Shown here: in pieces, positions 1 through 59,618 of the stretch
Layout: each line of letters opens with the position of its first letter
How positions within the stretch are numbered: the stretch's first letter is position 1
Assembly: GCA_947503575.1 (NCBI GenBank)
Contig: CANNDZ010000003.1
Location: forward strand, 223,100 to 282,717
DNA from: an uncultured Kordiimonas sp.
GTDB taxonomy: Bacteria > Pseudomonadota > Alphaproteobacteria > Sphingomonadales > Kordiimonadaceae
Length of the DNA: 59,618 nt
Direction: 5' to 3'
The notes under the pieces: generated by a model
Told to the model about the DNA's origin: nothing
The model's database searches: none
What the model saw: only the letters and a program-made list of their open reading frames with translations
Translations under genes and position numbers: made by a program

Positions 1-754
1 CAATCAATGAATTTGTAATAGTAACGCTACTCGTATCATAAATCAGTATAGCACCATCCTCTGAACTACTGGTGTTGCCTATAATACTACTGCCAGTAAT
101 AGAGAGTGTAGCATTGCGTTCTGTTTCGATGGCACCTGCACCCGAACCGGAAGAATTGCCGTAAAAATGACTGTCCGTTATGGTCACCATATTATTTTCG
201 CGAATGGCCAAACCACCACCACCACTATTGTTATCGATTGTTGAATTAGCGATAGTGAGGGTGTTGGCTCCGTCCCTAACACTAATACCTGCGCCATTTT
301 GGCCATTGTTAGTGTTATCAGTTATACGGCTGTTACGAATGGTAACTGTTGACCCACCGGTAATATAGACTCCAGCACCTTGGACATTACCGACATCACC
401 ACCTGTAATAGTTAGGCCGTCGAGTGTGCTGGCGCCGCCGGTTATATTGAACACGCGGCTAGTGTCATTAGCATCTATGGTAATGTCCGGTGTGTCGTCT
501 CCATCCAGATCACCGTCAATGGTGATACTTGATGTTATAGAAAGCTGCCCGCTGCCTAGCGTGGACGTGTTGCCTGCCGTCACTTGCCCGAACGTCAACG
601 TGCCACCAGACAGGCCGCTGGCAAACGTAATGGTGTCCCCGGATGCGGCAAGGCCGATGGCTTCCCTCAACGAGAGGCCGTTACCGTCTGTTGTGTCGTT
701 ACCATCATTATCAAAAGCTTCGTCATCAAGGGTGGTTACGGTGAGCGTTGCCAT
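1..754 (-). CDS. CSLREA-domain parallel beta-helix protein, 5' part (partial)
   Basis: An open frame on the minus strand starts with ATG at 752-754 and runs off the left edge without a stop (251 codons visible). The first ~35 residues carry the CSLREA-type signature: an Asp-rich stretch followed by GNGLSLREAIGLA. After this come repeated short strands rich in T, I, N and G (patterns such as LTITGG, VTIRNSRITDN, LTIANSTIDNN), as in right-handed beta-helix surface proteins. There is no N-terminal signal peptide, so export, probably by a type I system, would depend on the missing C-terminus. It lies 59 bp downstream of the sulfotransferase on the same strand and may be cotranscribed. The family call is firm. 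The ligand and role are unknown. Confidence 0.8.
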   Translation of the reverse strand, partial: MATLTVTTLDDEAFDNDGNDTTDGNGLSLREAIGLAASGDTITFASGLSGGTLTFGQVTAGNTSTLGSGQLSITSSITIDGDLDGDDTPDITIDANDTSRVFNITGGASTLDGLTITGGDVGNVQGAGVYITGGSTVTIRNSRITDNTNNGQNGAGISVRDGANTLTIANSTIDNNSGGGGLAIRENNMVTITDSHFYGNSSGSGAGAIETERNATLSITGSSIIGNTSSSEDGAILIYDTSSVTITNSLI

Positions 755-813
755 GGGTGTGTGTCCTTAAACGGGTCGGTATCTGTGTATAAAACTCAGT
801 GAAAATGCGGGTG

Positions 814-1749
814 CTATGCAGCGTTGGTTTTATCTGTGCTTGATCCAGCAGTGTCTGCCGCATTGCTGTTCTCGGCCTCTGGTTTTTCTTCTGGCTGCTG
901 CACGATCATCTTGGCGCGGGAGCCCTTGAGGTTCTGCCAGAAGTTCAGCTGTGAATACTGCTGGAACAGTTCAGGTGGCAGGATGGTACGGCGCGGCATC
1001 GGCTGCACCTTCTTGTGCACCTTGTGCAGGCCCGATACGCCGAGGTTCTCGTCAAATGCAGGGGCATCGTATTCAACATTGTCGAAGTCGTGGTCGTATG
1101 GGTCTTCTTCTAGGAAGCCACAAACAAGTCCCATCACTTCTGCGGGGCGCACAACCAACAGATCATAGTCAATCAGTAGCAGCTTGTCGGCGTTCGCGCC
1201 GTATAGTGCTTCTTGCAACGCAGACCAGCCGTACCCCACAAGGCCGTTACGGTTTGCCAGTGCCTCGCACCGAGTAAACACCGTGCTGCGCTGGTTTGCG
1301 TCACCAAACAGGCGCGTATTTTCAAATGCATTGGACTGGAACTGGCGTTCCATACTATCCATCACCCACGCGACATTGCGCACGCAAGCCAAGATCTTGG
1401 TATTAGGGTATAGGTCTGTGATCGCCGCGAGGTTGGCGGTCCAGGCGCGGTTGGTGTCAAACACTACAGACTTCTCGGAAGGTAGGTCAGCGTAATAGCT
1501 ATCGAACAGGCCTTGGGCTAACCGCTTGCGCTGTTCGGTGTTTACCATGGGCGCCATTTCGGACCCGGCACTGACGGACGCAATCAGATTACTGAATAGC
1601 CCACCAACGGGGCTTGTCATACCAGCGTGGAACCTTGGATTTTGGCGCAGAATGGCAGACAGTAACGTAGAGCCAGAGCGCGGCAACCCGGAAATAAAGT
1701 TGAATGTTCGGGGCGAGGTGTGGGGAGAGACCATTGTATCTGCCTTCAT
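814..1749 (-). CDS. Sulfotransferase family protein
   Basis: A 311-aa protein with an N-terminal PAPS-binding P-loop, GLPRSGSTLL at about residues 21-30. This is the 5'-phosphosulfate-binding signature of bacterial sulfotransferases, which transfer sulfate from PAPS to an acceptor. A second conserved stretch (ILACVRNVAWVMDS, about residues 119-132) fits the 3'-phosphate-binding region. The C-terminal ~35 residues are low complexity (E, N, A, T). The ATG at 1747-1749 is the first in frame. The gene precedes the CSLREA protein and diverges from the transporter at 1900. Its acceptor cannot be read from sequence; a surface polysaccharide, lipid or protein are all possible. Confidence 0.85.
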   Translation of the reverse strand: MKADTMVSPHTSPRTFNFISGLPRSGSTLLSAILRQNPRFHAGMTSPVGGLFSNLIASVSAGSEMAPMVNTEQRKRLAQGLFDSYYADLPSEKSVVFDTNRAWTANLAAITDLYPNTKILACVRNVAWVMDSMERQFQSNAFENTRLFGDANQRSTVFTRCEALANRNGLVGYGWSALQEALYGANADKLLLIDYDLLVVRPAEVMGLVCGFLEEDPYDHDFDNVEYDAPAFDENLGVSGLHKVHKKVQPMPRRTILPPELFQQYSQLNFWQNLKGSRAKMIVQQPEEKPEAENSNAADTAGSSTDKTNAA

Positions 1750-1899
1750 GTAAGGGCGAAAAATACGCCCGTATTTCGCTCTCGAACCCCGAATTCATGA
1801 TTAACAATTCGTTAATTCAAAACAATCGCCCAAAAGGGTGATTGACGGCACTTTTTTGGCGGCTCAAAATGGAGTTTGGGGGCAGTTTGGAAACAATTT

Positions 1900-3228
1900 A
1901 TGCATAGCCATGAACAGCATGAAGTGGCGCAGGACAGCACCTTCACCGCGTGGCAGTTGATTTGCTTTGGCTTATTGAGCACACCAATAGCGATGGCTGG
2001 CTTTGCCTTTGTTGTGTTCGTGCCCACCTTTTATGCGGTGGATATGGGCCTTGGTCTTGGCCTTGTTGGCGCCGTTTTCGTGGCGGGGCGCTTGTTTGAT
2101 GTAGTGACTGACCCCGTTATTGGGTATCTAAGCGATGAAACTCGAACACGTTGGGGGCCGCGCAAACCATGGATTGTGATGGGCGTTCCGGCCTTTGGAA
2201 TTTCTAGCTGGTTGCTGTTGTCACCGCCAGACGGCGTCGGGCTGATCTATCTTTTGATTGCAAGTGGGCTGTACTTTCTAACGTATACATCCTTGGACGT
2301 TCCCTATTCTTCGATAGGGCTGGAAGTGTCGCCAAATGTCCATGAGCGATCCTTTCTCGCAAGTTCGAAGGCTATTTTTCAAGTGATTGGGGCCATTTCG
2401 GTGTCGGCCGTGCCCGTTGTTCTGGCTCTAAAGACGCCTGATGCTTTATCCGTGATCGCGAAGTTGATTGCGGTTCTACTGGTATTGGGGTTGGTCTCAT
2501 TTCTGATGTTTGTGCCAAGCCAGCACCGCATCGTTACTGCACCGCGCGTCAGTATGCGCACAGCGCTTGGCCTAATTTGGGATAGCAAACCCTATCGCCG
2601 GCTAATCCTTTGCTTTTTGATCATCCAGTCTGCAAATGCGCTGACGGCTGGTTTATCAGTTCTGTTTATCACCCATGTCATTGCTGCCCCTGAGCTGATT
2701 GGTGCCTTGATGGGAGTGCTTCTACTGTCGTCTGCAGTTTTTTTACCGGTTTGGGTGTTCATTTCAAAACGCACCAGCAAGCCTGGGGCATGGCAAGCCG
2801 CTATCATCACATGCTGTGCGCTTTTGGCGTTAACTCCCTTCCTGGAAGCAGGTGACATAACAGTTATGTTTGTACTGTCGATGGTTATTGGCGCAGCGTT
2901 TGGTGCCGATGCCATTATGCCGACATCAATGTTGGCGGATATTGTTTATGAAGGCGAAAAAGAAGGGGAAAGCCGCTTGGCGGGCATTTATCTAGCGGTC
3001 AAAAATGCGGTGTCCAAGCTCGCGTTTGTCGTCCCGATGGGGCTGGCATTTCCCGTTCTTGATTGGGTCGGTTTCAATGAAACTGGTGCAAATACATCGG
3101 ACAATTTGTTTGTGCTTACTGGTTTTTATGCGCTCCTCCCCATTGGCTTCAGGCTTGTAGCTCTCTGGCTCCTCCGCAAGGACACTATGTTCGACCAATC
3201 GAACAGCATTGCGATGGCCATGAAATGA
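1900..3228 (+). CDS. MFS transporter, GPH/MFS_2 (melibiose-carrier-like) type
   Basis: An integral membrane protein of about 442 aa with some 11-12 hydrophobic segments. The loop 2-3 motif GRLFDVVTDPVIGYLSDETR followed by TRWGPRKPW is the hallmark of the glycoside-pentoside-hexuronide (MFS_2) group of cation-coupled symporters. An upstream TTG at 1876 keeps the frame open, but the ATG at 1900 has GGAAA about 8 nt upstream and is preferred. The stop overlaps the start of the hybrid kinase (ATGA, 3225-3228), so the two are translationally coupled. The kinase may sense the substrate or state of this transporter. The substrate is unknown. Confidence 0.85.
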   Translation: MHSHEQHEVAQDSTFTAWQLICFGLLSTPIAMAGFAFVVFVPTFYAVDMGLGLGLVGAVFVAGRLFDVVTDPVIGYLSDETRTRWGPRKPWIVMGVPAFGISSWLLLSPPDGVGLIYLLIASGLYFLTYTSLDVPYSSIGLEVSPNVHERSFLASSKAIFQVIGAISVSAVPVVLALKTPDALSVIAKLIAVLLVLGLVSFLMFVPSQHRIVTAPRVSMRTALGLIWDSKPYRRLILCFLIIQSANALTAGLSVLFITHVIAAPELIGALMGVLLLSSAVFLPVWVFISKRTSKPGAWQAAIITCCALLALTPFLEAGDITVMFVLSMVIGAAFGADAIMPTSMLADIVYEGEKEGESRLAGIYLAVKNAVSKLAFVVPMGLAFPVLDWVGFNETGANTSDNLFVLTGFYALLPIGFRLVALWLLRKDTMFDQSNSIAMAMK

Positions 3229-4973
3229 GCGCTTATCCGGAATATGATATAGTCGAGGCCCGTATTGAACAGGCGCAAATGTTAAAGAGCCGGGTCATTG
3301 CATCCTGCGTTTTTGTGCTTTTTCTGATCGCTAATTACAGCATCTTGATGTTGGCGACCGGTGCCAACTTGGTTGTAGCATTGTGGGTTGTTGTTGCGAG
3401 CATCATGGTCGTCGTAACATTCTTGTATGCTCGAAACGCATCCCGTGACGGGATCACCAGGGACAATGTACACGGGTATCTGAGGGGGCACATTTTTGTG
3501 TCCGCGCTTACAGGCATCGTATGGGGCGGTTTTGCAATATACATGGTGCAGTTAGACTCCGTGCTCAGCCTTTTCATTGCGGTTTTTCTCGTATGCGGAA
3601 TAACAATTGGCGGCATGCTGCCCAGTTCTGCTTACCGGCCTGGTTATGTTGCACTCGCAGTTTTCGCATTGTTGCCCTTCTCGATTTGCATCCTGATTGT
3701 GACTGAGTGGCCTTTAAAACTGTTGGGGCTAGCCATACTCGTCTATTTTTTGTTTGGCTTGATCACAAGCGCACGCGCCGAGAAAGATCTGCATGACTCT
3801 ATCTTCGCCAGAAAAACAAGGGAACACACAGCAAAGATTGAAGCAGAAAATACAATCGTGCGCCGTGTGAACGAAGAGAAAAGTCGGTTTTTGGCGGCGA
3901 CCAGTCATGATCTATCGCAACCTTTGCACGCGCAAGGCTATTTTATTCAGGCGCTCAAAGAATTGGTGACTGATCCTTCACAGATTAATTTGCTGGGGAA
4001 AATCGAACAGACGTGGCGCAGGCAAGGTGATTTTTTGCGCGGGTTGATTGATATCAACCGTTTAGACAGTGGCGCAATCACACCGCAGACTATGCTTGTT
4101 GATGTTGAAGCTGATATGATCGCTCTTGTAGACGAGTTTCTTCCGATTGCAGCAGTTAACAAAGTTGCCCTGACCTCTCACTTACAATCCGCACAAACAA
4201 ACACAGACCCTGTGCTATTAAACAGGATTATTCGCAATCTATTATCGAACGCAGTTCGCTACACGCAAGCGGGCGGTATGGTTGACCTGAGACTTGCCAA
4301 AACGGCAACCGACATTCAAGTGGTGGTAAAAGACAATGGCCCCGGTATCCCCCCACATGAGCAGGATTTAATTTTTAAGGAATACGTCCAATTGTCTGAG
4401 CAAGATCATGACAGCGAACACGGCGTTGGACTTGGTCTTTCCATTGTTCGGCGGCTCACCGATCTATTGGGTTTTCAGTTGAAGCTTCAATCAACTGTTG
4501 GCGAAGGCACATCTTTCACACTGACCATGCCACGAGTAAACCTTAGAACAGATCAACCTACTGTCGGCAATGGTACCGGCAAAGACGCAATGCCGCCGTT
4601 TGATAACATGCCGCTGATAGTCGTGGTTGATGATGATATAAACATCCGGGAGAGCATGGCATCTCTCCTCACGAACTGGGGCTGCCAAATCATTTCAGCA
4701 TCCGGCCCTGACGAAGCGGTCTCTCTTCTCAATGTAACGCGTGAAATGCCATGGCTATTCATTATAGATCGGTGTCTTGCATCCGGACAGGATGGCCGTG
4801 ATCTGATTGAAACGCTGCGCGATGAAGTTAACGAGGAAATCCCGGCTATTTTAATGAGCGGCGAACCTCATGAGCCGCGCAGCGATACGATGCCGCCCAA
4901 TGTAACATTTTTGAGAAAACCGGCTGCTCCGGACATCATTCACCAGCATATCTGCAATGCCACCGCTCACTAA
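3225..4973 (+). CDS. Hybrid sensor histidine kinase/response regulator
   Basis: A 582-aa inner-membrane protein. Residues ~20-180 hold about six hydrophobic segments in three hairpins with no recognisable ligand domain. The HisKA phosphoacceptor is His228 in ATSHDLSQPLHAQ. The HATPase domain follows with N-box NLLSNAVRYT (338-347), DNGPGIP (370-376) and GVGLGLS (400-406). A C-terminal receiver (~464-580) has acidic residues DDD at 469-471 and phosphoacceptor Asp515 (FIIDRCLASGQDG). The LSQPLHA type of H-box is common in orphan hybrid kinases paired with LuxR-type regulators, and such a regulator lies convergently at 4970-5644. The gene is coupled to the MFS transporter through a 4-bp overlap. 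Confidence 0.93.
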   Translation: MSAYPEYDIVEARIEQAQMLKSRVIASCVFVLFLIANYSILMLATGANLVVALWVVVASIMVVVTFLYARNASRDGITRDNVHGYLRGHIFVSALTGIVWGGFAIYMVQLDSVLSLFIAVFLVCGITIGGMLPSSAYRPGYVALAVFALLPFSICILIVTEWPLKLLGLAILVYFLFGLITSARAEKDLHDSIFARKTREHTAKIEAENTIVRRVNEEKSRFLAATSHDLSQPLHAQGYFIQALKELVTDPSQINLLGKIEQTWRRQGDFLRGLIDINRLDSGAITPQTMLVDVEADMIALVDEFLPIAAVNKVALTSHLQSAQTNTDPVLLNRIIRNLLSNAVRYTQAGGMVDLRLAKTATDIQVVVKDNGPGIPPHEQDLIFKEYVQLSEQDHDSEHGVGLGLSIVRRLTDLLGFQLKLQSTVGEGTSFTLTMPRVNLRTDQPTVGNGTGKDAMPPFDNMPLIVVVDDDINIRESMASLLTNWGCQIISASGPDEAVSLLNVTREMPWLFIIDRCLASGQDGRDLIETLRDEVNEEIPAILMSGEPHEPRSDTMPPNVTFLRKPAAPDIIHQHICNATAH

Positions 4974-5644
4974 ATCATACCCAAAGTTTGGGCGCGCTGA
5001 ACGCATGCTGTGCGCTTGTTTACACCAAGTACCATAAAAATCTGCCGTAAATGGGTTTTTACTGTATTTTCGCTAATCGATAGCAGGCGTGAAATTTCTT
5101 TGTTCGACGCACCTTTTGCTATCATTCTTAATACTTCAAGCTGCCGCGCCCCAAGGGATGGCAACACATGGTCATCTGACACGCGCGCACCAGATACCCG
5201 TTTTTCATCTATCGTGCCAGATTGAGCAGGCTCACCATTGTCTGCCGGAAAAAAACTATTCCCGGCCAGGATAGCCTCAATTGCCTCTAGCAAAACTTTA
5301 TTGTCCGAAGATTTGTGAACAAACCCTTTTGCGCCCAACCTTCTTATTTCATCTAATGGCGGCGCAGTATTGATACCTGAAAGCACTAAAATAGGCATGT
5401 TTTTGGTATGTGAACAAACGGCTGCGACAAAAGCTAAACCATTCATCTGGTTCATTATCAGATCACAGATTATTATGTCCCAACGGTCACCCAATTCGAT
5501 TTTTTCAAGCAATGTTAGAGGTTCTGAAAAACCACTGACCTCATAGTCCTTGCGTTCGCCCTGCACCATAAGAGTAAGGCCATCCAAAAACATACGGTGA
5601 TCGTCTAAAATAGCGATTTGAAAAGGCTGTATAACTGTCACCAT
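4970..5644 (-). CDS. LuxR/NarL-family two-component response regulator
   Basis: A 224-aa regulator. The N-terminal receiver has the acidic pair DD at 14-15 and phosphoacceptor Asp61 (IIICDLIMNQMNG). A glutamine/serine-rich linker leads to a C-terminal LuxR-type HTH (about 155-220) with the typical LGARQLEVLRMIAKGASNKE and SENTVKTHLRQI patterns. It overlaps the convergent hybrid kinase by 4 bp at the stop codons, so kinase and regulator are likely a cognate pair, with the transporter as a possible target. The ATG at 5642-5644 is used. Family assignment is secure; the regulon is not known. Confidence 0.93.
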   Translation of the reverse strand: MVTVIQPFQIAILDDHRMFLDGLTLMVQGERKDYEVSGFSEPLTLLEKIELGDRWDIIICDLIMNQMNGLAFVAAVCSHTKNMPILVLSGINTAPPLDEIRRLGAKGFVHKSSDNKVLLEAIEAILAGNSFFPADNGEPAQSGTIDEKRVSGARVSDDHVLPSLGARQLEVLRMIAKGASNKEISRLLSISENTVKTHLRQIFMVLGVNKRTACVQRAQTLGMI

Positions 5645-5859
5645 TGAGTTTCGTTTTAAAATCTCTGCAAATTAGTCGGTTGCTTATACCTTAACAACTA
5701 CTTTCAGCTGTCGATTGCACACCTTTATTTAAAATGTTTGATAGAATTCACCCAAACACATGCTTACATTACGCCTTCTGGGAGTATGCAAGCCGTCTCA
5801 TGGATCATTCTTTGGTTATACAAACCAAGCCTTTGTCTTTTGGACCTATCACTTTTTGC

Positions 5860-6300
5860 TGTTGGTTACTCACGTAGGATTTACCACTGCGGGGCTTGCG
5901 CCTCCTCGTGTTGCCTTCGCTTCGCTTGTCCGTCAGCTCCGCTTTGCTTCGGCGCTTCGGCCGAACATAGGTTAAAATCCGTATCTCACGGCGACCAAAA
6001 AGTAAAACGCCCCACCCGGTAGGGCGAGAGTCTTGATCGTTGGTCTTGGGAGTAGGGTTTACCACTGCGGGGCTTACGCCTCCTCGTGTTGACCTGCGGG
6101 CTGTCGCCCTTGGTCCGAACAGTAGGTTTCAACACAACTACTCTCGTAATCAAAACGCAAAAAACCCCGCCACAAGGGCTGGGTTTTCTTGTTGGTTGCG
6201 GGAGTAGGATTAGTCTCACCACTTCGTGGTTCGTCATTCCGCTTCGCTACGCTTGCTCCATATGAACCTTTAACGGTTCAACTCCTACTACGCAGCCCAT
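5860..6300. repeat. Array of ~150-bp units with tRNA-fMet 3'-end remnants
   Basis: This stretch holds no convincing gene. It contains repeated modules made of a hairpin terminator, then the antisense acceptor/T-stem sequence of tRNA-fMet (ttggttgcgggagtaggat), then a GC-rich palindromic piece. Clear tRNA ends lie at 6041 (diverged, tggtcttgggagtaggg) and 6193. A third, complete one lies at 6342, listed separately. Spacing is about 150 bp (6041, 6193, 6342). A related, more degenerate unit covers about 5870-5985. Hairpins occur near 6013-6030 and 6157-6186. The same kind of array recurs at 22735-23212. Confidence 0.75.
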
Positions 6301-6306
6301 AACAGC

Positions 6307-6333
6307 AAAAGGCGCCCCATAAGGGACGCCTTT
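6307..6333 (-). terminator. Hairpin terminator next to tRNA-fMet remnant
   Basis: GGCG and CCC pair with GGG and CGCC around an ATAA loop, flanked by A-run and T-run (aaaaggcgcccc ... ggacgcctttt). It sits 8 bp from the remnant at 6342, in the same position as the terminator of the intact tRNA gene at 59311-59346. Confidence 0.6.
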
Positions 6334-6341
6334 TGACTGTT

Positions 6342-6391
6342 TGGTTGCGGGAGTAGGAGTTGAACCTACGACCTTCAGGTTATGAGCCTGA
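6342..6391 (-). other. Displaced tRNA-fMet 3' half; att site at left end of island A
   Basis: These 50 bp match the 3' part of the intact tRNA-fMet (59347-59396) with one mismatch, from the CCA end through the T-arm, variable loop and anticodon loop to the 3' edge of the anticodon stem. Identity then stops and TTGATAGG follows. The same break point and following TTGATA occur at 23212 and 29328. A tyrosine recombinase acting on a tRNA gene leaves exactly this kind of displaced 3' fragment at the distal end of an island. Confidence 0.8.
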
Positions 6392-6541
6392 TTGATAGGT
6401 TGTCAAACTATTGAAATATATAGATAATAAAATTCATAGAAAATTTTTGTGTGCATTTTTGTGTGAGTCTTGAGTTTCGGAAAACGCATTTTAAGCGTCT
6501 CCACATAGCCATCTCATTTGTTCAGACTTCTAAACACCATA

Positions 6542-6676
6542 ATGAGCACTGATCCAATTTCTTATGAAGAAGTCAGATTTGAGAACTATCTTCCGCGTAT
6601 TGCTGGCACTAGTTACATGTTTAGCGAGAATTCATATCAAGGAGAGTGGATAATGTTCTTCTCAAAAAGTGTGTAA
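6542..6676 (+). CDS. Possible small ORF or gene remnant (44 aa)
   Basis: An ATG at 6542 opens a 44-codon frame (MSTDPISYEEVRFENY...) ending with TAA at 6674-6676. Its composition looks protein-like rather than random, but there is no clear ribosome binding site and I recognise no family. It lies just inside island A between the att remnant and the first hybrid kinase. It could be the 5' stub of a gene destroyed during integration. Confidence is low. Confidence 0.25.
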   Translation: MSTDPISYEEVRFENYLPRIAGTSYMFSENSYQGEWIMFFSKSV

Positions 6677-6747
6677 AAAACCTCAAATTGCCCATTTGAA
6701 TACAAAAAAAACACATTTTTTGACTTTTGCCGTGATAAGCAGACGAA

Positions 6748-8742
6748 TTGATAAGGGCTATTGGGGCTGTCGAACGACGGTATCGCGAGTGCTATCACTC
6801 TGTCAGTACAGGGAGAAGAATACTGAGCATCTTAATCTTGGTGTCGATTGCCAATGCTATTATTGGCACAACGTTATCATTGTTGTTCTTCTGCACCTGG
6901 TGGGCTTTGGGTTATTGGTATGGTTTTGGTTATAAAAAACACATATTGTTGTGGAGCTTTGTTTATTCTGTCCTAACACTTGTTTACATCCCAGACTTGT
7001 TTTTCGACGCTGGAACACTCAAGTTATCTGCGCAAGAACAGGCCGACACTTTACTCTTTTTAGCGCCGTTTGTACCTTTGCCACAGGTTCTCACCTATAT
7101 TGCTATCCGGCAAAGGCAAAATAGGAAACTGACAAAACGTGAAGTTGCCTGTGGCGGCACGCTACTGTCGACATATTTTGCAGTGACCTTAGGCTTTTAT
7201 TTCGATATTTTTTCTATTGGTAGTTTTGTTGTCAAAGACCTGCTTGTCACCCACTGCTGCATAGTTGCAATCATCTGTTGGCAGCTACGCCGCGCCATAC
7301 TGGATGTGGGCAGGGAAACACAATCAACCGAAAGCTATTTATCCGTTGTATATTCGATTGCTACCGTCGTTACTGGTGTCGGTGGCATTGTTGCCCTATT
7401 TGCCGCAATGGGTATTAACCTTAGCTGGGGCGCGGAGAGCTCTCAGATTCTTATGGACGTGGTCCAGACAATTGGTATTTCAGGCACTGGAATATTTACT
7501 CTTTTGCTACTAGCACAAGATGCGTTGGAAGAATGGGAAAGAGGTTTAATTGACGAGACAAAAAGGCGTAAATCTTTAACTGATCAGTTACGGAAGCAGG
7601 AGCAGGTTTTACTGCAAAGCGAGAAGATGCGCTCTTTGGGAGGGTTGTTAGCCGGCGTTGCTCATGAGTTGAACAACCCTCTTGCCATCGTGGTCGGAAC
7701 ATCTCAAGTGCTCAATCTTGATGATGAAATGAGCCCAGACAACAAGGAAAAGGCAGGGCGCATCGAAACAGCCGCACTCCGCTGCAAAGCCATTATTCGA
7801 TCTTTTCTGGATGTAGCAAAACCTGAGCCTCTGGAGTATTCCAACTTCGATATAGGGGACTGTATTGGTGATGCTGTTGAGCTGACAACCATGGTCCTCA
7901 AGCAGGATTATATAGGCTTAAAGATCAGTGTCTCACCAGACCTTCCCCCTATCTTTGGTTCCCCCGACCAGATGACACAGCTGATCATTAATCTGGTACT
8001 GAATGCCAAAGATGCCATTCTTGAAGACAAGAGCATTGAAAAGGGAAATGGTGAGGTCTGGATCAACTGTCTGGTAGATGATGAAAGCGAGCTCATCCAG
8101 TTGGAGGTTCATGACAATGGCCCCGGTCTGCCAGAGTCTATGCGGACGGAAGTTTTCGAAGCCTTCTTCACAACAAAAGAAGCAGGCAAAGGAACAGGGC
8201 TTGGCCTGTCGATAGCTGGCAATATCGTGCACAGCCATCAAGGCACCATTCAGTTTATTGAGCCAGACCATAAAGGAGCCTGCGTTCAAATAAGGCTACC
8301 CTACAGTCATATGCCAATGGATGAACAGCTTAGTATAGTTGACGATTTTGCGCGGCGGGAACGGCACACCATCCTTATAGTTGATGATGACCCTGATGCT
8401 CTGGAGACCTTATCTGACATACTGGTTCTGATGGGACAAACCGTATTCACAGCGTTAAGCGTTTTTGAAGGTACCAAGATATTCCAGCAAGAGACGATCG
8501 ACTTCATCATTACCGACATCCGCATGCCTGCGATTGACGGTAAGAAGTTCTATAAGCAGATACAAAAGCACCGACCTGAGTTCATCCGAAAAACAGCCTT
8601 TGTAACCGGCTCCTCAATCGACGAAGATACGAAAGAATTCCTGAAGCAAACAGGCCGCTCCGTCATTGAGAAACCTTTCTCCGCAAGAGATGTCGGGAAA
8701 GTGCTCGATAAATTCATTAGTGGCACGCATAAAGTGAACTAG
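6748..8742 (+). CDS. Hybrid sensor histidine kinase, 7TM-like sensor (copy 1)
   Basis: Up to 664 aa. The N-terminal ~260 residues carry about seven hydrophobic segments forming a membrane sensor. A coiled linker follows, then HisKA with His306 (GVAHELNNPLAIV), HATPase boxes (INLVLNAKDA, DNGPGLPE, GTGLGLSIAG) and a C-terminal receiver with Asp590 (FIITDIRMPAIDG). The start is uncertain: the open frame begins with TTG at 6748, but alignment with copy 2 places the start near 6820. There ATA stands where copy 2 has ATG, 1-2 codons after GGGAGAAG, so the original start may be lost or non-standard. From 7577 on, the DNA is 99% identical to copy 2 (8795-10693). Confidence 0.88.
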   Translation: MIRAIGAVERRYRECYHSVSTGRRILSILILVSIANAIIGTTLSLLFFCTWWALGYWYGFGYKKHILLWSFVYSVLTLVYIPDLFFDAGTLKLSAQEQADTLLFLAPFVPLPQVLTYIAIRQRQNRKLTKREVACGGTLLSTYFAVTLGFYFDIFSIGSFVVKDLLVTHCCIVAIICWQLRRAILDVGRETQSTESYLSVVYSIATVVTGVGGIVALFAAMGINLSWGAESSQILMDVVQTIGISGTGIFTLLLLAQDALEEWERGLIDETKRRKSLTDQLRKQEQVLLQSEKMRSLGGLLAGVAHELNNPLAIVVGTSQVLNLDDEMSPDNKEKAGRIETAALRCKAIIRSFLDVAKPEPLEYSNFDIGDCIGDAVELTTMVLKQDYIGLKISVSPDLPPIFGSPDQMTQLIINLVLNAKDAILEDKSIEKGNGEVWINCLVDDESELIQLEVHDNGPGLPESMRTEVFEAFFTTKEAGKGTGLGLSIAGNIVHSHQGTIQFIEPDHKGACVQIRLPYSHMPMDEQLSIVDDFARRERHTILIVDDDPDALETLSDILVLMGQTVFTALSVFEGTKIFQQETIDFIITDIRMPAIDGKKFYKQIQKHRPEFIRKTAFVTGSSIDEDTKEFLKQTGRSVIEKPFSARDVGKVLDKFISGTHKVN

Positions 8743-8794
8743 GGATGGTGTCAGGCGGAAAAATTGGGTTTCCAGCTAACAACAGGAGCGCCCC

Positions 8795-10693
8795 ATGTAC
8801 CTGACTCTCGTCATCCTGATGATCGTCGGCTTAGTTGTGGGCACAGTTATCTCTTCGGTATTATTTATCGGCTGGAACACATTCAGTAGAAATAGCCATA
8901 CCCTAAGCTGGGCATGGGCACATCTTATTTACACACTGATCTACGTGACAGTTATTGTTGACGCGGCGTTTGGCGGCCATTTTTTCTTGGAAGTGCTGCT
9001 CTTCAATGCACTAATTGGACCTTTGCCGCTGCTTTTCTTTCATATTGCGGTTCGTCAGCGCCAAAAGAAAGCTGTTCCGCAGCGTGAACGATCAATTTGG
9101 TTTATTCTAATAACGATAAATGCTGCCATCTATATCGCCATGTATTTTGGTGTCACTCGTTTCGACACTCCTCTTATTACTGGCTATCAGTTAGTTCAGC
9201 ATGGCACTGCAACAGTTTCTTTGTGGCTTGTACGTACTGCAGTGGCCGATCGGCATGACAAAGAAAGACTTGCTGAAAAAACATTTGAGGTTTTGATAAC
9301 TGCTTCGCTGGCAATAATTGGCCTAGAGTTCTTTATAGGGTTTATGTCAGTTTTTGGCTTTACGTTTGGAATAACTCAAGCTGCATTTCACACCGTCTTA
9401 ACCTTTGTTGGAATTGCTTTATTTATCCTCTTGGGGCTATTCGTAATTGCACTGTTGGCAAGTGATAATTTAGCGGCGCGCAAGGCCAAAATCATACAGG
9501 AAGTCGACAAGAACAGTTTGCTAACTGATCAGTTACGGAAGCAGGAGCAGGTTTTACTGCAAAGCGAGAAGATGCGCTCCTTGGGAGGGTTGTTAGCGGG
9601 CGTTGCTCATGAGTTGAACAACCCTCTTGCTATTGTGGTTGGCACATCTCAAGTGCTCAATCTTGATGATGAAATGAGCCCAGACAACAAGGAAAAGGCA
9701 GGGCGCATCGAAACAGCCGCACTCCGCTGCAAAGCCATTATTCGATCTTTTCTGGATGTAGCAAAACCTGAGCCTCTGGAGTATTCCAACTTCGATATAG
9801 GGGACTGTATTGGTGATGCTGTTGAGCTGACAACCATGGTCCTCAAGCAGGATTATATAGGCTTAAAGATCAGTGTCTCACCAGACCTTCCCCCTATCTT
9901 TGGTTCCCCCGACCAGATGACACAGCTGATCATTAATCTGGTACTGAATGCCAAAGATGCCATTCTTGAAGACAAGAGCATTGAAAAGGGAAATGGTGAG
10001 GTCTGGATCAACTGTCTGGTAGATGATGAAAGCGAGCTCATCCAGTTGGAGGTTCATGACAATGGCCCCGGTCTGCCAGAGTCTATGCGGACGGAAGTTT
10101 TCGAAGCCTTCTTCACAACAAAAGAAGCAGGCAAAGGAACAGGGCTTGGCCTGTCGATAGCTGGCAATATCGTGCACAGCCATCAAGGCACCATTCAGTT
10201 TATTGAGCCAGACCATAAAGGAGCCTGCGTTCAAATAAGGCTACCCTACAGTCATATGCCAATGGATGAACAGCTTAGTATAGTTGACGATTTTGCGCGG
10301 CGGGAACGGCACACCATCCTTATAGTTGATGATGACCCTGATGCTCTGGAGACCTTATCTGACATACTGGTTCTGATGGGACAAACCGTATTCACAGCGT
10401 TAAGCGTTTTTGAAGGTACCAAGATATTCCAGCAAGAGACGATCGACTTCATCATTACCGACATCCGCATGCCTGCGATTGACGGTAAGAAGTTCTATAA
10501 GCAGATACAAAAGCACCGACCTGAGTTCATCCGAAAAACAGCCTTTGTAACCGGCTCCTCAATCGACGAAGATACGAAAGAATTCCTGAAGCAAACAGGC
10601 CGCTCCGTCATTGAGAAACCTTTCTCCGCAAGAGATGTCGGGAAAGTGCTCGATAAACTCATTAGTGGCACGCATAAAGTGAACGAACCATAG
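8795..10693 (+). CDS. Hybrid sensor histidine kinase, 7TM-like sensor (copy 2)
   Basis: A 632-aa protein with the architecture of its neighbour: ~225 residues with about seven hydrophobic segments, a coiled linker, HisKA with His272, HATPase and a receiver with Asp556. ATG at 8795 follows AGGAG. Residues from LTDQLRKQEQ onward match copy 1 except for one Phe/Leu difference near the end. The membrane sensors share fold and some motifs (IAxRQRQ) but are strongly diverged. Both kinases therefore probably feed the same partners while sensing different inputs. No DNA-binding domain is present; OmpR-type regulators occur at 13502 and 20803. Confidence 0.93.
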   Translation: MYLTLVILMIVGLVVGTVISSVLFIGWNTFSRNSHTLSWAWAHLIYTLIYVTVIVDAAFGGHFFLEVLLFNALIGPLPLLFFHIAVRQRQKKAVPQRERSIWFILITINAAIYIAMYFGVTRFDTPLITGYQLVQHGTATVSLWLVRTAVADRHDKERLAEKTFEVLITASLAIIGLEFFIGFMSVFGFTFGITQAAFHTVLTFVGIALFILLGLFVIALLASDNLAARKAKIIQEVDKNSLLTDQLRKQEQVLLQSEKMRSLGGLLAGVAHELNNPLAIVVGTSQVLNLDDEMSPDNKEKAGRIETAALRCKAIIRSFLDVAKPEPLEYSNFDIGDCIGDAVELTTMVLKQDYIGLKISVSPDLPPIFGSPDQMTQLIINLVLNAKDAILEDKSIEKGNGEVWINCLVDDESELIQLEVHDNGPGLPESMRTEVFEAFFTTKEAGKGTGLGLSIAGNIVHSHQGTIQFIEPDHKGACVQIRLPYSHMPMDEQLSIVDDFARRERHTILIVDDDPDALETLSDILVLMGQTVFTALSVFEGTKIFQQETIDFIITDIRMPAIDGKKFYKQIQKHRPEFIRKTAFVTGSSIDEDTKEFLKQTGRSVIEKPFSARDVGKVLDKLISGTHKVNEP

Positions 10694-11061
10694 CAACTGG
10701 CCCTGTAGCATCCAGCAGACCAACAACTGATTCGCAAATTCCAATAACGGATTTGGGACTGAGGACGCAACAGCGAGCCTACACCCCATAATTGCAAAAA
10801 ATTAACTGTTTCTTGTCATACTATACCGGAACGATCAGCTGTCCACTGCTTGTGAACCATAGTATTAACAACTGTTTCCCCATGAAAAGCAAAATATGCC
10901 GCTTGGTTGGATGTGTACTGGCGCTCGACAAGAATTTGAATGAATTCATAAACGACAAAACTCTTTTGTCGTTAAATTGTATTAAAATCTTCGCAAACTA
11001 TTGACGCTCCATCATTGGATGCGCAGGCTTTTGCAGACGCTGTCTAGCAAAGGTTATCCGT
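10694..11061. other. Intergenic region with perfect 10-bp dyad before protease gene
   Basis: No convincing gene is present; a 70-codon frame at 10792 has no family features. The notable element is a perfect inverted repeat at 10951-10973, AACGACAAAA-ctc-TTTTGTCGTT, about 90 bp upstream of the protease start. It is not followed by a T-run on the plus strand and could be an operator or a hairpin in the leader. Confidence 0.5.
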
Positions 11062-13017
11062 ATGTCTGGGTTCAAGTCGAAGCACTACCCCTATTTCAAA
11101 TCCTTAGAAGGTGTGCAGTCGACATCGGCAGTTCAGGGCGGTGCCTCGCACCTGGACATCCGCGATACGGTTGAAATAACTGCTTCTGGAAACTTGTTGG
11201 TAGATCGATTGCTGAAGGAACTCATCTATGCCAGGTCAGATGAAGACAAAACCCTGATAACCTTCAGTTTTCCGGGCGCGGAAAGTCACTTTGTGGACGG
11301 GTATGGTCATGACGAACATCTTTCAGTCTCACCGGTTTCTGAGAACATTCGTGATCAATTTGTCTCTTTTTTCGATCAGCTATCAGCTCTGACCAACCTT
11401 CGCTTTGAAGAAGTGTCAGACGATGAATCCTCGGCCGGTACCATACGGTTGGCCTGGAGCGACCTCAAAGACACCCGCGCATATGGATGGGCGTATGGCC
11501 CTGGAAACTATCAGGAAGCCGGCGACATTTGGCTAATGCGAGAATATTTATCTGAGCAATCCGTAAACTTCACTAAAACACTGTTGCACGAACTTGGCCA
11601 TGCTCTCGGTCTTAGTCACGCAAACAACGTCGGTGAGTACAACAGCTGGGACTATACTGTCATGAGTACGACCATGACACTACGCCACGAAGGCGTCACC
11701 GGTTCTGATCTTGCTCCGCAGTCGTTTATGGCGCTGGACATCTTGGCGCTACAACACCTGTATGGAACCAACTACAACGATACCGGTGGTGACGATACAT
11801 ACCACTTTGATCAATCAAACAGATACTATTTGACGATATGGGATGCTGGCGGGGTGGATACTATTGTTGTTTCCGGCGGCTCAAAACCGACAAACATTGA
11901 TCTGCGTGGGGGGTGGCTCAATGTAGGAACCGAAATTACTTTATACGGTGAGGCCAACCAGAAGCAATCGTACACAGTGTATCTAATGGACGATGTTGTG
12001 TTGGAAAATGTTACAGGTGCTGCTGGTGATGATACTTTGCGAGGCAATGCAACTGGCAACGTTATCCATGGCAATGCCGGCAGCGATGTTATTGCAGGCC
12101 GCGAAGGAGCCGACACTATTGATGGCGGCCAAGGCGACGACGAAATATGGGGTGGTGCTTCGGGAGATAAGTTAAGTGGCGGCGCCGGCGATGATGTTAT
12201 TGGCGGTGGCGATGGAGCCGACACCATTGATGGCGGCCAAGGCGACGACGAAATATGGGGTGGTGCTTCGGGAGATAAGTTAAGTGGCGGTGCCGGCAAT
12301 GATATTATGGGCGGCGGCGATGGAGCCGACACTATTGATGGCGGCCAAGGGCACAACCAAATATGGGGTGGTGCTTCGGAAGATAAGTTAAGTGGCGGTG
12401 CCGGCGATGATATAATTGGCGGCGGCGATGGAGCCGACACTATTGATGGTGGCCATGGGCACGACGAAATATGGGGTGGTGCTTCAGGAGATAAGTTAAG
12501 CGGCGGTGCCGGCAATGATGTTATTGGAGGCGGCGATGGAAACGATTTTCTGATAGGAGACAACCCTGAGGATAGTCCATCAAACTCCGGTAGCGATACA
12601 CTATATGGAGGTAGCGGACACGACACGCTTGTGGCTGGGAACGGGGCTGACCTGATCTTCGGAGGCTCAGGCAGTGACCTTATCTATGGCGGCAATGGCG
12701 ATGACGGCCTCTTTGGTGGAAGCGGCAAGGATACGCTTAGCGGTGGCGACGGCGATGACACATTGACGGGGGGAGCTGATGCAGACAGCTTTGTTTTCAA
12801 ACAAAACAATGGCTTCGACACGGTGACAGACTTTGAAAGTCAAACAGACATTCTTGATTTCAGTACTCTGAATCTAACACCATCACAACAAACTCAGGTC
12901 CTGATGTCAATTATAGCGCACCAAGGCGGCAGCCTTATTTCTTTGCCCGGAGGCAACAGCGTCTGGCTCCAGGATGTCTCACCGAGTGAACAAAACGATT
13001 TCATGTTCATTTTTTGA
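11062..13017 (+). CDS. Serralysin-like RTX zinc metalloprotease (M10)
   Basis: A 651-aa secreted protease. The zinc-binding motif HELGHALGLSH spans residues 176-186 (ligands His176, His180, His186, catalytic Glu177), followed by a Met-turn at YTVMS (Met201). Residues ~315-590 are RTX nonapeptides (GGxGxDxxx) that bind calcium. Within them a 36-aa (108-bp) block recurs four times (12121, 12229, 12337, 12445) almost unchanged. There is no N-terminal signal peptide, and the C-terminus is a typical type I secretion tail. No type I exporter genes are in this window. The call as M10 peptidase is firm; the substrate is unknown. Confidence 0.93.
   Translation: MSGFKSKHYPYFKSLEGVQSTSAVQGGASHLDIRDTVEITASGNLLVDRLLKELIYARSDEDKTLITFSFPGAESHFVDGYGHDEHLSVSPVSENIRDQFVSFFDQLSALTNLRFEEVSDDESSAGTIRLAWSDLKDTRAYGWAYGPGNYQEAGDIWLMREYLSEQSVNFTKTLLHELGHALGLSHANNVGEYNSWDYTVMSTTMTLRHEGVTGSDLAPQSFMALDILALQHLYGTNYNDTGGDDTYHFDQSNRYYLTIWDAGGVDTIVVSGGSKPTNIDLRGGWLNVGTEITLYGEANQKQSYTVYLMDDVVLENVTGAAGDDTLRGNATGNVIHGNAGSDVIAGREGADTIDGGQGDDEIWGGASGDKLSGGAGDDVIGGGDGADTIDGGQGDDEIWGGASGDKLSGGAGNDIMGGGDGADTIDGGQGHNQIWGGASEDKLSGGAGDDIIGGGDGADTIDGGHGHDEIWGGASGDKLSGGAGNDVIGGGDGNDFLIGDNPEDSPSNSGSDTLYGGSGHDTLVAGNGADLIFGGSGSDLIYGGNGDDGLFGGSGKDTLSGGDGDDTLTGGADADSFVFKQNNGFDTVTDFESQTDILDFSTLNLTPSQQTQVLMSIIAHQGGSLISLPGGNSVWLQDVSPSEQNDFMFIF
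12105..12540 (+). repeat. Four tandem 108-bp RTX-coding repeats
   Basis: Direct repeats with period 108 bp (gatggcggccaaggcgac and variants at 12121, 12229, 12337, 12445), each encoding four RTX nonapeptides. Near-identity at DNA level, including silent positions, points to recent expansion by slippage or unequal recombination. Confidence 0.85.
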
Positions 13018-13028
13018 TGAAGAACTGT

Positions 13029-13325
13029 TTAGCAGGGAATTGCTGAGTTTTGAGGGCTGGCCAGGAGAATTTCACTGTATTCAACTCGGCTAACTGCGTC
13101 AGCCGGCTTTTGCAGGCACTTGCACCAATCAATAAACTGCTCAATCTCAATATAAATCCTCGATACTTCGTGGCCTTCACCAACCAATAGGGCTTCAAAC
13201 GATAGCATTTTCTGCTCCCAGTAGTAAAAAGTGTCTGGCATTAAGTACGCATCACACATCCTAGATCTAGCGTAACGGTATTCGGCAAATGTGTACCATG
13301 GTAGAGCAACGTGCTTGTGTGGCAT
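13029..13325 (-). CDS. Small uncharacterised protein, paralogue of 22189-22482
   Basis: A 98-aa acidic/aromatic protein of unknown family. It aligns over its full length with the 97-aa product at 22189-22482: both start near LPWY, share LMDAxLMP-type and E-x-VSRIYIE / AVTRVYVE stretches, a central WC and a C-terminal YxxxL. Independent conservation of two copies in the same island supports a real gene. It lies immediately downstream of, and convergent with, the RTX protease. I see no catalytic motif or membrane segment. Confidence 0.6.
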   Translation of the reverse strand: MPHKHVALPWYTFAEYRYARSRMCDAYLMPDTFYYWEQKMLSFEALLVGEGHEVSRIYIEIEQFIDWCKCLQKPADAVSRVEYSEILLASPQNSAIPC

Positions 13326-13501
13326 CGTGATTCCAAAAACTGTATTTAATCACATGCATGATACTATTTTTCTAGTTAATATTGTACTAATACAACTATA
13401 ATTAGTTCTAATTATGTAATAGAGGTCGATTTTTTGAGCTTTAGGAATAGGAGCTTGTTTGGTCGCTGGTAGCTAGAAATGAAGTCATACAAAAAGAGAC
13501 C

Positions 13502-14254
13502 CTAACGGGGTATATATTCCACGTCGCAGTCTAGCGAATAGCCACCACCCCAATATGTCTTGATCAAGCGTTTCGAGTCTTTTGAAGGTTCTATTTTCTT
13601 TCTCAGTCGAGAAATAAAGTTATCTATTGTCCTGTCAAACACCTCTGGAGTCCCGTCTTCCTGTTTCAGATCAAGTAATTTGTCTCTGCTTAAAACAACG
13701 CCCGGGTATCTGATTAGCATCAACAATATTCTAAGCTCACCACCTGTCAGGTGAACTTTGTTGCCACTTTTTGTATCGAATATTAGCTGGGCTTGGGGGT
13801 CCAGGCTCCAAGGCCCGAATTTGATAATTGATTTGGGGGTTTCAAAGTGTTTTTGGTCAGACAGAATGCCCCCATATCTCCGGAGTGTTGATCTGACTCT
13901 GGCCAACAACTCTCTTGGTTCACAAGGCTTTGTAACATAGTCGTCTCCGCCCAACTCTAATGCAACAACCTTGTCAGTGGTATCTACTCTTCCCGACAAA
14001 AAGATAATTGGAGTATCAAACGAAGTTCTGATTGTCTTGCATACATCCAACCCGTCACCATCCGGCAAAGTAAGGTCCAACAGAATTATGTCTGGCCGCA
14101 CGCTATTTACTTTTCTAATTGCTTCACGTGCTGTCTGAGCTTCAGAAACTTTAAAGCCCTGTTTTTCGAAATATGCAGCCAAGGGCTTTAGAAATGCGAA
14201 TTCATCGTCGACAATAAGAATATGCTTTTTACTACTCACACTGTTTCTCCCCAA
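13502..14254 (-). CDS. OmpR/PhoB-family response regulator
   Basis: A 250-aa two-component regulator. The receiver has DDE at 16-18 and phosphoacceptor Asp60 (IILLDLTLPDGDG). The C-terminal winged helix (about 145-245) has LTGGELRILLMLIRYPG and the IDNFISRLRKKIE recognition helix. It lies about 100 bp downstream of the giant secreted protein on the same strand, separated by a terminator hairpin. It is paralogous to the regulator at 20803-21540, so the two bracket the giant gene. Neither has an adjacent simple kinase; the hybrid kinases at 6748 and 8795 are possible partners. Confidence 0.93.
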   Translation of the reverse strand: MGRNSVSSKKHILIVDDEFAFLKPLAAYFEKQGFKVSEAQTAREAIRKVNSVRPDIILLDLTLPDGDGLDVCKTIRTSFDTPIIFLSGRVDTTDKVVALELGGDDYVTKPCEPRELLARVRSTLRRYGGILSDQKHFETPKSIIKFGPWSLDPQAQLIFDTKSGNKVHLTGGELRILLMLIRYPGVVLSRDKLLDLKQEDGTPEVFDRTIDNFISRLRKKIEPSKDSKRLIKTYWGGGYSLDCDVEYIPR

Positions 14255-14298
14255 AAGAAATCCATCGTGCTTGATGTTACTGACGTACGTGAAAGAAC

Positions 14299-14323
14299 CC
14301 GACCGCCCCTTGGGAGCGGTCGG
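14299..14323 (-). terminator. Hairpin terminator after the giant PPC protein gene
   Basis: CCGACCGC (299-306) pairs perfectly with GCGGTCGG (316-323) over a 9-nt loop, and on the minus strand it is followed by GTTCTTT. It lies between the giant gene stop and the downstream regulator. Confidence 0.65.
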
Positions 14324-14356
14324 ATCATGATTTGATTGCTCAGTGAAAAAACGGAG

Positions 14357-17300
14357 TCAAAGTACGACATTCTCTTCTGTCAATTGGCTCGCGTCCACTC
14401 CGTCCAGAATGACAAAGTTATCGTTGCCAAGTGATATTCTCAACGAACCATCAACAAATTCAGACGCCGCCCTTAGTTCTTCAATACTCTCAAAGCCGTT
14501 GGTTAATCCGGCGAAAAAGAGCGTGTCTTCGTCTGCGTCGAAATCAGTGATAACGTCGGTGCCGTTGTTGTCGATGAATTTGAAGGCGTCCTCACCGCTT
14601 CCGCCGGACATGATATCGTCTCCGCCGCCTCCCCACAGCGTATCATTGCCGACACCACCACTCATGGTGTCTGTCCCTTCACCGTTGAACAAGACATCAT
14701 CCCCGGAGCCACCGTCAATAAGGTCGTCCCCATCGCTACCGAAGATAGTGTCATTGCCACCGTCGCCGTTCAGAGTATCTGCACCGCTAGCACCACCAAT
14801 GATGTCGTCGCCTAATCCACCGGAAACAGCGTCTGGACCACCACGCGCCCAGATTATATCATCCAACGCGGTTCCATTTAAAACGTTGGAGCCCTCTGTT
14901 CCGATGATAAGTTGACTAACATCAGGATCAACCGGATCTGTATCGGGTGTTGGATCGGGGTCCGGGTTGGTGTTGCCACCGCCGTCTCCGCCACCAGTGT
15001 TACCGCCCCCTGTGTTACCGCTACCAGTGTTGCCACCACCGGCATCGTCATCTTCGCCCTCAATGCGCACTGTGATTGCCTGTTCAGTGCCATCAATGGA
15101 CTGAACAGTGAAGCTGTCGGAGACAGTGTCACCATCATCAAGGCCAGCCACCGAACTGTTGTTGAGGTCATATTCCCAGATACCATCTTCATCAATGGAC
15201 AGCTCGCCGTATCTACCGGTCAGGGTTTCTGCAACGAAGCCATCTTCTTCGAAATCAGCGTCGGTCACCGTCAACTGGCCAGAAGTACCGCGGTCATCCT
15301 CATCAATGGTTCTGGAAGTATCGCCAGCAATCACAGCTACATCATTGGTGCCGGTTATCGTGATGGTAACGTTCTGGGTACGCGTATTGCCCGCAGGATC
15401 AGTCAAGGTGATTGTAAAAACCTCCAGAAGTTCTTCACCTTCAACCAAATAGTCCAAATCACCAGCATTAACGCTCCACGTGTAGTTATAGGTTCCAGCT
15501 TCATCACCGGCTGTCAGCACCAAGTCACCCAATGCATCTTGGCCACCGACTCCATTGTTAAATGCCACGCTTACATTGATAACAGACACATCAGTATCAT
15601 CATCATCAAAGGAGAAGCTGCCGCTTACTTCCAGGTTGCCATCACCTTCCAAAACATCTTCGTCGGACGGCACCGTGGTAAAGTAAGGCGCCCCCTCTAG
15701 TGCGACAGAAACCTGATAGGTGCCCGGGTCTCCATTAAACGCATTCACTGCAATATAGTAGGTACCAGTTTCTGTAGCTGTATACTGCAGAGTGGAATCA
15801 TCGCCTGGACCACTATTGTTGTCGGCTTCAACCTCTTCACCGTCCGGTCCGCGAAGGGACAGGTACGAATTCTCCAGGGTACCCAGGCCTGAACCTGCGC
15901 CGGATACAGTGACATCATAGGTCTCTCCTGATTCAAGCTCGACAGCGATCCAGTCATAATCACCGTCAACTTCAATCTCGCCTTCGTAGGTGCCGCCAAC
16001 ATCAATTGTTGCCGCTGTGTCTGTGCTGGCTGTCGGCTCGTCATCTGCAATATTTTCCACAGAAACCTGATAGGTGCCCGGGTCCCCAGTGAACGCATTC
16101 ACTGCAATATAGTAGGTACCAGTTTCTGTCGCTGTGTAGCGAAGAGCGGAATCATCGCCTGGACCGCCATTGTTGTCGGCTTCAACCTCTTCACCGTCCG
16201 GTCCGCGAAGGGACAGGTACGAATTCTCAAGGGTACCTAGGCCTGAACCCTCACCGGATACACTGACGCCATAGATGTTCCCTGCTTCAAGCTCGACAGC
16301 GATCCAGTCATAATCACCGTCAACTTCAATCTCGCCTTCGTAGGTGCCGCCAACTTCCAATGTTGCCGCCGTGTCCACGCTGGCTGTTGGCTCGTCGTCT
16401 ACAATATTTTCCAGAGAAATCCGGTAAGTCCCTGTAGAACCAGAATCACCTGTAGCACTGATGTAATAGGTACCGTCTGATGGCGCAGTAAAGTCAAGCA
16501 GCGGATTCCTGCCCTCTCCAGTGTCATCGTCGCTAGCGAGCGCATTGCCTTGTGAATCATAAACCGTGAGGAGCGGATCAAACAGCGTATAGGGCTCGGT
16601 GTCCCTGCCTTCAATACCAATCCGGTATAGCTGTCCTGCTTCAAGCTCTACAGCAATCCAGTCTTCATCATCATCCTCCTCAGCTTCACCCTCGTAGGTG
16701 CCGCCAACATCCATTGTTGCCGCTGTGGCCACACTGGCTGTGGGCTCATCGTCATTTTCTACCGGTGCGACAGAAACCTGATAGGTACCCGGGTCTCCGG
16801 TGAACGCATTCACTGCAATATAGTAGGTACCACTTTCTGTCGCTGTGTAGCGAAGAGCGGAATCAAAGCCTGGTCCGTCGTTGTTGTCCGCTTCAACCTC
16901 TTCACCGTCCGGTCCACGAAGGGACAGGTACGAATTCTCCAGCGTACCCAGACCTGAACTCGCGCCGGATACAGTGACATCATAGGTCACTCCTGCTTCA
17001 AGCTCGACAGCGATCCAGTCATAATCATCGTCAACTTCAATCTCGCCTTCGTAGGTGCCGCCAACATCTATTGTTGCCGCAGTATCCACGTTGGCTGTGG
17101 GCTCGTCGTCTGTAATATCCTTCACAGAAACCTGATAGGTACCCGGGGCTCCAGTGAATGCATTCACTGAAATATAGTAGGTACCAGTTTCTGTAGCTGT
17201 GTACTGAAGAGCTGAATCGTCGCCGGGCCCGCCATTGTTGTCGGCTTCAACCTCTTCACCGTCCGGTCCGAGAAGGGACAGATACGAATTCTCCAGCGTA

Positions 17301-19933
17301 CCCAGACCTGAACCTGCGCCGGCTACAGCGATGTCATAGGTGCTCCCTGCTTCAAGCTCGACAGCGATCCAGTCATAATCACGGTTAAATTCAATCTCGC
17401 CTTCGTAGGTGCCGTCAATATCAATTGTTGCCGCTGTGTCAACGCTGGCTGTCGGCTCGTCGTCAGAAACATCGTCTGCGCCTTCAATGTTTACAGTGAT
17501 GACCTGTTCCGTTCCATCCACTGATTTAACAGTGATGGTATCGGCTTCCGTTTCACCATCATTAAGGTCAGCCACCGAGTCGGTGTTAAGGTCATATGAC
17601 CAGCTGCCGTCTGCATTGATGGTCAATTCGCCGAATGTGCCGGTTATGGTTTCGGCGGTAAAGCTATCCTCGCCGTCATCAAGATCTGTGATCGTCAATT
17701 GGCCAGACGCACCGTCATCAGCTTCGCCAATAGTTACGGACGTGTCGCCACCAATCACTGCGTCATCATTCACACCTGTTGCGTTGATGGTGATGTCCTG
17801 CGTGGCTTTATTGCCATCAGGGTCCGTCAATGTAACAGTGAAAACGTCCTGGCGAACTTCACCCTCTGCCAGATAATCCATAGCGCCTGCCGGAACATCC
17901 CACACATAGTCATAGGTACCGTCTTCGCTGCCCGGTGTCAGCGTCAAGGTGCCCAGCGCTGTATCATGGCCGCTAGCATCGGCGTTAAATGCCACGCTTA
18001 CATCGATAACAGACACATCAGTATCATCATCATCAAAGGAGAAGCTGCCGCTTACTTCCAGGTTGCCATCACCCTCCAAAACATCTTCGTCGGACGGCAC
18101 CGTGGTAAAGTAAGGTGCCCCCTCTAATGCGACAGAAACCTGATAGGTGCCCGGGTCTCCATTGAACGCATTCACTGCAATATAGTAGGTACCAGTTTCT
18201 GTAGCTGTGTACTGCTGAACGGAATCATCGCCTGGACCACTATTGTTGTCGGCTTCAACCTCTTCACCGTCCGGTCCACGAAGGGACAAATACGAATTCT
18301 CCAGGGTACCCAGACCTGAACCCTCGCCGGATACCGTGACGACATAGGTCTCTCCTGCTTCAAGCTCGACAGCGATCCAGTCATAATCACCGTCAAATTC
18401 AATCTCACCTTCGTAGGTGCCGCCAACTTCCACTGTTGCTGCTGTGTCTGTGCTGGCTGTCGGCTCGTCATCTATTGCTTCGACAGAAAGCCGATAGGTG
18501 CCGGTGTCATTACTATCACCTCCTCTCTCGCCAACATTAATGTAATGGAAACCAGTTTCTGTAGCTGTGTACTGAAGAAGCGAATCATAACCAATATCGC
18601 CGTCATCGTTCTCGCCCACCTGCGTCTCGCCGTCCGGCCCATAAAGATAGACGCGCGGATCGCTCAAAGTACCAAGGCCGGAATCCTCGCCTGACAGGCG
18701 GATTTTATAGGTCTGTCCTTCTTCAAGGTAAATCTTGACCCAGTCCCTGTCGTCGCCGTAATTGGTTACACCGTCGTAGGTATCGCCAACATCCATTGTT
18801 GCTGCTGTATCTGCACTGGCTTTGGGCTCGTCATCAGTTGCATCTACCCGCTCCACTGCCACCTGATAGATGCCAACGGCGTCAGAGTCGGAGCCATCGC
18901 CGCTAACATCAATGTAGAATGTACCGGTTTCAGTTGCAGTGTACGCGAGGTATGACTCGCTATTCGGTCCGGAATCATCATCGCTGTCAACTTCGTCGCC
19001 GTTAGGGGCGCGGATGCTCAGGTTCGAATCCACCAGAGTACCAACTTCAGAAGTTTCACCCGATACTGCAAAAGTGTAAGTCTGCCCTTCCACCAGATCT
19101 ACAGCAATCCAGTCTGCGTCACCGTCAACTTCAATCTCGCCTTCGTAGGTGCCGCCAACATCGATTGTTGCCGCCGTGTCCGTGCTGGCTGTCGGCTCGT
19201 CGTCAGCTGCACCCAGCCGCCCCACTGCAACCTGATAGTCGCCAGCATTGCTTTCTCGGTCGGGCACCGCACTTTTAACATCAATATAGAATGTTCCAGT
19301 TTCTAGTGCCGTATACACGAGGTATGAATCATCCCCGGGTCCGCTATTATTGTCCCTGTCAATTTCAACGCCGTTAGGATCACGAAGGATCGCGAGCGGA
19401 TTCAACGCGTCATCAGCCGATACCGCAAAAGTGTAGGTCTGCCCTGCCACAAGCTCGACGGCTATCCAGTCGTTATCGCTGTTCTGCTCAATAGTACCGT
19501 CGTAGGTGCCTCCAACACTTACAGTTGCAGCCGTTGAGATGCTTTCAATGGGTTCGTCGTCTCCAATATTTTCCACAGAAACCTGATAGGTCCCCGTAAT
19601 GCTATTCCCAAATCCGGTAACCCGTATGTAGTAGGTACCACTTTCTGTCGGGATAAACGTTGCGAATGCATCAGAGCCTGGACCGCTAGAGCGGTCTGTC
19701 ACAAGCCTCGTGCCATCGGCAGAAACGATTACCAATAGAGGATCAGCAAGCGTACCTAAACCGGAGTCCTCACCGGAAACCCGAATGCCATAGTCCTGCC
19801 CTCCCACCAGATCTACAGCAATCCAGTCTTCGTCACCGTCAACTTCAATCTCGCCTTCGTAAGTGCCGCCAACATCGATTGTTGCCGCCGTGTCTGCACC
19901 TGCTGTGGGTTCATCGTCTATTATATCAGCCAT
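14357..19933 (-). CDS. Giant secreted protein with ten PPC repeats, VCBS and RTX
   Basis: About 1858 aa from the ATG at 19931-19933, which has AGAGGA 7 nt upstream; the frame is open to 20005 but without a good start signal. Ten ~110-residue repeats each begin with a DDEPTA-like tag and contain GTYxGEIE, DWIAVELE and TGTYYI patterns, the pre-peptidase C-terminal (PPC) beta-sandwich. Two blocks carry paired cadherin/VCBS-like domains (PYFTTVPSDEDVLEGDG; DGxWxYDL). A Gly/Asn linker, about seven RTX nonapeptides and a C-terminal secretion tail follow. There is no protease domain. It is very acidic and probably a calcium-dependent adhesin or matrix protein exported by a type I system. Confidence 0.88.
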   Translation of the reverse strand: MADIIDDEPTAGADTAATIDVGGTYEGEIEVDGDEDWIAVDLVGGQDYGIRVSGEDSGLGTLADPLLVIVSADGTRLVTDRSSGPGSDAFATFIPTESGTYYIRVTGFGNSITGTYQVSVENIGDDEPIESISTAATVSVGGTYDGTIEQNSDNDWIAVELVAGQTYTFAVSADDALNPLAILRDPNGVEIDRDNNSGPGDDSYLVYTALETGTFYIDVKSAVPDRESNAGDYQVAVGRLGAADDEPTASTDTAATIDVGGTYEGEIEVDGDADWIAVDLVEGQTYTFAVSGETSEVGTLVDSNLSIRAPNGDEVDSDDDSGPNSESYLAYTATETGTFYIDVSGDGSDSDAVGIYQVAVERVDATDDEPKASADTAATMDVGDTYDGVTNYGDDRDWVKIYLEEGQTYKIRLSGEDSGLGTLSDPRVYLYGPDGETQVGENDDGDIGYDSLLQYTATETGFHYINVGERGGDSNDTGTYRLSVEAIDDEPTASTDTAATVEVGGTYEGEIEFDGDYDWIAVELEAGETYVVTVSGEGSGLGTLENSYLSLRGPDGEEVEADNNSGPGDDSVQQYTATETGTYYIAVNAFNGDPGTYQVSVALEGAPYFTTVPSDEDVLEGDGNLEVSGSFSFDDDDTDVSVIDVSVAFNADASGHDTALGTLTLTPGSEDGTYDYVWDVPAGAMDYLAEGEVRQDVFTVTLTDPDGNKATQDITINATGVNDDAVIGGDTSVTIGEADDGASGQLTITDLDDGEDSFTAETITGTFGELTINADGSWSYDLNTDSVADLNDGETEADTITVKSVDGTEQVITVNIEGADDVSDDEPTASVDTAATIDIDGTYEGEIEFNRDYDWIAVELEAGSTYDIAVAGAGSGLGTLENSYLSLLGPDGEEVEADNNGGPGDDSALQYTATETGTYYISVNAFTGAPGTYQVSVKDITDDEPTANVDTAATIDVGGTYEGEIEVDDDYDWIAVELEAGVTYDVTVSGASSGLGTLENSYLSLRGPDGEEVEADNNDGPGFDSALRYTATESGTYYIAVNAFTGDPGTYQVSVAPVENDDEPTASVATAATMDVGGTYEGEAEEDDDEDWIAVELEAGQLYRIGIEGRDTEPYTLFDPLLTVYDSQGNALASDDDTGEGRNPLLDFTAPSDGTYYISATGDSGSTGTYRISLENIVDDEPTASVDTAATLEVGGTYEGEIEVDGDYDWIAVELEAGNIYGVSVSGEGSGLGTLENSYLSLRGPDGEEVEADNNGGPGDDSALRYTATETGTYYIAVNAFTGDPGTYQVSVENIADDEPTASTDTAATIDVGGTYEGEIEVDGDYDWIAVELESGETYDVTVSGAGSGLGTLENSYLSLRGPDGEEVEADNNSGPGDDSTLQYTATETGTYYIAVNAFNGDPGTYQVSVALEGAPYFTTVPSDEDVLEGDGNLEVSGSFSFDDDDTDVSVINVSVAFNNGVGGQDALGDLVLTAGDEAGTYNYTWSVNAGDLDYLVEGEELLEVFTITLTDPAGNTRTQNVTITITGTNDVAVIAGDTSRTIDEDDRGTSGQLTVTDADFEEDGFVAETLTGRYGELSIDEDGIWEYDLNNSSVAGLDDGDTVSDSFTVQSIDGTEQAITVRIEGEDDDAGGGNTGSGNTGGGNTGGGDGGGNTNPDPDPTPDTDPVDPDVSQLIIGTEGSNVLNGTALDDIIWARGGPDAVSGGLGDDIIGGASGADTLNGDGGNDTIFGSDGDDLIDGGSGDDVLFNGEGTDTMSGGVGNDTLWGGGGDDIMSGGSGEDAFKFIDNNGTDVITDFDADEDTLFFAGLTNGFESIEELRAASEFVDGSLRISLGNDNFVILDGVDASQLTEENVVL
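15660..18460 (-). repeat. Long near-identical internal repeats in the giant gene
   Basis: PPC-coding blocks of about 360-380 bp recur at high DNA identity (for example around 15700-15990, 16050-16340, 16760-17070, 17120-17410, 18130-18430). A longer unit, PPC plus the cadherin-like start, is repeated at 15560-15730 and 17960-18150. This can drive copy-number variation and assembly errors. Confidence 0.75.
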
Positions 19934-20802
19934 TGCTTCATCCTCTGAGCTTGCAGCGCCGATAAATTTACTAGGTGATAGACCCAAAAATTTGCACGGA
20001 CGCATTAAAATCTATGTCCCTGCTAACACGGTGGCCTTTCCGAAATTTCTCCGAAAAGTAGATAATTCTGTCAAAATGTATCGAAGGAGAAAAATTTCGA
20101 ATTTTCAGTGCTTTATCTGCGAAATGCCGCGAAAATTCGGAGTCTTTTTTTTGGAAAAAGTTAGGTTTTGATAATGAGGTATCTGACGATTTTCGCTAAA
20201 AAACTCGACGGCTCGGAAGCAGCGAAACAGACATGTGGATCAATGATGCGAAACATCACCGCTGCAGCAGATTAAGGCACACGGCCTCATCCGTTGTTTT
20301 CATTTCCGGCTGACCTTGCCCCATTTGCATTGGTTCGTTTTAGCGGGTCCGCAATTCACTCCCACAATGCTGTCAAGTGCTGCGAACACTTCTAGCCATT
20401 CTGGGTTTTCTGAAAATGTTCCATCCAGCGAATACCGATGCGGCTAACCCGCGGTGATCTCCGAAATGCAAACACCAAAGTTGATTCCGCGGTTTGGGGT
20501 GATTTGAGCGTCTTGGATGATCAAACGACACGTAATTGTATATTTTTGTGTAATTTTGGGAAAAAAAATACATTTTCGAGAATTTGTTACTACATTTTTT
20601 GATATATTTGACCTTGTAACCAGCAGTCAACGCCTCATAGACGAAGTAAGGCGGCCACGGCTGTCCAGCCATTGTAACAGCTGAGTACACAGCTGACACA
20701 GTTGGTGACTGGGATAACAGGCACTAACACTGCTGGAGCGTTAATAAAGAATGAGCAGCAGGTTAAACGCCTTCTGCGCATTGGAAACAGGTGTAATGCG
20801 AC
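19934..20802. other. Long divergent intergenic region, no gene seen
   Basis: 869 bp between the giant gene (leftward) and the regulator at 20803 (rightward). It is AT-rich near 20040-20160 and 20530-20620. I see no open frame with family features, no tRNA and no strong terminator. It must hold both promoters, and the adjacent OmpR-type regulator is the obvious candidate to act here. Short imperfect repeats (cagctgagtac / cagctgacac, 20680-20700) were noted but not resolved. Confidence 0.5.
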
Positions 20803-21540
20803 ATGGATAAAAAACATCATATCTTGATTGTCGAAGATGAGTTCGCTCTGCGGAAGTCAATTGCTTCCTACTTTGAGTCTAACGGATTGAAGGTTTCAGA
20901 AGCAGAAAATGCAACTCAAGCTTTAGAGCGTCACAGAGCTGTTGAACCAGATCTTGTTCTCTTGGACATCGTCCTTGATAGCGGCGATGGCTTGGAGGTT
21001 TGCAAGGAAATTCGCAGAATATCGAATACACCAATCATTTTTTTAACTGGCAGACTTGATCTTCCAGATAGAATTTTGGGATTGGAAATTGGCGGCGATG
21101 ATTATGTTACAAAGCCATTTGACTTACGAGAACTTTTGGCACGCGTCCGTACAGTTTTGCGGCGGCGTCCGTCCCCTTCCGAGAGTAAAGTGGCGGAAGA
21201 AGTTCCTGCATCCAAGATTTCGTTTGGCCCATGGACACTGGATCCTTCTCAGCGGGCTCTATTTAAAGACGGTGAAGCGCCAATAAGACTTACAAGCGGT
21301 GAATTCAAAATTCTTGTGGCCTTCCTGCGCAACCCAAGAGTGATTTTGAGCCGACAGATGTTGCTAGACCTTAAACAAGGCCAAGCCCAGGCAGATATTT
21401 ATGATCGTTCTATTGACAATTATATCTCCAGGATAAGACGCAAAATTGAAGAGCATCCAAAACAGCCTCAATACATAAAAACATACTCTAAGGGAGGCTA
21501 TGCATTTGAGTGCGACGTCAGCTTTCATCCCAACACCTAA
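20803..21540 (+). CDS. OmpR/PhoB-family response regulator
   Basis: A 245-aa regulator. The receiver has EDE at 11-13 and phosphoacceptor Asp55 (LVLLDIVLDSGDG). The winged helix (about 140-240) has LTSGEFKILVAFLRNP and IDNYISRIRRKIE. It is close in sequence to the regulator at 13502-14254, including the unusual LLDLKQ segment after the wing, so the two are paralogues. It is divergent from the giant secreted protein and likely regulates it or itself. Confidence 0.93.
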   Translation: MDKKHHILIVEDEFALRKSIASYFESNGLKVSEAENATQALERHRAVEPDLVLLDIVLDSGDGLEVCKEIRRISNTPIIFLTGRLDLPDRILGLEIGGDDYVTKPFDLRELLARVRTVLRRRPSPSESKVAEEVPASKISFGPWTLDPSQRALFKDGEAPIRLTSGEFKILVAFLRNPRVILSRQMLLDLKQGQAQADIYDRSIDNYISRIRRKIEEHPKQPQYIKTYSKGGYAFECDVSFHPNT

Positions 21541-21784
21541 GTAAATCCCACAATAAACAATGTTGCTCGCGGACTCCTTGAAAGGGAAGACTAGTGTTGC
21601 GCTCAGTGCACTAAAGCAAGACAACCAGTGAAATGCCAATCCCGCACAATGGCAGGGCAACGGTGACAGGCAGTGGTCTGTTGAAACTGTCCAACAGGCT
21701 CAACACAAATCGATTTATTAACGGTGCTTTTTCCATAGGTAGTTCCGTATTTTCTGTTGAAGTTCGTTAGCCACAATCACGACT

Positions 21785-22099
21785 TTAAACCGCTTGGTCT
21801 CGTTCGTGCTCTAACCGATATATGGTGCCACCGACGAAAATTTGCCCGCCTCTTGGGCCATAGGCGAATCCCCCGCTATGACTTCTGCAAGCAATCGCCT
21901 TGACATCGACTAGGTAGGTAAGATGTTTCCGTAATTCCTCGAAAGCCGCCCGGCTGGGCTGTTGCCTCATGGACCTTATATATCCGAGCGACGCAGCAAT
22001 TTCCGATAACCGCACCTCAGGACAGGAGTGGTTCTCTATGCAGGAAATGATAGCCTTAATGACCTCCTTACTATAGTTCATGATACAGGCCCCAATCAT
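21785..22099 (-). CDS. Small protein with winged-helix-like pattern, unknown
   Basis: Up to 104 aa; an internal ATG at 22081 (MNYSKEV) is a likely start. The sequence reads as a compact helical domain (EVIKAIISCIENHSC, VRLSEIAASLGY, ELRKHLTYLVDVKAI) ending in a possible beta wing (GQIFVGGTIYRL), which would suit a winged-helix regulator. I do not recognise the family. It lies 90 bp downstream of the 97-aa gene on the same strand and may form an operon with it. Confidence 0.5.
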   Translation of the reverse strand: MIGACIMNYSKEVIKAIISCIENHSCPEVRLSEIAASLGYIRSMRQQPSRAAFEELRKHLTYLVDVKAIACRSHSGGFAYGPRGGQIFVGGTIYRLEHERDQAV

Positions 22100-22188
22100 T
22101 GCTAAACCAAAAGGAGTCTAGCGGACCTGCAGCTGATTAATTTGTCACCTTTGTCCTAGAATGATAGAAATATGTATCAGTTAACTAC

Positions 22189-22482
22189 TCAGCTGGATTT
22201 GAGATATTCTCGAACATATTCGCCCTGACTATGCGCATCAGGACGGCGCCCACTATGGTGGCACCAAGCGAGGAACGTATGAGTTTCGACATATACCCGC
22301 GTAACAGCGAGTCCCTGACCATCCAACTGACGTTCGTAGGCCAGCATGTTCACCAACCATTGAGCATAACTGGCTGGCATTAAAACGGCATCGAGCATAA
22401 GCCCTTTCGCCTCTTCAAAATCTTCTGGGCCATACCACGGAAGGGGGACAGTGGCTGCACTACCTGTATTTATGTGGTTCAT
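22189..22482 (-). CDS. Small uncharacterised protein, paralogue of 13029-13325
   Basis: A 97-aa protein that aligns full length with the 98-aa product at 13029-13325 (shared LPWY, LDAVLMP, YVETHTFLAWC region). No known domain is visible. Each copy sits near an OmpR-type regulator gene, so the small gene and regulator may have been duplicated together. Confidence 0.55.
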   Translation of the reverse strand: MNHINTGSAATVPLPWYGPEDFEEAKGLMLDAVLMPASYAQWLVNMLAYERQLDGQGLAVTRVYVETHTFLAWCHHSGRRPDAHSQGEYVREYLKSS

Positions 22483-22734
22483 CTACAAACCTCACACACT
22501 AGTAATTGAGTTGTAGATGCTAGCGAGTATGGCGCTTCAAAGTGTTAGCGGGTATTGGCGAAATAGTATTTTTTTGTATCAGGCAAAGCTAAGAACACTC
22601 TATGAAGGGCTTATGGCTACCTGAGTTAATCGGCCTCGAGAGTTTCTCCGCATTGATGTTGAGACCGCACTAACATTTACGACACACTATTTGTGATAAA
22701 CTTCTTTAGCGAAACACATTTGTGCAGGCGCTAC

Positions 22735-23162
22735 GCAATCCTCGTGTTGCCTTCGCGTTGCTCCAGCCGAATGGCAGTTAAAATCCGGAGGCCCAGCCAA
22801 CAAAAAAACGGTCCGAAGGACCAGGGTTTTCTTGTTGGTTGCGGGAGTAGGGTTTTAGGTGCGCATGCCTTTGTCATTGCTTCCTTGACCTTGGCGCTAT
22901 ATCGCAATGCAATGCATTGCTGCGCCGGCGGTTGAACCTACTTTATCCGTAGGTTCAAAGCGTATTCCTGTAACCCAAAAACACGAAAGCCACCCCGATT
23001 GGGGTGGCTTCGATGTTTTGGTTGCGGGAGTAGGATTTACCGTATCAGGGCTATGCCCCTCACGTTGACCTTCCTCGCTATGCTCGTTGGTCCGAACATA
23101 GGTTAAAATCCGGAACCCCAGCTAACAAAAAACCCCGGTCCGAAGGACCAGGGTTTTCTTGT
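22735..23162. repeat. Second array of tRNA-fMet 3'-end remnants with hairpins
   Basis: No gene is present. tRNA-fMet 3' ends (tggttgcgggagtagg) occur at 22836 and 23019, with the complete 3' half at 23163. Each is preceded by a hairpin: ggtccgaaggacc at 22810, GCCACCCC-gatt-GGGGTGGC at 22989-23008, and ggtccgaaggacc at 23133. The first two are interrupted in the T-loop by GC-rich palindromic sequence ending in aggttaaaatccgga. The order and spacing (183 and 144 bp) mirror the array at 5860-6391. Confidence 0.75.
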
Positions 23163-23212
23163 TGGTTGCGGGAGTAGGATTTGAACCTACGACCTTCAGG
23201 TTATGAGCCTGA
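23163..23212 (-). other. Displaced tRNA-fMet 3' half; att site between islands A and B
   Basis: A perfect 50-bp match to the 3' part of the intact tRNA-fMet (59347-59396), breaking at the same base and followed by TTGATAGG. Downstream AT-rich sequence with a TGTGATAGAAA..TGTGATAAAAT pair closely resembles that following the remnant at 29328, so islands B and C have related left ends. Confidence 0.82.
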
Positions 23213-23497
23213 TTGATAGGCGTATAAATCATTGATATTATTATATAATTAATTTTATGAAAAAATAATGTGATAGAAACTGTGATAAAATTGCGAATCA
23301 GAAAACTCATTTTAAGGCTTGTGAGGCGGTTATCTAATGATTTTAGTCGAATTAGCACCACAAGCACATTCAAACAATATCCCTGCATATTTTGTTGAAA
23401 CCACATCAAGCAAAAGAGCGCAAAGCGCTTAAGTATTCATCTCACATACCACCATGGAAACACCTTAACCCTTGATCACTAGATAGTTCCTTTTAGC

Positions 23498-26400
23498 TTA
23501 ATGAAAATTCCTGCCTTTTGGTAATATAGCAGAAACTCTTCTCGGTTTTTTCATCGAGTGCGCCACATCTTCAATATGATCTACCAACGTGCCATTTCGA
23601 ACTTCGTCTGAGGGTTCATTAGGGTTCAATAACTCATCACAGTCACTAATAGCAGCCAGTTCATCACTCATATCCACAAGCTGTCGTGCGACAACATGCA
23701 TAACCGTCTCCTCCCGCTGCAACATGCCCACCACGCCAAGAAAACGTGCGCCAACCACTGTGCGCCTTTCGGCTTCAAACAGCTTTGGCCAAATGATGAT
23801 GTTGATCACACCCGTCTCATCTTCAAGTGTCGCAAATATCACCCCGCTTGCTGTACTTGGTCGCTGCCGGACAAGTACAAGGCCCGCCACTGTCACTGGG
23901 CGATTTGCTGGATGCTCCATCAATTCTGCAGCCGTTATGAATTTGCGCATTTCAAGGTTTGGCCGAATGAAGCTAACCGGATGCGCCTTAAGCGATAGCC
24001 TGAGCGTTGTATAATCTTCAACCACATGCTCGCCGAGCGGCATGGTAGGCAAACTAACTTCAAGCTCTCGCTGCATGGCTTCGCTATTATTTTCAAGAGC
24101 ATGCTCAAAAAGCGGCAAGTCTTCAACCGCACTCCGTGCACCCGTTGGCGCTCCCAGCCCCTGCACTGCCCATAACGCGTCGCGGCGATCTAAGCCAAGC
24201 GAGCGAAAACAGTCCGCACGTGCCAGCTTCTCAATCGCGGCTACAGACAAGCCCGTTCTGAAATACAGGTCCCTTACGCTGTCGAACCCACGCTCTCTAA
24301 CATGTGTGAGTGTTTCGGCTTCTTGCTTGCTCACGCCTTTGATTTGCCGGAAACCAAGCCTTAGCGCCATCACACCACCCCCCTCACGCGTTTGTGCTCT
24401 TTTGTTGTTTGTTTTCTCTAACAAATGGTCCCATGTGCTGAAGTTCACATCAACGTTGAGCACTTCGCCTTTATGGTCTCTGAAGTCTCGCACAAGCGAT
24501 GAACTGGAGTAAAAACCCATAGGGAGAGAGTTTAATAGGGCGCAGGTGAAAGCGTCTGGATAATAACATTTAAGCCATGATGATATATAGGCGAGCAATG
24601 CAAAACTGGCTGAGTGGCTTTCCGGAAAACCATAGTCTGAAAACCCCTCAATTTGCTTGAAACATCGCTCAGCAAATTCAGGCTCATATCCATTTTTTAT
24701 CATGCCATTTAAAAACTTCTCCTTAAAGTCACCAATTTGACCCGTACGCTTAAAGGTAGCCATGGCTTTGCGCAGTTTGTCTGCTTCGCCCGGTGTAAAG
24801 CCTGCACCAACAATGGCGATCTTCATGGCTTGCTCCTGAAACAGTGGCACACCAAATGTTTTCTCGAGTACAGCTTCCAGTTCTTTTGAGGGATATGTAA
24901 CCTCTTCCAATCCGTTTCGACGCTTCAGGTATGGATGTACCATGTCGCCTTGAATAGGCCCCGGCCTTACAATCGCCACCTCAATAACAAGGTCATAAAA
25001 TTTGCGCGGTTTAAGGCGCGGTAACATGGACATTTGCGCCCGGCTTTCTATCTGAAACACACCGATGGTGTCTGCTTTGCAGATCATGTCATAAACGCCA
25101 CTATCCTCTATAGGGACCGTCGCGAGTTCATAAGGCTTGCCGTAATGATGCTTGATGAGTGTGAAGGCCTTTCGAATGGCTGTAAGCATACCAAGCGCCA
25201 GCACATCAACCTTAAGGATACCAAGCGCATCCAGGTCGTCCTTGTCCCATTCAACATAGGTACGGTCTTTCATTGCAGCATTGGCAATGGGGATGACTTC
25301 CTCAAGCGGGCCATCTGTCATGACAAACCCACCTACATGCTGCGAAAGGTGACGCGGAAACCCTGCAATTTCATGCGTTAGCTTAATCGCTTGCATCAAT
25401 GTTGGGTCATTTGCATCTAAACCAAGTTCTGTCGCGCGTTCAACAGCAAGGCCGTCTCTGCTCCATCCCGATGCATTACTGGACAGCGCACTGACGGTAT
25501 CCAGTGACAGCCCCATGGCTTTACCTACTTCCCGAATAGCACTGCGAGCACGGTAAGTGATGACGGTTGCCGCAATTCCTGCACGATGACGCCCATATTT
25601 TGCGTAGATATACTGGATAACCTCTTCACGGCGTTCGTGTTCGAAATCAACATCAATATCAGGTGGTTCGCCGCGGTCTGCAGAGACAAATCGTTCAAAC
25701 AGCAGATCAATCTGGGTTGGGTCCACAGAGGTAATGCCAAGGCAATAACAAACGGCAGAGTTGGCAGCAGACCCCCGCCCCTGACATAAGATTTTTTTCC
25801 GGCGGGCATAACGAACAATGTCATCAACAGTCAGGAAATACGGCGCATAATCAAGCTTCTCAATCAACTTTAACTCATGTGTGATTGTCTTTCTAACTCT
25901 CGGTGTGACGCCTTCAGGATATCTTTGTTTTGCGCCGATCCATGTCAGGCGTTCCAGTTCTTCCTGCGGTGTTGCGCTTTCTCCTGCTGGTTCTTTTGGA
26001 TATTCATACTTCAGCTCGTAGAGTGAAAATTTGCACTGCGCTGCAATCTCTAGTGTGCGCGCAACAGCGCCTTCATAGCCTTTAAAAACACGTGTGATTT
26101 CACCGATACCTTTTAAATGCCGTTCCGCATTGACATTTAAACGCAGCCCGGCTTTTGCAATAGTTGTGTGTTCACGGATACAAGTCAGAATATCCTGCAA
26201 AGGTCGCCGGTTTGGTATGTGATACTGCACATCGCCAATAGCCACGAGCGGTGTATGAAATTGCAAGGATAATTGCTCAAGCACCTCAAGCCGCGCGTCA
26301 TCATTGCTTTGGTACAATCGTGTAGCACCAAGGTAAACTGAACCTGGGAACACGCCCGCCAGCCAGTTTAAATCTGTCGCAAATTTTGTGCTAAGTTTGT

Positions 26401-26779
26401 ATGGTGGCACAGCAATGAAGATATGTTCACTATCAAGGTCATAAAGATCATCACTGGTTAGAATGCAGTTTCCTTTTTCCGCTCGGCGGTTTCCTTTGGT
26501 TAGCAGCTTGGTGAGCCTGCCATACGCAGCCCGGTTTTGCGGAAAACACACTGTTTCAAAACCGCATGTCAGCACCAACCTCACGCCCACTAGAAACTGG
26601 ATGCCAGCTTCTTTTGCCGCCACATGGCCGCGCACGATACCCGCAAAACTGTTTCTGTCTGTGATGGTGATGGCTTTATAATCAAGCTTCACGGCTTGCT
26701 GTACCAATTCATCGGGGTGCGATGCACCGCGCAGAAAGGAAAAATTGCTGGTAACTGACAGTTCTGCGTAGCCACTCAT
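23498..26779 (-). CDS. dnaE2: Error-prone DNA polymerase III alpha subunit DnaE2/ImuC
   Basis: A 1093-aa C-family polymerase. The PHP domain occupies residues ~5-200 (ELSVTSNFSFLRGASHP). The catalytic aspartates are D374 and D376 in PPDIDVDF and D525 in LKVDVLALG. It has an HhH region and an OB fold near the C-terminus (ASGVIFATLEDETG). At ~1093 aa it is shorter than replicative DnaE, as is usual for DnaE2. It is last in an imuA-imuB-dnaE2 operon, and its ATG overlaps the imuB stop (26776-26779). The complex performs damage-induced translesion synthesis. It lies on a segment bounded by two tRNA-fMet att remnants, unusual for this normally core SOS cassette. Confidence 0.96.
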   Translation of the reverse strand: MSGYAELSVTSNFSFLRGASHPDELVQQAVKLDYKAITITDRNSFAGIVRGHVAAKEAGIQFLVGVRLVLTCGFETVCFPQNRAAYGRLTKLLTKGNRRAEKGNCILTSDDLYDLDSEHIFIAVPPYKLSTKFATDLNWLAGVFPGSVYLGATRLYQSNDDARLEVLEQLSLQFHTPLVAIGDVQYHIPNRRPLQDILTCIREHTTIAKAGLRLNVNAERHLKGIGEITRVFKGYEGAVARTLEIAAQCKFSLYELKYEYPKEPAGESATPQEELERLTWIGAKQRYPEGVTPRVRKTITHELKLIEKLDYAPYFLTVDDIVRYARRKKILCQGRGSAANSAVCYCLGITSVDPTQIDLLFERFVSADRGEPPDIDVDFEHERREEVIQYIYAKYGRHRAGIAATVITYRARSAIREVGKAMGLSLDTVSALSSNASGWSRDGLAVERATELGLDANDPTLMQAIKLTHEIAGFPRHLSQHVGGFVMTDGPLEEVIPIANAAMKDRTYVEWDKDDLDALGILKVDVLALGMLTAIRKAFTLIKHHYGKPYELATVPIEDSGVYDMICKADTIGVFQIESRAQMSMLPRLKPRKFYDLVIEVAIVRPGPIQGDMVHPYLKRRNGLEEVTYPSKELEAVLEKTFGVPLFQEQAMKIAIVGAGFTPGEADKLRKAMATFKRTGQIGDFKEKFLNGMIKNGYEPEFAERCFKQIEGFSDYGFPESHSASFALLAYISSWLKCYYPDAFTCALLNSLPMGFYSSSSLVRDFRDHKGEVLNVDVNFSTWDHLLEKTNNKRAQTREGGGVMALRLGFRQIKGVSKQEAETLTHVRERGFDSVRDLYFRTGLSVAAIEKLARADCFRSLGLDRRDALWAVQGLGAPTGARSAVEDLPLFEHALENNSEAMQRELEVSLPTMPLGEHVVEDYTTLRLSLKAHPVSFIRPNLEMRKFITAAELMEHPANRPVTVAGLVLVRQRPSTASGVIFATLEDETGVINIIIWPKLFEAERRTVVGARFLGVVGMLQREETVMHVVARQLVDMSDELAAISDCDELLNPNEPSDEVRNGTLVDHIEDVAHSMKKPRRVSAILPKGRNFH

Positions 26780-28359
26780 GCGAAAAACCCATGCATAAAC
26801 CAGTATGGATTTTCGCCGCGTTCATAAAGGCCTTGCCGGTACAGCCAGTAGCGATAGCCTTCATCATCCTCGACACGATAATAGTCACGTGTTGGCTCGA
26901 CATCTTTCGCTGGCCTCGCCCACCATTCAGGTGCAATACGTTCTGGCCCCTCAGCGCATACAATACGGTGTTTGAGGCGGCGCCACTCAAACACAATAGG
27001 AGGCCCGTCAGGCACTTCAGCAATGGCCGTGATCGGCTCAGGGTGTGGCAGCAATGCTATTGGCCGTCCCAAGTGGTTGTCGCCCTGTATTTGTTCCAGA
27101 AAAGCACGCCAGTCAGGTATCGCTTTTGGCGCATCTGCGATAGGTACTAAGCGTTCCGACCTTTCCGGGATGTAGCTCTCTTGTGGTATAAAACGGCCGA
27201 CACTCTCTCGACCAAGTCGATTGCTGTAACGATCCAACAATGTTTGCAGAGCGATTTGCCGGTCATTTTCATTTTTACCGGTCAGGTTTGATTGGGTTTG
27301 ACCGCTGCGTTCGCATTCAAAAGCCGAAAGAACAAGCTGATCAATGCCAAAACCAACATCATAATTTTCTGCGAAAAATTTTAACTTTTCAGCAAACAGG
27401 CGTTTGATCAGAGGTTTATTGGCTGTTAGCGCACTGGTTCTGATCATAACAGTGTGGACGTCGCCATCAACACGGTAAAGCGTCAGATCATATCGTCTGG
27501 CACCAACGGATGCTTCTTCTAATATGGCAGTCAATGACGTTATTAAATCGTCCAAGTTTGCCTCGGCCGCATCCAGGTGTTGAATTGGTTCAATGAAGTT
27601 GGCTGATACTCGATAATCTGGTGGTGGTGTGATCGGCGATAAGGTTTCGCTTTTCAAACCGAGGGCCTGATCAAGGCGTGTCATCAGGTTTTTACCGTAG
27701 CGTGCGGCCAGTGGCGCGCGCGGCTTTGGAATAAGCATACCAATGGTTTTGAGACCAACCCGGGCAATTCGGGCAGTGATCGCAGCATCAACACGCAAAG
27801 CTGATACAGGGTAAGGTTTGAGTGCTTGCGTTGTTTTATCGCTTTCTACAATGGTAAGCGGCCTAGTGCTATAGCGTGCAAAAGCCCAAGCGGCGCCTAT
27901 TGTGCCCGCAATAGCAACACGGCTTGTGATACCAAAGTATCGCAACCGGTGCATCAGGTCTTCTGCCAAAGTTGCTTCACCGCCGAGCAAATGCGCACAG
28001 CCTGTTATATCCATGAGCAAACCGTCAGGTAGGTCATCGCTGACCCATGGGCTATAGCGCGTGAGCCATTGCGCCAGCTTCTGTAAAGCCGCCGCATCAT
28101 TCAGCGGATCATGATCTGATGCTTTAAGAGAAGGGCTCAATAGGCGCGCGTCAGCAAGGGACTGACCAACATTGATGCCTTCATGTTGAGCTTGCCCATT
28201 TGCTGCCATGACCCGAATACCGCCCTGGGCGGGGGCGACAAGGACAAAAGGGCCAAGGGAGCCATGACTACCCTGTTTGGAGACGGGCGGCTGGCTTATG
28301 CGGCGACTGTGGCATTCGATTGCCCAGTTTGGTAGCCATACCGAGATGTAACGTTTCAT
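26776..28359 (-). CDS. imuB: ImuB, Y-family-like mutasome subunit
   Basis: About 527 aa from ATG 28359 (MKRYISVWLPNWAIE), the start pattern typical of ImuB; an in-frame start at 28374 is less likely. The protein follows the Y-family fold (palm, fingers and little finger) but is a non-catalytic adaptor in characterised systems, linking ImuA and DnaE2 to the beta clamp. Motifs visible include LMDITGCAHLLGGE and SRVAIAGTIGAAWAFARYS. The gene overlaps imuA by about 90 bp and dnaE2 by 4 bp, so all three are translated together. Confidence 0.93.
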   Translation of the reverse strand: MKRYISVWLPNWAIECHSRRISQPPVSKQGSHGSLGPFVLVAPAQGGIRVMAANGQAQHEGINVGQSLADARLLSPSLKASDHDPLNDAAALQKLAQWLTRYSPWVSDDLPDGLLMDITGCAHLLGGEATLAEDLMHRLRYFGITSRVAIAGTIGAAWAFARYSTRPLTIVESDKTTQALKPYPVSALRVDAAITARIARVGLKTIGMLIPKPRAPLAARYGKNLMTRLDQALGLKSETLSPITPPPDYRVSANFIEPIQHLDAAEANLDDLITSLTAILEEASVGARRYDLTLYRVDGDVHTVMIRTSALTANKPLIKRLFAEKLKFFAENYDVGFGIDQLVLSAFECERSGQTQSNLTGKNENDRQIALQTLLDRYSNRLGRESVGRFIPQESYIPERSERLVPIADAPKAIPDWRAFLEQIQGDNHLGRPIALLPHPEPITAIAEVPDGPPIVFEWRRLKHRIVCAEGPERIAPEWWARPAKDVEPTRDYYRVEDDEGYRYWLYRQGLYERGENPYWFMHGFFA

Positions 28360-29047
28360 GGTGCCAGCGCACATGATCGGAACGGAGCTTTATGCCCCTG
28401 CTCTTGGTGAAGTTAAGTTGCCATTCAGGCCTGCCAAGCCTTGCAAATGACCCGTTTTTTTCAGATGCCGTGTGACTGGCATGGCTAGCAACAGAGATAC
28501 GTGTATCAGCAGCCGTTGTCCCATTTGCCCGGTGGGACCGCACGAGCAGAGCTGGTATTCCAGACTCAGATACACGTAATCTCAGTCGCTTACTTGCGGT
28601 AAAATCATAGAGTTTTTCAGACCAGAGAACGCCGACAACAGCCACTACAGCCTTTGATGTGACTGCTTCTTCCATGGCCCATAACAAATCTTTCTCTGTC
28701 GCAAGTGTTAGTTTAGTGACTCGTTGTGGGTCAATACCAAACGCTGCTAACCCTGGTGCATGCAGGTGCAAGCGGTCTGGGTCACGTAGTTGACACCAAA
28801 TGAGTGAACCCTTTTTTTCCTGTAATATTCCCGATATGAGTGCCAGCGTTACACCCATCGCAGCAACCCTGTCGCGGTAACTCGCTGGCAAGATTTCGCT
28901 TAGTTTTCCACTTTTTACGGGGTCAAATGACAGCACAGAAGCTTCAGATAAATTGCGACAGGGTGTATCCGGAGCATTCCAATTAGCTGACGGTATGTTT
29001 TGAAAGGTCTCCTCATTTTTTTTGTTCTGAATTTTGATCATTTCCAT
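28268..29047 (-). CDS. imuA: ImuA, RecA-like SOS mutagenesis protein
   Basis: A 259-aa protein with the RecA/SulA-like ImuA pattern (SFDPVKSGKLSEILPAS near 40-57, GSLIWCQLRDPDRLHLHAPGL, and a central KAVVAVVGVLW strand). It is the first gene of the imuA-imuB-dnaE2 operon; its C-terminus overlaps the start of imuB. A LexA box lies 28 bp upstream. ATG 29047 is the first start; a second ATG at 29041 is equally possible. Confidence 0.9.
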   Translation of the reverse strand: MEMIKIQNKKNEETFQNIPSANWNAPDTPCRNLSEASVLSFDPVKSGKLSEILPASYRDRVAAMGVTLALISGILQEKKGSLIWCQLRDPDRLHLHAPGLAAFGIDPQRVTKLTLATEKDLLWAMEEAVTSKAVVAVVGVLWSEKLYDFTASKRLRLRVSESGIPALLVRSHRANGTTAADTRISVASHASHTASEKNGSFARLGRPEWQLNFTKSRGIKLRSDHVRWHHETLHLGMATKLGNRMPQSPHKPAARLQTG

Positions 29048-29074
29048 AGTTTATATTTCATATGTTGAATATAT

Positions 29075-29089
29075 GTTCTTCTTTTGTTC
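29075..29089 (-). promoter_or_regulatory. LexA (SOS) box upstream of imuA
   Basis: The plus strand reads GTTC-TTCTTTT-GTTC, an exact match to the alphaproteobacterial LexA operator GTTC-N7-GTTC. On the minus strand it is followed by a TATATT -10-like hexamer, placing the box over the -35 region of the imu operon promoter. It predicts damage-inducible expression. Confidence 0.85.
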
Positions 29090-29202
29090 TCATACTGTGT
29101 TTATGAGAACAGAGTCAACATTGAAACAAAAAAGTAGCTGCCTTCGGCGATTATGGCTGCGTATGTACATAGCTCCATTCACCATGCTCACGGTAACAAA
29201 GT

Positions 29203-29238
29203 TAAAGGGCCGGTCCCCTTTATGGGGACGACCCTTTA
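29203..29238 (-). terminator. Hairpin terminator next to tRNA-fMet remnant
   Basis: AAAGGGcc-GGTCCCC pairs with GGGGAC-gaCCCTTT around TTTAT. It sits directly before the remnant at 29241, as in the intact tRNA locus. Confidence 0.6.
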
Positions 29239-29240
29239 AT

Positions 29241-29328
29241 TGGTTGCGGGAGTAGGGTTAGTCCCGTCGCCTGAAGGCTTCCTCGTCAGCTTCGCTATGA
29301 ACCTACGACCTTCAGGTTATGAGCCTGA
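29241..29328 (-). other. Displaced tRNA-fMet 3' half with 38-bp insertion; left end of island C
   Basis: The CCA end and T-stem (tggttgcgggagtagg) are followed by about 38 bp of foreign palindromic sequence, after which the tRNA continues (gaacctacgacc...gagcctga) to the same break point as the other two remnants, followed by TTGATA. This is the distal counterpart of the integrase-proximal tRNA at 59347, and these two sites would bound the ~30-kb island C. Confidence 0.8.
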
Positions 29329-29534
29329 TTGATAATTTATTAATCTTTTGATATTATTACATAAATTATACTTATATGAAATTACTGTGATAGAAAGTGT
29401 GATAAAATTAAGATTGCGTATATTAGTATAGTAACAAAACTATAGCAGCTACCTGACGAGCCTTCTCAAGCAATTTGCGTTGTGAGAATAGCATTGACGC
29501 TCTGAAGTATATCTACTATCAAATCAATAAGTTA

Positions 29535-29607
29535 ACTGGCTTAGTCTAATTGGATAGGACGTCAGCCTTCCTAGCTGAAAGTAAGGGTTCAACTCCCTTA
29601 GCCAGTT
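29535..29607 (+). tRNA. tRNA-Gly (TCC)-like gene
   Basis: The segment folds as a cloverleaf. The acceptor ACTGGCT/AGCCAGT has 7 perfect bp; there is a short D-arm GTC..GAC. The anticodon stem TCAGC/GCTGA carries loop CTTCCTA (anticodon TCC), and the T-stem AAGGG/CCCTT has loop TTCAACT. The anticodon arm closely resembles bacterial tRNA-Gly(UCC), and the discriminator is T, as expected for Gly. CCA is not encoded. Oddities are an A1-T72 first pair and perfect pairing beyond the acceptor (GTTA/TAAC), giving 11 bp in total. It lies just inside island C, 5 bp from the permease stop. It could be a functional cargo tRNA or a tRNA-like mimic. Confidence 0.7.
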
Positions 29608-29612
29608 AACAG

Positions 29613-30362
29613 TTACACTTCATAAAGCCCTCGCCATTTCCGACTGCTTCTGACTATTTTGTCCAAGTAATGTACCGCACCATACATCAACAATCCCAAT
29701 AGGCAGGAACATAGTAGATATAGAAATAATTTGGGCGTGTTGAGGCTGTATGTTGCTTGAAGCATACCAAATCCCAAGCCTGCATCAGAGCCAATAAACT
29801 CAGCGACTACTGCACCAATAACAGAAAACGTCACAGATACCTTCAGGCCAGACAGTGCGTAAGGAATTACTTGTGGGAGTTTGACTTCATAAAAATAGTA
29901 CCAGCGACTAACCTTCAAGCTTTGAAAATAAGTCTTCAAACTTGCGTCTTCTTTAGATAGTCCTTGATAGACACTGATAGTTAAAGGAAAGAAACTTAAA
30001 AAAGCTGAAACTATCGCTTTCGAAAGCAATCCGTGGCCAAACCATATGAAGATAAGTGGAGCGATGGCTACAATCGGTATTGCATTGGATGCAACAATAT
30101 AAGGCAATGCAATTTGTTCGAAAAACCTGCTCTGTCCCAACATTATGCCAGTTATTGCTCCCAAGGAACATCCTATAACCATTCCAACTATAGCTTCCAG
30201 AAACGTCACCTGAGCATTTGTCAATACATCAATCCAACTAACATATAGCTCACGCGTTACGTCTACTAGAGAAGGGAATATGTATTGCGGAATAGCAGTC
30301 ATGTCTATTCCCGCCCATAAAGCCAGTAAAAGAGCAAGTGTACTGAGGCTAACTTTGTTCAT
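29613..30362 (-). CDS. ABC transporter permease, NitT/TauT/thiamine-precursor type
   Basis: A 249-aa inner-membrane protein with about six TM segments and the BPD permease signature (SLKTYFQSLKVSRWYYFYEVKLPQ... with EVKLPQVIPYALSGLK, about 150-175), like SsuC, TauC and ThiX. Its ATG overlaps the stop of the ATPase gene (30359-30362). It is the last gene of a four-gene operon: binding protein, unknown membrane protein, ATPase, permease. Confidence 0.9.
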   Translation of the reverse strand: MNKVSLSTLALLLALWAGIDMTAIPQYIFPSLVDVTRELYVSWIDVLTNAQVTFLEAIVGMVIGCSLGAITGIMLGQSRFFEQIALPYIVASNAIPIVAIAPLIFIWFGHGLLSKAIVSAFLSFFPLTISVYQGLSKEDASLKTYFQSLKVSRWYYFYEVKLPQVIPYALSGLKVSVTFSVIGAVVAEFIGSDAGLGFGMLQATYSLNTPKLFLYLLCSCLLGLLMYGAVHYLDKIVRSSRKWRGLYEV

Positions 30363-31078
30363 TTAGACATCTCAATTATCTGCTCACGTATACGCTTCAC
30401 CAGGTCAAAATTGATCTCGCTATCTGTACTAGAGGCGTGTTTAGGTATCGCAATAGTCTCCACAATTCTTGCTGGCGTTGCAGACAAGATATGAATTTCA
30501 TCACATAAATACACAGCCTCCTCAATGTAATGTGTGACCATAATTGTAGGGGTCAGAGTTGCTGAGAGAATATCTTTGAGCTGTACCATTATTTTTTGGC
30601 GCGTAATCATGTCAATTGACGAAAAAGGCTCATCCAGCAGTAAAACGTCTGGGGTATTCACCAAAGCCCTAGCTAATGACACTCGCTGCCTCATACCTCC
30701 AGACAACTCGTTAGGATAGCTATTTTTTTTGTCCGTTAGGCCGACCATGTCGAGCACATTTTTTACACTAGCTGCAATCTCATCTTCAGATAGATTCTGA
30801 GTGACATCAAAAGGCACAGCAACATTTTCAAATACAGTTTTCCAAGAAATAAGGGCATGTTCTTGCAAAACAAAGCTTGTGTTAGCCTGGAGAGAGTCAT
30901 CAATAAAAACAGATTGGTTATTCGGCAAAACCCCCGCAATACTTTTCAAAAGCGTCGTTTTCCCACAACCTGATGGACCAAGAATACCAACAACGGCCCC
31001 TTTTGAGAGGCTAAACGAAATTCCGTTCAAGACTAGAAAGTCGTCGTATGAGAATGATAAGTCCTTTATTTGTATCAT
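30359..31078 (-). CDS. ABC transporter ATP-binding protein, NitT/TauT type
   Basis: A 239-aa cytosolic ATPase. Walker A is GPSGCGKTTL (34-43), the signature LSGGMRQRVSLARAL lies near 125-139, and Walker B is LLLDEPFSSID with the downstream His in MVTHYIEEA. It pairs with the permease at 29613 through a 4-bp overlap and starts 11 bp after the unknown 405-aa gene. Confidence 0.93.
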   Translation of the reverse strand: MIQIKDLSFSYDDFLVLNGISFSLSKGAVVGILGPSGCGKTTLLKSIAGVLPNNQSVFIDDSLQANTSFVLQEHALISWKTVFENVAVPFDVTQNLSEDEIAASVKNVLDMVGLTDKKNSYPNELSGGMRQRVSLARALVNTPDVLLLDEPFSSIDMITRQKIMVQLKDILSATLTPTIMVTHYIEEAVYLCDEIHILSATPARIVETIAIPKHASSTDSEINFDLVKRIREQIIEMSK

Positions 31079-31089
31079 GTTACTCCTAA

Positions 31090-32307
31090 TTAGCGACTAC
31101 TATTGTAATCGCTTATTGAACAGTAAACAAATTTGTTTTTATCATTCAGTTTAATGGCGGGTTTCCCTTGTGACCAACGTGAACCCCACCAACTGGTCAC
31201 TTTTTCAATGCTATCGTCATCCCAAAAATAAACATCCCAGCCTGCTGAATATGAGCCAGACAATACGTCGTTTTTCTTTTGCGGTGTTGCTGACATGACA
31301 ACAATCTGGTTATTGAGTTTTCTCTTAGTAGCCAGATCTCCTAGCAACTCTCTCTCTTTTTCACCGAAGCCTTGATAAAGAACAATATCTTTAACCAATG
31401 GTAGGCTTGGCAACTCAATTAAACCTGTCTTGTGAGAATGTGGGTACTTAAAGTTAAGCCTTTCTGCTACCGCTTGATACAGATTAATCTTTTTCAGCCT
31501 CTTCAAATCCGAATTCTTGTGAGCTTTAGAAATCTTACCCAACCAATTCTCAATATACTCGTTAATGATTAAAGCGATTTTTTCTAGATTTTTATCTGTT
31601 TCACTCTCTTTGTCTCGCCTGTAGAAAAGATAGTTATACTTCGTATTATTTTGCTCGCCTGAGTATATGAGCTCGTGAATGATGTCATCAAGTATGTGCT
31701 CAATAACAGTCTGCTCTTTGTAGGTTCGTAACTTGTGGTTGGGCCATGGCTCCTTGATCAACAACCAATCTGCACTTGCCGTTATCGAATTTACTTTTTC
31801 ACTATATACCTCGAGATTTAGAGTATCTTTCCAAGAGCGAACCTCCGGAATAGTAGAGACCGTCAACTCTTTTTGATCTTTAAAAAAAGCAATATAGCTC
31901 TGCATCTGAGCATCGTATTTCTCGTTGTGCTTTTCATAGGCATTAGAGACCTGCGCAATCGCGTGATCAGAATTTATCCAACCTTTCCTCAATAGAGACA
32001 AAACATAATAGAAACCAAGTAAACTGGCTACCGCAAGCGCATACAAAGGAAGTTGAGGTGTAAGAAGCTTCAACACCTCCGAGCTTTCCGTAAGCAGCCA
32101 TATGGCTGTTGCGACTGCTGCGCCAATAACACCTGTCAATCCAGGCAAGATTATTCTTGCGAAAGTGTCGTTTAAGAACTGCTGTTTCTCAATCGTTCTT
32201 ACATGATCGGCATGCATGTTTTGCAATGCCCGCACTGCAATTGCGGCAAAAACTTGCTCTTCTCTTTCAGTAAGAACGAATTCATCTTTGTCGTCAGATG
32301 GCGACAT
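31090..32307 (-). CDS. Membrane protein of unknown function inside ABC operon
   Basis: A 405-aa protein of no family I recognise. The N-terminal ~50 residues are charged and helical. Two hydrophobic segments follow (about 53-73, LPGLTGVIGAAVATAIWLL; about 85-106). The remaining ~300 residues form a soluble domain with a long helical stretch. The C-terminal ~110 residues read as alternating strand/helix (DIVLYQGFG, NQIVVMSATP, WDVYFWDDDSIEKV), a Rossmann-like pattern. Gaps to the binding protein (14 bp) and ATPase (11 bp) leave no room for separate promoters, so it is an operon member. It could be a sensor, a regulator or an effector coupled to the transporter. Confidence 0.75.
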   Translation of the reverse strand: MSPSDDKDEFVLTEREEQVFAAIAVRALQNMHADHVRTIEKQQFLNDTFARIILPGLTGVIGAAVATAIWLLTESSEVLKLLTPQLPLYALAVASLLGFYYVLSLLRKGWINSDHAIAQVSNAYEKHNEKYDAQMQSYIAFFKDQKELTVSTIPEVRSWKDTLNLEVYSEKVNSITASADWLLIKEPWPNHKLRTYKEQTVIEHILDDIIHELIYSGEQNNTKYNYLFYRRDKESETDKNLEKIALIINEYIENWLGKISKAHKNSDLKRLKKINLYQAVAERLNFKYPHSHKTGLIELPSLPLVKDIVLYQGFGEKERELLGDLATKRKLNNQIVVMSATPQKKNDVLSGSYSAGWDVYFWDDDSIEKVTSWWGSRWSQGKPAIKLNDKNKFVYCSISDYNSSR

Positions 32308-32321
32308 AATTTCCTCAATAA

Positions 32322-33302
32322 TTAGTTTGCTAAAATGAGGTCTCGTGAAGATATCGGGTTACGCAACTGGCCACTAAGCACCAAAATTCTAATGGTGTTT
32401 TCGTAATCGTCCAGATTCATCTCCCCAAGCTCATCAACATTACCAAGTAACTTGACAACTTCTAGCAACTGACTCTGTTGTATGCTCCGTTCAAGCTGAG
32501 GATATTTTTTCAAGATAATTTCAAGCGCTTCGTCAGGGTTATTTGCCACATATACCCAGCCTCTCAATGAAGCTTCTGTAAACTTGTTAACAGTATCTGG
32601 AGACTTATGAATGACTTGCTCGGATGTAAACAGCAAGTCACTGAGAATTGCTGAGCCGTATTCTTTGGGGCTTAAAACTTGAAGCTCTTCTTTTTCGATG
32701 CCAGAAGCAATTATCTGTTGAAGTTCATTATAAATCGTTACCTGCGAGAGCGTGTATTCATCCTCTAAAAATGGAATAACACTGTACCCTTGAGGAACCA
32801 CTTGAACATCTTTTACAGTTAAGCCTTCGGAATTGAGCATTGAGACAAATTCAGCCTCATCACCCCCCAGCCATAAACCAACTTTCTTACCCTTAAGGTC
32901 TGCAAGCGAGTCAATTTTATTGCTAGATTTCAACACATATCTATTTGCAGAATCTTGGAAAACTTGAGCCAAGATTTTTAATGGCACCCCATTGCTTCGA
33001 GCCAATATTATTTGGTTAGGAACGCCTACACCAAAGTCATCTGTTCCGTTTGCAACAGTAACATGCGGATACAAATCTGGGCCAGCCGGTCTTATTTCAA
33101 CTTCCAGGCCCGCTTCCCGATAGAAACCCTTTTCTTTTGCTACGATGTATCCAGCAAACTGAGCCTGATGATACCACATCAACCTCAAAGACACTTTTTT
33201 CATCTCTGATTTAGAACTTTGCCGCCACTCCCCGTCGCTAACGATCAGAACAAGAACGACAAGTAATAAAAATATTCCTCCCCAAATAACCTTAATTTTC
33301 AT
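32322..33302 (-). CDS. NMT1/THI5-like ABC substrate-binding protein
   Basis: About 326 aa from ATG 33302, which gives an N-terminal membrane anchor or signal (MKIKVIWGGIFLLLVVLVLI); the frame is open to 33365. The mature part has the NMT1/SsuA-like start VSLRLMWYHQAQFAGYIVAK, a GDD-like VANGTDDFGV segment and LADLKGKKVGLWLGGDE. This family binds hydroxymethyl-pyrimidine, taurine, nitrate or similar small ligands. It is the first gene of the operon. The ligand is unknown. Confidence 0.88.
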   Translation of the reverse strand: MKIKVIWGGIFLLLVVLVLIVSDGEWRQSSKSEMKKVSLRLMWYHQAQFAGYIVAKEKGFYREAGLEVEIRPAGPDLYPHVTVANGTDDFGVGVPNQIILARSNGVPLKILAQVFQDSANRYVLKSSNKIDSLADLKGKKVGLWLGGDEAEFVSMLNSEGLTVKDVQVVPQGYSVIPFLEDEYTLSQVTIYNELQQIIASGIEKEELQVLSPKEYGSAILSDLLFTSEQVIHKSPDTVNKFTEASLRGWVYVANNPDEALEIILKKYPQLERSIQQSQLLEVVKLLGNVDELGEMNLDDYENTIRILVLSGQLRNPISSRDLILAN

Positions 33303-33397
33303 ATGAGCACTTTCTCTTATTGCTTGTACTATTAAACTCACAATTTTGAGATTTTTGCAACTCACCTTGAGCCCCTTGTGGGCGAATGGTCAAGTAT

Positions 33398-33449
33398 GGT
33401 TAGGTGTCTGATATTCGGCTTCGCCGGTGTCAGTTTAAACACCCTAACC
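33398..33449. other. Nested inverted repeat upstream of coupling protein gene
   Basis: GGTTAGG (33398-33404) pairs with CCTAACC (33443-33449). Inside, CTGA...GGC-ttc-GCC...TCAG adds a second stem. It lies between divergent operons (the ABC operon leftward, the coupling protein rightward). It may be a terminator-like or regulatory structure, or part of a transfer origin; the sequence alone does not decide. Confidence 0.45.
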
Positions 33450-33591
33450 ACCTGCTTGCCTGCCAACGTAACGTTCCCTAATCCTCAACCTTTAAGAATA
33501 AATATACAACTATATGTAATTGCAATGCACGCAGTTCTGTAGTTACCTCACCCTTAGTTGATTCGAGACACTATATGGTTGGGGGACATAC

Positions 33592-34881
33592 ATGCTGAGC
33601 CGAAACAGTGCCTATGTGCATATGCCTGAAGAAGGTGTTTATGTCGGCTATACCGAACCCGAAAACAACTCCGCACCGGAGCCAGTCTGGTTTACCGGCG
33701 AAGGGTCACTTGTCACGATTGCACCACCGGGGGCCGGTAAAGGACAGGCTCTGATTATACCAAATCTGCTGCTGTATAATGGTCCAGCTATAGTGCTGGA
33801 TATTAAAGGTGAGAACTACGATCTCACCCATGAGTGGCGCAGAGAGAATGTAGGCCCAATTTACAAGTTTGCCCCCTTTGAAAAAGGCAGCCACAATTAT
33901 AACCCGCTTGATTTCCTAGACCACAAAGACCCCGTTAAAATCTGGGATGGTGCACGCCTGATTGCAACCATGCTCACCGTTCAAACAGGTAAGCCGGACT
34001 TTTGGGAGGGCAGAGCGCAGGACCTGCTCGCGGCGATCATTGCGCAGGTGAAACTGAACCACCCTGCTCGCGAACAAAACATGCAAACGGTACTGGATAT
34101 GCTCTATCCAACCGAAAGCGACTTTAAGCTCATTGCAGAGACCATGCAAAACTCCAGCATCAGGGCTTTAAAGCGCACAGGCAATATTCTCTCCACCATG
34201 CCGGTTAAACAACGAGAAGGCATTTTGGATAGCGCCCGCCGCCATGTGGACATTTGGCAAAGCCAGCGTGTTGAAAATATCACAAACTCCACAGACTGGC
34301 TGCCAGAAGACTTTTGGAAGCCACCCTACCCCACGCTCTATATCTGCGTACCTGTTGGCCAGGTAAACACCTATGCCTCAGTTCTGCGGGTGCTGATCGG
34401 CCAGCATATTGATGGACTGATAGCGAGCGCACCATCACAACAACAAAGAAGACAGAGCAACATACCACCGGCTCTGTTTCTGATCGATGAGATGCCGCAA
34501 CTTGGTTACATGCAGCCCATTCAGTATTCCATTGAAGTTGGGCGCAGCTACGGCATTCGCACATGGATGTTTGCGCAAAGTATGGGACAGCTTCGTAAAT
34601 CATACCCCGATGCAGATGGACTGATGGAGATGTGTTTCATCCAGTCTTACATGAACCCTGAATTTGATACCGCCAAACGCCTGTCTGATCGTCTTGGCTC
34701 TGAAGAAAGTCTTTTGCGCGGCAAAAAACAACGGTTGGCTGAGCCGCAGGCTTTGATGAGTGAAGAGTATGACAACATCATCATGACGTTTGCCAGGGGC
34801 AAATCACCAATCAAACTTACCAAGAGTTTCGCCTATGAGCATTCAATGCTCAAAGGCCGCATGGGGACAACACGCACATAA
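33592..34881 (+). CDS. VirD4/TraG-family coupling protein lacking a TM domain
   Basis: A 429-aa AAA-type ATPase of the conjugative coupling family. Walker A is APPGAGKGQALIIPN (~44-58), followed by IVLDIKGENYDLT. Walker B is ALFLIDEMPQLGYM. The motif 3 region is GIRTWMFAQSMGQL. Typical VirD4 proteins carry two N-terminal TM helices; here the protein begins directly at the nucleotide-binding domain, so it is short and probably soluble. Island C encodes a second, complete coupling protein at 44333. It is followed 11 bp downstream by a helical protein that may be its partner. Confidence 0.88.
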   Translation: MLSRNSAYVHMPEEGVYVGYTEPENNSAPEPVWFTGEGSLVTIAPPGAGKGQALIIPNLLLYNGPAIVLDIKGENYDLTHEWRRENVGPIYKFAPFEKGSHNYNPLDFLDHKDPVKIWDGARLIATMLTVQTGKPDFWEGRAQDLLAAIIAQVKLNHPAREQNMQTVLDMLYPTESDFKLIAETMQNSSIRALKRTGNILSTMPVKQREGILDSARRHVDIWQSQRVENITNSTDWLPEDFWKPPYPTLYICVPVGQVNTYASVLRVLIGQHIDGLIASAPSQQQRRQSNIPPALFLIDEMPQLGYMQPIQYSIEVGRSYGIRTWMFAQSMGQLRKSYPDADGLMEMCFIQSYMNPEFDTAKRLSDRLGSEESLLRGKKQRLAEPQALMSEEYDNIIMTFARGKSPIKLTKSFAYEHSMLKGRMGTTRT

Positions 34882-34892
34882 GGGGGAATATT

Positions 34893-35699
34893 ATGGCGGA
34901 CACATCATCTGACGACGAAGGCTCTCAAACAAACAATCTGGCAAGTAAAGTAAAGAGCGGGTTTGTCAGAACTCTGGATATGTGTCGCAAAGCTATTGCC
35001 CGCTATAATGCTTATGCGGGCAAAAAAGCGGAACAGCGCTTAGCCAGGCGACAAGCGATCAATGAGGAAATAGCCAGAAAAACCAGACAGGCACAGGAAA
35101 GACTTATCGCCAAACGCAAACACAGGCACCAACAGCTTATTGAATGTCTGTCTGATGACTTTAACCAGCTTGAGAGTGACCTGAGTGAAATGCTTATGTT
35201 TATAAGCGAAAAAAAACTTATACAGTATATGCTGCCGATCTACCAAAAACTGGGGCCACATGGCCTTAACATCGATCAAAACGAAAAAGAGGTCAAAAAG
35301 GCATTCGCGCAGGGTATCGGTCACAGTGTGCGTAGAACTGTCGCCGATATGAGTGAGCGTGAAGTTGGCATCTTAAAGCTTCTTAGCCTCATGAACACCT
35401 TAGGCCTTGTGTCTGATAAATACTTCAACTTCACCCAGCTTTGCATTGTTTACGATAACGGTAAAACCATCCTGTCGCGAAATGCAGACGCTCCCAGAAC
35501 AAAACGCAGTGACACTGCTATCTTCAGATTTTTAGAAGTATGGTTGGAGGCAGAGGCTGCTTCCCCCAGTGTTGCTGTCAATGAAAGTATAGCCACTATT
35601 GGCAATATCCGACGGGACATTAACGACCCGGAAATTCGCCAGATTATAGACCGGGAAATAAAGGGGGCGTCCGGCTGGTTAAGAACGGACAGTCTATAA
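34893..35699 (+). CDS. Helical/coiled-coil protein of unknown function
   Basis: A 268-aa charged protein, with strong helix and coiled-coil character at residues ~40-110 (KKAEQRLARRQAINEE, RKTRQAQERLIAKRKHRHQ) and a more globular C-terminal half. There is no TM segment or catalytic motif. ATG 34893 follows GGGGGA. It is 11 bp downstream of the TM-less coupling protein and very likely cotranscribed with it. A mobilisation accessory role is an inference from position only. Confidence 0.65.
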   Translation: MADTSSDDEGSQTNNLASKVKSGFVRTLDMCRKAIARYNAYAGKKAEQRLARRQAINEEIARKTRQAQERLIAKRKHRHQQLIECLSDDFNQLESDLSEMLMFISEKKLIQYMLPIYQKLGPHGLNIDQNEKEVKKAFAQGIGHSVRRTVADMSEREVGILKLLSLMNTLGLVSDKYFNFTQLCIVYDNGKTILSRNADAPRTKRSDTAIFRFLEVWLEAEAASPSVAVNESIATIGNIRRDINDPEIRQIIDREIKGASGWLRTDSL

Positions 35700-35742
35700 A
35701 ACAAACGGGAGAGCAATCACTCTCCCTGTTCGTCTGGTCAGC

Positions 35743-35946
35743 TTACTGCATACTCGCTTCTGTTTTAGCTTTTGGCTTTCTTAAAACCACACGACCATCA
35801 AGTGGCAGGCATTCCAGTTGCAGGTTATATCCTTCACCATTTTTATGCGCCCATACGGCACCAATACGGGTCCAGGTAGATTTGCCTTCCTGCTCAGGAT
35901 TAGACACTGAGTAAGCGTGATAAGCTGGTTGGTTTGAGTTAGTCAT
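35743..35946 (-). CDS. Small conserved mobile-element protein
   Basis: A 67-aa protein with a strong ribosome binding site (AAGGAGATAAAATAATG). The core (STWTRIGAVWAHKNGEGY followed by LQLECLPLDGRVVLR) has the strand pattern of small plasmid-borne proteins of unknown function. It is expressed from the large hairpin leader at 35965-36135, of the same kind as the leader before ardA, which suggests an early, leading-region-type gene. Confidence 0.7.
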   Translation of the reverse strand: MTNSNQPAYHAYSVSNPEQEGKSTWTRIGAVWAHKNGEGYNLQLECLPLDGRVVLRKPKAKTEASMQ

Positions 35947-35964
35947 TATTTTATCTCCTTGTTT

Positions 35965-36135
35965 GTTTTCCAGCCGACACTGCGCCGGACTGTTCGCAAA
36001 GGAAGAAGCGGTTTGGGATTTTAAAAAGGCGTCAACAGTCTTCTCGGAACCTTGGAGCGGAAGATCTGTTGATGACTTTTACCAAACCGCTACCCGTAAG
36101 CGAGAACAGCTCCGAGCGTTGTGTCGGCGGAAAAC
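35965..36135 (-). promoter_or_regulatory. Nested hairpin leader (putative ssDNA promoter) 1
   Basis: Four nested pairings fold this 171-nt segment into one long imperfect hairpin. The outermost is 35965-35980 with 36121-36135 (15 bp, one bulged A). Next comes CGGA-CTGTTC with GAACAG-c-TCCG. The middle stem is 36007-36016 with 36082-36091 (10 bp, perfect). The inner stem is 36033-36043 with 36060-36071 (11 bp, one bulge). The terminal loop is TCGGaaccttGGAGCG. It lies directly before the start of the 67-aa gene. The layout resembles Frpo/ssi-type promoters that fire from single-stranded plasmid DNA entering a recipient. Confidence 0.65.
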
Positions 36136-36307
36136 ATGGAGATAAAATTGACCTCATGCCAACCAGCTTAATCGGCTATTTTACGGCTACTTTATGGCTA
36201 TTGGGTCTATCTAAACTGCCTAAATTGAAAGCAGATGAGTTATAAAAACTGGTGATATAGCTCAAATAATGATAAATTATGAGTTATAAATAAGAAAGAT
36301 ATACCTC

Positions 36308-37426
36308 ATGAAATGGAACTGGCAGCGTAACGAATGGCCTGAATTCAGCTATGATAGCAGTGCAATCACAGCACTGGAAATACAGTTTCTGCAAGGCTCC
36401 GGTGTGTTTTATGGCACTTATAAACATATCACCGATGATGAAAAACAGACTCTGTTGATAGATATTATCAGTGAAGAAGCTTTTAAGACTTCTGAAATTG
36501 AGGGTGAATATCTGAGCCGTGATAGTATCCAGTCATCCATCAAAAAGCATTTTGGTCTGATTGAAGACATCAAGCGCATACCACCAGCCGAGCAAGGCGT
36601 GGCAAGTGTGATGGTGGATGTGTTTGAGAACTTTGCAGCACCACTTACGCATGACACCATGCATAGCTGGCACACAATGCTAATGGCGGACCGGGTTGAT
36701 ATTCGCACTGTTGGTGATTACCGAACCCATGCGGAACCTATGCAGGTGGTATCAGGTTATGCACACATGCCGGTGGTACATTTTGAAGCCCCGCCGTCCA
36801 AGCAGATGCAACCCGAAATGGATGCCTTGATTGCCTGGTTCAATGACACCGCACCAGATGGCAGCAGGCCAATGCCAGCACTCACCAGAGCCGCCATTAC
36901 CCATTTGTATTTTGTGTGCATTCATCCGTATGAAGACGGCAATGGCCGTATCGCCCGTGCATTAACCCAAAAGGCACTTGCGCAGACCACTGGTCAGCCA
37001 TCACTGATTGCTCTGTCACAAACCATACAGGATAAAAGAAAAGACTATTACGATGCGCTGGAAGCCAACAATAAGCACTGTGAGATAACAGACTGGCTGA
37101 CGTACTTTGCTGATACCATTGTTGCAGCGCAAAAATACTCTGAAACCCTTCTGGACTTTATCCTTGCCAAAACCAAACTGTTTGATCGGCTGTCAGGGCA
37201 GATCAATGCTCGCCAGGCGAAAGCGCTCGACCGTATGTTTCGGGAAGGCCCAAAGGGCTTCAAAGGCGGCATGAGTGCTGACAAATATGCCAAAATAACC
37301 GGGGCATCCAGCTCTACTGCAACAAGGGATTTGCAGAACCTATTGGATAAGAAAGCGTTCACCAAAACCGGAAAGCTGAAGGGTACACGTTACTGGCTGG
37401 CAGGCTTGCCAACACATGAAGGGTGA
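36308..37426 (+). CDS. Fic family AMPylator-like protein
   Basis: A 372-aa protein. The Fic core motif is HPYEDGNGRIARAL starting at His206 (catalytic His206, Arg214). The N-terminal part includes the inhibitory-helix motif (S/T)xxxE(G/N) as T61..E65-G66, placing it among self-inhibited Fic proteins. The C-terminus (about 290-372) looks like a winged helix (KYAKITGASSSTATRDLQNL). Such Fic-wHTH proteins AMPylate a target or act as regulators. It is a single gene with no adjacent antitoxin. Direct repeats TGAGTTATAAA at about 36235 and 36280 flank its promoter region. Confidence 0.9.
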   Translation: MKWNWQRNEWPEFSYDSSAITALEIQFLQGSGVFYGTYKHITDDEKQTLLIDIISEEAFKTSEIEGEYLSRDSIQSSIKKHFGLIEDIKRIPPAEQGVASVMVDVFENFAAPLTHDTMHSWHTMLMADRVDIRTVGDYRTHAEPMQVVSGYAHMPVVHFEAPPSKQMQPEMDALIAWFNDTAPDGSRPMPALTRAAITHLYFVCIHPYEDGNGRIARALTQKALAQTTGQPSLIALSQTIQDKRKDYYDALEANNKHCEITDWLTYFADTIVAAQKYSETLLDFILAKTKLFDRLSGQINARQAKALDRMFREGPKGFKGGMSADKYAKITGASSSTATRDLQNLLDKKAFTKTGKLKGTRYWLAGLPTHEG

Positions 37427-37433
37427 TTTGCGT

Positions 37434-37937
37434 TTAGCACCCCCATGCAATGTATTTGACGCCGTTTACCTCAATTTCAGTGATGTCACCACCGATTATC
37501 AGATCACGGGCAAAGGCTTCCGTGTCAAAGTAGAAACGTAAGTTCTCTGGCATTTCATCCAGCATACCCGTGTCTTCAATGAATTGCTCAGCATATTCCA
37601 GTGCTGAACCTTCAAATAGGCAGACATCATCCATGTGCCCAAGCACTTCATCAATGCTGCAATGCAGGTCATTAGCCAAATAAAGAGCTTTTATTAAGTC
37701 TTCGCCATCAAGGCTTTCAAAATCCTCAAACCACTGTTTGAGATTAGCCTGATTGATACTTAAAGCTTCAAATAGCTTGTAGTTTTCACCGTCAATAAAT
37801 TGGATTTCATATTCTTCGACAGGACTGCCATGCGCATTCCTGTGACTGTTAGCTTTCTTGATATATTCATCATATGTTTTGAAATAGAAACCGATTGCAC
37901 TGATGTCATACGGTGTTGCGTGATAGATATTTGTCAT
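37434..37937 (-). CDS. ardA: Antirestriction protein ArdA
   Basis: About 167 aa from ATG 37937, which follows AAGGAGAAAGAC; the frame is open to 37979 without a good start. It is acidic throughout, with the ArdA C-terminal pattern (EYAEQFIEDTG, LRFYFDTEAFARDL). ArdA mimics B-form DNA and inhibits type I restriction enzymes, protecting incoming conjugative DNA. It is preceded by the nested hairpin leader at 37948-38071 and convergent with the Fic gene (7 bp apart). Confidence 0.92.
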   Translation of the reverse strand: MTNIYHATPYDISAIGFYFKTYDEYIKKANSHRNAHGSPVEEYEIQFIDGENYKLFEALSINQANLKQWFEDFESLDGEDLIKALYLANDLHCSIDEVLGHMDDVCLFEGSALEYAEQFIEDTGMLDEMPENLRFYFDTEAFARDLIIGGDITEIEVNGVKYIAWGC

Positions 37938-37947
37938 TGTCTTTCTC

Positions 37948-38071
37948 CTTGCTTTGTTTGCAAGGGAGGCCCTGGCCACTAAGGCTAAACAGCAACCGTC
38001 TTCTCGGTGCTGGCGCGGAAGACCGGTTGAGGGTTCGACTGTGGCCGGTAAAAGGGCTTACTCAAAGCAAG
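37948..38071 (-). promoter_or_regulatory. Nested hairpin leader (putative ssDNA promoter) 2, ardA
   Basis: Nested pairings: 37948-37956 with 38063-38071 (9 bp), GCCC with GGGC, GGCCAC 37974-37979 with GTGGCC 38041-38046, and an inner stem 37993-38003 with 38018-38029 (11 bp, one bulge). The terminal loop TCGGtgctGGCGCG matches that of leader 1 (TCGG....GGnGCG). The stems differ in sequence but keep pairing, including CAACAG/CTGTTG against CAACCG/CGGTTG in the inner stem. It lies 11 bp before the ardA start. Confidence 0.7.
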
Positions 38072-38233
38072 AAGTAGCAAATGAACAATCTTTTGCCGTC
38101 ACAACCGGATGGCCCGCATAAGTACAATGATGAATATTTTTTGTGCAATTCTTAGTTGATAATTGAACTAAATGATGACATCAGCTAGAGTTATTATAAA
38201 ATAAACAATAACAAAAATTGGAGGGAGTAAGCG

Positions 38234-38545
38234 TTGGAAGGTTTCTGGAAGCAGGCCTTGAAAGTCAGTGGTCCGGTAGCTGTAATTGGCTTCATTCTCT
38301 GGTTTACCCTCCAACAATTCTTTAGCCAAAATTTACTTTTACTATTCGATAACGAGCAACAATTCACATTAATATTGGTTATTATCTGTAGTTTGATAGT
38401 GGTACTGCTTGCGAGCATTCTCGTCCACAAAAAGCCTTTGCCCCAAAAAGGTCAGCCCACAAAATACAAAATATCCGACAACAAAGTTCAGGGTGACTTT
38501 GTCGTGGGAGACAAGAACGTAAATCAGAGGACTGATGATGAGTAA
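38234..38545 (+). CDS. Two-TM protein with GDxVxGDKN tail (putative ABC-3C effector)
   Basis: A 103-aa protein starting at TTG 38234 after GGAGGGAG. There are two TM helices (about 12-30 and 43-64), then a polar tail ending in KVQGDFVVGDKN. The same motif (QVDGDLVIGDKN) opens the next protein. The short beta-type motif GDxVxGDK is common in bacterial conflict proteins, where it precedes or joins effector-associated domains. Its stop overlaps the next gene by 11 bp. It is most simply a membrane-acting effector subunit of the operon. I know of no described homologue. Confidence 0.65.
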   Translation: MEGFWKQALKVSGPVAVIGFILWFTLQQFFSQNLLLLFDNEQQFTLILVIICSLIVVLLASILVHKKPLPQKGQPTKYKISDNKVQGDFVVGDKNVNQRTDDE

Positions 38546-39089
38546 ATCTGTCTCTGTGAAAAATAACCAAGTCGATGGCGATTTAGTTATTGGCGATAAA
38601 AACCAATACTTACCCTCCGTCAGTGCTCTTGAAAAAGCTATTCAAAAAATTGTCGCTTCCGCAGAAGAAAATCCTGAAATTTGCGAAATCATTGAAGAGC
38701 TAAACGAATACATATCTGACAACCCTGATCGACCTATTATCGGCGTGGAAAAGAAACTGACAAATGGTGACCGAGCAGATCTAATTGAAAAAGCTGTTGC
38801 TCATAAGAATAAGTTTGAGAGAATTATCGCCAAACGTCAGCTCTCCACCATCGAGCAAAAAGTCTTTCTACATATCTTGGCTAACATCGACACTAATTTT
38901 AATCAGTATATCAGACCAATGATTATTGAAGGGCGTCCAAAATCCGATATTGACGCTGTTATTCATGAGAAAATAATTGATCCAATTTACAACGCAATCG
39001 TGGATTTTGATCATAGCATTACTATCGCCCACGTTTCTGGGATGCTTTATTTTTTGACCGGAAGATGTCATTTAGTTTGGGAAAAATAA
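38535..39089 (+). CDS. ABC-3C C-terminal-domain (CTD) protein
   Basis: A 184-aa protein. Residues ~5-20 carry NNQVDGDLVIGDKN. The remainder matches, from memory, the helical CTD of ABC-three-component systems: ENPEICEIIEELNEYI, a middle GVEKKLTNGDRADLIEKA and the diagnostic C-terminal HVSGMLYFLTGRCHLVW. In the described ABC-3C class the CTD is normally fused behind an effector domain. Here it stands alone, with the candidate effector encoded separately upstream. Its TAA overlaps the ATG of the next gene (TAATG). Confidence 0.75.
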   Translation: MMSKSVSVKNNQVDGDLVIGDKNQYLPSVSALEKAIQKIVASAEENPEICEIIEELNEYISDNPDRPIIGVEKKLTNGDRADLIEKAVAHKNKFERIIAKRQLSTIEQKVFLHILANIDTNFNQYIRPMIIEGRPKSDIDAVIHEKIIDPIYNAIVDFDHSITIAHVSGMLYFLTGRCHLVWEK

Positions 39090-39598
39090 TGCTGATTTAT
39101 CACCCAATTTACGACATCAATCATTGCTTGTTTAGGCTGCTATTTTTGGCAAAGAGTTCGGAAGTAGAATCCATACCTTGGAATACTCTTCGTTTGATGG
39201 ATTTCTATTATTTGTTTCCTCATATGCTAAAAAAAATACAGCCATTCCCGCGCGGTTATTCAAGTTTTAGTAAAGAAATCAAAAAAATTCCAGACGCATA
39301 TGAAGCGATTAATAACTCAAAAAGGGTGCTATTTGAGTTGGAAAAGATTCAACATGCTGCGGCTCAAAATCTAATTGCCAAGGGACTGTTCGATGTTGAG
39401 GATTTTTCTAAAATGAACATAAGACGTACGGAAGCCACGATACCTTTAGCTATTCGGGAAGCAATTGAAGCAGAGCTTAGTCAAGAGACTTCTTGGATGG
39501 AATTTATCGTCAAAATCATCCCTCAACTTCAATTTGGAGGACGGTCAGGCCTGAAATTCCGCTCCCAACTGATGGAATACAGATATGATCCCGTCTGA
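39089..39598 (+). CDS. ABC-3C middle component protein
   Basis: About 169 aa from the ATG in the TAATG overlap at 39087-39091; the frame is open to 39065. The N-terminus (MLIYHPIYDINHCLFRLLFL) and LRLMDFYYLFPHML pattern fit the small helical middle components of ABC-3C systems, most like the MC5 type by my reading. It overlaps the ATPase gene by 14 bp. The middle component is thought to link the ATPase to the effector/CTD subunit. Confidence 0.7.
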   Translation: MLIYHPIYDINHCLFRLLFLAKSSEVESIPWNTLRLMDFYYLFPHMLKKIQPFPRGYSSFSKEIKKIPDAYEAINNSKRVLFELEKIQHAAAQNLIAKGLFDVEDFSKMNIRRTEATIPLAIREAIEAELSQETSWMEFIVKIIPQLQFGGRSGLKFRSQLMEYRYDPV

Positions 39599-41501
39599 AA
39601 TGCCCGCCAATATCCCCTCGTTATTTATCAAGCGCTTTATCGTCTTGCGATCTGGTCATTTTGCATATGATCAAACCTTTAAAATGGGCGTCAACATTAT
39701 TCGTGGAGATAATGGCACTGGTAAATCAACCATTATGGATATGATATATTATGCTTTGGGTGCTGAAGTCACAGAATGGACAGATGAACAAAAGCTTTGC
39801 GATGAAACCATTATTGATGTCGCCATCAATTTTAAACGTTTCTGCCTCAAACGAGAAATTACTGATACAGGTAAAGCTGCAATGTATTTCTACAGCGGTG
39901 ATGCAGAAACAGCTCTATCTGATAGTTTGAACTGGCATCGCTACCCTTCAGCAAGAAGCAAAGAGAAGCACAGTTTTTCTCAGCAATTGTTCGAGCTTCT
40001 GAATTTGCCAGCGCATCAAACTGATGACTCAAAAAACCTGACAATGCATCAGATTTTGCGTCTCATATATGTGGACCAAATAACCCCTCCAACTAAACTT
40101 CTTAATGAAGACAAGAAACACGATAGCCCTGTGACACGCCGTGCCATCGGCGAATTCTTGTTAGGCATTGATGATTTAGAGGCTCACAACTTACGTCAGG
40201 CACACATTTCGGCTGTAAGGAAGTTCGAAGAAATCAGGTCAGAACTAAAAACAATATATAGGTTTGTTAGTTCAGACACTGGGGTTTTAAAAATGTCTGA
40301 CGTAGATGCACAAATTTCCGAATATCGTAGGAAAATCGAAATACTAGAAGAAGAGAGAGCTGCGATACGCGATAAACAATTAGCAAGTTTAGATGAAAAA
40401 AACCGCAAGAAGGCAGATAGTTTAAAAGCTGAAATCATTGAGCTAGCAGAAGCTTTCACTGCTATGAATGAGGAAATCTCAGTTAAAAAAGTAGAACTGA
40501 TAGATATCGGCAACTTTTTGGAGTCCTTGGAAAGCCGTAAAAAGGCTCTGGAACACTCCACTTTGACCGAAAAAGAACTAGGGGAATTGATCTTCGAGTA
40601 TTGCCCAGCATGTTTGACGCCAATAGCAGAACACAGCAATGGCGATAGTTGTGGCTTATGTAAATCAGACCTCTCTGATGGGAAACGTCATGTTTCTTAT
40701 ATTCGCATGGTCAATGAAATTAATTTTCAGATCAGAGAGAGCCAGCATCTCATCGAACATTATGAAAAAGATATTGAACGCAATGAGGCCAATATTCCGG
40801 CTGTTACGCATAGATTAGCGAGCCTCAGACAAGCTTACAATGAACTGGTTATGAATGCTGATACACTTGATGCTGCAATATCCGATATTGGTGCGGACAT
40901 TGGTTTCAATAAAGCGCAAATTGCAAACTGGAATGAAAAGCGCAAAATGATCCAGCAGATTGATCAGTTGGTCGAGAAGAAAGCGGGTGCCCAAGCCGAA
41001 ATCTCAAGACTCGAAAATGAGTTAGAAAGATTGGATGCTGCAATTGAAGACAGAAAAATCAGTGTTGCTTCGATTATTGAGCAGTATGCGAATAAATTCA
41101 TTACTTCGGACGGTGGTTACGAAAATGTCTTTGAAGATCCAGGTGAGATATTTTTGGACTTTGCCAAGGATAAGATGTCAGTCAATGGACGCTCAAAATT
41201 TTCCGCTAGTTCTATGGTAATCATGAAGAACGCAATTCGCGTCGCCATATTCATTGCTTCTGTTCTCGATAGAAAAGTAAGGCTCCCAAGATTGATGCTA
41301 ATGGATAATATTGAGGATAAAGGCATGATGGCAGAGAGAAGCCAAAATTTTCAAAGGTTATTGGTTTCTGAGTGCGACCTTTTAACAAACGACTATCAGA
41401 TGATCTTCACTACTTCCATGATTGATCCTGTGCTTAACAAGTCTGAATACGTCGCGGGTCCATTCTACAAAAAAGGCGAACATACGCTGAAAATTGGTTA
41501 G
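39585..41501 (+). CDS. SMC/RecN-like ABC ATPase of an ABC-3C-type system
   Basis: A 638-aa protein. The N-terminal head has Walker A GDNGTGKST at about 39-47. A long coiled coil (about 210-500) is interrupted by a zinc-hook-like segment, YCPAC (about 344-348) and CGLC (about 360-363). The C-terminal head has a Walker-B-like LMLMDNIED. The size and hook are those of SMC/Rad50-like ATPases used as sensors in ABC-3C conflict systems. It starts at ATG 39585; an ATG at 39600 is an alternative. It is followed 24 bp later by a further membrane protein. Confidence 0.82.
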   Translation: MIPSEMPANIPSLFIKRFIVLRSGHFAYDQTFKMGVNIIRGDNGTGKSTIMDMIYYALGAEVTEWTDEQKLCDETIIDVAINFKRFCLKREITDTGKAAMYFYSGDAETALSDSLNWHRYPSARSKEKHSFSQQLFELLNLPAHQTDDSKNLTMHQILRLIYVDQITPPTKLLNEDKKHDSPVTRRAIGEFLLGIDDLEAHNLRQAHISAVRKFEEIRSELKTIYRFVSSDTGVLKMSDVDAQISEYRRKIEILEEERAAIRDKQLASLDEKNRKKADSLKAEIIELAEAFTAMNEEISVKKVELIDIGNFLESLESRKKALEHSTLTEKELGELIFEYCPACLTPIAEHSNGDSCGLCKSDLSDGKRHVSYIRMVNEINFQIRESQHLIEHYEKDIERNEANIPAVTHRLASLRQAYNELVMNADTLDAAISDIGADIGFNKAQIANWNEKRKMIQQIDQLVEKKAGAQAEISRLENELERLDAAIEDRKISVASIIEQYANKFITSDGGYENVFEDPGEIFLDFAKDKMSVNGRSKFSASSMVIMKNAIRVAIFIASVLDRKVRLPRLMLMDNIEDKGMMAERSQNFQRLLVSECDLLTNDYQMIFTTSMIDPVLNKSEYVAGPFYKKGEHTLKIG

Positions 41502-41525
41502 ATTGATAAACTCGGTATCACGGTT

Positions 41526-42077
41526 ATGGCAAGCAAGACAGAAACTCAAATTAGTATCGCAGCAATGATAGTTACTATTATCGCTGCTTTAATTGGTGGT
41601 TCTTATACGATGCAAGCGGCGAATACAGCGGTAGGCGCCGTCGAGGCGAAAGCGACGCTACAAAAAGACCAATTACTCTCTTTATTCGTTCAAGAAATGC
41701 AATACTCCCAAACTAGGTTTTTCGATCAGTTAGATGCACGAATTTTGGATAATGACAGAGGACGAAGCAGCTTAACATTCAACCCTATGTTCGGAAGTAG
41801 CTTGCCATTGTATGCTGCTCTTCTTGATGATGAACATCTCCGTTGTCTCACAAAGTTTTATGTTTCTGATGTGGCTATGATCCCCAAAGAGCCTGACCAA
41901 AATCCAATTGTAGGCATGAACCATAGTGTTCAAGTTGAACACCTAAAGAATGCTATATTGGATACTAATTCCTGCATAAAACTGCTCAACCCTGAAGAAG
42001 TTATTGTATATAGTGAATATCAAAAGAAGGTTTTAGAAGCGGCTGATAAAGAACTTAAAAACAAAAAGTCTAGCTAG
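41526..42077 (+). CDS. Single-TM protein of unknown function, ABC-3C operon end
   Basis: A 183-aa protein with one N-terminal TM helix (about 9-30, ISIAAMIVTIIAALIGGSY) and a soluble helical domain containing two conserved-looking Cys (LRCLTKFY, TNSCIKLL). No family is recognised. It lies 24 bp after the ATPase gene on the same strand, so it is probably the fifth member of the operon. It gives the system a second membrane-anchored subunit. Confidence 0.65.
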   Translation: MASKTETQISIAAMIVTIIAALIGGSYTMQAANTAVGAVEAKATLQKDQLLSLFVQEMQYSQTRFFDQLDARILDNDRGRSSLTFNPMFGSSLPLYAALLDDEHLRCLTKFYVSDVAMIPKEPDQNPIVGMNHSVQVEHLKNAILDTNSCIKLLNPEEVIVYSEYQKKVLEAADKELKNKKSS

Positions 42078-42487
42078 AAACTTGATACTCCAAAACCGCG
42101 ATTTTGATTTTGCTCTGCCAGCCAATCATTGAACTTGCAAACATCAATATAAAGACGTTTTTCACTTTTTTTGATCACTGCTGATTCAAGCCCATTCCAA
42201 TGCCGTTTTCGCAGCCAGTCGTCCAGCTTGGTCGCTTTGATAAAGCTGTTTTCCAACAACTGCTCTCTGGTGCGAAGGTTACGAAAGTCTGAGACCTCAT
42301 CTTTGTCGAGTGATAACCAGATGTTGAAGCGATCAATATCTAACCAGACATTTCCATCAATCTCTACCACGGCAGATGTCAGCATGTTGTGTTTGCGGTG
42401 AAATAGCCACTCGCGGACGGTGCCAAGCTTGAACGCTGGCGCTTGCTTCACTAATTCCTGAACACAAATCAGGTTCTCAAAATTCAT
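42074..42487 (-). CDS. Two-repeat DNA-binding-like protein next to integrase
   Basis: A 137-aa protein made of two similar ~50-residue halves: WLFHRKHNMLTSAVVEIDG + WLDIDRFNIWL and WLRKRHWNGLESAVIKKSE + LYIDVCKFNDWL. This internal duplication recalls excisionase-like winged-helix modules (helix, turn, then a strand pair). It is 63 bp downstream of the integrase at 42551 on the same strand and overlaps the convergent upstream operon by 4 bp. It is possibly the recombination directionality factor of the nested element. Confidence 0.6.
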   Translation of the reverse strand: MNFENLICVQELVKQAPAFKLGTVREWLFHRKHNMLTSAVVEIDGNVWLDIDRFNIWLSLDKDEVSDFRNLRTREQLLENSFIKATKLDDWLRKRHWNGLESAVIKKSEKRLYIDVCKFNDWLAEQNQNRGFGVSSF

Positions 42488-42550
42488 TTGTGCGATACGT
42501 TTTACCCACCATCATAGATTGTACATAACTCATATGCGCAACCATGATAA

Positions 42551-43849
42551 TCAGGCAACTGACACTGCCTTAAAGCGAGACGGTGCTTCTTTCTCTGTCA
42601 GCACGGTGAAGGACAATTTGTTGAGAAGGCCGCGCAGGTGTTCGTTTGAAAGGTGTTGGTATCGTTCAGACGACTTCATCGACTTATGGTGTAAAGCGTC
42701 CATGATTTCTTTCTGGCCAGCGCCCATCATACTCAGATAACTCGCAGTGGTATGTCTTAGGTCATGCCAACGGAAGTCCTGAAGGCCTGCATCACGGATT
42801 GCATGATAAATTCGTCTCTTAAAATCAAACGGCTTTGTTCCATCTGTATTGTGAAACACCAGCGGTGAGTCAAATCGGCGCTCTTCATAAAGAATTTTAA
42901 GCACCTCAAATGCTTCTTTGGATATAGGCTTCAAGCGCGAGGATTTATCTTGCTTGGTGCTTTTCAGGTGCAGAACAGCCCTGTTCATATCAACGATCAC
43001 GATTGGGTGGTCGATAAGATCATTTTCTTCCCAAACCAGATGATTGGCCTCTGACATTCGTAAGCCCGTACCCAATTGGATAATGAACAGATAGTAAGCC
43101 CAGAGTGGGTTATTATCCTTAATCTGTGGCTTGTTCACTTGATCCAGCAAAGCATCGATGAGGCGAGGCAATTCATACGCTCGCGGAAACTTTCTTCTAG
43201 CTTCGGCTTGTTCTTTTTTGTTCAGTTCATCCCAATGCCATGCTTCATCTTCACCTGGCCATAGATGAAAGTGGTCAGACAAAAAGCGGTCACGCTCGTT
43301 GCTGAATTCAAGTTTCTTGATTTTTTGCAGAGGGTTCCTTGAAGCCCATTCCCATTCATTGATGACGACATTGTACAGAACGCCAAGTTGATCCATGTAA
43401 TGCTGAACAGTTTGTGGTGCTCTTAGCCTTATCGACCCGTCGCGATTGCGTTTAGGTGCGGGTTTTCCTGGTTTTGAATGACTGTAGAACGCTGGCTCTT
43501 TCAAGAGCTGATTGCGCAAACGAATGAGTTCCTCAGGTCTAATACTATCCATAAACCTGTCGCCAAGTCGTTCATCCCACCATTTCAAAAGATATAGTGT
43601 TCTTTGGAATGTACGCTTTGGCATACATTCTTCAATAAAGCGCTCAATGCATTCTGAAAGAGTATATTGTTTGTGTGTTTTTATCCCGGCCACGATCTTT
43701 TCAGATTGATGTTCCTGATCTCGTGCCCATAGCTTTGCATTTGATAGTGTGCGAAACGATTTAGAGTAAGGCTTTGCGCCTCTGATTTTTATTTCAGCTT
43801 TATATCGAACTTCGCCTTTCGATGTATGATACTTCCTGAAATATGCCAT
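42551..43849 (-). CDS. Tyrosine recombinase/phage-type integrase
   Basis: A 432-aa protein. The N-terminal arm- and core-binding domains occupy ~1-200. The catalytic domain has Arg264 (TGLRMSEA), His362-x-x-Arg365 (WHDLRHTTA), His387/388 (LHHKS) and nucleophile Tyr397 (SERYQHL). It lies internal to island C, directly beside the ABC-3C-like operon and the two-repeat protein, so it may have mobilised that cargo as a nested element. Paired ATGCGGAA repeats upstream (43938 and 44178) are candidate binding sites. Confidence 0.93.
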   Translation of the reverse strand: MAYFRKYHTSKGEVRYKAEIKIRGAKPYSKSFRTLSNAKLWARDQEHQSEKIVAGIKTHKQYTLSECIERFIEECMPKRTFQRTLYLLKWWDERLGDRFMDSIRPEELIRLRNQLLKEPAFYSHSKPGKPAPKRNRDGSIRLRAPQTVQHYMDQLGVLYNVVINEWEWASRNPLQKIKKLEFSNERDRFLSDHFHLWPGEDEAWHWDELNKKEQAEARRKFPRAYELPRLIDALLDQVNKPQIKDNNPLWAYYLFIIQLGTGLRMSEANHLVWEENDLIDHPIVIVDMNRAVLHLKSTKQDKSSRLKPISKEAFEVLKILYEERRFDSPLVFHNTDGTKPFDFKRRIYHAIRDAGLQDFRWHDLRHTTASYLSMMGAGQKEIMDALHHKSMKSSERYQHLSNEHLRGLLNKLSFTVLTEKEAPSRFKAVSVA

Positions 43850-44332
43850 TCATATTACCCTCCTGTCAGTTTTAAAGTTAATGGATTATGTAGTCGCGCA
43901 TTAGCAGTCCGACTGTCCATTTGGCTCTTCTGATTCTATGCGGAAATAATGCGGAATGGTATCCGAAAATGGACCTGTTTTCACAGTATACAATACAGTT
44001 CTACGGTAAGTATGTCAGGAATTAATTCATTGAAAATTAATGACTTTCTCCATACTTGTATGGAGAAACGAAAACTCAATTTTGCTCTTCGAATCCTTTC
44101 GGGCGCGCCATTTAAAAAAATATTTTCTTCTAATAATTCAGTGACTTACAGAGGTTAGAAATTCTGCTTGTCATCCAATGCGGAATATATGCGGCCAGAG
44201 CTTTTTTTAGCGCACTTTTATGCCTCATTTTAAGGCAATTTTGCCTCCGAATTTATGCTCGCTTAAACACTCGTTTTTCCTCATCCGCATAACTCTCCAT
44301 AGGCGCAATGAAGTGCCCGAGGAGATAAACCC
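43850..44332. other. Intergenic region with paired ATGCGGAA repeats; possible att/oriT
   Basis: 483 bp without a gene. ATGCGG occurs as pairs spaced 11 bp at 43938/43949 and 44178/44189, about one helical turn, and in inverse form (CCGCAT) near 44284. They flank the divergent integrase and mobilisation operons. They could be integrase arm sites, operators, or part of the transfer origin expected upstream of the coupling protein/MobC/relaxase genes. No nic consensus was recognised. Confidence 0.45.
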
Positions 44333-45862
44333 ATGAAACTATTTATAATCCTGTTCGGGACCAGTGGCGCTGTAGGAGCAGTGCTTCTGATCACCAACCT
44401 GAGTGCGATAACATTCCCAACCTGGCAACTTCTGATCTGGTTTGCCTGCGCAGCTATTATCGGCAGCCTGATCACTGCCTTTTGCTATGAGGTAAAACGA
44501 TTTGTTGAGAAGTTCCGTTCCGGCACACTTGCAACTGCCCGCTTCGGTAAGTTAAGCGAGCTTAAGCACGGCGGGCTTAATCGCAAAGATGGTCTGATTG
44601 TCGCAAAGGCTGGTAATACGCCAATGCGTTTTAATAAGCCCGGCCATCTGATCACCATTTCCAAAACACGCGGCGGCAAGGGTGTCAGCTCAGTTATCCC
44701 AAACCTGCTGGATCACAAAGGCTCTGTTTTCTGCGTGGACATCAAAGGTGAGAACCACGCTATCACCTCCAAGCATCGTTCCACCTTTAGCAGGGTTATC
44801 AATCTTGCACCGTTTGAGCAAAGGTCAAGCTGCTACAATCCGCTCGACTTCATCCGCTTAGGTCCTGATGAAATTGACGATGCCTCGCTAATTGCCAGTC
44901 TAATTGTTGTTCCGGGCGAAGTGTCAATCGACAGTTTCTGGGATAAAGAAGCCAGGGCATTGATTACTGGCCTTATCCTCTATGTGGTACGTCATAAACC
45001 AACCCACAGCAGAAACCTTGCGGAAGTAAGGCGCTTGCTGACCCTCGGTGAAGAAGAACTGAACGGCGTACTGGATGTCATGATGCACTCACCACATGAG
45101 TGGATCAGGCGTGCAGCCAGTGCTTTCAGCCAGAAAGCAGAGAAAGAGCGCAGTGCTGTTATCTCGACCGCGCAAAGCCATACCAAGGTATTTGACAGCC
45201 AACGTCTGGTGAATATCACCAGCCATAGCGACTTCAGACTGGAAAATTTAAAACGCGATGTCATCAGTCTCTACCTGAACATCCCGCCGCACCAGATCGC
45301 CGTTTACCGTTCGTATCTCCGCTTGATGGTTGGGCTGGCTCAGGCGGCTATGACCCGAACTGAGATAAAGCCGATCAAGCCGGTATTGTTCCTGCTGGAT
45401 GAGTTTCCAGCCCTTGGCAAAATGCCCATCAATGGCTTTGCCTACCTTGCCGGATACGGTGTGAGCCTGTGGGTCTTCAGTCAGAGCATCGGCCAGTTGC
45501 AGGCTATATATGGCAAACAGGCCGATGCGATCCTGTCCAACTGTGCAGTTACTCAGGTTTGGTCACTGTCACCAGCGGACTATAAAACAGCCGAGCATGT
45601 GTCGCGTACGCTCGGTGATACGATGGTCACCACCTATAGTGAAACCCGCAACCAGCGCCATCTGTTTGGAGCCAATAGAAGCTATAGCGACAACCGCAAT
45701 CAACGCACACGCAGGCTGCTGACCCCCGATGAAATACTCTGTCTGCCGGAACAAAAAATACTCTTATTTGTATCCGGAATGCGACCATTGCTTGTAAATC
45801 GTATCTTCTACTATAAGGATAGTATCTTCAAAGGATTGTTCGGTAGCTGGGGGACTGAATGA
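44333..45862 (+). CDS. VirD4/TraG-family type IV coupling protein
   Basis: A 509-aa protein with two N-terminal TM helices (about 3-25 and 32-52). Walker A is SKTRGGKGVSSVIPN, followed by FCVDIKGENHAIT. Walker B is VLFLLDEFPALGKM, and motif 3 is GVSLWVFSQSIGQL. It couples the relaxase-DNA complex to a type IV secretion channel. ATG 44333 follows GAGGAG. Its stop overlaps the mobC start (ATGA). No channel genes occur in the window, so transfer would rely on a helper element. Confidence 0.93.
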   Translation: MKLFIILFGTSGAVGAVLLITNLSAITFPTWQLLIWFACAAIIGSLITAFCYEVKRFVEKFRSGTLATARFGKLSELKHGGLNRKDGLIVAKAGNTPMRFNKPGHLITISKTRGGKGVSSVIPNLLDHKGSVFCVDIKGENHAITSKHRSTFSRVINLAPFEQRSSCYNPLDFIRLGPDEIDDASLIASLIVVPGEVSIDSFWDKEARALITGLILYVVRHKPTHSRNLAEVRRLLTLGEEELNGVLDVMMHSPHEWIRRAASAFSQKAEKERSAVISTAQSHTKVFDSQRLVNITSHSDFRLENLKRDVISLYLNIPPHQIAVYRSYLRLMVGLAQAAMTRTEIKPIKPVLFLLDEFPALGKMPINGFAYLAGYGVSLWVFSQSIGQLQAIYGKQADAILSNCAVTQVWSLSPADYKTAEHVSRTLGDTMVTTYSETRNQRHLFGANRSYSDNRNQRTRRLLTPDEILCLPEQKILLFVSGMRPLLVNRIFYYKDSIFKGLFGSWGTE

Positions 45863-46224
45863 TGGCGCGACCGAAGAAGATTGAGAAGCAGCCGCGACCA
45901 ATACGCCTGTATGCCTATGTGAGTGAGGAAGAACGGGTAAGGATTATGGAAGCCGCCGACCTGGTAGACATGAAAGTGTCGGTCTACCTGCGTATGGTGG
46001 CGCTCTCGCAGCAAATTAGACCTGCCAAAAGCCGTCAGGCGCAGGAGCTGGTGCAGACACTCAGCAGGCTGGGTGCTGACCTCAATCGGGTTGGCAATAA
46101 CGTCAACCAGCTTGCCCATGCTGCCAACAGGGAGAAGTTTCCCAAAGAGCATGAGTTACTGGAGGCCAAGGCAGCGCTTGAAGGCGTGCTGGATCAGATC
46201 ACTGACACGATCAAAGACATTTAG
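45859..46224 (+). CDS. mobC: MobC-like relaxosome accessory protein
   Basis: A 121-aa basic protein with an N-terminal ribbon-helix-helix-like region (RPIRLYAYVSEEERVRIMEAA) and the MobC core LSRLGADLNRVGNNVNQLA. MobC helps open DNA at the nic site. It is overlapped by the coupling protein and followed 3 bp later by the relaxase. Confidence 0.88.
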   Translation: MMARPKKIEKQPRPIRLYAYVSEEERVRIMEAADLVDMKVSVYLRMVALSQQIRPAKSRQAQELVQTLSRLGADLNRVGNNVNQLAHAANREKFPKEHELLEAKAALEGVLDQITDTIKDI

Positions 46225-46227
46225 CCG

Positions 46228-47967
46228 ATGATTGCCAATCAGATAGCTTTCGGCAACAGCTTTCAGGCCAACATCCACTATAATCTTTATGGCAATAAGG
46301 CTGAACCTAACCCGCATAAGTGTGCATGGCATGTCAGCCGTAACATGTTCACAGATGACCTTGATGCTGCTGGCAAGATAATGGAAGCGACAGCGTCGCA
46401 GAGTAAGACTCCTAAGCCTGCTTATCACTTCTCCATAGACTGGGACCGGTCGGAAGAGCGCTTTCTCGGTCAGGAAAAGTGCATTGAAGCCGCAGACAAA
46501 GTGCTTGAGAAAATCGGGCTTGCAGACCATCAGGCACTCTACTTCTGGCATGTGGATGCTGATCATCCGCACATGCATGTGGTGGTCAACCGGGTTGACG
46601 AGAACACCGGCAAAGCCTGGGATATGTGGAAGTCGAAGGAAAAGCTGGAGCGCGCTACCCATGAAGTGGCGCAGGAAATGGAATTTCTGCAAGTGCCGGG
46701 CAAACACAACGAACTGGATTATGCGCCTGATAAATCCAAAGACGCCACCAGAAGCCGAAGCGAACGGGCAACGGAGCCAGACCTGAAGCCCTGGTCAAAA
46801 GAACAGATACCGGACATCAGGGCTGAGATTGGCAATGCCTTTTATCATGCCGAAAACTGGGAAGCTCTCGCTGAAACTCTTGAGGACTCTGGCTATGAAC
46901 TACGTTCCAAAGGTCAGGGTCTGATAATTACCGATGGCACCCACTACACGCAGCTTTCCAAAATGGGTAAGCAGATACGCCTTAAGACACTGGAAGAGAA
47001 GTTCGGGGAGAAGTTTGAAGAACATGCCAAAGGCAATGCCCTTGAGCCTGTAACCGAAGAACACTTTGAACAGGATTATGTCGAGCACAGCCCGGAAGAA
47101 ATACCCGAAGAGATTGACCAGGAACTGGAACGACAGGTCAAGCTGCTGGAGAAACGTCAACTGGCTGAGATAGAAGATGAAGCGCGTAGCAGAACTGATC
47201 CGCGTGTTACTCAGCTTTCGGTGCTTCTGGGTGCCATTGAGCGCTTCAATGGCCTTTGGAATGAAGGCAAGTCTGCTGCGGCCTTGATGACGGCCGATAA
47301 GAAAGTAAAACAACAGCAGTCCCTTTTAGGGCGGGCAAAAGACCTGCTTGAGTTTCATAAACAGGCCGGTATCGATCTTATCTTCAGCGCTTATAGAAAG
47401 CCAGTTGAGGACAAGGGCCTGAATACGGGCAAAAAGATTGATGAGGCCCTAAAGCAGCTCGGAAAATACAAGTCCAGAAAACCAAAAGTGGTGACGCCTA
47501 AATCAATCCTCAAACAGCATAAAACCGAACAACTGATTAAGCTTCTCAAATGGCGCAAACAAAAGATAGAGAAAGAGCAAAAACGCGCCAAACGCTACAG
47601 GAAAGAGCGCGACAGAGAACTTAAGGTCCAGCAAAAGCAGCAGTTTGACAGAAAGCATATCTACCGCATTCAGAAGCTTCAGGAAGCCAGTCACCGTGTT
47701 ACTAAACGCGAGTTGGACCTGAACGAAGCGAAAAACAAGATGAGCCGTAGCAGTAAGGCGCACGAGCAGAATATTGCGACCAAAAAACATCTCAATGAAT
47801 GCCGCAAAAATTTGGTCAAGAGTATGCCCAAAGAAGCCGTCATGACGGCTGATGTTTCTTGGATAGAAAAGAAACGTCTGTTTGCAGCATGGCATGCTGA
47901 GCAAGACCTGAAAAAGGCAAAAGAACGTGACAAGAAATACGACCGCGATATCGAGCTTGATGATTAA
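46228..47967 (+). CDS. MobA/VirD2-like relaxase (MOBP-type)
   Basis: A 579-aa protein. The three-His metal motif reads HVDADHPHMHVVVN (His108, His113, His115, His117). Candidate nucleophile tyrosines are Tyr18 and Tyr21 (YNLYG). The C-terminal ~280 residues are a long charged helical/coiled tail (KRAKRYRKERDRE). The relaxase nicks the transfer origin, stays covalently bound and pilots the strand. It is in an operon with the coupling protein and MobC, which defines island C as mobilizable. Confidence 0.92.
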   Translation: MIANQIAFGNSFQANIHYNLYGNKAEPNPHKCAWHVSRNMFTDDLDAAGKIMEATASQSKTPKPAYHFSIDWDRSEERFLGQEKCIEAADKVLEKIGLADHQALYFWHVDADHPHMHVVVNRVDENTGKAWDMWKSKEKLERATHEVAQEMEFLQVPGKHNELDYAPDKSKDATRSRSERATEPDLKPWSKEQIPDIRAEIGNAFYHAENWEALAETLEDSGYELRSKGQGLIITDGTHYTQLSKMGKQIRLKTLEEKFGEKFEEHAKGNALEPVTEEHFEQDYVEHSPEEIPEEIDQELERQVKLLEKRQLAEIEDEARSRTDPRVTQLSVLLGAIERFNGLWNEGKSAAALMTADKKVKQQQSLLGRAKDLLEFHKQAGIDLIFSAYRKPVEDKGLNTGKKIDEALKQLGKYKSRKPKVVTPKSILKQHKTEQLIKLLKWRKQKIEKEQKRAKRYRKERDRELKVQQKQQFDRKHIYRIQKLQEASHRVTKRELDLNEAKNKMSRSSKAHEQNIATKKHLNECRKNLVKSMPKEAVMTADVSWIEKKRLFAAWHAEQDLKKAKERDKKYDRDIELDD

Positions 47968-47990
47968 ATAAACGATACGAGGAAAAACCA

Positions 47991-48836
47991 ATGGTTAGAA
48001 AACGAGACTTAAATGCTGAAGAACTGAAAATTTATGAGGAACTTGAAGCGCAACATCAAGAAGAGGTAAAAACAGCCAAGGCACGTCTGGAAGAACTAGA
48101 GAAAGACCCTGAATACGATGGCAGCATCTATGTCGGACATTACTGTGATGGCATGGGAGATGATGATGGAACCCTGCATACACTCAATAAAATGCTCGTC
48201 GAAGACGGTTTCATGCCTGGTGGGCCTTTTGAAGTAAAACTCAAAAGTAAAGCCATGTCCGCACTTGAGTTAATGCGCTCAGATGGGATTGATCCAATAG
48301 CAGTCGCCGCAAAGGAAGAGAAAATCACACTTGATAATGTTAAATCACTGGGTTTCGAGATAATCAAAGATACTTTAGATGCCAAAAGACTTGAAAAACT
48401 AACCGCCGCCTATGAAGAGGCCGAACAGAACTTAAATACCGCAGATGATATTTTGGACAACCCGCACCGAAACGCACAAGATAATAGCCCTGAAAAGTCT
48501 CGAAAAGCCGCCCACGATAAAATGATTAAGCTTGGGCATAAAATTATAACTAAAGAAAATAGGCTAAATGCGCGCAAAGTGGATAGTAAACGTGACTACT
48601 TCAGTGAACGTGCCCAGGCTGACAAAAAACAAGCAGCCATACCGGAACAGAAAATGGATGATTTTGATGCTGAGCAGGAGCAAAGCGATGGGCAGGAGTT
48701 GACTACCCAGGATATTGTTAATTCTGATATGCCTTGGGAAGAGAAGAAGAAACGTTATGCCGAGATATACGAGACCGAGAAAATAAATGAAACAGAGCAA
48801 GACCTTGAGAAAGATGAGGATGAGCTTGAGCTGTAG
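47991..48836 (+). CDS. Acidic helical protein downstream of relaxase, unknown
   Basis: A 281-aa, very acidic protein with helical and coiled segments. A small central globular part has GHYCDGMGDDDGTLHTLNKM (about 49-68). ATG 47991 follows a GAGG ribosome site. It is the last gene of the mobilisation operon (23 bp after the relaxase), ending just before the 29-bp dyad at 48859. It could be a relaxase partner or a DNA-mimic-like factor; position is the only evidence. Confidence 0.6.
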   Translation: MVRKRDLNAEELKIYEELEAQHQEEVKTAKARLEELEKDPEYDGSIYVGHYCDGMGDDDGTLHTLNKMLVEDGFMPGGPFEVKLKSKAMSALELMRSDGIDPIAVAAKEEKITLDNVKSLGFEIIKDTLDAKRLEKLTAAYEEAEQNLNTADDILDNPHRNAQDNSPEKSRKAAHDKMIKLGHKIITKENRLNARKVDSKRDYFSERAQADKKQAAIPEQKMDDFDAEQEQSDGQELTTQDIVNSDMPWEEKKKRYAEIYETEKINETEQDLEKDEDELEL

Positions 48837-48858
48837 ACTGTTTGTACATTGACAACCA

Positions 48859-48887
48859 ATGCAACAGTATTGTACATAGTGTTGCAT
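48859..48887. repeat. 29-bp dyad site A (putative recombination site)
   Basis: ATGCAACA-N13-TGTTGCAT. Its reverse complement matches site B (50642-50670) at 27 of 29 positions. Arms of about 11 bp around a ~7-bp centre are the layout of a tyrosine-recombinase core site. A and B are in inverted orientation and bracket three genes. Confidence 0.6.
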
Positions 48888-48911
48888 CATCATAAGTCAT
48901 TGTTATTATTG

Positions 48912-49562
48912 TTAATTTACTCGATTTAGGAAATTAACAATATAGTTTGATGGCACGGTCAGGTCGAAGTTGTCATTTTCTGTTTTTCTGGCGGCACTGC
49001 CGCTATTTCCTTCGTCAGCAAGACGCATGACTTCACCAAAACTAAGGCCTCTGTTTGCTCGGCGCTGCGCTGCGGTACGTTCGTGCTCTCTGGCAGCAAA
49101 GGTCAGAAACAGTCCATCATATTGCGCTTCTTCAAGCTGTTCTCTGGTCAGCGACACCTCGATAAACTCTTTCATATACCCGCCATTATCCTGAAACGCA
49201 CTATTGGTTTTAAAGGGCAGTTTAGTGCCAGACAGGTCAGTTACAGTGTCATATTTCCTCAGAAATTCTTCCTGATAAGACAGGGCCGCGATGAAGCTGT
49301 ATTTGGTGTCGCCGTTTGCGCTCTTGTTGGCGTGCAGCCTACCGTGAGTGTACAAAAAATAGCCTATCTTGGGGCCATAAAACTTCACATCGCCAGGCTC
49401 CATGCCGTAGCTTCTGTCGCTATTGGAATCGTATGTTGTCATCAATTCCGAAAACTCGGCGCTTTCAATGCGATTAAATTTGGAAACCGGGTAACTCATG
49501 TCCATTGTTTTGCAGGCTGCAAACATGAAACAGGCTAGAGATAGGGCTGTGATTTTGAACAT
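48912..49562 (-). CDS. Putative lipoprotein, unknown function
   Basis: A 216-aa protein with a lipoprotein signal (ALSLACFMFAAC, lipobox FAAC with Cys17). The mature part has no recognised domain. It is the last of three minus-strand genes (membrane protein, exported protein, lipoprotein) lying between the two inverted 29-bp sites. Envelope location and mobile context would suit surface exclusion or a stabilising factor, but this is inference. Confidence 0.65.
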   Translation of the reverse strand: MFKITALSLACFMFAACKTMDMSYPVSKFNRIESAEFSELMTTYDSNSDRSYGMEPGDVKFYGPKIGYFLYTHGRLHANKSANGDTKYSFIAALSYQEEFLRKYDTVTDLSGTKLPFKTNSAFQDNGGYMKEFIEVSLTREQLEEAQYDGLFLTFAAREHERTAAQRRANRGLSFGEVMRLADEGNSGSAARKTENDNFDLTVPSNYIVNFLNRVN

Positions 49563-49591
49563 AATTTTCTCCTGAGATATGGGGGCTGGAA

Positions 49592-50332
49592 TTAGCGGCA
49601 GCGGTGGAACTGAAAACCATCACCGCGAGACATTTGGTTGTGCGAAACTATGGTGAAGCGATCACGGCCAAAATCGTGCTTGGGACCAACCAGAATGGTC
49701 TCCAGCCATGTCGGTGACACACGCTTGATCCGAGCCTGCATAGGACTTGTTGGCACGCGCCAACCACCGGCTCTGTCAGGGTCAGAAGTGGACACCAGAT
49801 ACTGGCCTTTATCACCCCGCGTGAAGGTATATTTGCGGGTCGCAAGGCCGCCATAAACAGAGCACCATGTCCCCAATATGTATTTGGGGTCACGGTCATG
49901 GAAAAGCGTAACACCAGATTCAATCCGGCAATCTTCCAGATAAACCCAGAAGCCATCAAATCTCGCAACGGTGCCAGTTGCCAGCACTTCTTCGCCGGGC
50001 ACCAAATCTACCACTTTGGTCATTTCTTCCCGGTCAGAAGACAGGCATAGCACACCGCCTGACTTCCTGTTCCAGACAATGGGTGCTGCGGTGAGGAAGC
50101 CATCAAAAGACACATCCGGCCTTAATAACCTGCCCGCCACCCTGATTTCCCGATCCTGAAGCCGGACCACAAAGCGCTCTGGCTCAAACAGTATTTCATC
50201 AATCAGTATGGCCCCGTGAGGGCGAGCAAAAGCGCGCTCCCATGTGCCGCCCTGTTGAGCAAAGGAGACTGTGGACGCAGAAATTGATAAAACTATCGTC
50301 AGCATCAGGAGCTTAACTGAAGGCAATTTCAT
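49592..50332 (-). CDS. Exported protein, unknown function
   Basis: A 246-aa protein with a Sec signal peptide (MKLPSVKLLMLTIVLSISAS, likely cleavage after SFA). The mature part is beta-rich with several Cys (GGVLCLSSDRE, YLEDCRIES, ILGTWCSVYGG, FHRCR) that could form disulfides in the periplasm. The family is not recognised. Its start overlaps the upstream membrane protein stop by 4 bp, and the lipoprotein follows 29 bp later. Confidence 0.65.
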   Translation of the reverse strand: MKLPSVKLLMLTIVLSISASTVSFAQQGGTWERAFARPHGAILIDEILFEPERFVVRLQDREIRVAGRLLRPDVSFDGFLTAAPIVWNRKSGGVLCLSSDREEMTKVVDLVPGEEVLATGTVARFDGFWVYLEDCRIESGVTLFHDRDPKYILGTWCSVYGGLATRKYTFTRGDKGQYLVSTSDPDRAGGWRVPTSPMQARIKRVSPTWLETILVGPKHDFGRDRFTIVSHNQMSRGDGFQFHRCR

Positions 50333-50595
50333 TTGTTGTCTCCTGAGGTCTGGTTTTTAAGAACGACTGATAAAACAAAGCCAATAAGGCCACCGATCAG
50401 GCCGTAGGTGCCAATGTGGGTAAGTTCACGCTTTGCAAGCTGCTGGTCCATGCCAGTTCTGGTGAAAAAGCCATCAATAAGCTCGGTTAACGGCACATCC
50501 GCTATAATGAAATTAGTACGATTGGCATCACCGATAAAAAGGCCAACAACGATGCCAATAAGCGGCAGTATTTTGATTAGTGTTTCAGAATTCAT
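50329..50595 (-). CDS. Small two-TM membrane protein
   Basis: 88 aa from ATG 50595, which follows GGGGGTTAT; the frame is open to 50643. One TM helix is at the N-terminus (TLIKILPLIGIVVGLFIG) and one near the C-terminus (TYGLIGGLIGFVLSVVL), with a polar central part. No family is recognised. It is the first gene of the three-gene cassette; its promoter region contains the 29-bp site B. Confidence 0.6.
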   Translation of the reverse strand: MNSETLIKILPLIGIVVGLFIGDANRTNFIIADVPLTELIDGFFTRTGMDQQLAKRELTHIGTYGLIGGLIGFVLSVVLKNQTSGDNK

Positions 50596-50641
50596 ATAAC
50601 CCCCAATGAGCAACGGCTCGAGAAATGTGAGGTCAAACCTC

Positions 50642-50670
50642 ATGCAACACTATGTACAATTGTGTTGCAT
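50642..50670. repeat. 29-bp dyad site B (putative recombination site)
   Basis: ATGCAACA-N13-TGTTGCAT, inverted relative to site A at 48859-48887 with 2 mismatches, both outside the outer arms. It lies 96 bp upstream of the small tyrosine recombinase start. If it is not a recombination site it could be an operator for a dimeric regulator, since it also overlaps the promoter of the cassette. Confidence 0.6.
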
Positions 50671-50765
50671 CAGTGCCCCACGGGGGTCTGGTCATTTATG
50701 GGGTTAAAGCCCTGTTTTTGAACTGCTTTTCTGTACAATACAAACAGGGCAGGCAAGAATGATCT

Positions 50766-51341
50766 ATGAAGAATGTATATTCACTCTACAATGCACAAGG
50801 CAAACGCCTGTATCTTACTCTTGATGAACGCAAGGCTTTCTTCGACACATCAAAAACCCAGCCTGACAAAGTAAAGACTCTCTGCCAACTGCTGTACTAC
50901 ACTGGCTGCCGTGTCAGCGAGGCGCTGAATCTAACTGCTGACCGAGTGGACATGGCTGGTGGTGAGATTGTCATTCAATCCCTAAAGAAACGCCGAACAA
51001 CACCGCATTACCGCCCCATACCTGTACCTATGTCATTTATGGAAGAGTTGGCCGCTGTACACGCCCTAAAAGCCGATGGTAGCGATAAACTGTGGAGCTG
51101 GTCTCGCTCGCAAGCATGGAGGCTCGTGAAGGCTACAATGGTAAAGGCTGACATTAATACCAGCATGCCTTACGGAACATGCAAGGGCTTACGTCACTCA
51201 TTTGGAATACATGCGGTAACGCACAACGTACCACTCAACGTGGTTCAATCACTCCTGGGACATGCTAATATGTCTACTACGGCTATCTATGTAGATGCTG
51301 TCGGAGATGAAAGGAGAGCTTTGGTTAGTCGGATGTGGTAA
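50766..51341 (+). CDS. Short tyrosine recombinase (catalytic-domain type)
   Basis: A 191-aa protein consisting mainly of the catalytic domain: Arg49 (TGCRVSEAL), a Lys in the beta hairpin (SLKKRRT), Arg143 in KGLRHSFG (the usual first His of HxxR is Lys), His166 (LLGHANMSTT) and Tyr175 (AIYVDAV). Short XerC/D-like proteins of this kind act as plasmid resolvases, invertases or stabilisers. Two 29-bp dyad sites lie just upstream (50642) and 1.8 kb further (48859). Confidence 0.88.
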   Translation: MKNVYSLYNAQGKRLYLTLDERKAFFDTSKTQPDKVKTLCQLLYYTGCRVSEALNLTADRVDMAGGEIVIQSLKKRRTTPHYRPIPVPMSFMEELAAVHALKADGSDKLWSWSRSQAWRLVKATMVKADINTSMPYGTCKGLRHSFGIHAVTHNVPLNVVQSLLGHANMSTTAIYVDAVGDERRALVSRMW

Positions 51342-51530
51342 CTTTGTTTGGCTTCAAAGCACACGACAACTTAATTGGCCAATTAGTCTCTCTTCCACGC
51401 TAGTAGTCAACTTTACCTGATCGCATGTCCAAAAATAGTGGAAGTAGATGTGCTTTATCTCGTATGCTCAGCTACTAGGCGGGAGGGAAATCTTGCTGCG
51501 TCTAGCCACGGTAAATCATAGAGAAAATAC

Positions 51531-52604
51531 ATGTTTCAGCACGGGTCAGACGTTAGTCAGTTTAACCTCTTCAAAGACAGCGGCGACAAAAAACCGCCTT
51601 TTGACTTCAATCAGATTCAGCGCGTCTCAATTCATGGTCAACAAACTGAGGTGACACCGGTTTTTTCGGCCTACTGGTACTTCGCGGCTGAGCGCCAGAG
51701 GGTTTTCTTCAAACGGTTCAAACAGGTAAATGATCCAAGACTGACGGACGACCCAATTATCTCGGCGTTTAAATTTACCAACGCCTACCGTGCTTCAGAT
51801 CGCGTCAGCCAATATCTCATAAGGAAGGTAATCTACGAAGAGGGGAAATCGTTTTGTGCTGAGGACACGTTTTTTAGGATCCTATTGTTTAAGTTGTTCA
51901 ATAAGATCGAGACATGGCAAGCCCTAGAAAATCGGGTTGGCGAAATAACACTTCGAAACTACAGCTTTACTCAATATGATCAGATTCTATCAGATGTGCG
52001 TGCATGTGGGGGAGCAATTTATTCGGCTGCGTACATCATGCCTTCCGCTGGTAGGGTCTTCAAAGAGAAATACAAGCATCAAAATCACCTTCGACTGATA
52101 GAAAGTCTTCTTGATCGGAATCTCCCCGAGAAACTGCAAGGACTGCAAGATATGGGAGAGGCATTTGATCTTATGCACAGCGTTCCGTCACTTGGAGCTT
52201 TTTTGGCTTATCAGTATGCTACTGACATAAACTACAGTGAGATCACAGACTTCAAAGAGGATGAATTTGTGGTCGCTGGTCCAGGTGCATTGGACGGGAT
52301 TTCTAAGTGCTTCAGAGAAGCCAAAAAATTTCAACCAGAGGTACTAATCCAGCACATGTACGAAAACCAAGAGAAATACTTTGACGAACTTGATTTGGAT
52401 TTTATGTCGTTGTGGGGGCGCCCATTGCAGTTAATTGACTGCCAAAGCCTATTCTGCGAAATCTCGAAATACTCGCGAGTAGCTTTTCCAGATGTTGCGG
52501 GTGTTTCCGGCCGAAAGAGAATTAAACAAAAGTACGTTGGTACAAATGATAAAATCCAGCCCTGGTATCCTCCCAAGTGGAATATCAATCAGTACATAAT
52601 TTGA
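51531..52604 (+). CDS. HMUDK-helical/aGPT-pyrophosphorylase-group protein
   Basis: A 357-aa protein. The block PVFSAYWYFAAERQRVFFKR, FTNAYRASDRVSQYLIRKV and FFRILLFKLFNKIETW (about 40-135) matches what I recall of the all-helical domain linked to hydroxymethyl-dU DNA kinases and the alpha-glutamyl/putrescinyl-thymine pyrophosphorylase clade of phage base-hypermodification systems. I see no P-loop, so it is not itself a classical kinase. It is convergent with the MazG/Nmad2 operon (3 bp apart), a typical partner set for nucleotide modification or conflict systems. ATG 51531 is used. The exact clade is uncertain. Confidence 0.72.
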   Translation: MFQHGSDVSQFNLFKDSGDKKPPFDFNQIQRVSIHGQQTEVTPVFSAYWYFAAERQRVFFKRFKQVNDPRLTDDPIISAFKFTNAYRASDRVSQYLIRKVIYEEGKSFCAEDTFFRILLFKLFNKIETWQALENRVGEITLRNYSFTQYDQILSDVRACGGAIYSAAYIMPSAGRVFKEKYKHQNHLRLIESLLDRNLPEKLQGLQDMGEAFDLMHSVPSLGAFLAYQYATDINYSEITDFKEDEFVVAGPGALDGISKCFREAKKFQPEVLIQHMYENQEKYFDELDLDFMSLWGRPLQLIDCQSLFCEISKYSRVAFPDVAGVSGRKRIKQKYVGTNDKIQPWYPPKWNINQYII

Positions 52605-52607
52605 CGT

Positions 52608-54260
52608 CTAGTCTTTGACGTCACTCAAAGCTAGGGCGGTGCAAGATACCTTGTCAGGTTCACTGGCAAATGACACACGATATGAGATCACCTTCTTGGC
52701 CCAAATCTTAGCCTGCAAGTTACCTTTCGCTGTGACACTGACGGTTTCTTCATCCAGAAAATGCAAACAAATCTGGAGGCGATCGCTAGCATTTGGTTTT
52801 CGATCAAGAACAGCTTCCATAATTGCGTCTGTTGCGGCATTCAGTTTTGCGCCTTGATCGCCGTCAGAGCTCACAGCGGTTCCTAGACCGACTACGCTAC
52901 CCTTTAAATTTACATGCGTGTGGGGAGTAAACGAATGCGAACGATTTACAAAATCTAGCTTGATAGTACCTTGCTTATGTACCTTGAGCTGATGGTATAA
53001 TTCCATCCCCTGAAATATGGCCGTAGACCACTCCCAAACCTTGCAAGCCCTGACCTCGAGGTCCTTGATGTACCGTTGGACGGTCTTGATAAGCTTGAAG
53101 GTAACGTGACTTTCTTCTGGGAAAAGTCTCACTGTTTCTGAATCACCTTCGTCTTCTCTTAAATCCGCTTGCCGCCGACCTTCAAAGTAGATGGCGCTGA
53201 TGATCTGTTCCTCGATGATTTTTGCTCGAGCCCCATCTTCCGCCTCGTCAACGACCTCGTCACTTTTTCTTTTTCGCCCCAAGAAGCTACGTAGGACTGG
53301 CGACCAACCCAAATAAACTGCGTTAGTAAGATGCAAAGCGTCATGGAAGCGATAACCATCTTTTTTCACTGAGTTGTCTGTGAGGTCATCTCCCAGTTGA
53401 GTCCCGTCGCAATACATTCTTGCTTGTCCTGGGCCGATACTGACAATCTGAATTGTTAGCTCGTCCGGAAACCTCTCTTTTTCGGGATACAGATATTGGC
53501 CTGGAAGTACGGCATGTTTAGCCCTATCAAACAATGGTGTGTGCTCTTTTTTGTCTGTAGAACGATACCTAGATTTGCGAACATTGAATTCAGCAATATC
53601 GCTCAATTTGGCATCATAAAGGCTGGCGATGGCTGACACATACCAAGCAATGTCACCCAAAAGCTTTGCTGGCTTATTCTTTCGTAACGAGGCCCCTTTC
53701 ACTGGAATAAAAGCCAGCTCCTTCTCTTCTTCCGGCAAGTACTCCCCAAGCAGAAGAGCTCCGATCTGCCACATCGAAGTGAGACAGACCTCCAACAAGA
53801 TTTTGCCTTCAGTTCTCGCCGTAACGAAGGCTAGGCTTTGATAGTCCTCAAAATGCATCCTCTGAGTGTTAGGAAACCCCTTTATGCCTTCAAAAAAGGA
53901 TGCTGTTTTTCCAGATCCGAGCAAGTCTTGTACGCTGGATGAGCGCTCATCATCGCTTGAAAGCTCGTGTTTCAAGAAGGCTATGTTCTGTGTGAAAATG
54001 TTAATTTCAGAAGAGAAAAGAACTTGGCTCAGAGCGAAGCAGTACCACATCACGTCCCCAAGTTCTTCTATGATCTCTTCGTTTCTTCCAAAAGCGCTCG
54101 TTTCACCATGTTCACCAAGTAGCTGCTTTTTGATGGCAGAAACCAGCGAGCCGATTTCCCCAATCAAACCGTAGAGAGCAATCTCTCTCTGCTCTTTCGT
54201 AGAACGGTCAGCGAATTGCAGCGTGTCTTTTACAAACTTATTGTATTCCGAAACTAACAT
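52608..54260 (-). CDS. Multi-domain MazG-like nucleotide pyrophosphohydrolase
   Basis: About 550 aa from ATG 54260, which follows GGAAGG; the frame is open to 54287. There are three helical MazG-type modules: residues ~15-70 (GLIGEIGSLVSAIKKQ ... EELGDVMWYCFALS), ~140-215 (TEGKILLEVCLTSMWQIGALL ... LLGDIAWYVSAIA), and ~320-390 (FHDALHLTNAVYLGWSPVL ... IIEEQIISAIYFEGR). The C-terminal ~170 residues have dsRBD-like and unknown segments. MazG domains hydrolyse (d)NTPs to monophosphates. Three in one chain, next to Nmad2, suggests handling of modified or alarm nucleotides. Confidence 0.78.
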   Translation of the reverse strand: MLVSEYNKFVKDTLQFADRSTKEQREIALYGLIGEIGSLVSAIKKQLLGEHGETSAFGRNEEIIEELGDVMWYCFALSQVLFSSEINIFTQNIAFLKHELSSDDERSSSVQDLLGSGKTASFFEGIKGFPNTQRMHFEDYQSLAFVTARTEGKILLEVCLTSMWQIGALLLGEYLPEEEKELAFIPVKGASLRKNKPAKLLGDIAWYVSAIASLYDAKLSDIAEFNVRKSRYRSTDKKEHTPLFDRAKHAVLPGQYLYPEKERFPDELTIQIVSIGPGQARMYCDGTQLGDDLTDNSVKKDGYRFHDALHLTNAVYLGWSPVLRSFLGRKRKSDEVVDEAEDGARAKIIEEQIISAIYFEGRRQADLREDEGDSETVRLFPEESHVTFKLIKTVQRYIKDLEVRACKVWEWSTAIFQGMELYHQLKVHKQGTIKLDFVNRSHSFTPHTHVNLKGSVVGLGTAVSSDGDQGAKLNAATDAIMEAVLDRKPNASDRLQICLHFLDEETVSVTAKGNLQAKIWAKKVISYRVSFASEPDKVSCTALALSDVKD

Positions 54261-54273
54261 GGTCACCTTCCAA

Positions 54274-54906
54274 TCATTCCCTGGCAATTATTCGTTGCCA
54301 GGCCGCAGGGTCTGCGCGAAACCCAAGCACCCCAAGCTCACCAAACCACTCTAAAATCGCTTCCCGTTTTTCGGTCGGAATTTTCTTTTTGAGGCCCGGC
54401 CCTTTTTTAACAATATCCCTTAGGTGCTCCGGGATCTCAGGCCCCGAGCCTCCCCAATAGGCAAACTCGTGGCCAAACAAAACGTTCTCTGTTTTTTGAG
54501 TGTCTCGGCGATAATTGTTTAGGTTTACCTGCCCATCCGGCAAACTGTGAAATGATAGAAGCTGGCTTAGCGGCACATCAGGATTGAGGGGATCTTCGCG
54601 GAAATAAATGTTGTCTCCATACTGTGCCATTAAAGAGCCATTTACATTGGGACGTTTTCTTTCAAATCGAGGATCTCGCCAGAACTCGTCGAAGGTAATA
54701 ATTCCATCCACCTTGAACCAATAGACTAAGCGAAAGTTGCTGCCATACTTTTTACTACCAGTCCCAATAATGAGGTCACCCTCGTTTGCTCGTTTGCGAA
54801 TATCTGGTTTGCAGCAGGCCAGTGTGCAGATTCCGTGGAAAGGGTTTGGCGCAAACCCCATGTCATGCTCGACTACATAGGAGTAAACGTCCATTTTAAA
54901 ACTCAC
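54274..54906 (-). CDS. Nucleotide modification-associated domain 2 (Nmad2) protein
   Basis: A 210-aa protein that matches my memory of the Nmad2 family along its length: DVYSYVVEHDMGFAPNPFHG, CTLACCKPDIRKRANEGD, IIGTGSKK, GIITFDEFWRDPRF and YGDNIYFRE. Conserved Cys and His in the first third may bind a nucleotide or metal. Nmad domains were predicted to act on modified nucleotides in phage and bacterial islands; no activity is established to my knowledge. The start is GTG at 54906 or ATG at 54894. It lies between the TIR-like and MazG genes in one operon. Confidence 0.82.
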   Translation of the reverse strand: MSFKMDVYSYVVEHDMGFAPNPFHGICTLACCKPDIRKRANEGDLIIGTGSKKYGSNFRLVYWFKVDGIITFDEFWRDPRFERKRPNVNGSLMAQYGDNIYFREDPLNPDVPLSQLLSFHSLPDGQVNLNNYRRDTQKTENVLFGHEFAYWGGSGPEIPEHLRDIVKKGPGLKKKIPTEKREAILEWFGELGVLGFRADPAAWQRIIARE

Positions 54907-54910
54907 TCAA

Positions 54911-55285
54911 CTAGCAGTCATGATGCCGCATTTTGAACCCGGAAGACGCGCCGGTCTCCTCAGTAGCCTCACACTTTGCGGCTAAGGCCAAGACGCTAGG
55001 CTTCCAGGGCGTTTTTTGGGCAAACTTTCTCAGCACTTCCGGGAGTTCGTCTGTGTTTGGTGGTGAAGGCCACAATGCAACAATGCACATGCCCCTATTC
55101 AGCGCTTCCTGGACAGTGGGCTCCAATGCAGCGTCTTGATGCAGTTCACTAGACACAACAACAATCAATGATCGCGCTTCCTGCCCTAGAGGCACAGGCG
55201 TGCAATCCGCTTCTGACAACAGAATGTCTAGTTTCGCTGGGTCGATCGCTTCAGCGTTTGGATTGTAAACATTTACAGGCGTCAA
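54911..55285 (-). CDS. Small TIR-like/Rossmann protein, unknown function
   Basis: A 124-aa protein starting at TTG 55285, 7 nt after GGAG. The central segment SLIVVVSSELHQDAALEPTV, followed by QEALNRGMCIVALWPS, resembles the core of TIR-type folds (strand, surface helix with Glu, strand), but the protein is short and the N-terminal strands are hard to place. It could equally be a nucleoside 2-deoxyribosyltransferase-like fold. It is the first gene of the operon with Nmad2 and MazG and divergent from the WYL regulator. If it is a TIR, it would be an NAD- or nucleotide-cleaving component. Confidence 0.55.
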   Translation of the reverse strand: MTPVNVYNPNAEAIDPAKLDILLSEADCTPVPLGQEARSLIVVVSSELHQDAALEPTVQEALNRGMCIVALWPSPPNTDELPEVLRKFAQKTPWKPSVLALAAKCEATEETGASSGFKMRHHDC

Positions 55286-55349
55286 TGGCTTGCTCCTATC
55301 TGAATAACTTTCTCCAGTGGTCAGCGCCCCGGCCAGCCTTTTTAACGCT

Positions 55350-55400
55350 TTGACAGAGAAAAATACGTATAGTAAATATACTGGTCATAAATAGTATACT
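55350..55400. promoter_or_regulatory. Promoter/operator region of WYL regulator and divergent operon
   Basis: TTGACA at 55350 with TAAATA 17 bp later forms a plausible rightward promoter. Overlapping it are an inverted repeat GTATA-GTAAA-TATAC (55367-55381) and the palindrome AGTATACT (55393-55400), within direct copies of an ATA..ACTsGTC pattern about 20 bp apart. This suits binding by a dimeric wHTH-WYL repressor. Confidence 0.5.
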
Positions 55401-55438
55401 CGTCAAGTTTTTACATAGGTATTGGTAGTATTTGCACA

Positions 55439-56308
55439 ATGGTTGGTAGCAAGAAAAAGTGGAGCGTCGAACAAAGGCTTGAATTCATTGAGTTTCGTTT
55501 GTTTTGGGAAGGTAGACTTCAGCGCCGCGATTTGACGGAGCAGTTTGGCATTTCAGTGCCTCAAGCCTCTAAAGACATTGCATTGTACAAAGAAACAGCG
55601 CCCCAAAACATGCAATACGATTCGAGTCTGAAGTCTTACATCGCGAATGATCCACTCAAGCCGATATTTTACGCGCCCAACCCAGAAAGATATCTCGCCC
55701 AACTCAGTGCGTTGAAGAAAGCGACGATATCGATAGAAGAAACATTATTTTCTACCATCACATCCGCTGACGTCTTGTCAGTACCAGGACGGCCAATAGC
55801 ACCCCACATTTTGAGAGCACTAAACTTCGCCATCAGAGAAAAGAACGCTATCAACGCCGAATACATTTCAATGAGCAAGTCCACCGGAGACAATTTTTGG
55901 AGATTCATCTCGCCGCACTCCTTCGCCTCAGATGGGCTAAGGTGGCATGTTCGCGCATATTGTCACGACAGCGAAAAGTTTAAGGATTTCGTAATATCTC
56001 GATTTTTAAATGTGGCCGAATTTGCTGACCCAAAAGCTTCCAAATTTGATGACCGCAATTGGAACAGTTTCTTATCAATTCATCTTATCCCAAACCCAGC
56101 TTTAACAGATATTCAGAAACAGGTCATCGAAAGTGACTTCGGAATGCAGAGTGGCAGACTCACCTTCAGAGTTCGACACGCGATGCTCTGGTATTTTGAT
56201 AAAGTCATGAGATTTGACATAGACCGGGACATGAACATTCCGAGGAAAACGCCTGTAGTCATTGAAAACGAAGATGAATATAAGAAATTGCTTCAACAAA
56301 TAACATGA
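55439..56308 (+). CDS. BrxR/CapW-like wHTH-WYL transcriptional regulator
   Basis: A 289-aa protein. The N-terminal winged HTH (about 8-60) has the pattern of defence-island WYL repressors (QRLEFIEFRLFWEGRLQRRD, LTEQFGISVPQASKDIALYK). A WYL domain spans about 125-200 and a C-terminal WCX-like segment about 210-289. Proteins of this type (BrxR, CapW) repress adjacent anti-phage operons and are thought to release on sensing a nucleotide or nucleic-acid ligand. Here it diverges from the TIR-like/Nmad2/MazG operon across a palindrome-bearing 153-bp gap. Confidence 0.85.
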   Translation: MVGSKKKWSVEQRLEFIEFRLFWEGRLQRRDLTEQFGISVPQASKDIALYKETAPQNMQYDSSLKSYIANDPLKPIFYAPNPERYLAQLSALKKATISIEETLFSTITSADVLSVPGRPIAPHILRALNFAIREKNAINAEYISMSKSTGDNFWRFISPHSFASDGLRWHVRAYCHDSEKFKDFVISRFLNVAEFADPKASKFDDRNWNSFLSIHLIPNPALTDIQKQVIESDFGMQSGRLTFRVRHAMLWYFDKVMRFDIDRDMNIPRKTPVVIENEDEYKKLLQQIT

Positions 56309-56466
56309 CCAGACTGCAATCCCTTGGACAGCTATGTTTGTTCCTAATGAGTAAAATTGCAAAAGCTATATAATTATTGTGTGTCGGAAATTGATTGGCT
56401 ACCGCTAACCCAACTAGATAACGGATAAACAAAACCACTTTTCATGCACTATCTGCCTAATCGAAG

Positions 56467-57855
56467 CTACTTCTTTAGCTCTTCAAATTTTGCTGCCATT
56501 GTAGGGTTTTTACGCGTCAGCTTCTTGATAGTAACGTCTTGGGCCTTATCGTTTGCGAGGCGCAGATTTCGATCGGTCCCAAGCAAAGCATCCTTTGTTT
56601 TTTGGAGATGATTTATTGACTTATCGATCTCGTCAATTGCTGTCTGGAATTTTCTTGACGCAAGATCGTAATTTTTAGAAAAGGCATTCTTAAACTGCTC
56701 AAGATCGCTTTCAAAATTCGTTATATCTATGCTTTGTTCTCTAACCATTGCCAGCTCAGTTTTATACTCAAGCGACTTCATGGCTGCATTTCGCAACAGC
56801 GTTATCATTGGTATAAAGAACTGTGGACGTATGACATACATTTTCGGGTAACGGTGGAACACGTCGACGATCCCAGAGTTGTAAAACTCACTTTCTGGCT
56901 CAAGCAAAGATACTAAGATTGCGTATTCACAGCCTTTCTCTTGGCGGTCTTTATCCAACTGTTTGAAAAAATCCTCATTCTTTTTCTTCGTTGAAGTAGT
57001 GTCGCTTTCATTTTTCATTTCAAACATAATTGAAACGACTTCAATGCCCGCCTCATCTGTATCGCGAAATATGTAATCCCCTTTGCTGCCAGTGGTAGCA
57101 TCGTTATCCTTCTCGAAATAAGCTCTAGGAAAGGCTGTAGAACGAATGCGATTAAACTCGGTTTCGCAGTGTTGCTCTAAAGTTTCGCCAACCATTTTGG
57201 TAGACAAACGAGCTTTCATGTCGCGCAAACGTTCTATCGCATCATCTCGGTCCTTTATCTGTATCTCGTATTTATCCCTAAGAGATTTCTCAGATAATTC
57301 CTTCTCAAGCTTCGCTTGCTCTAGACCACTCTTCAAAGTGTCACGCTCTTTCTCGATCTCACTTACAGCCTTTGAGATCGCGAGTTCCTGCTCAACTTTT
57401 CTTGCTTCAAGACTTGATTTTAGCTGCAGGATTTCAGCATCCTTACTTGCCAATATACTTTGTCGCTCTTCTGAATTTTTTGATTTTTCTAAAGTTAGAG
57501 CATTCTGGTTTTCTTGTTTGATTTTTTCTAATTCGTTTGTAAGCGCATCTCGCTCTTTCTCTACGGCCTTTAAAGCCTCCGCGACTGCGAGTTTTTGAGA
57601 AACCTCACCGGCATCCAATTTAGCTTTCAAATCATGTATCTCAGCATCTTTGTCAGCAATATTTTTCTGATTTTCATGAGCAATTTTACTCCTAGCAAGC
57701 TCGACTGCATCTTGCTTCTCCTTCTCTGCCAGAATTAGCCGTTCTTGCAACTGTTGCTCAAACTCTTTGTCATGAACCTGTTTGAGAATACTTGCGTACC
57801 CAGCTTCATCCACTTTAAATGCTGTATTGCAATGTGGGCACGTGATGTCATTCAT
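56467..57855 (-). CDS. DUF2130-family protein with coiled coil and nuclease-like domain
   Basis: A 462-aa protein. The N-terminal zinc-ribbon-like start is [20 protein letters not shown] coiled coil of ~170 residues follows ([18 protein letters not shown] and related repeats). The C-terminal DUF2130 domain (about 210-400) has [20 protein letters not shown] and EMKNESD, an arrangement compatible with a PD-(D/E)xK-type fold (E..ExK). The family is widespread in islands and unstudied. It is a monocistronic gene between the WYL regulator and the island integrase. Confidence 0.85.
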
Positions 57856-57991
57856 ACCTGTATCTCCATTATACGGAATTCAAATGATTGCACGGCTTCG
57901 CAATAGGGTTCGAGCAAACTCAGCAATTCAATTATTGGTTTTGCGTGACATTATACAACAAGGCGTAAGATCATATAAGTTGCAATAAATA

Positions 57992-59197
57992 CTATTGTGT
58001 TTTTCCTGCCTTCTTCCTCCTGACATTCACCAAACTAGCATCAATCATGTCCTTGAGGTGCGCAGCATAGTGTTTTTCAATCATCTCTACGCTGGTGCGG
58101 CAGTTTTTGGCGACTTGGTAGATGTCGGCTCCCTCCAAGAGCCGGAAGCATATATAGCTATGTCGCAAGCTGTAGGCCGTCCGGGCTTTCCCGTTACGGT
58201 CAAACTTCAGCTTCTGCTTGTGAAGGATGCCGTTCAGCATCTTTTTAAAATCTGATGGGAACAAACGATCCGTCTGTTCGGGATTATTTCTTTTCAGCAT
58301 GCGCTCATATGGGCGCACCGCCCCCGGCATGCTTTTGCAGTAGCCAACACCGCGTTTACCGCGCACTTCAATTTCAAGAATAGTCTCGCCAGTAGCTTCG
58401 TCGTCGACAATCTCTATGTCCCTATACTCAAGGCGCTTAGCTTCATCTGGCCTAAGGCCAGTGTTTGCCATCAAAAGCACATAGTCATGGAGTTGCTCCG
58501 CATACCATTTATAGCGAGGGTTTTTAGGGTTTGCGGCATTCGCTCTGGTCGCTTCATAAAACTGTTTATATTCTTTGGGAGTGAACCAAGGCCGATGTTC
58601 TACCTTACTTTGCCGACGATAGGGGTCAGAGAGGTCTGGGATGAAGTCTATCCAGCCGTGCCGCTGTGCTGTCTTTAAGACCATGGATAAGGTCACAATC
58701 TCATTATGAATGGTATTGCGCGCCGGTGGCTTCCATGGCTTGGGCTCCAGCTTGTCATCGTCGAAGTGTTCTACGTCCCAGTTTTTGGGCTTGGTCATGC
58801 GGTGTACGCGGTATTCCTGACCTACACCTGATGTAATTTCTTTAAGTGACTTACTCCCAAGGAACGGAAGTAGATGCAGGCGAAGCCTGTCTTTATGGCC
58901 TTGCACCCATTTAGGACTTCTACGGCCATGGGTAGTTACTTCGTATTCTTTTTCAAAAACTCTGGCAGCCTCTCGAAAGGTTTTGCCAGAGGATAGTTCC
59001 CCAAAACGGTCCTTATTCAGGAGCTCCATGTACCAGTCCTGCGCAACATCTTTTGCGGCTTTCAAACTCTCTTGCTTGGTACTGGTGCGATATTGCTTTC
59101 CTTTAACAGAGGCAGAGCAATGCCATCTGGAACTGTTGGGGCGGCGATAAAGGGCAACCTTATCGCCCAAAATCTTATGTTGGACTCCGTTTGACAC
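57992..59197 (-). CDS. Tyrosine integrase of island C (tRNA-fMet-targeting)
   Basis: About 401 aa. The frame opens at TTG 59203, but GGGGAG sits 8 nt before GTG 59197, which is preferred. The catalytic domain (numbered from TTG 59203) has Arg251 (NTGLRPDEA), Lys in RGKRGV, Arg347-His348 (YSLRHSY) and nucleophile Tyr379 (EKHYAAH). It lies 144 bp from the 3' end of the intact tRNA-fMet, the usual position of an integrase beside its target tRNA. It is therefore the best candidate for having generated the tRNA 3' remnants at 29328 and perhaps the earlier ones. Confidence 0.92.
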   Translation of the reverse strand: MSNGVQHKILGDKVALYRRPNSSRWHCSASVKGKQYRTSTKQESLKAAKDVAQDWYMELLNKDRFGELSSGKTFREAARVFEKEYEVTTHGRRSPKWVQGHKDRLRLHLLPFLGSKSLKEITSGVGQEYRVHRMTKPKNWDVEHFDDDKLEPKPWKPPARNTIHNEIVTLSMVLKTAQRHGWIDFIPDLSDPYRRQSKVEHRPWFTPKEYKQFYEATRANAANPKNPRYKWYAEQLHDYVLLMANTGLRPDEAKRLEYRDIEIVDDEATGETILEIEVRGKRGVGYCKSMPGAVRPYERMLKRNNPEQTDRLFPSDFKKMLNGILHKQKLKFDRNGKARTAYSLRHSYICFRLLEGADIYQVAKNCRTSVEMIEKHYAAHLKDMIDASLVNVRRKKAGKTQ

Positions 59198-59310
59198 TGT
59201 CAACTCTCCCCAAATGAGCGTGACTGCGATAGATGTGCTAAGTGTGTTGGAACTGTGTTAGCGATTTAAGGCTACGTTCTTGGGATTCGGGCTGTAAACA
59301 GGAAAATAAA

Positions 59311-59346
59311 AAGCCCTTTAAGTACATTGACTTAAAGGGCTTTTTT
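59311..59346 (-). terminator. Rho-independent terminator of tRNA-fMet
   Basis: GCCCTTTAAGT (59313-59323) pairs with ACTTAAAGGGC (59330-59340) over a 6-nt loop, with A- and T-runs on either side. It lies directly after the CCA end of the tRNA on the minus strand, and may also terminate the opposite direction. Confidence 0.85.
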
Positions 59347-59423
<77 letters not shown>

Positions 59424-59514
59424 TCATGTATGTTTTAGGGCCGTGAGCCCGGTAGCAGATTGCATGTCACCTACGGCGATATGCATATCTTTTCAGCCTG
59501 TCGGCTTCAAAGGG

Positions 59515-59541
59515 GCGGGCTGCTCCATCCCGCGTCATATA
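59515..59541 (-). other. tRNA-fMet 5'-end fragment (scar)
   Basis: gcgggctgctccatcccgcgtcat repeats the 5' end of the tRNA-fMet gene plus a few upstream bases (compare 59406-59428), 112 bp further upstream. It is a partial duplicate of the 5' half without anticodon or T-arm and the mirror image of the 3' fragments at the other ends, implying an older recombination or duplication on this side too. Confidence 0.6.
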
Positions 59542-59618
59542 TTTGTTTGCTTCCGGTATCGCTATCGCGACCCTATGAAGCGCGCTCAAGGCTGCCTGAT
59601 AACAGGCGAGATTTGAGC

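Follow-up and report, generated by a model that had tools for sequence, protein, structure and literature searches.

A mobile Nmad2-MazG cassette with a glycosylase-fold partner in an uncultured Kordiimonas sp.: a candidate defence against phages with modified pyrimidines

Host answers to thymine-hypermodifying phages are partly known, and immunity based on glycosylases is a recent find. The domains considered here were reportedly first described by Iyer in 2013 and Burroughs in 2015, and we know of no tested function in cells for Nmad2, MazG_C or HMUDK_hel. In the immunity conferred by Brig1, Brig2 and Brig3, as presented in the main text of its report, a UDG-superfamily enzyme cuts modified bases out of phage DNA (PMC13160076). 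By the main text of the DefensePredictor study (2026), its predicted systems name MazG, MazG-C (termed a predicted nucleotide kinase), an NMAD, UDG and aGPT-Pplase, and its validated E. coli systems include a 5-hydroxymethyluracil kinase domain and thymidylate synthase (PMC13092281). Several domains of the cassette described below are thus already predicted or validated there, and the view of the first-pass annotation that no described system has this combination was too strong, since that study names so many of the same domains (PMC13092281).

The locus lies in a stretch of 59,618 nt (the window) from an uncultured Kordiimonas sp. (GCA_947503575.1, contig CANNDZ010000003.1, 223,100-282,717, forward strand). 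All five ORFs that the first-pass annotation had placed in 51531..56308 were confirmed at those coordinates (Table 1).

Table 1. Features of the cassette and its surroundings, in window coordinates
Feature	Position	Strand	Length and basis
HMUDK_hel protein (PF18723; aGPT-Pplase1-like)	51531..52604	+	357 aa; Pfam E 5.7e-99
MazG + MazG_C nucleotide pyrophosphohydrolase	52608..54287	-	559 aa; Pfam
Nmad2, predicted YTH/ASCH-type reader	54274..54906	-	210 aa; Pfam E 2e-60
Shortened ThsB-type pseudo-TIR	54911..55285	-	124 aa; PADLOC ThsB, alignment, tail survey
Divergent intergenic region	55286..55438	.	Presumed regulator binding site; repeat search, binding inferred
CapW/BrxR-type WYL regulator, divergent from operon	55439..56308	+	289 aa; CapW 7tb6 match
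Tyrosine recombinase of carrier element	57992..59203	-	Pfam Phage_integrase; context
tRNA-Met, probable integration site	59347..59423	-	ARAGORN; context

Proteins of the window cassette

The gene facing the operon had been called HMUDK-like, which held for the helical HMUDK_hel domain (residues 42-323) but not for the kinase domain. Pfam matched HMUDK_hel alone in this protein and found no P-loop domain, and kinase activity was accordingly rejected. The HMUDK_hel part is almost wholly helical in the computed structure model (pLDDT 92), which has the overall fold of HhH DNA glycosylases; all 50 of the listed VIA rows among its structure matches were DNA glycosylases or PUGT. Viral aGPT-Pplase/HMUDK models also matched the protein (E down to 6.9e-14), several of them being named 5-hmdU DNA kinase (helical domain) or Pplase1, and the helical, HhH-glycosylase-like domain is common to the window protein and the phage aGPT-Pplase1/HMUDK_hel enzymes. 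The invariant Glu243 lies 21 residues past glycine 222, and by this spacing it may be the counterpart of the catalytic Asp of HhH glycosylases. Against PDB sequences the HMUDK_hel profile gave only chance-level matches. The model fold suggests that the product is a base-flipping enzyme of the HhH DNA-glycosylase fold. Stand-alone HMUDK_hel proteins are publicly annotated as "nucleotide kinase domain-containing protein".

Three MazG modules had been read in the next protein, of which Pfam recognised one MazG (E 3.7e-6) and one MazG_C (E 7.8e-54), with a weak partial match of 29 residues between them (E 8e-4); three full modules were accordingly rejected. An insertion separates the two modules, and about 100 C-terminal residues are without a domain match. 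In an alignment of 64 sequences, the window's own counted in, residues E44, E74, E75, D78, D310, H315, D316, H319, E359 and E360 are kept in 62-64, and the first four of these form the acidic motif of MazG NTP pyrophosphohydrolases, presumably as metal-binding residues. The whole protein matched PDB sequences at chance level only (best E 0.23).

The structure model of Nmad2 resembles YTH/ASCH nucleic-acid readers, with which it has the YTH/ASCH/EVE (PUA-like) reader fold in common, and Nmad2 is predicted from this model to be a reader of the YTH/ASCH type; its profile found only chance-level matches among PDB sequences. Its residues C27 and C32 are conserved. For the 124-aa protein encoded beside it, the sole model match was the PADLOC ThsB TIR, a weak one (E 7.5e-4), and a profile built with relatives recovered it in place with 38 bits. 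In those relatives the same PADLOC model (PDLC00418) was matched full-length, at E 4e-90 in locus L022. Thr57 of the window protein sits where the catalytic glutamate aligns, and the C-terminal cysteine is kept, as it is in 81 of the 89 TIR ORFs of the family, a number that includes partial ORFs such as that of L052, split in two. It is a shortened TIR of the ThsB type that has lost the catalytic glutamate. The motif of that residue was counted in 52/89 ORFs by a pattern that also misses two high-scoring TIRs, those of L075 and L110.

The divergently transcribed regulator carries a WYL domain (Pfam E 1.3e-8) and is homologous over nearly its full length to the solved structures of CapW (7tb6, E 8.9e-53, residues 4-286 of 289) and BrxR (7t8k, E 2.1e-39, residues 7-256), which bears out the BrxR/CapW-like type proposed for it. 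The palindromes reported upstream of it were not recovered: no inverted repeat with arms of at least 8 nt and at most 60 nt apart was found in 55280-55460, where there is just a direct repeat of 11 nt with copies at 55377 and 55395 (TATACTGGTCA/TATACTCGTCA), nor was a sigma-70-type promoter found at 55200-55550. The intergenic region is presumed to be the regulator's binding site, from which it would control the cassette.

The cassette lies within a mobile island. The tyrosine recombinase, whose Phage_integrase match reached E 1.9e-5 and 24.9 bits against a Pfam cut-off of 27.1, adjoins tRNA-Met, and a 17-nt fragment of the 3' end of this tRNA gene is repeated at about 29240 and elsewhere. The intervening DUF2130 gene (56467-57855) was rejected as a cassette part, since a phmmer search of the 88 loci described below did not match it at E 1e-6.

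Recurrence and variation among relatives

Nmad2 loci were collected as the best 80 of at least 558 in species genomes, which favour close relatives because of this choice, together with 8 plasmid loci fetched from 15 matches. ORFs were read from stop to stop without gene calling, some of the 88 loci stop at contig ends, and each single-linkage cluster of neighbours was labelled after one to three of its members; a quick tree left 34 of its 84 inner forks open. Failure of the genes to co-occur elsewhere had been set beforehand as refuting the association, and HMUDK_hel, MazG_C, Nmad2 and TIR were found together. A TIR-family gene is present in 86/88 loci and a MazG-MazG_C gene in 64/88, with none found in the other 24. 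The fourth position is occupied by a UDG-family glycosylase (41 loci) or by HMUDK_hel (40 loci), so that 80/88 loci have one or the other and a single locus has both; neither was found in eight. Exactly one of the two was likewise nearby in 15/15 loci anchored on MazG_C. Against PDB sequences the UDG-family protein matched 4zbx alone (E 0.15). Among 385 genomes of the class, MazG_C occurs in 13, Nmad2 in 13 and both in 9 (Fisher p 1e-12, kinship ignored), and distant Nmad2 genes are often alone (6/14 in the class sample). Nmad2, MazG-MazG_C and the facing HMUDK_hel gene form one recurring cassette, which is spread over many bacterial groups and is also carried by plasmids.

The regulator varies. 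Of the co-occurrence proposed for Nmad2, MazG and WYL, the first two stood, but a WYL protein lies beside only one of the 88 other Nmad2 loci (L115), which ruled it out as a core part; the CapW/BrxR-type regulator is an occasional, not a conserved, member. Other neighbours vary too: an ORF of a TIR/SLOG cluster (63 ORFs, three of which were checked with Pfam) is near 32/88 loci, a SIR2-STALD protein adjoins in L022, patatin, SIR2 or TIR neighbours occur at some loci, and TS-type and dTMP-kinase-type neighbours at some, with a radical SAM protein in L018. By clustering, a TS-type ORF is absent from 72/88 loci. The catalytic-Glu motif is missing from 36 of the 86 TIR-bearing relatives, and none of these 36 has a TIR/SLOG-type neighbour.

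Proposed function and rival readings

Defence against viruses whose DNA is chemically altered is the probable role of the cassette. We infer, as a tentative reading that falls just short of an even call, a mobile anti-phage cassette against modified pyrimidine bases in which a reader, nucleotide clean-up and base attack are combined. Nmad2, in contact with the cysteine-tailed TIR encoded just upstream, would recognise a phage-made modified base or nucleotide; MazG-MazG_C would hydrolyse the modified dNTPs; and the fourth enzyme, here HMUDK_hel and elsewhere the UDG-family glycosylase, would flip the modified base from phage DNA and excise or alter it, blocking replication of the phage genome. 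Where the TIR is intact, as in many relatives, it would probably also make a nucleotide signal for a neighbouring TIR/SLOG effector. In the window clade the core of reader, pyrophosphatase and glycosylase-like enzyme would have to act without TIR signalling, because its TIR has lost the catalytic glutamate and no TIR/SLOG effector is nearby. The locus had been suggested to sense and destroy modified or alarm nucleotides or to guard against hypermodified phage DNA, and the guarding fits the fold evidence. A more specific version is doubtful: that two unrelated base-flipping enzymes, the UDG-type glycosylase and a domesticated phage HhH-fold hypermodification enzyme, are interchangeable warheads, tied to the YTH/ASCH-type reader via a TIR whose essential feature is its C-terminal cysteine tail (for tethering or transfer to a partner) and not catalysis. 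On this version, bacteria would be turning the phages' own thymine-hypermodification enzyme on phage DNA.

A Thoeris-like arrangement, in which the TIR makes an NAD-derived messenger sensed by Nmad2, MazG and the glycosylase-like enzyme are accessories, and the neighbouring TIR/SLOG or SIR2 protein is the effector, would account for the full-length ThsB match of the relatives and for the TIR/SLOG and SIR2-STALD neighbours. We consider it unlikely: the core function that the cassettes share must be something other than signalling, since the window TIR and 36 relatives lack the Glu motif and the matching neighbour is found beside none of those 36. Nucleotide depletion is an established defence strategy, and almost all of the aligned sequences keep the motif residues of MazG and MazG_C; even so, abortive destruction of the infected cell's dNTPs by triggered MazG-MazG_C, with the glycosylase-like enzyme doing no more than supply the trigger, is quite improbable, given that MazG was not found in 24 loci, against only eight with neither UDG nor HMUDK_hel.

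A sanitising pyrophosphatase with a glycosylase is a classical repair pairing, and the cassette might instead clear oxidised or misincorporated pyrimidines such as 5-hydroxymethyl-dUTP. A damaged dNTP is reportedly removed by a mycobacterial MazG (PMC3855555). Such a repair role is nevertheless very unlikely in view of the patchy spread (13/385 class genomes for each of MazG_C and Nmad2), the plasmid and island locations, the ThsB-type TIR partner, the CapW/BrxR regulator and the patatin, SIR2 or TIR neighbours. Equally improbable is a DNA-modifying cassette in which HMUDK_hel would attach a group to a base supplied by thymidylate-synthase-like partners, much as phage hypermodification pathways do, either marking self or poisoning phage DNA. 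The likeness of HMUDK_hel to the phage aGPT-Pplase1 family speaks for it, as do the TS-type, dTMP-kinase-type and radical SAM neighbours, which mirror the phage M6-type cassette (PMC9476957), but most loci are without a TS-type ORF, and in 41/88 the slot is taken by a protein of the UDG family, whose known members remove bases.

Through such a cassette the Pfam families Nmad2, MazG_C and HMUDK_hel would gain a function, and the kinase name of stand-alone HMUDK_hel proteins would be called into question. It would also be unusual for a TIR domain to be retained for its C-terminal cysteine and not for its active site. With at least 558 Nmad2 relatives in species genomes, the host answer to thymine-hypermodifying phages would become directly testable.

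Comparison with known systems

The ThsB-type TIR is shared by Thoeris and the relatives of the cassette, some of which have SIR2 or SLOG neighbours, whereas the window TIR is without the catalytic Glu and a scan of eight proteins at 50.7-59.2 kb found no ThsA (SIR2-SLOG) or comparable effector. To our knowledge, Thoeris includes neither glycosylase-fold nor MazG genes. The regulator matches CapW and BrxR and presumably controls a cassette that is neither CBASS nor BREX. A literature search found no paper joining TIR domain, MazG, uracil-DNA glycosylase and anti-phage defence, and one on Thoeris, MazG, thymidylate synthase and nucleotide kinase domain returned nothing on the cassette among the matches listed.

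The list of DefensePredictor, compared by the domain names in its main text, overlaps that of the cassette, some systems being validated in E. coli and others predicted only; the word TIR is absent from that main text (PMC13092281). A DNA search for distant matches to the HMUDK_hel gene of one relative in 20,395 E. coli records gave none, and the validated E. coli system was therefore not located. Brig immunity uses a UDG-superfamily glycosylase that is like the UDG-family gene of 41/88 relatives at the family level; Brig3 is paired with the deglucosylase BapA, and the words TIR and MazG are absent from the main text of the report (PMC13160076). The window itself differs further from Brig, as its slot holds HMUDK_hel, of HhH-type model fold, and no UDG-superfamily glycosylase. 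In model fold, HMUDK_hel is similar to the thymine hypermodification enzymes of phages (aGPT-Pplase1, PUGT and the HMUDK of SP10), from which it differs as a cellular, stand-alone protein whose gene adjoins a TIR-Nmad2-MazG operon and for which a UDG can stand in.

The cassette and its carrier

The first-pass annotation had identified the right genes at the locus in the window (Table). Pfam and PADLOC searches gave a sole match for the TIR-like protein, the PADLOC ThsB model (E 7.5e-4). The kinase label attached to the facing HMUDK-like gene does not hold; the domain it encodes, HMUDK_hel, is a helical domain (PF18723) whose model resembles HhH DNA glycosylases. Three MazG modules had also been proposed, of which Pfam recognizes one MazG and one MazG_C only, the candidate third being at most a 29-residue match (E 8e-4).

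Features of the window locus and of the element carrying it (window coordinates)
Feature	Position	Strand	Remark
TIR-like protein, 124 aa	54911-55285	-	first in order of transcription
Nmad2	54274-54906	-	second in order of transcription; strong Pfam score
MazG-MazG_C protein	52608-54287	-	last in order of transcription; strong Pfam scores
HMUDK_hel protein	51531-52604	+	convergent to MazG-MazG_C gene; strong Pfam score
WYL regulator	55439-56308	+	divergent from TIR-like gene; strong Pfam score
tRNA-Met 3'-end copies, at least 17 nt	6192, 6341, 22835, 23018, 23162, 29240, 59346	same strand	
Tyrosine recombinase	57992		
Further tyrosine recombinase	50766-51341		same 30-kb stretch
Further tyrosine recombinase	42551-43849		same 30-kb stretch

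The cassette is real and widespread, and in the window, which is a contig end, it lies on a mobile island. A tyrosine recombinase adjoining tRNA-Met is found near it, and genes for a relaxase and for two conjugative coupling proteins lie in the same stretch. A 17-nt piece of the 3' end of the tRNA-Met gene occurs nine times in the genome, seven of them in the window and all seven on one strand; besides the tRNA gene itself, the copies at 6341 and 23162 continue with about 30 nt more of tRNA sequence. Judged from these repeats, this looks like serial integration, with elements inserted one after another at tRNA-Met, and the last interval between copies, presumably bounded at about 29.24 and 59.34 kb, contains the cassette.

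Linkage of the cassette genes and its limits

Scanning species genomes with an Nmad2 alignment yielded at least 558 stretches encoding a relative, of which the best 80 were kept and joined by 8 of 15 plasmid matches, giving 88 loci in which partner genes were sought with profiles built from the window and its relatives. The neighbourhood count, suggested earlier as a check on co-occurrence, bore out the association among these close relatives, TIR being present in 86/88 loci, MazG in 64, the uracil-DNA-glycosylase-type gene UDG in 41 and HMUDK_hel in 40; a single locus (L069) has both of the latter and eight have neither. In 83 of the 87 loci counted, Nmad2 is immediately preceded by the TIR gene, both being on one strand; L065, with Nmad2 and MazG in a single frame, was left out of this count. 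This frame (L065, 8986-11325) is apparently uninterrupted and may mark a fusion, which would argue for Nmad2 and MazG being direct partners; in its close relative L067 the two are in separate frames. UDG lies within 300 bp of MazG in all 39 loci having both, and HMUDK_hel in 18/25, 11 of these being convergent as in the window.

The firmest link in the cassette is that of MazG-MazG_C with a glycosylase-type gene. A further sample comprised 385 genomes from the window's class; MazG_C and Nmad2 were each found in 13 of them, nine common to both (p 1e-12), and HMUDK_hel in eight, six common with MazG_C (p 1e-8). Each of the 15 MazG_C loci of this sample, among them that of the window, is accompanied in the short surrounding stretch by either UDG (nine) or HMUDK_hel (six), never by both. 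Still within this sample, no cassette partner was found within the 2.0-3.9 kb examined at 6 of 14 Nmad2 places, which are weaker matches, some at contig ends (L032-L037), nor at 2 of 8 HMUDK_hel places (L044, L045), and the profile search found none of the partners at the plasmid Nmad2 locus L024. The 88-locus shares are therefore valid for close relatives, and more distant family members occur in other settings. A Rhizobium plasmid (L128, 1741-6058) carries a shorter cassette variant with HTH, ImmA, thymidylate synthase, HMUDK_hel and MazG genes, in which the profiles found neither Nmad2 nor TIR. On an Acinetobacter plasmid (L126, 5971-6926) the HMUDK_hel gene is in two pieces and looks broken.

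The importance given to the WYL regulator was not upheld, as a WYL gene stands beside only 1/88 loci (L115, a Colwellia MAG, where it is also divergent from the TIR gene). DUF2130 was found in 0/88.

Variable neighbours and viral relatives

TIR/SLOG-cluster ORFs lie near 32/50 loci with an intact TIR (catalytic-Glu motif present), whereas none does near the 36 without. Loss of the intact TIR falls mostly in one clade, the window's own (support 87), and the independent changes on the tree are too few to test its link with TIR/SLOG neighbours. On the simplest reading, this clade dropped a signalling branch and retained the core.

Thymidylate-synthase-type ORFs lie near 16 cellular cassettes, 15 of them of HMUDK type, and dTMP-kinase-type ORFs near six. 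Three extended cassettes (L099, L101, L119) have thymidylate-synthase, second TS-like, dTMP-kinase, metallophosphoesterase, ImmA and HTH type ORFs. A further family (representative L079, 3210-3725, without Pfam or NCBIfam match) has related ORFs in 23/88 loci; those of L017 and L099 are larger and patatin-type.

Among 50,697 phage records, 439 contain HMUDK_hel relatives, 91 covering at least 80% of the query, and none contains an Nmad2 relative. One phage HMUDK_hel relative neighbours thymidylate synthase and glucosyltransferase genes. Nine contigs listed as viral in IMG/VR, which may be prophages or mislabelled islands, carry an Nmad2 relative, and in five (L130, L132, L133, L135, L136) cassette partners accompany it; the profile matches of L130 are the same, at the same places, as those of the plasmid locus L018.

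Comparison with described systems

The cassette is most probably anti-phage, and modified pyrimidines are its likeliest target, with chances of about even. Among the papers listed by literature searches, which covered mostly non-subscription sources, none describes the four-gene cassette. As far as these searches go, three features are new: a slot filled by one of two glycosylase-type genes, the finding of HMUDK_hel, with its glycosylase-like model fold, in a setting of cellular defence, and a TIR that lacks the catalytic Glu but has a conserved C-terminal cysteine.

UDG-type glycosylases can defend through base excision, as the Brig enzymes show (PMC13160076). The phage M6-type cassette has aGPT-Pplase1 among its listed members (PMC9476957). 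The DefensePredictor study (PMC13092281) places aGPT-Pplase, MazG, MazG-C, NMAD and UDG in systems that are predictions; its validated E. coli systems have a 5-hydroxymethyluracil kinase domain and thymidylate synthase, sharing their legend with NMAD, dNMP kinase and metallophosphatase. The domains of that legend (TS, dNMPk, 5hmdUk, NMAD, MPP) recur in the three extended cassettes, and we infer that both represent the same system.
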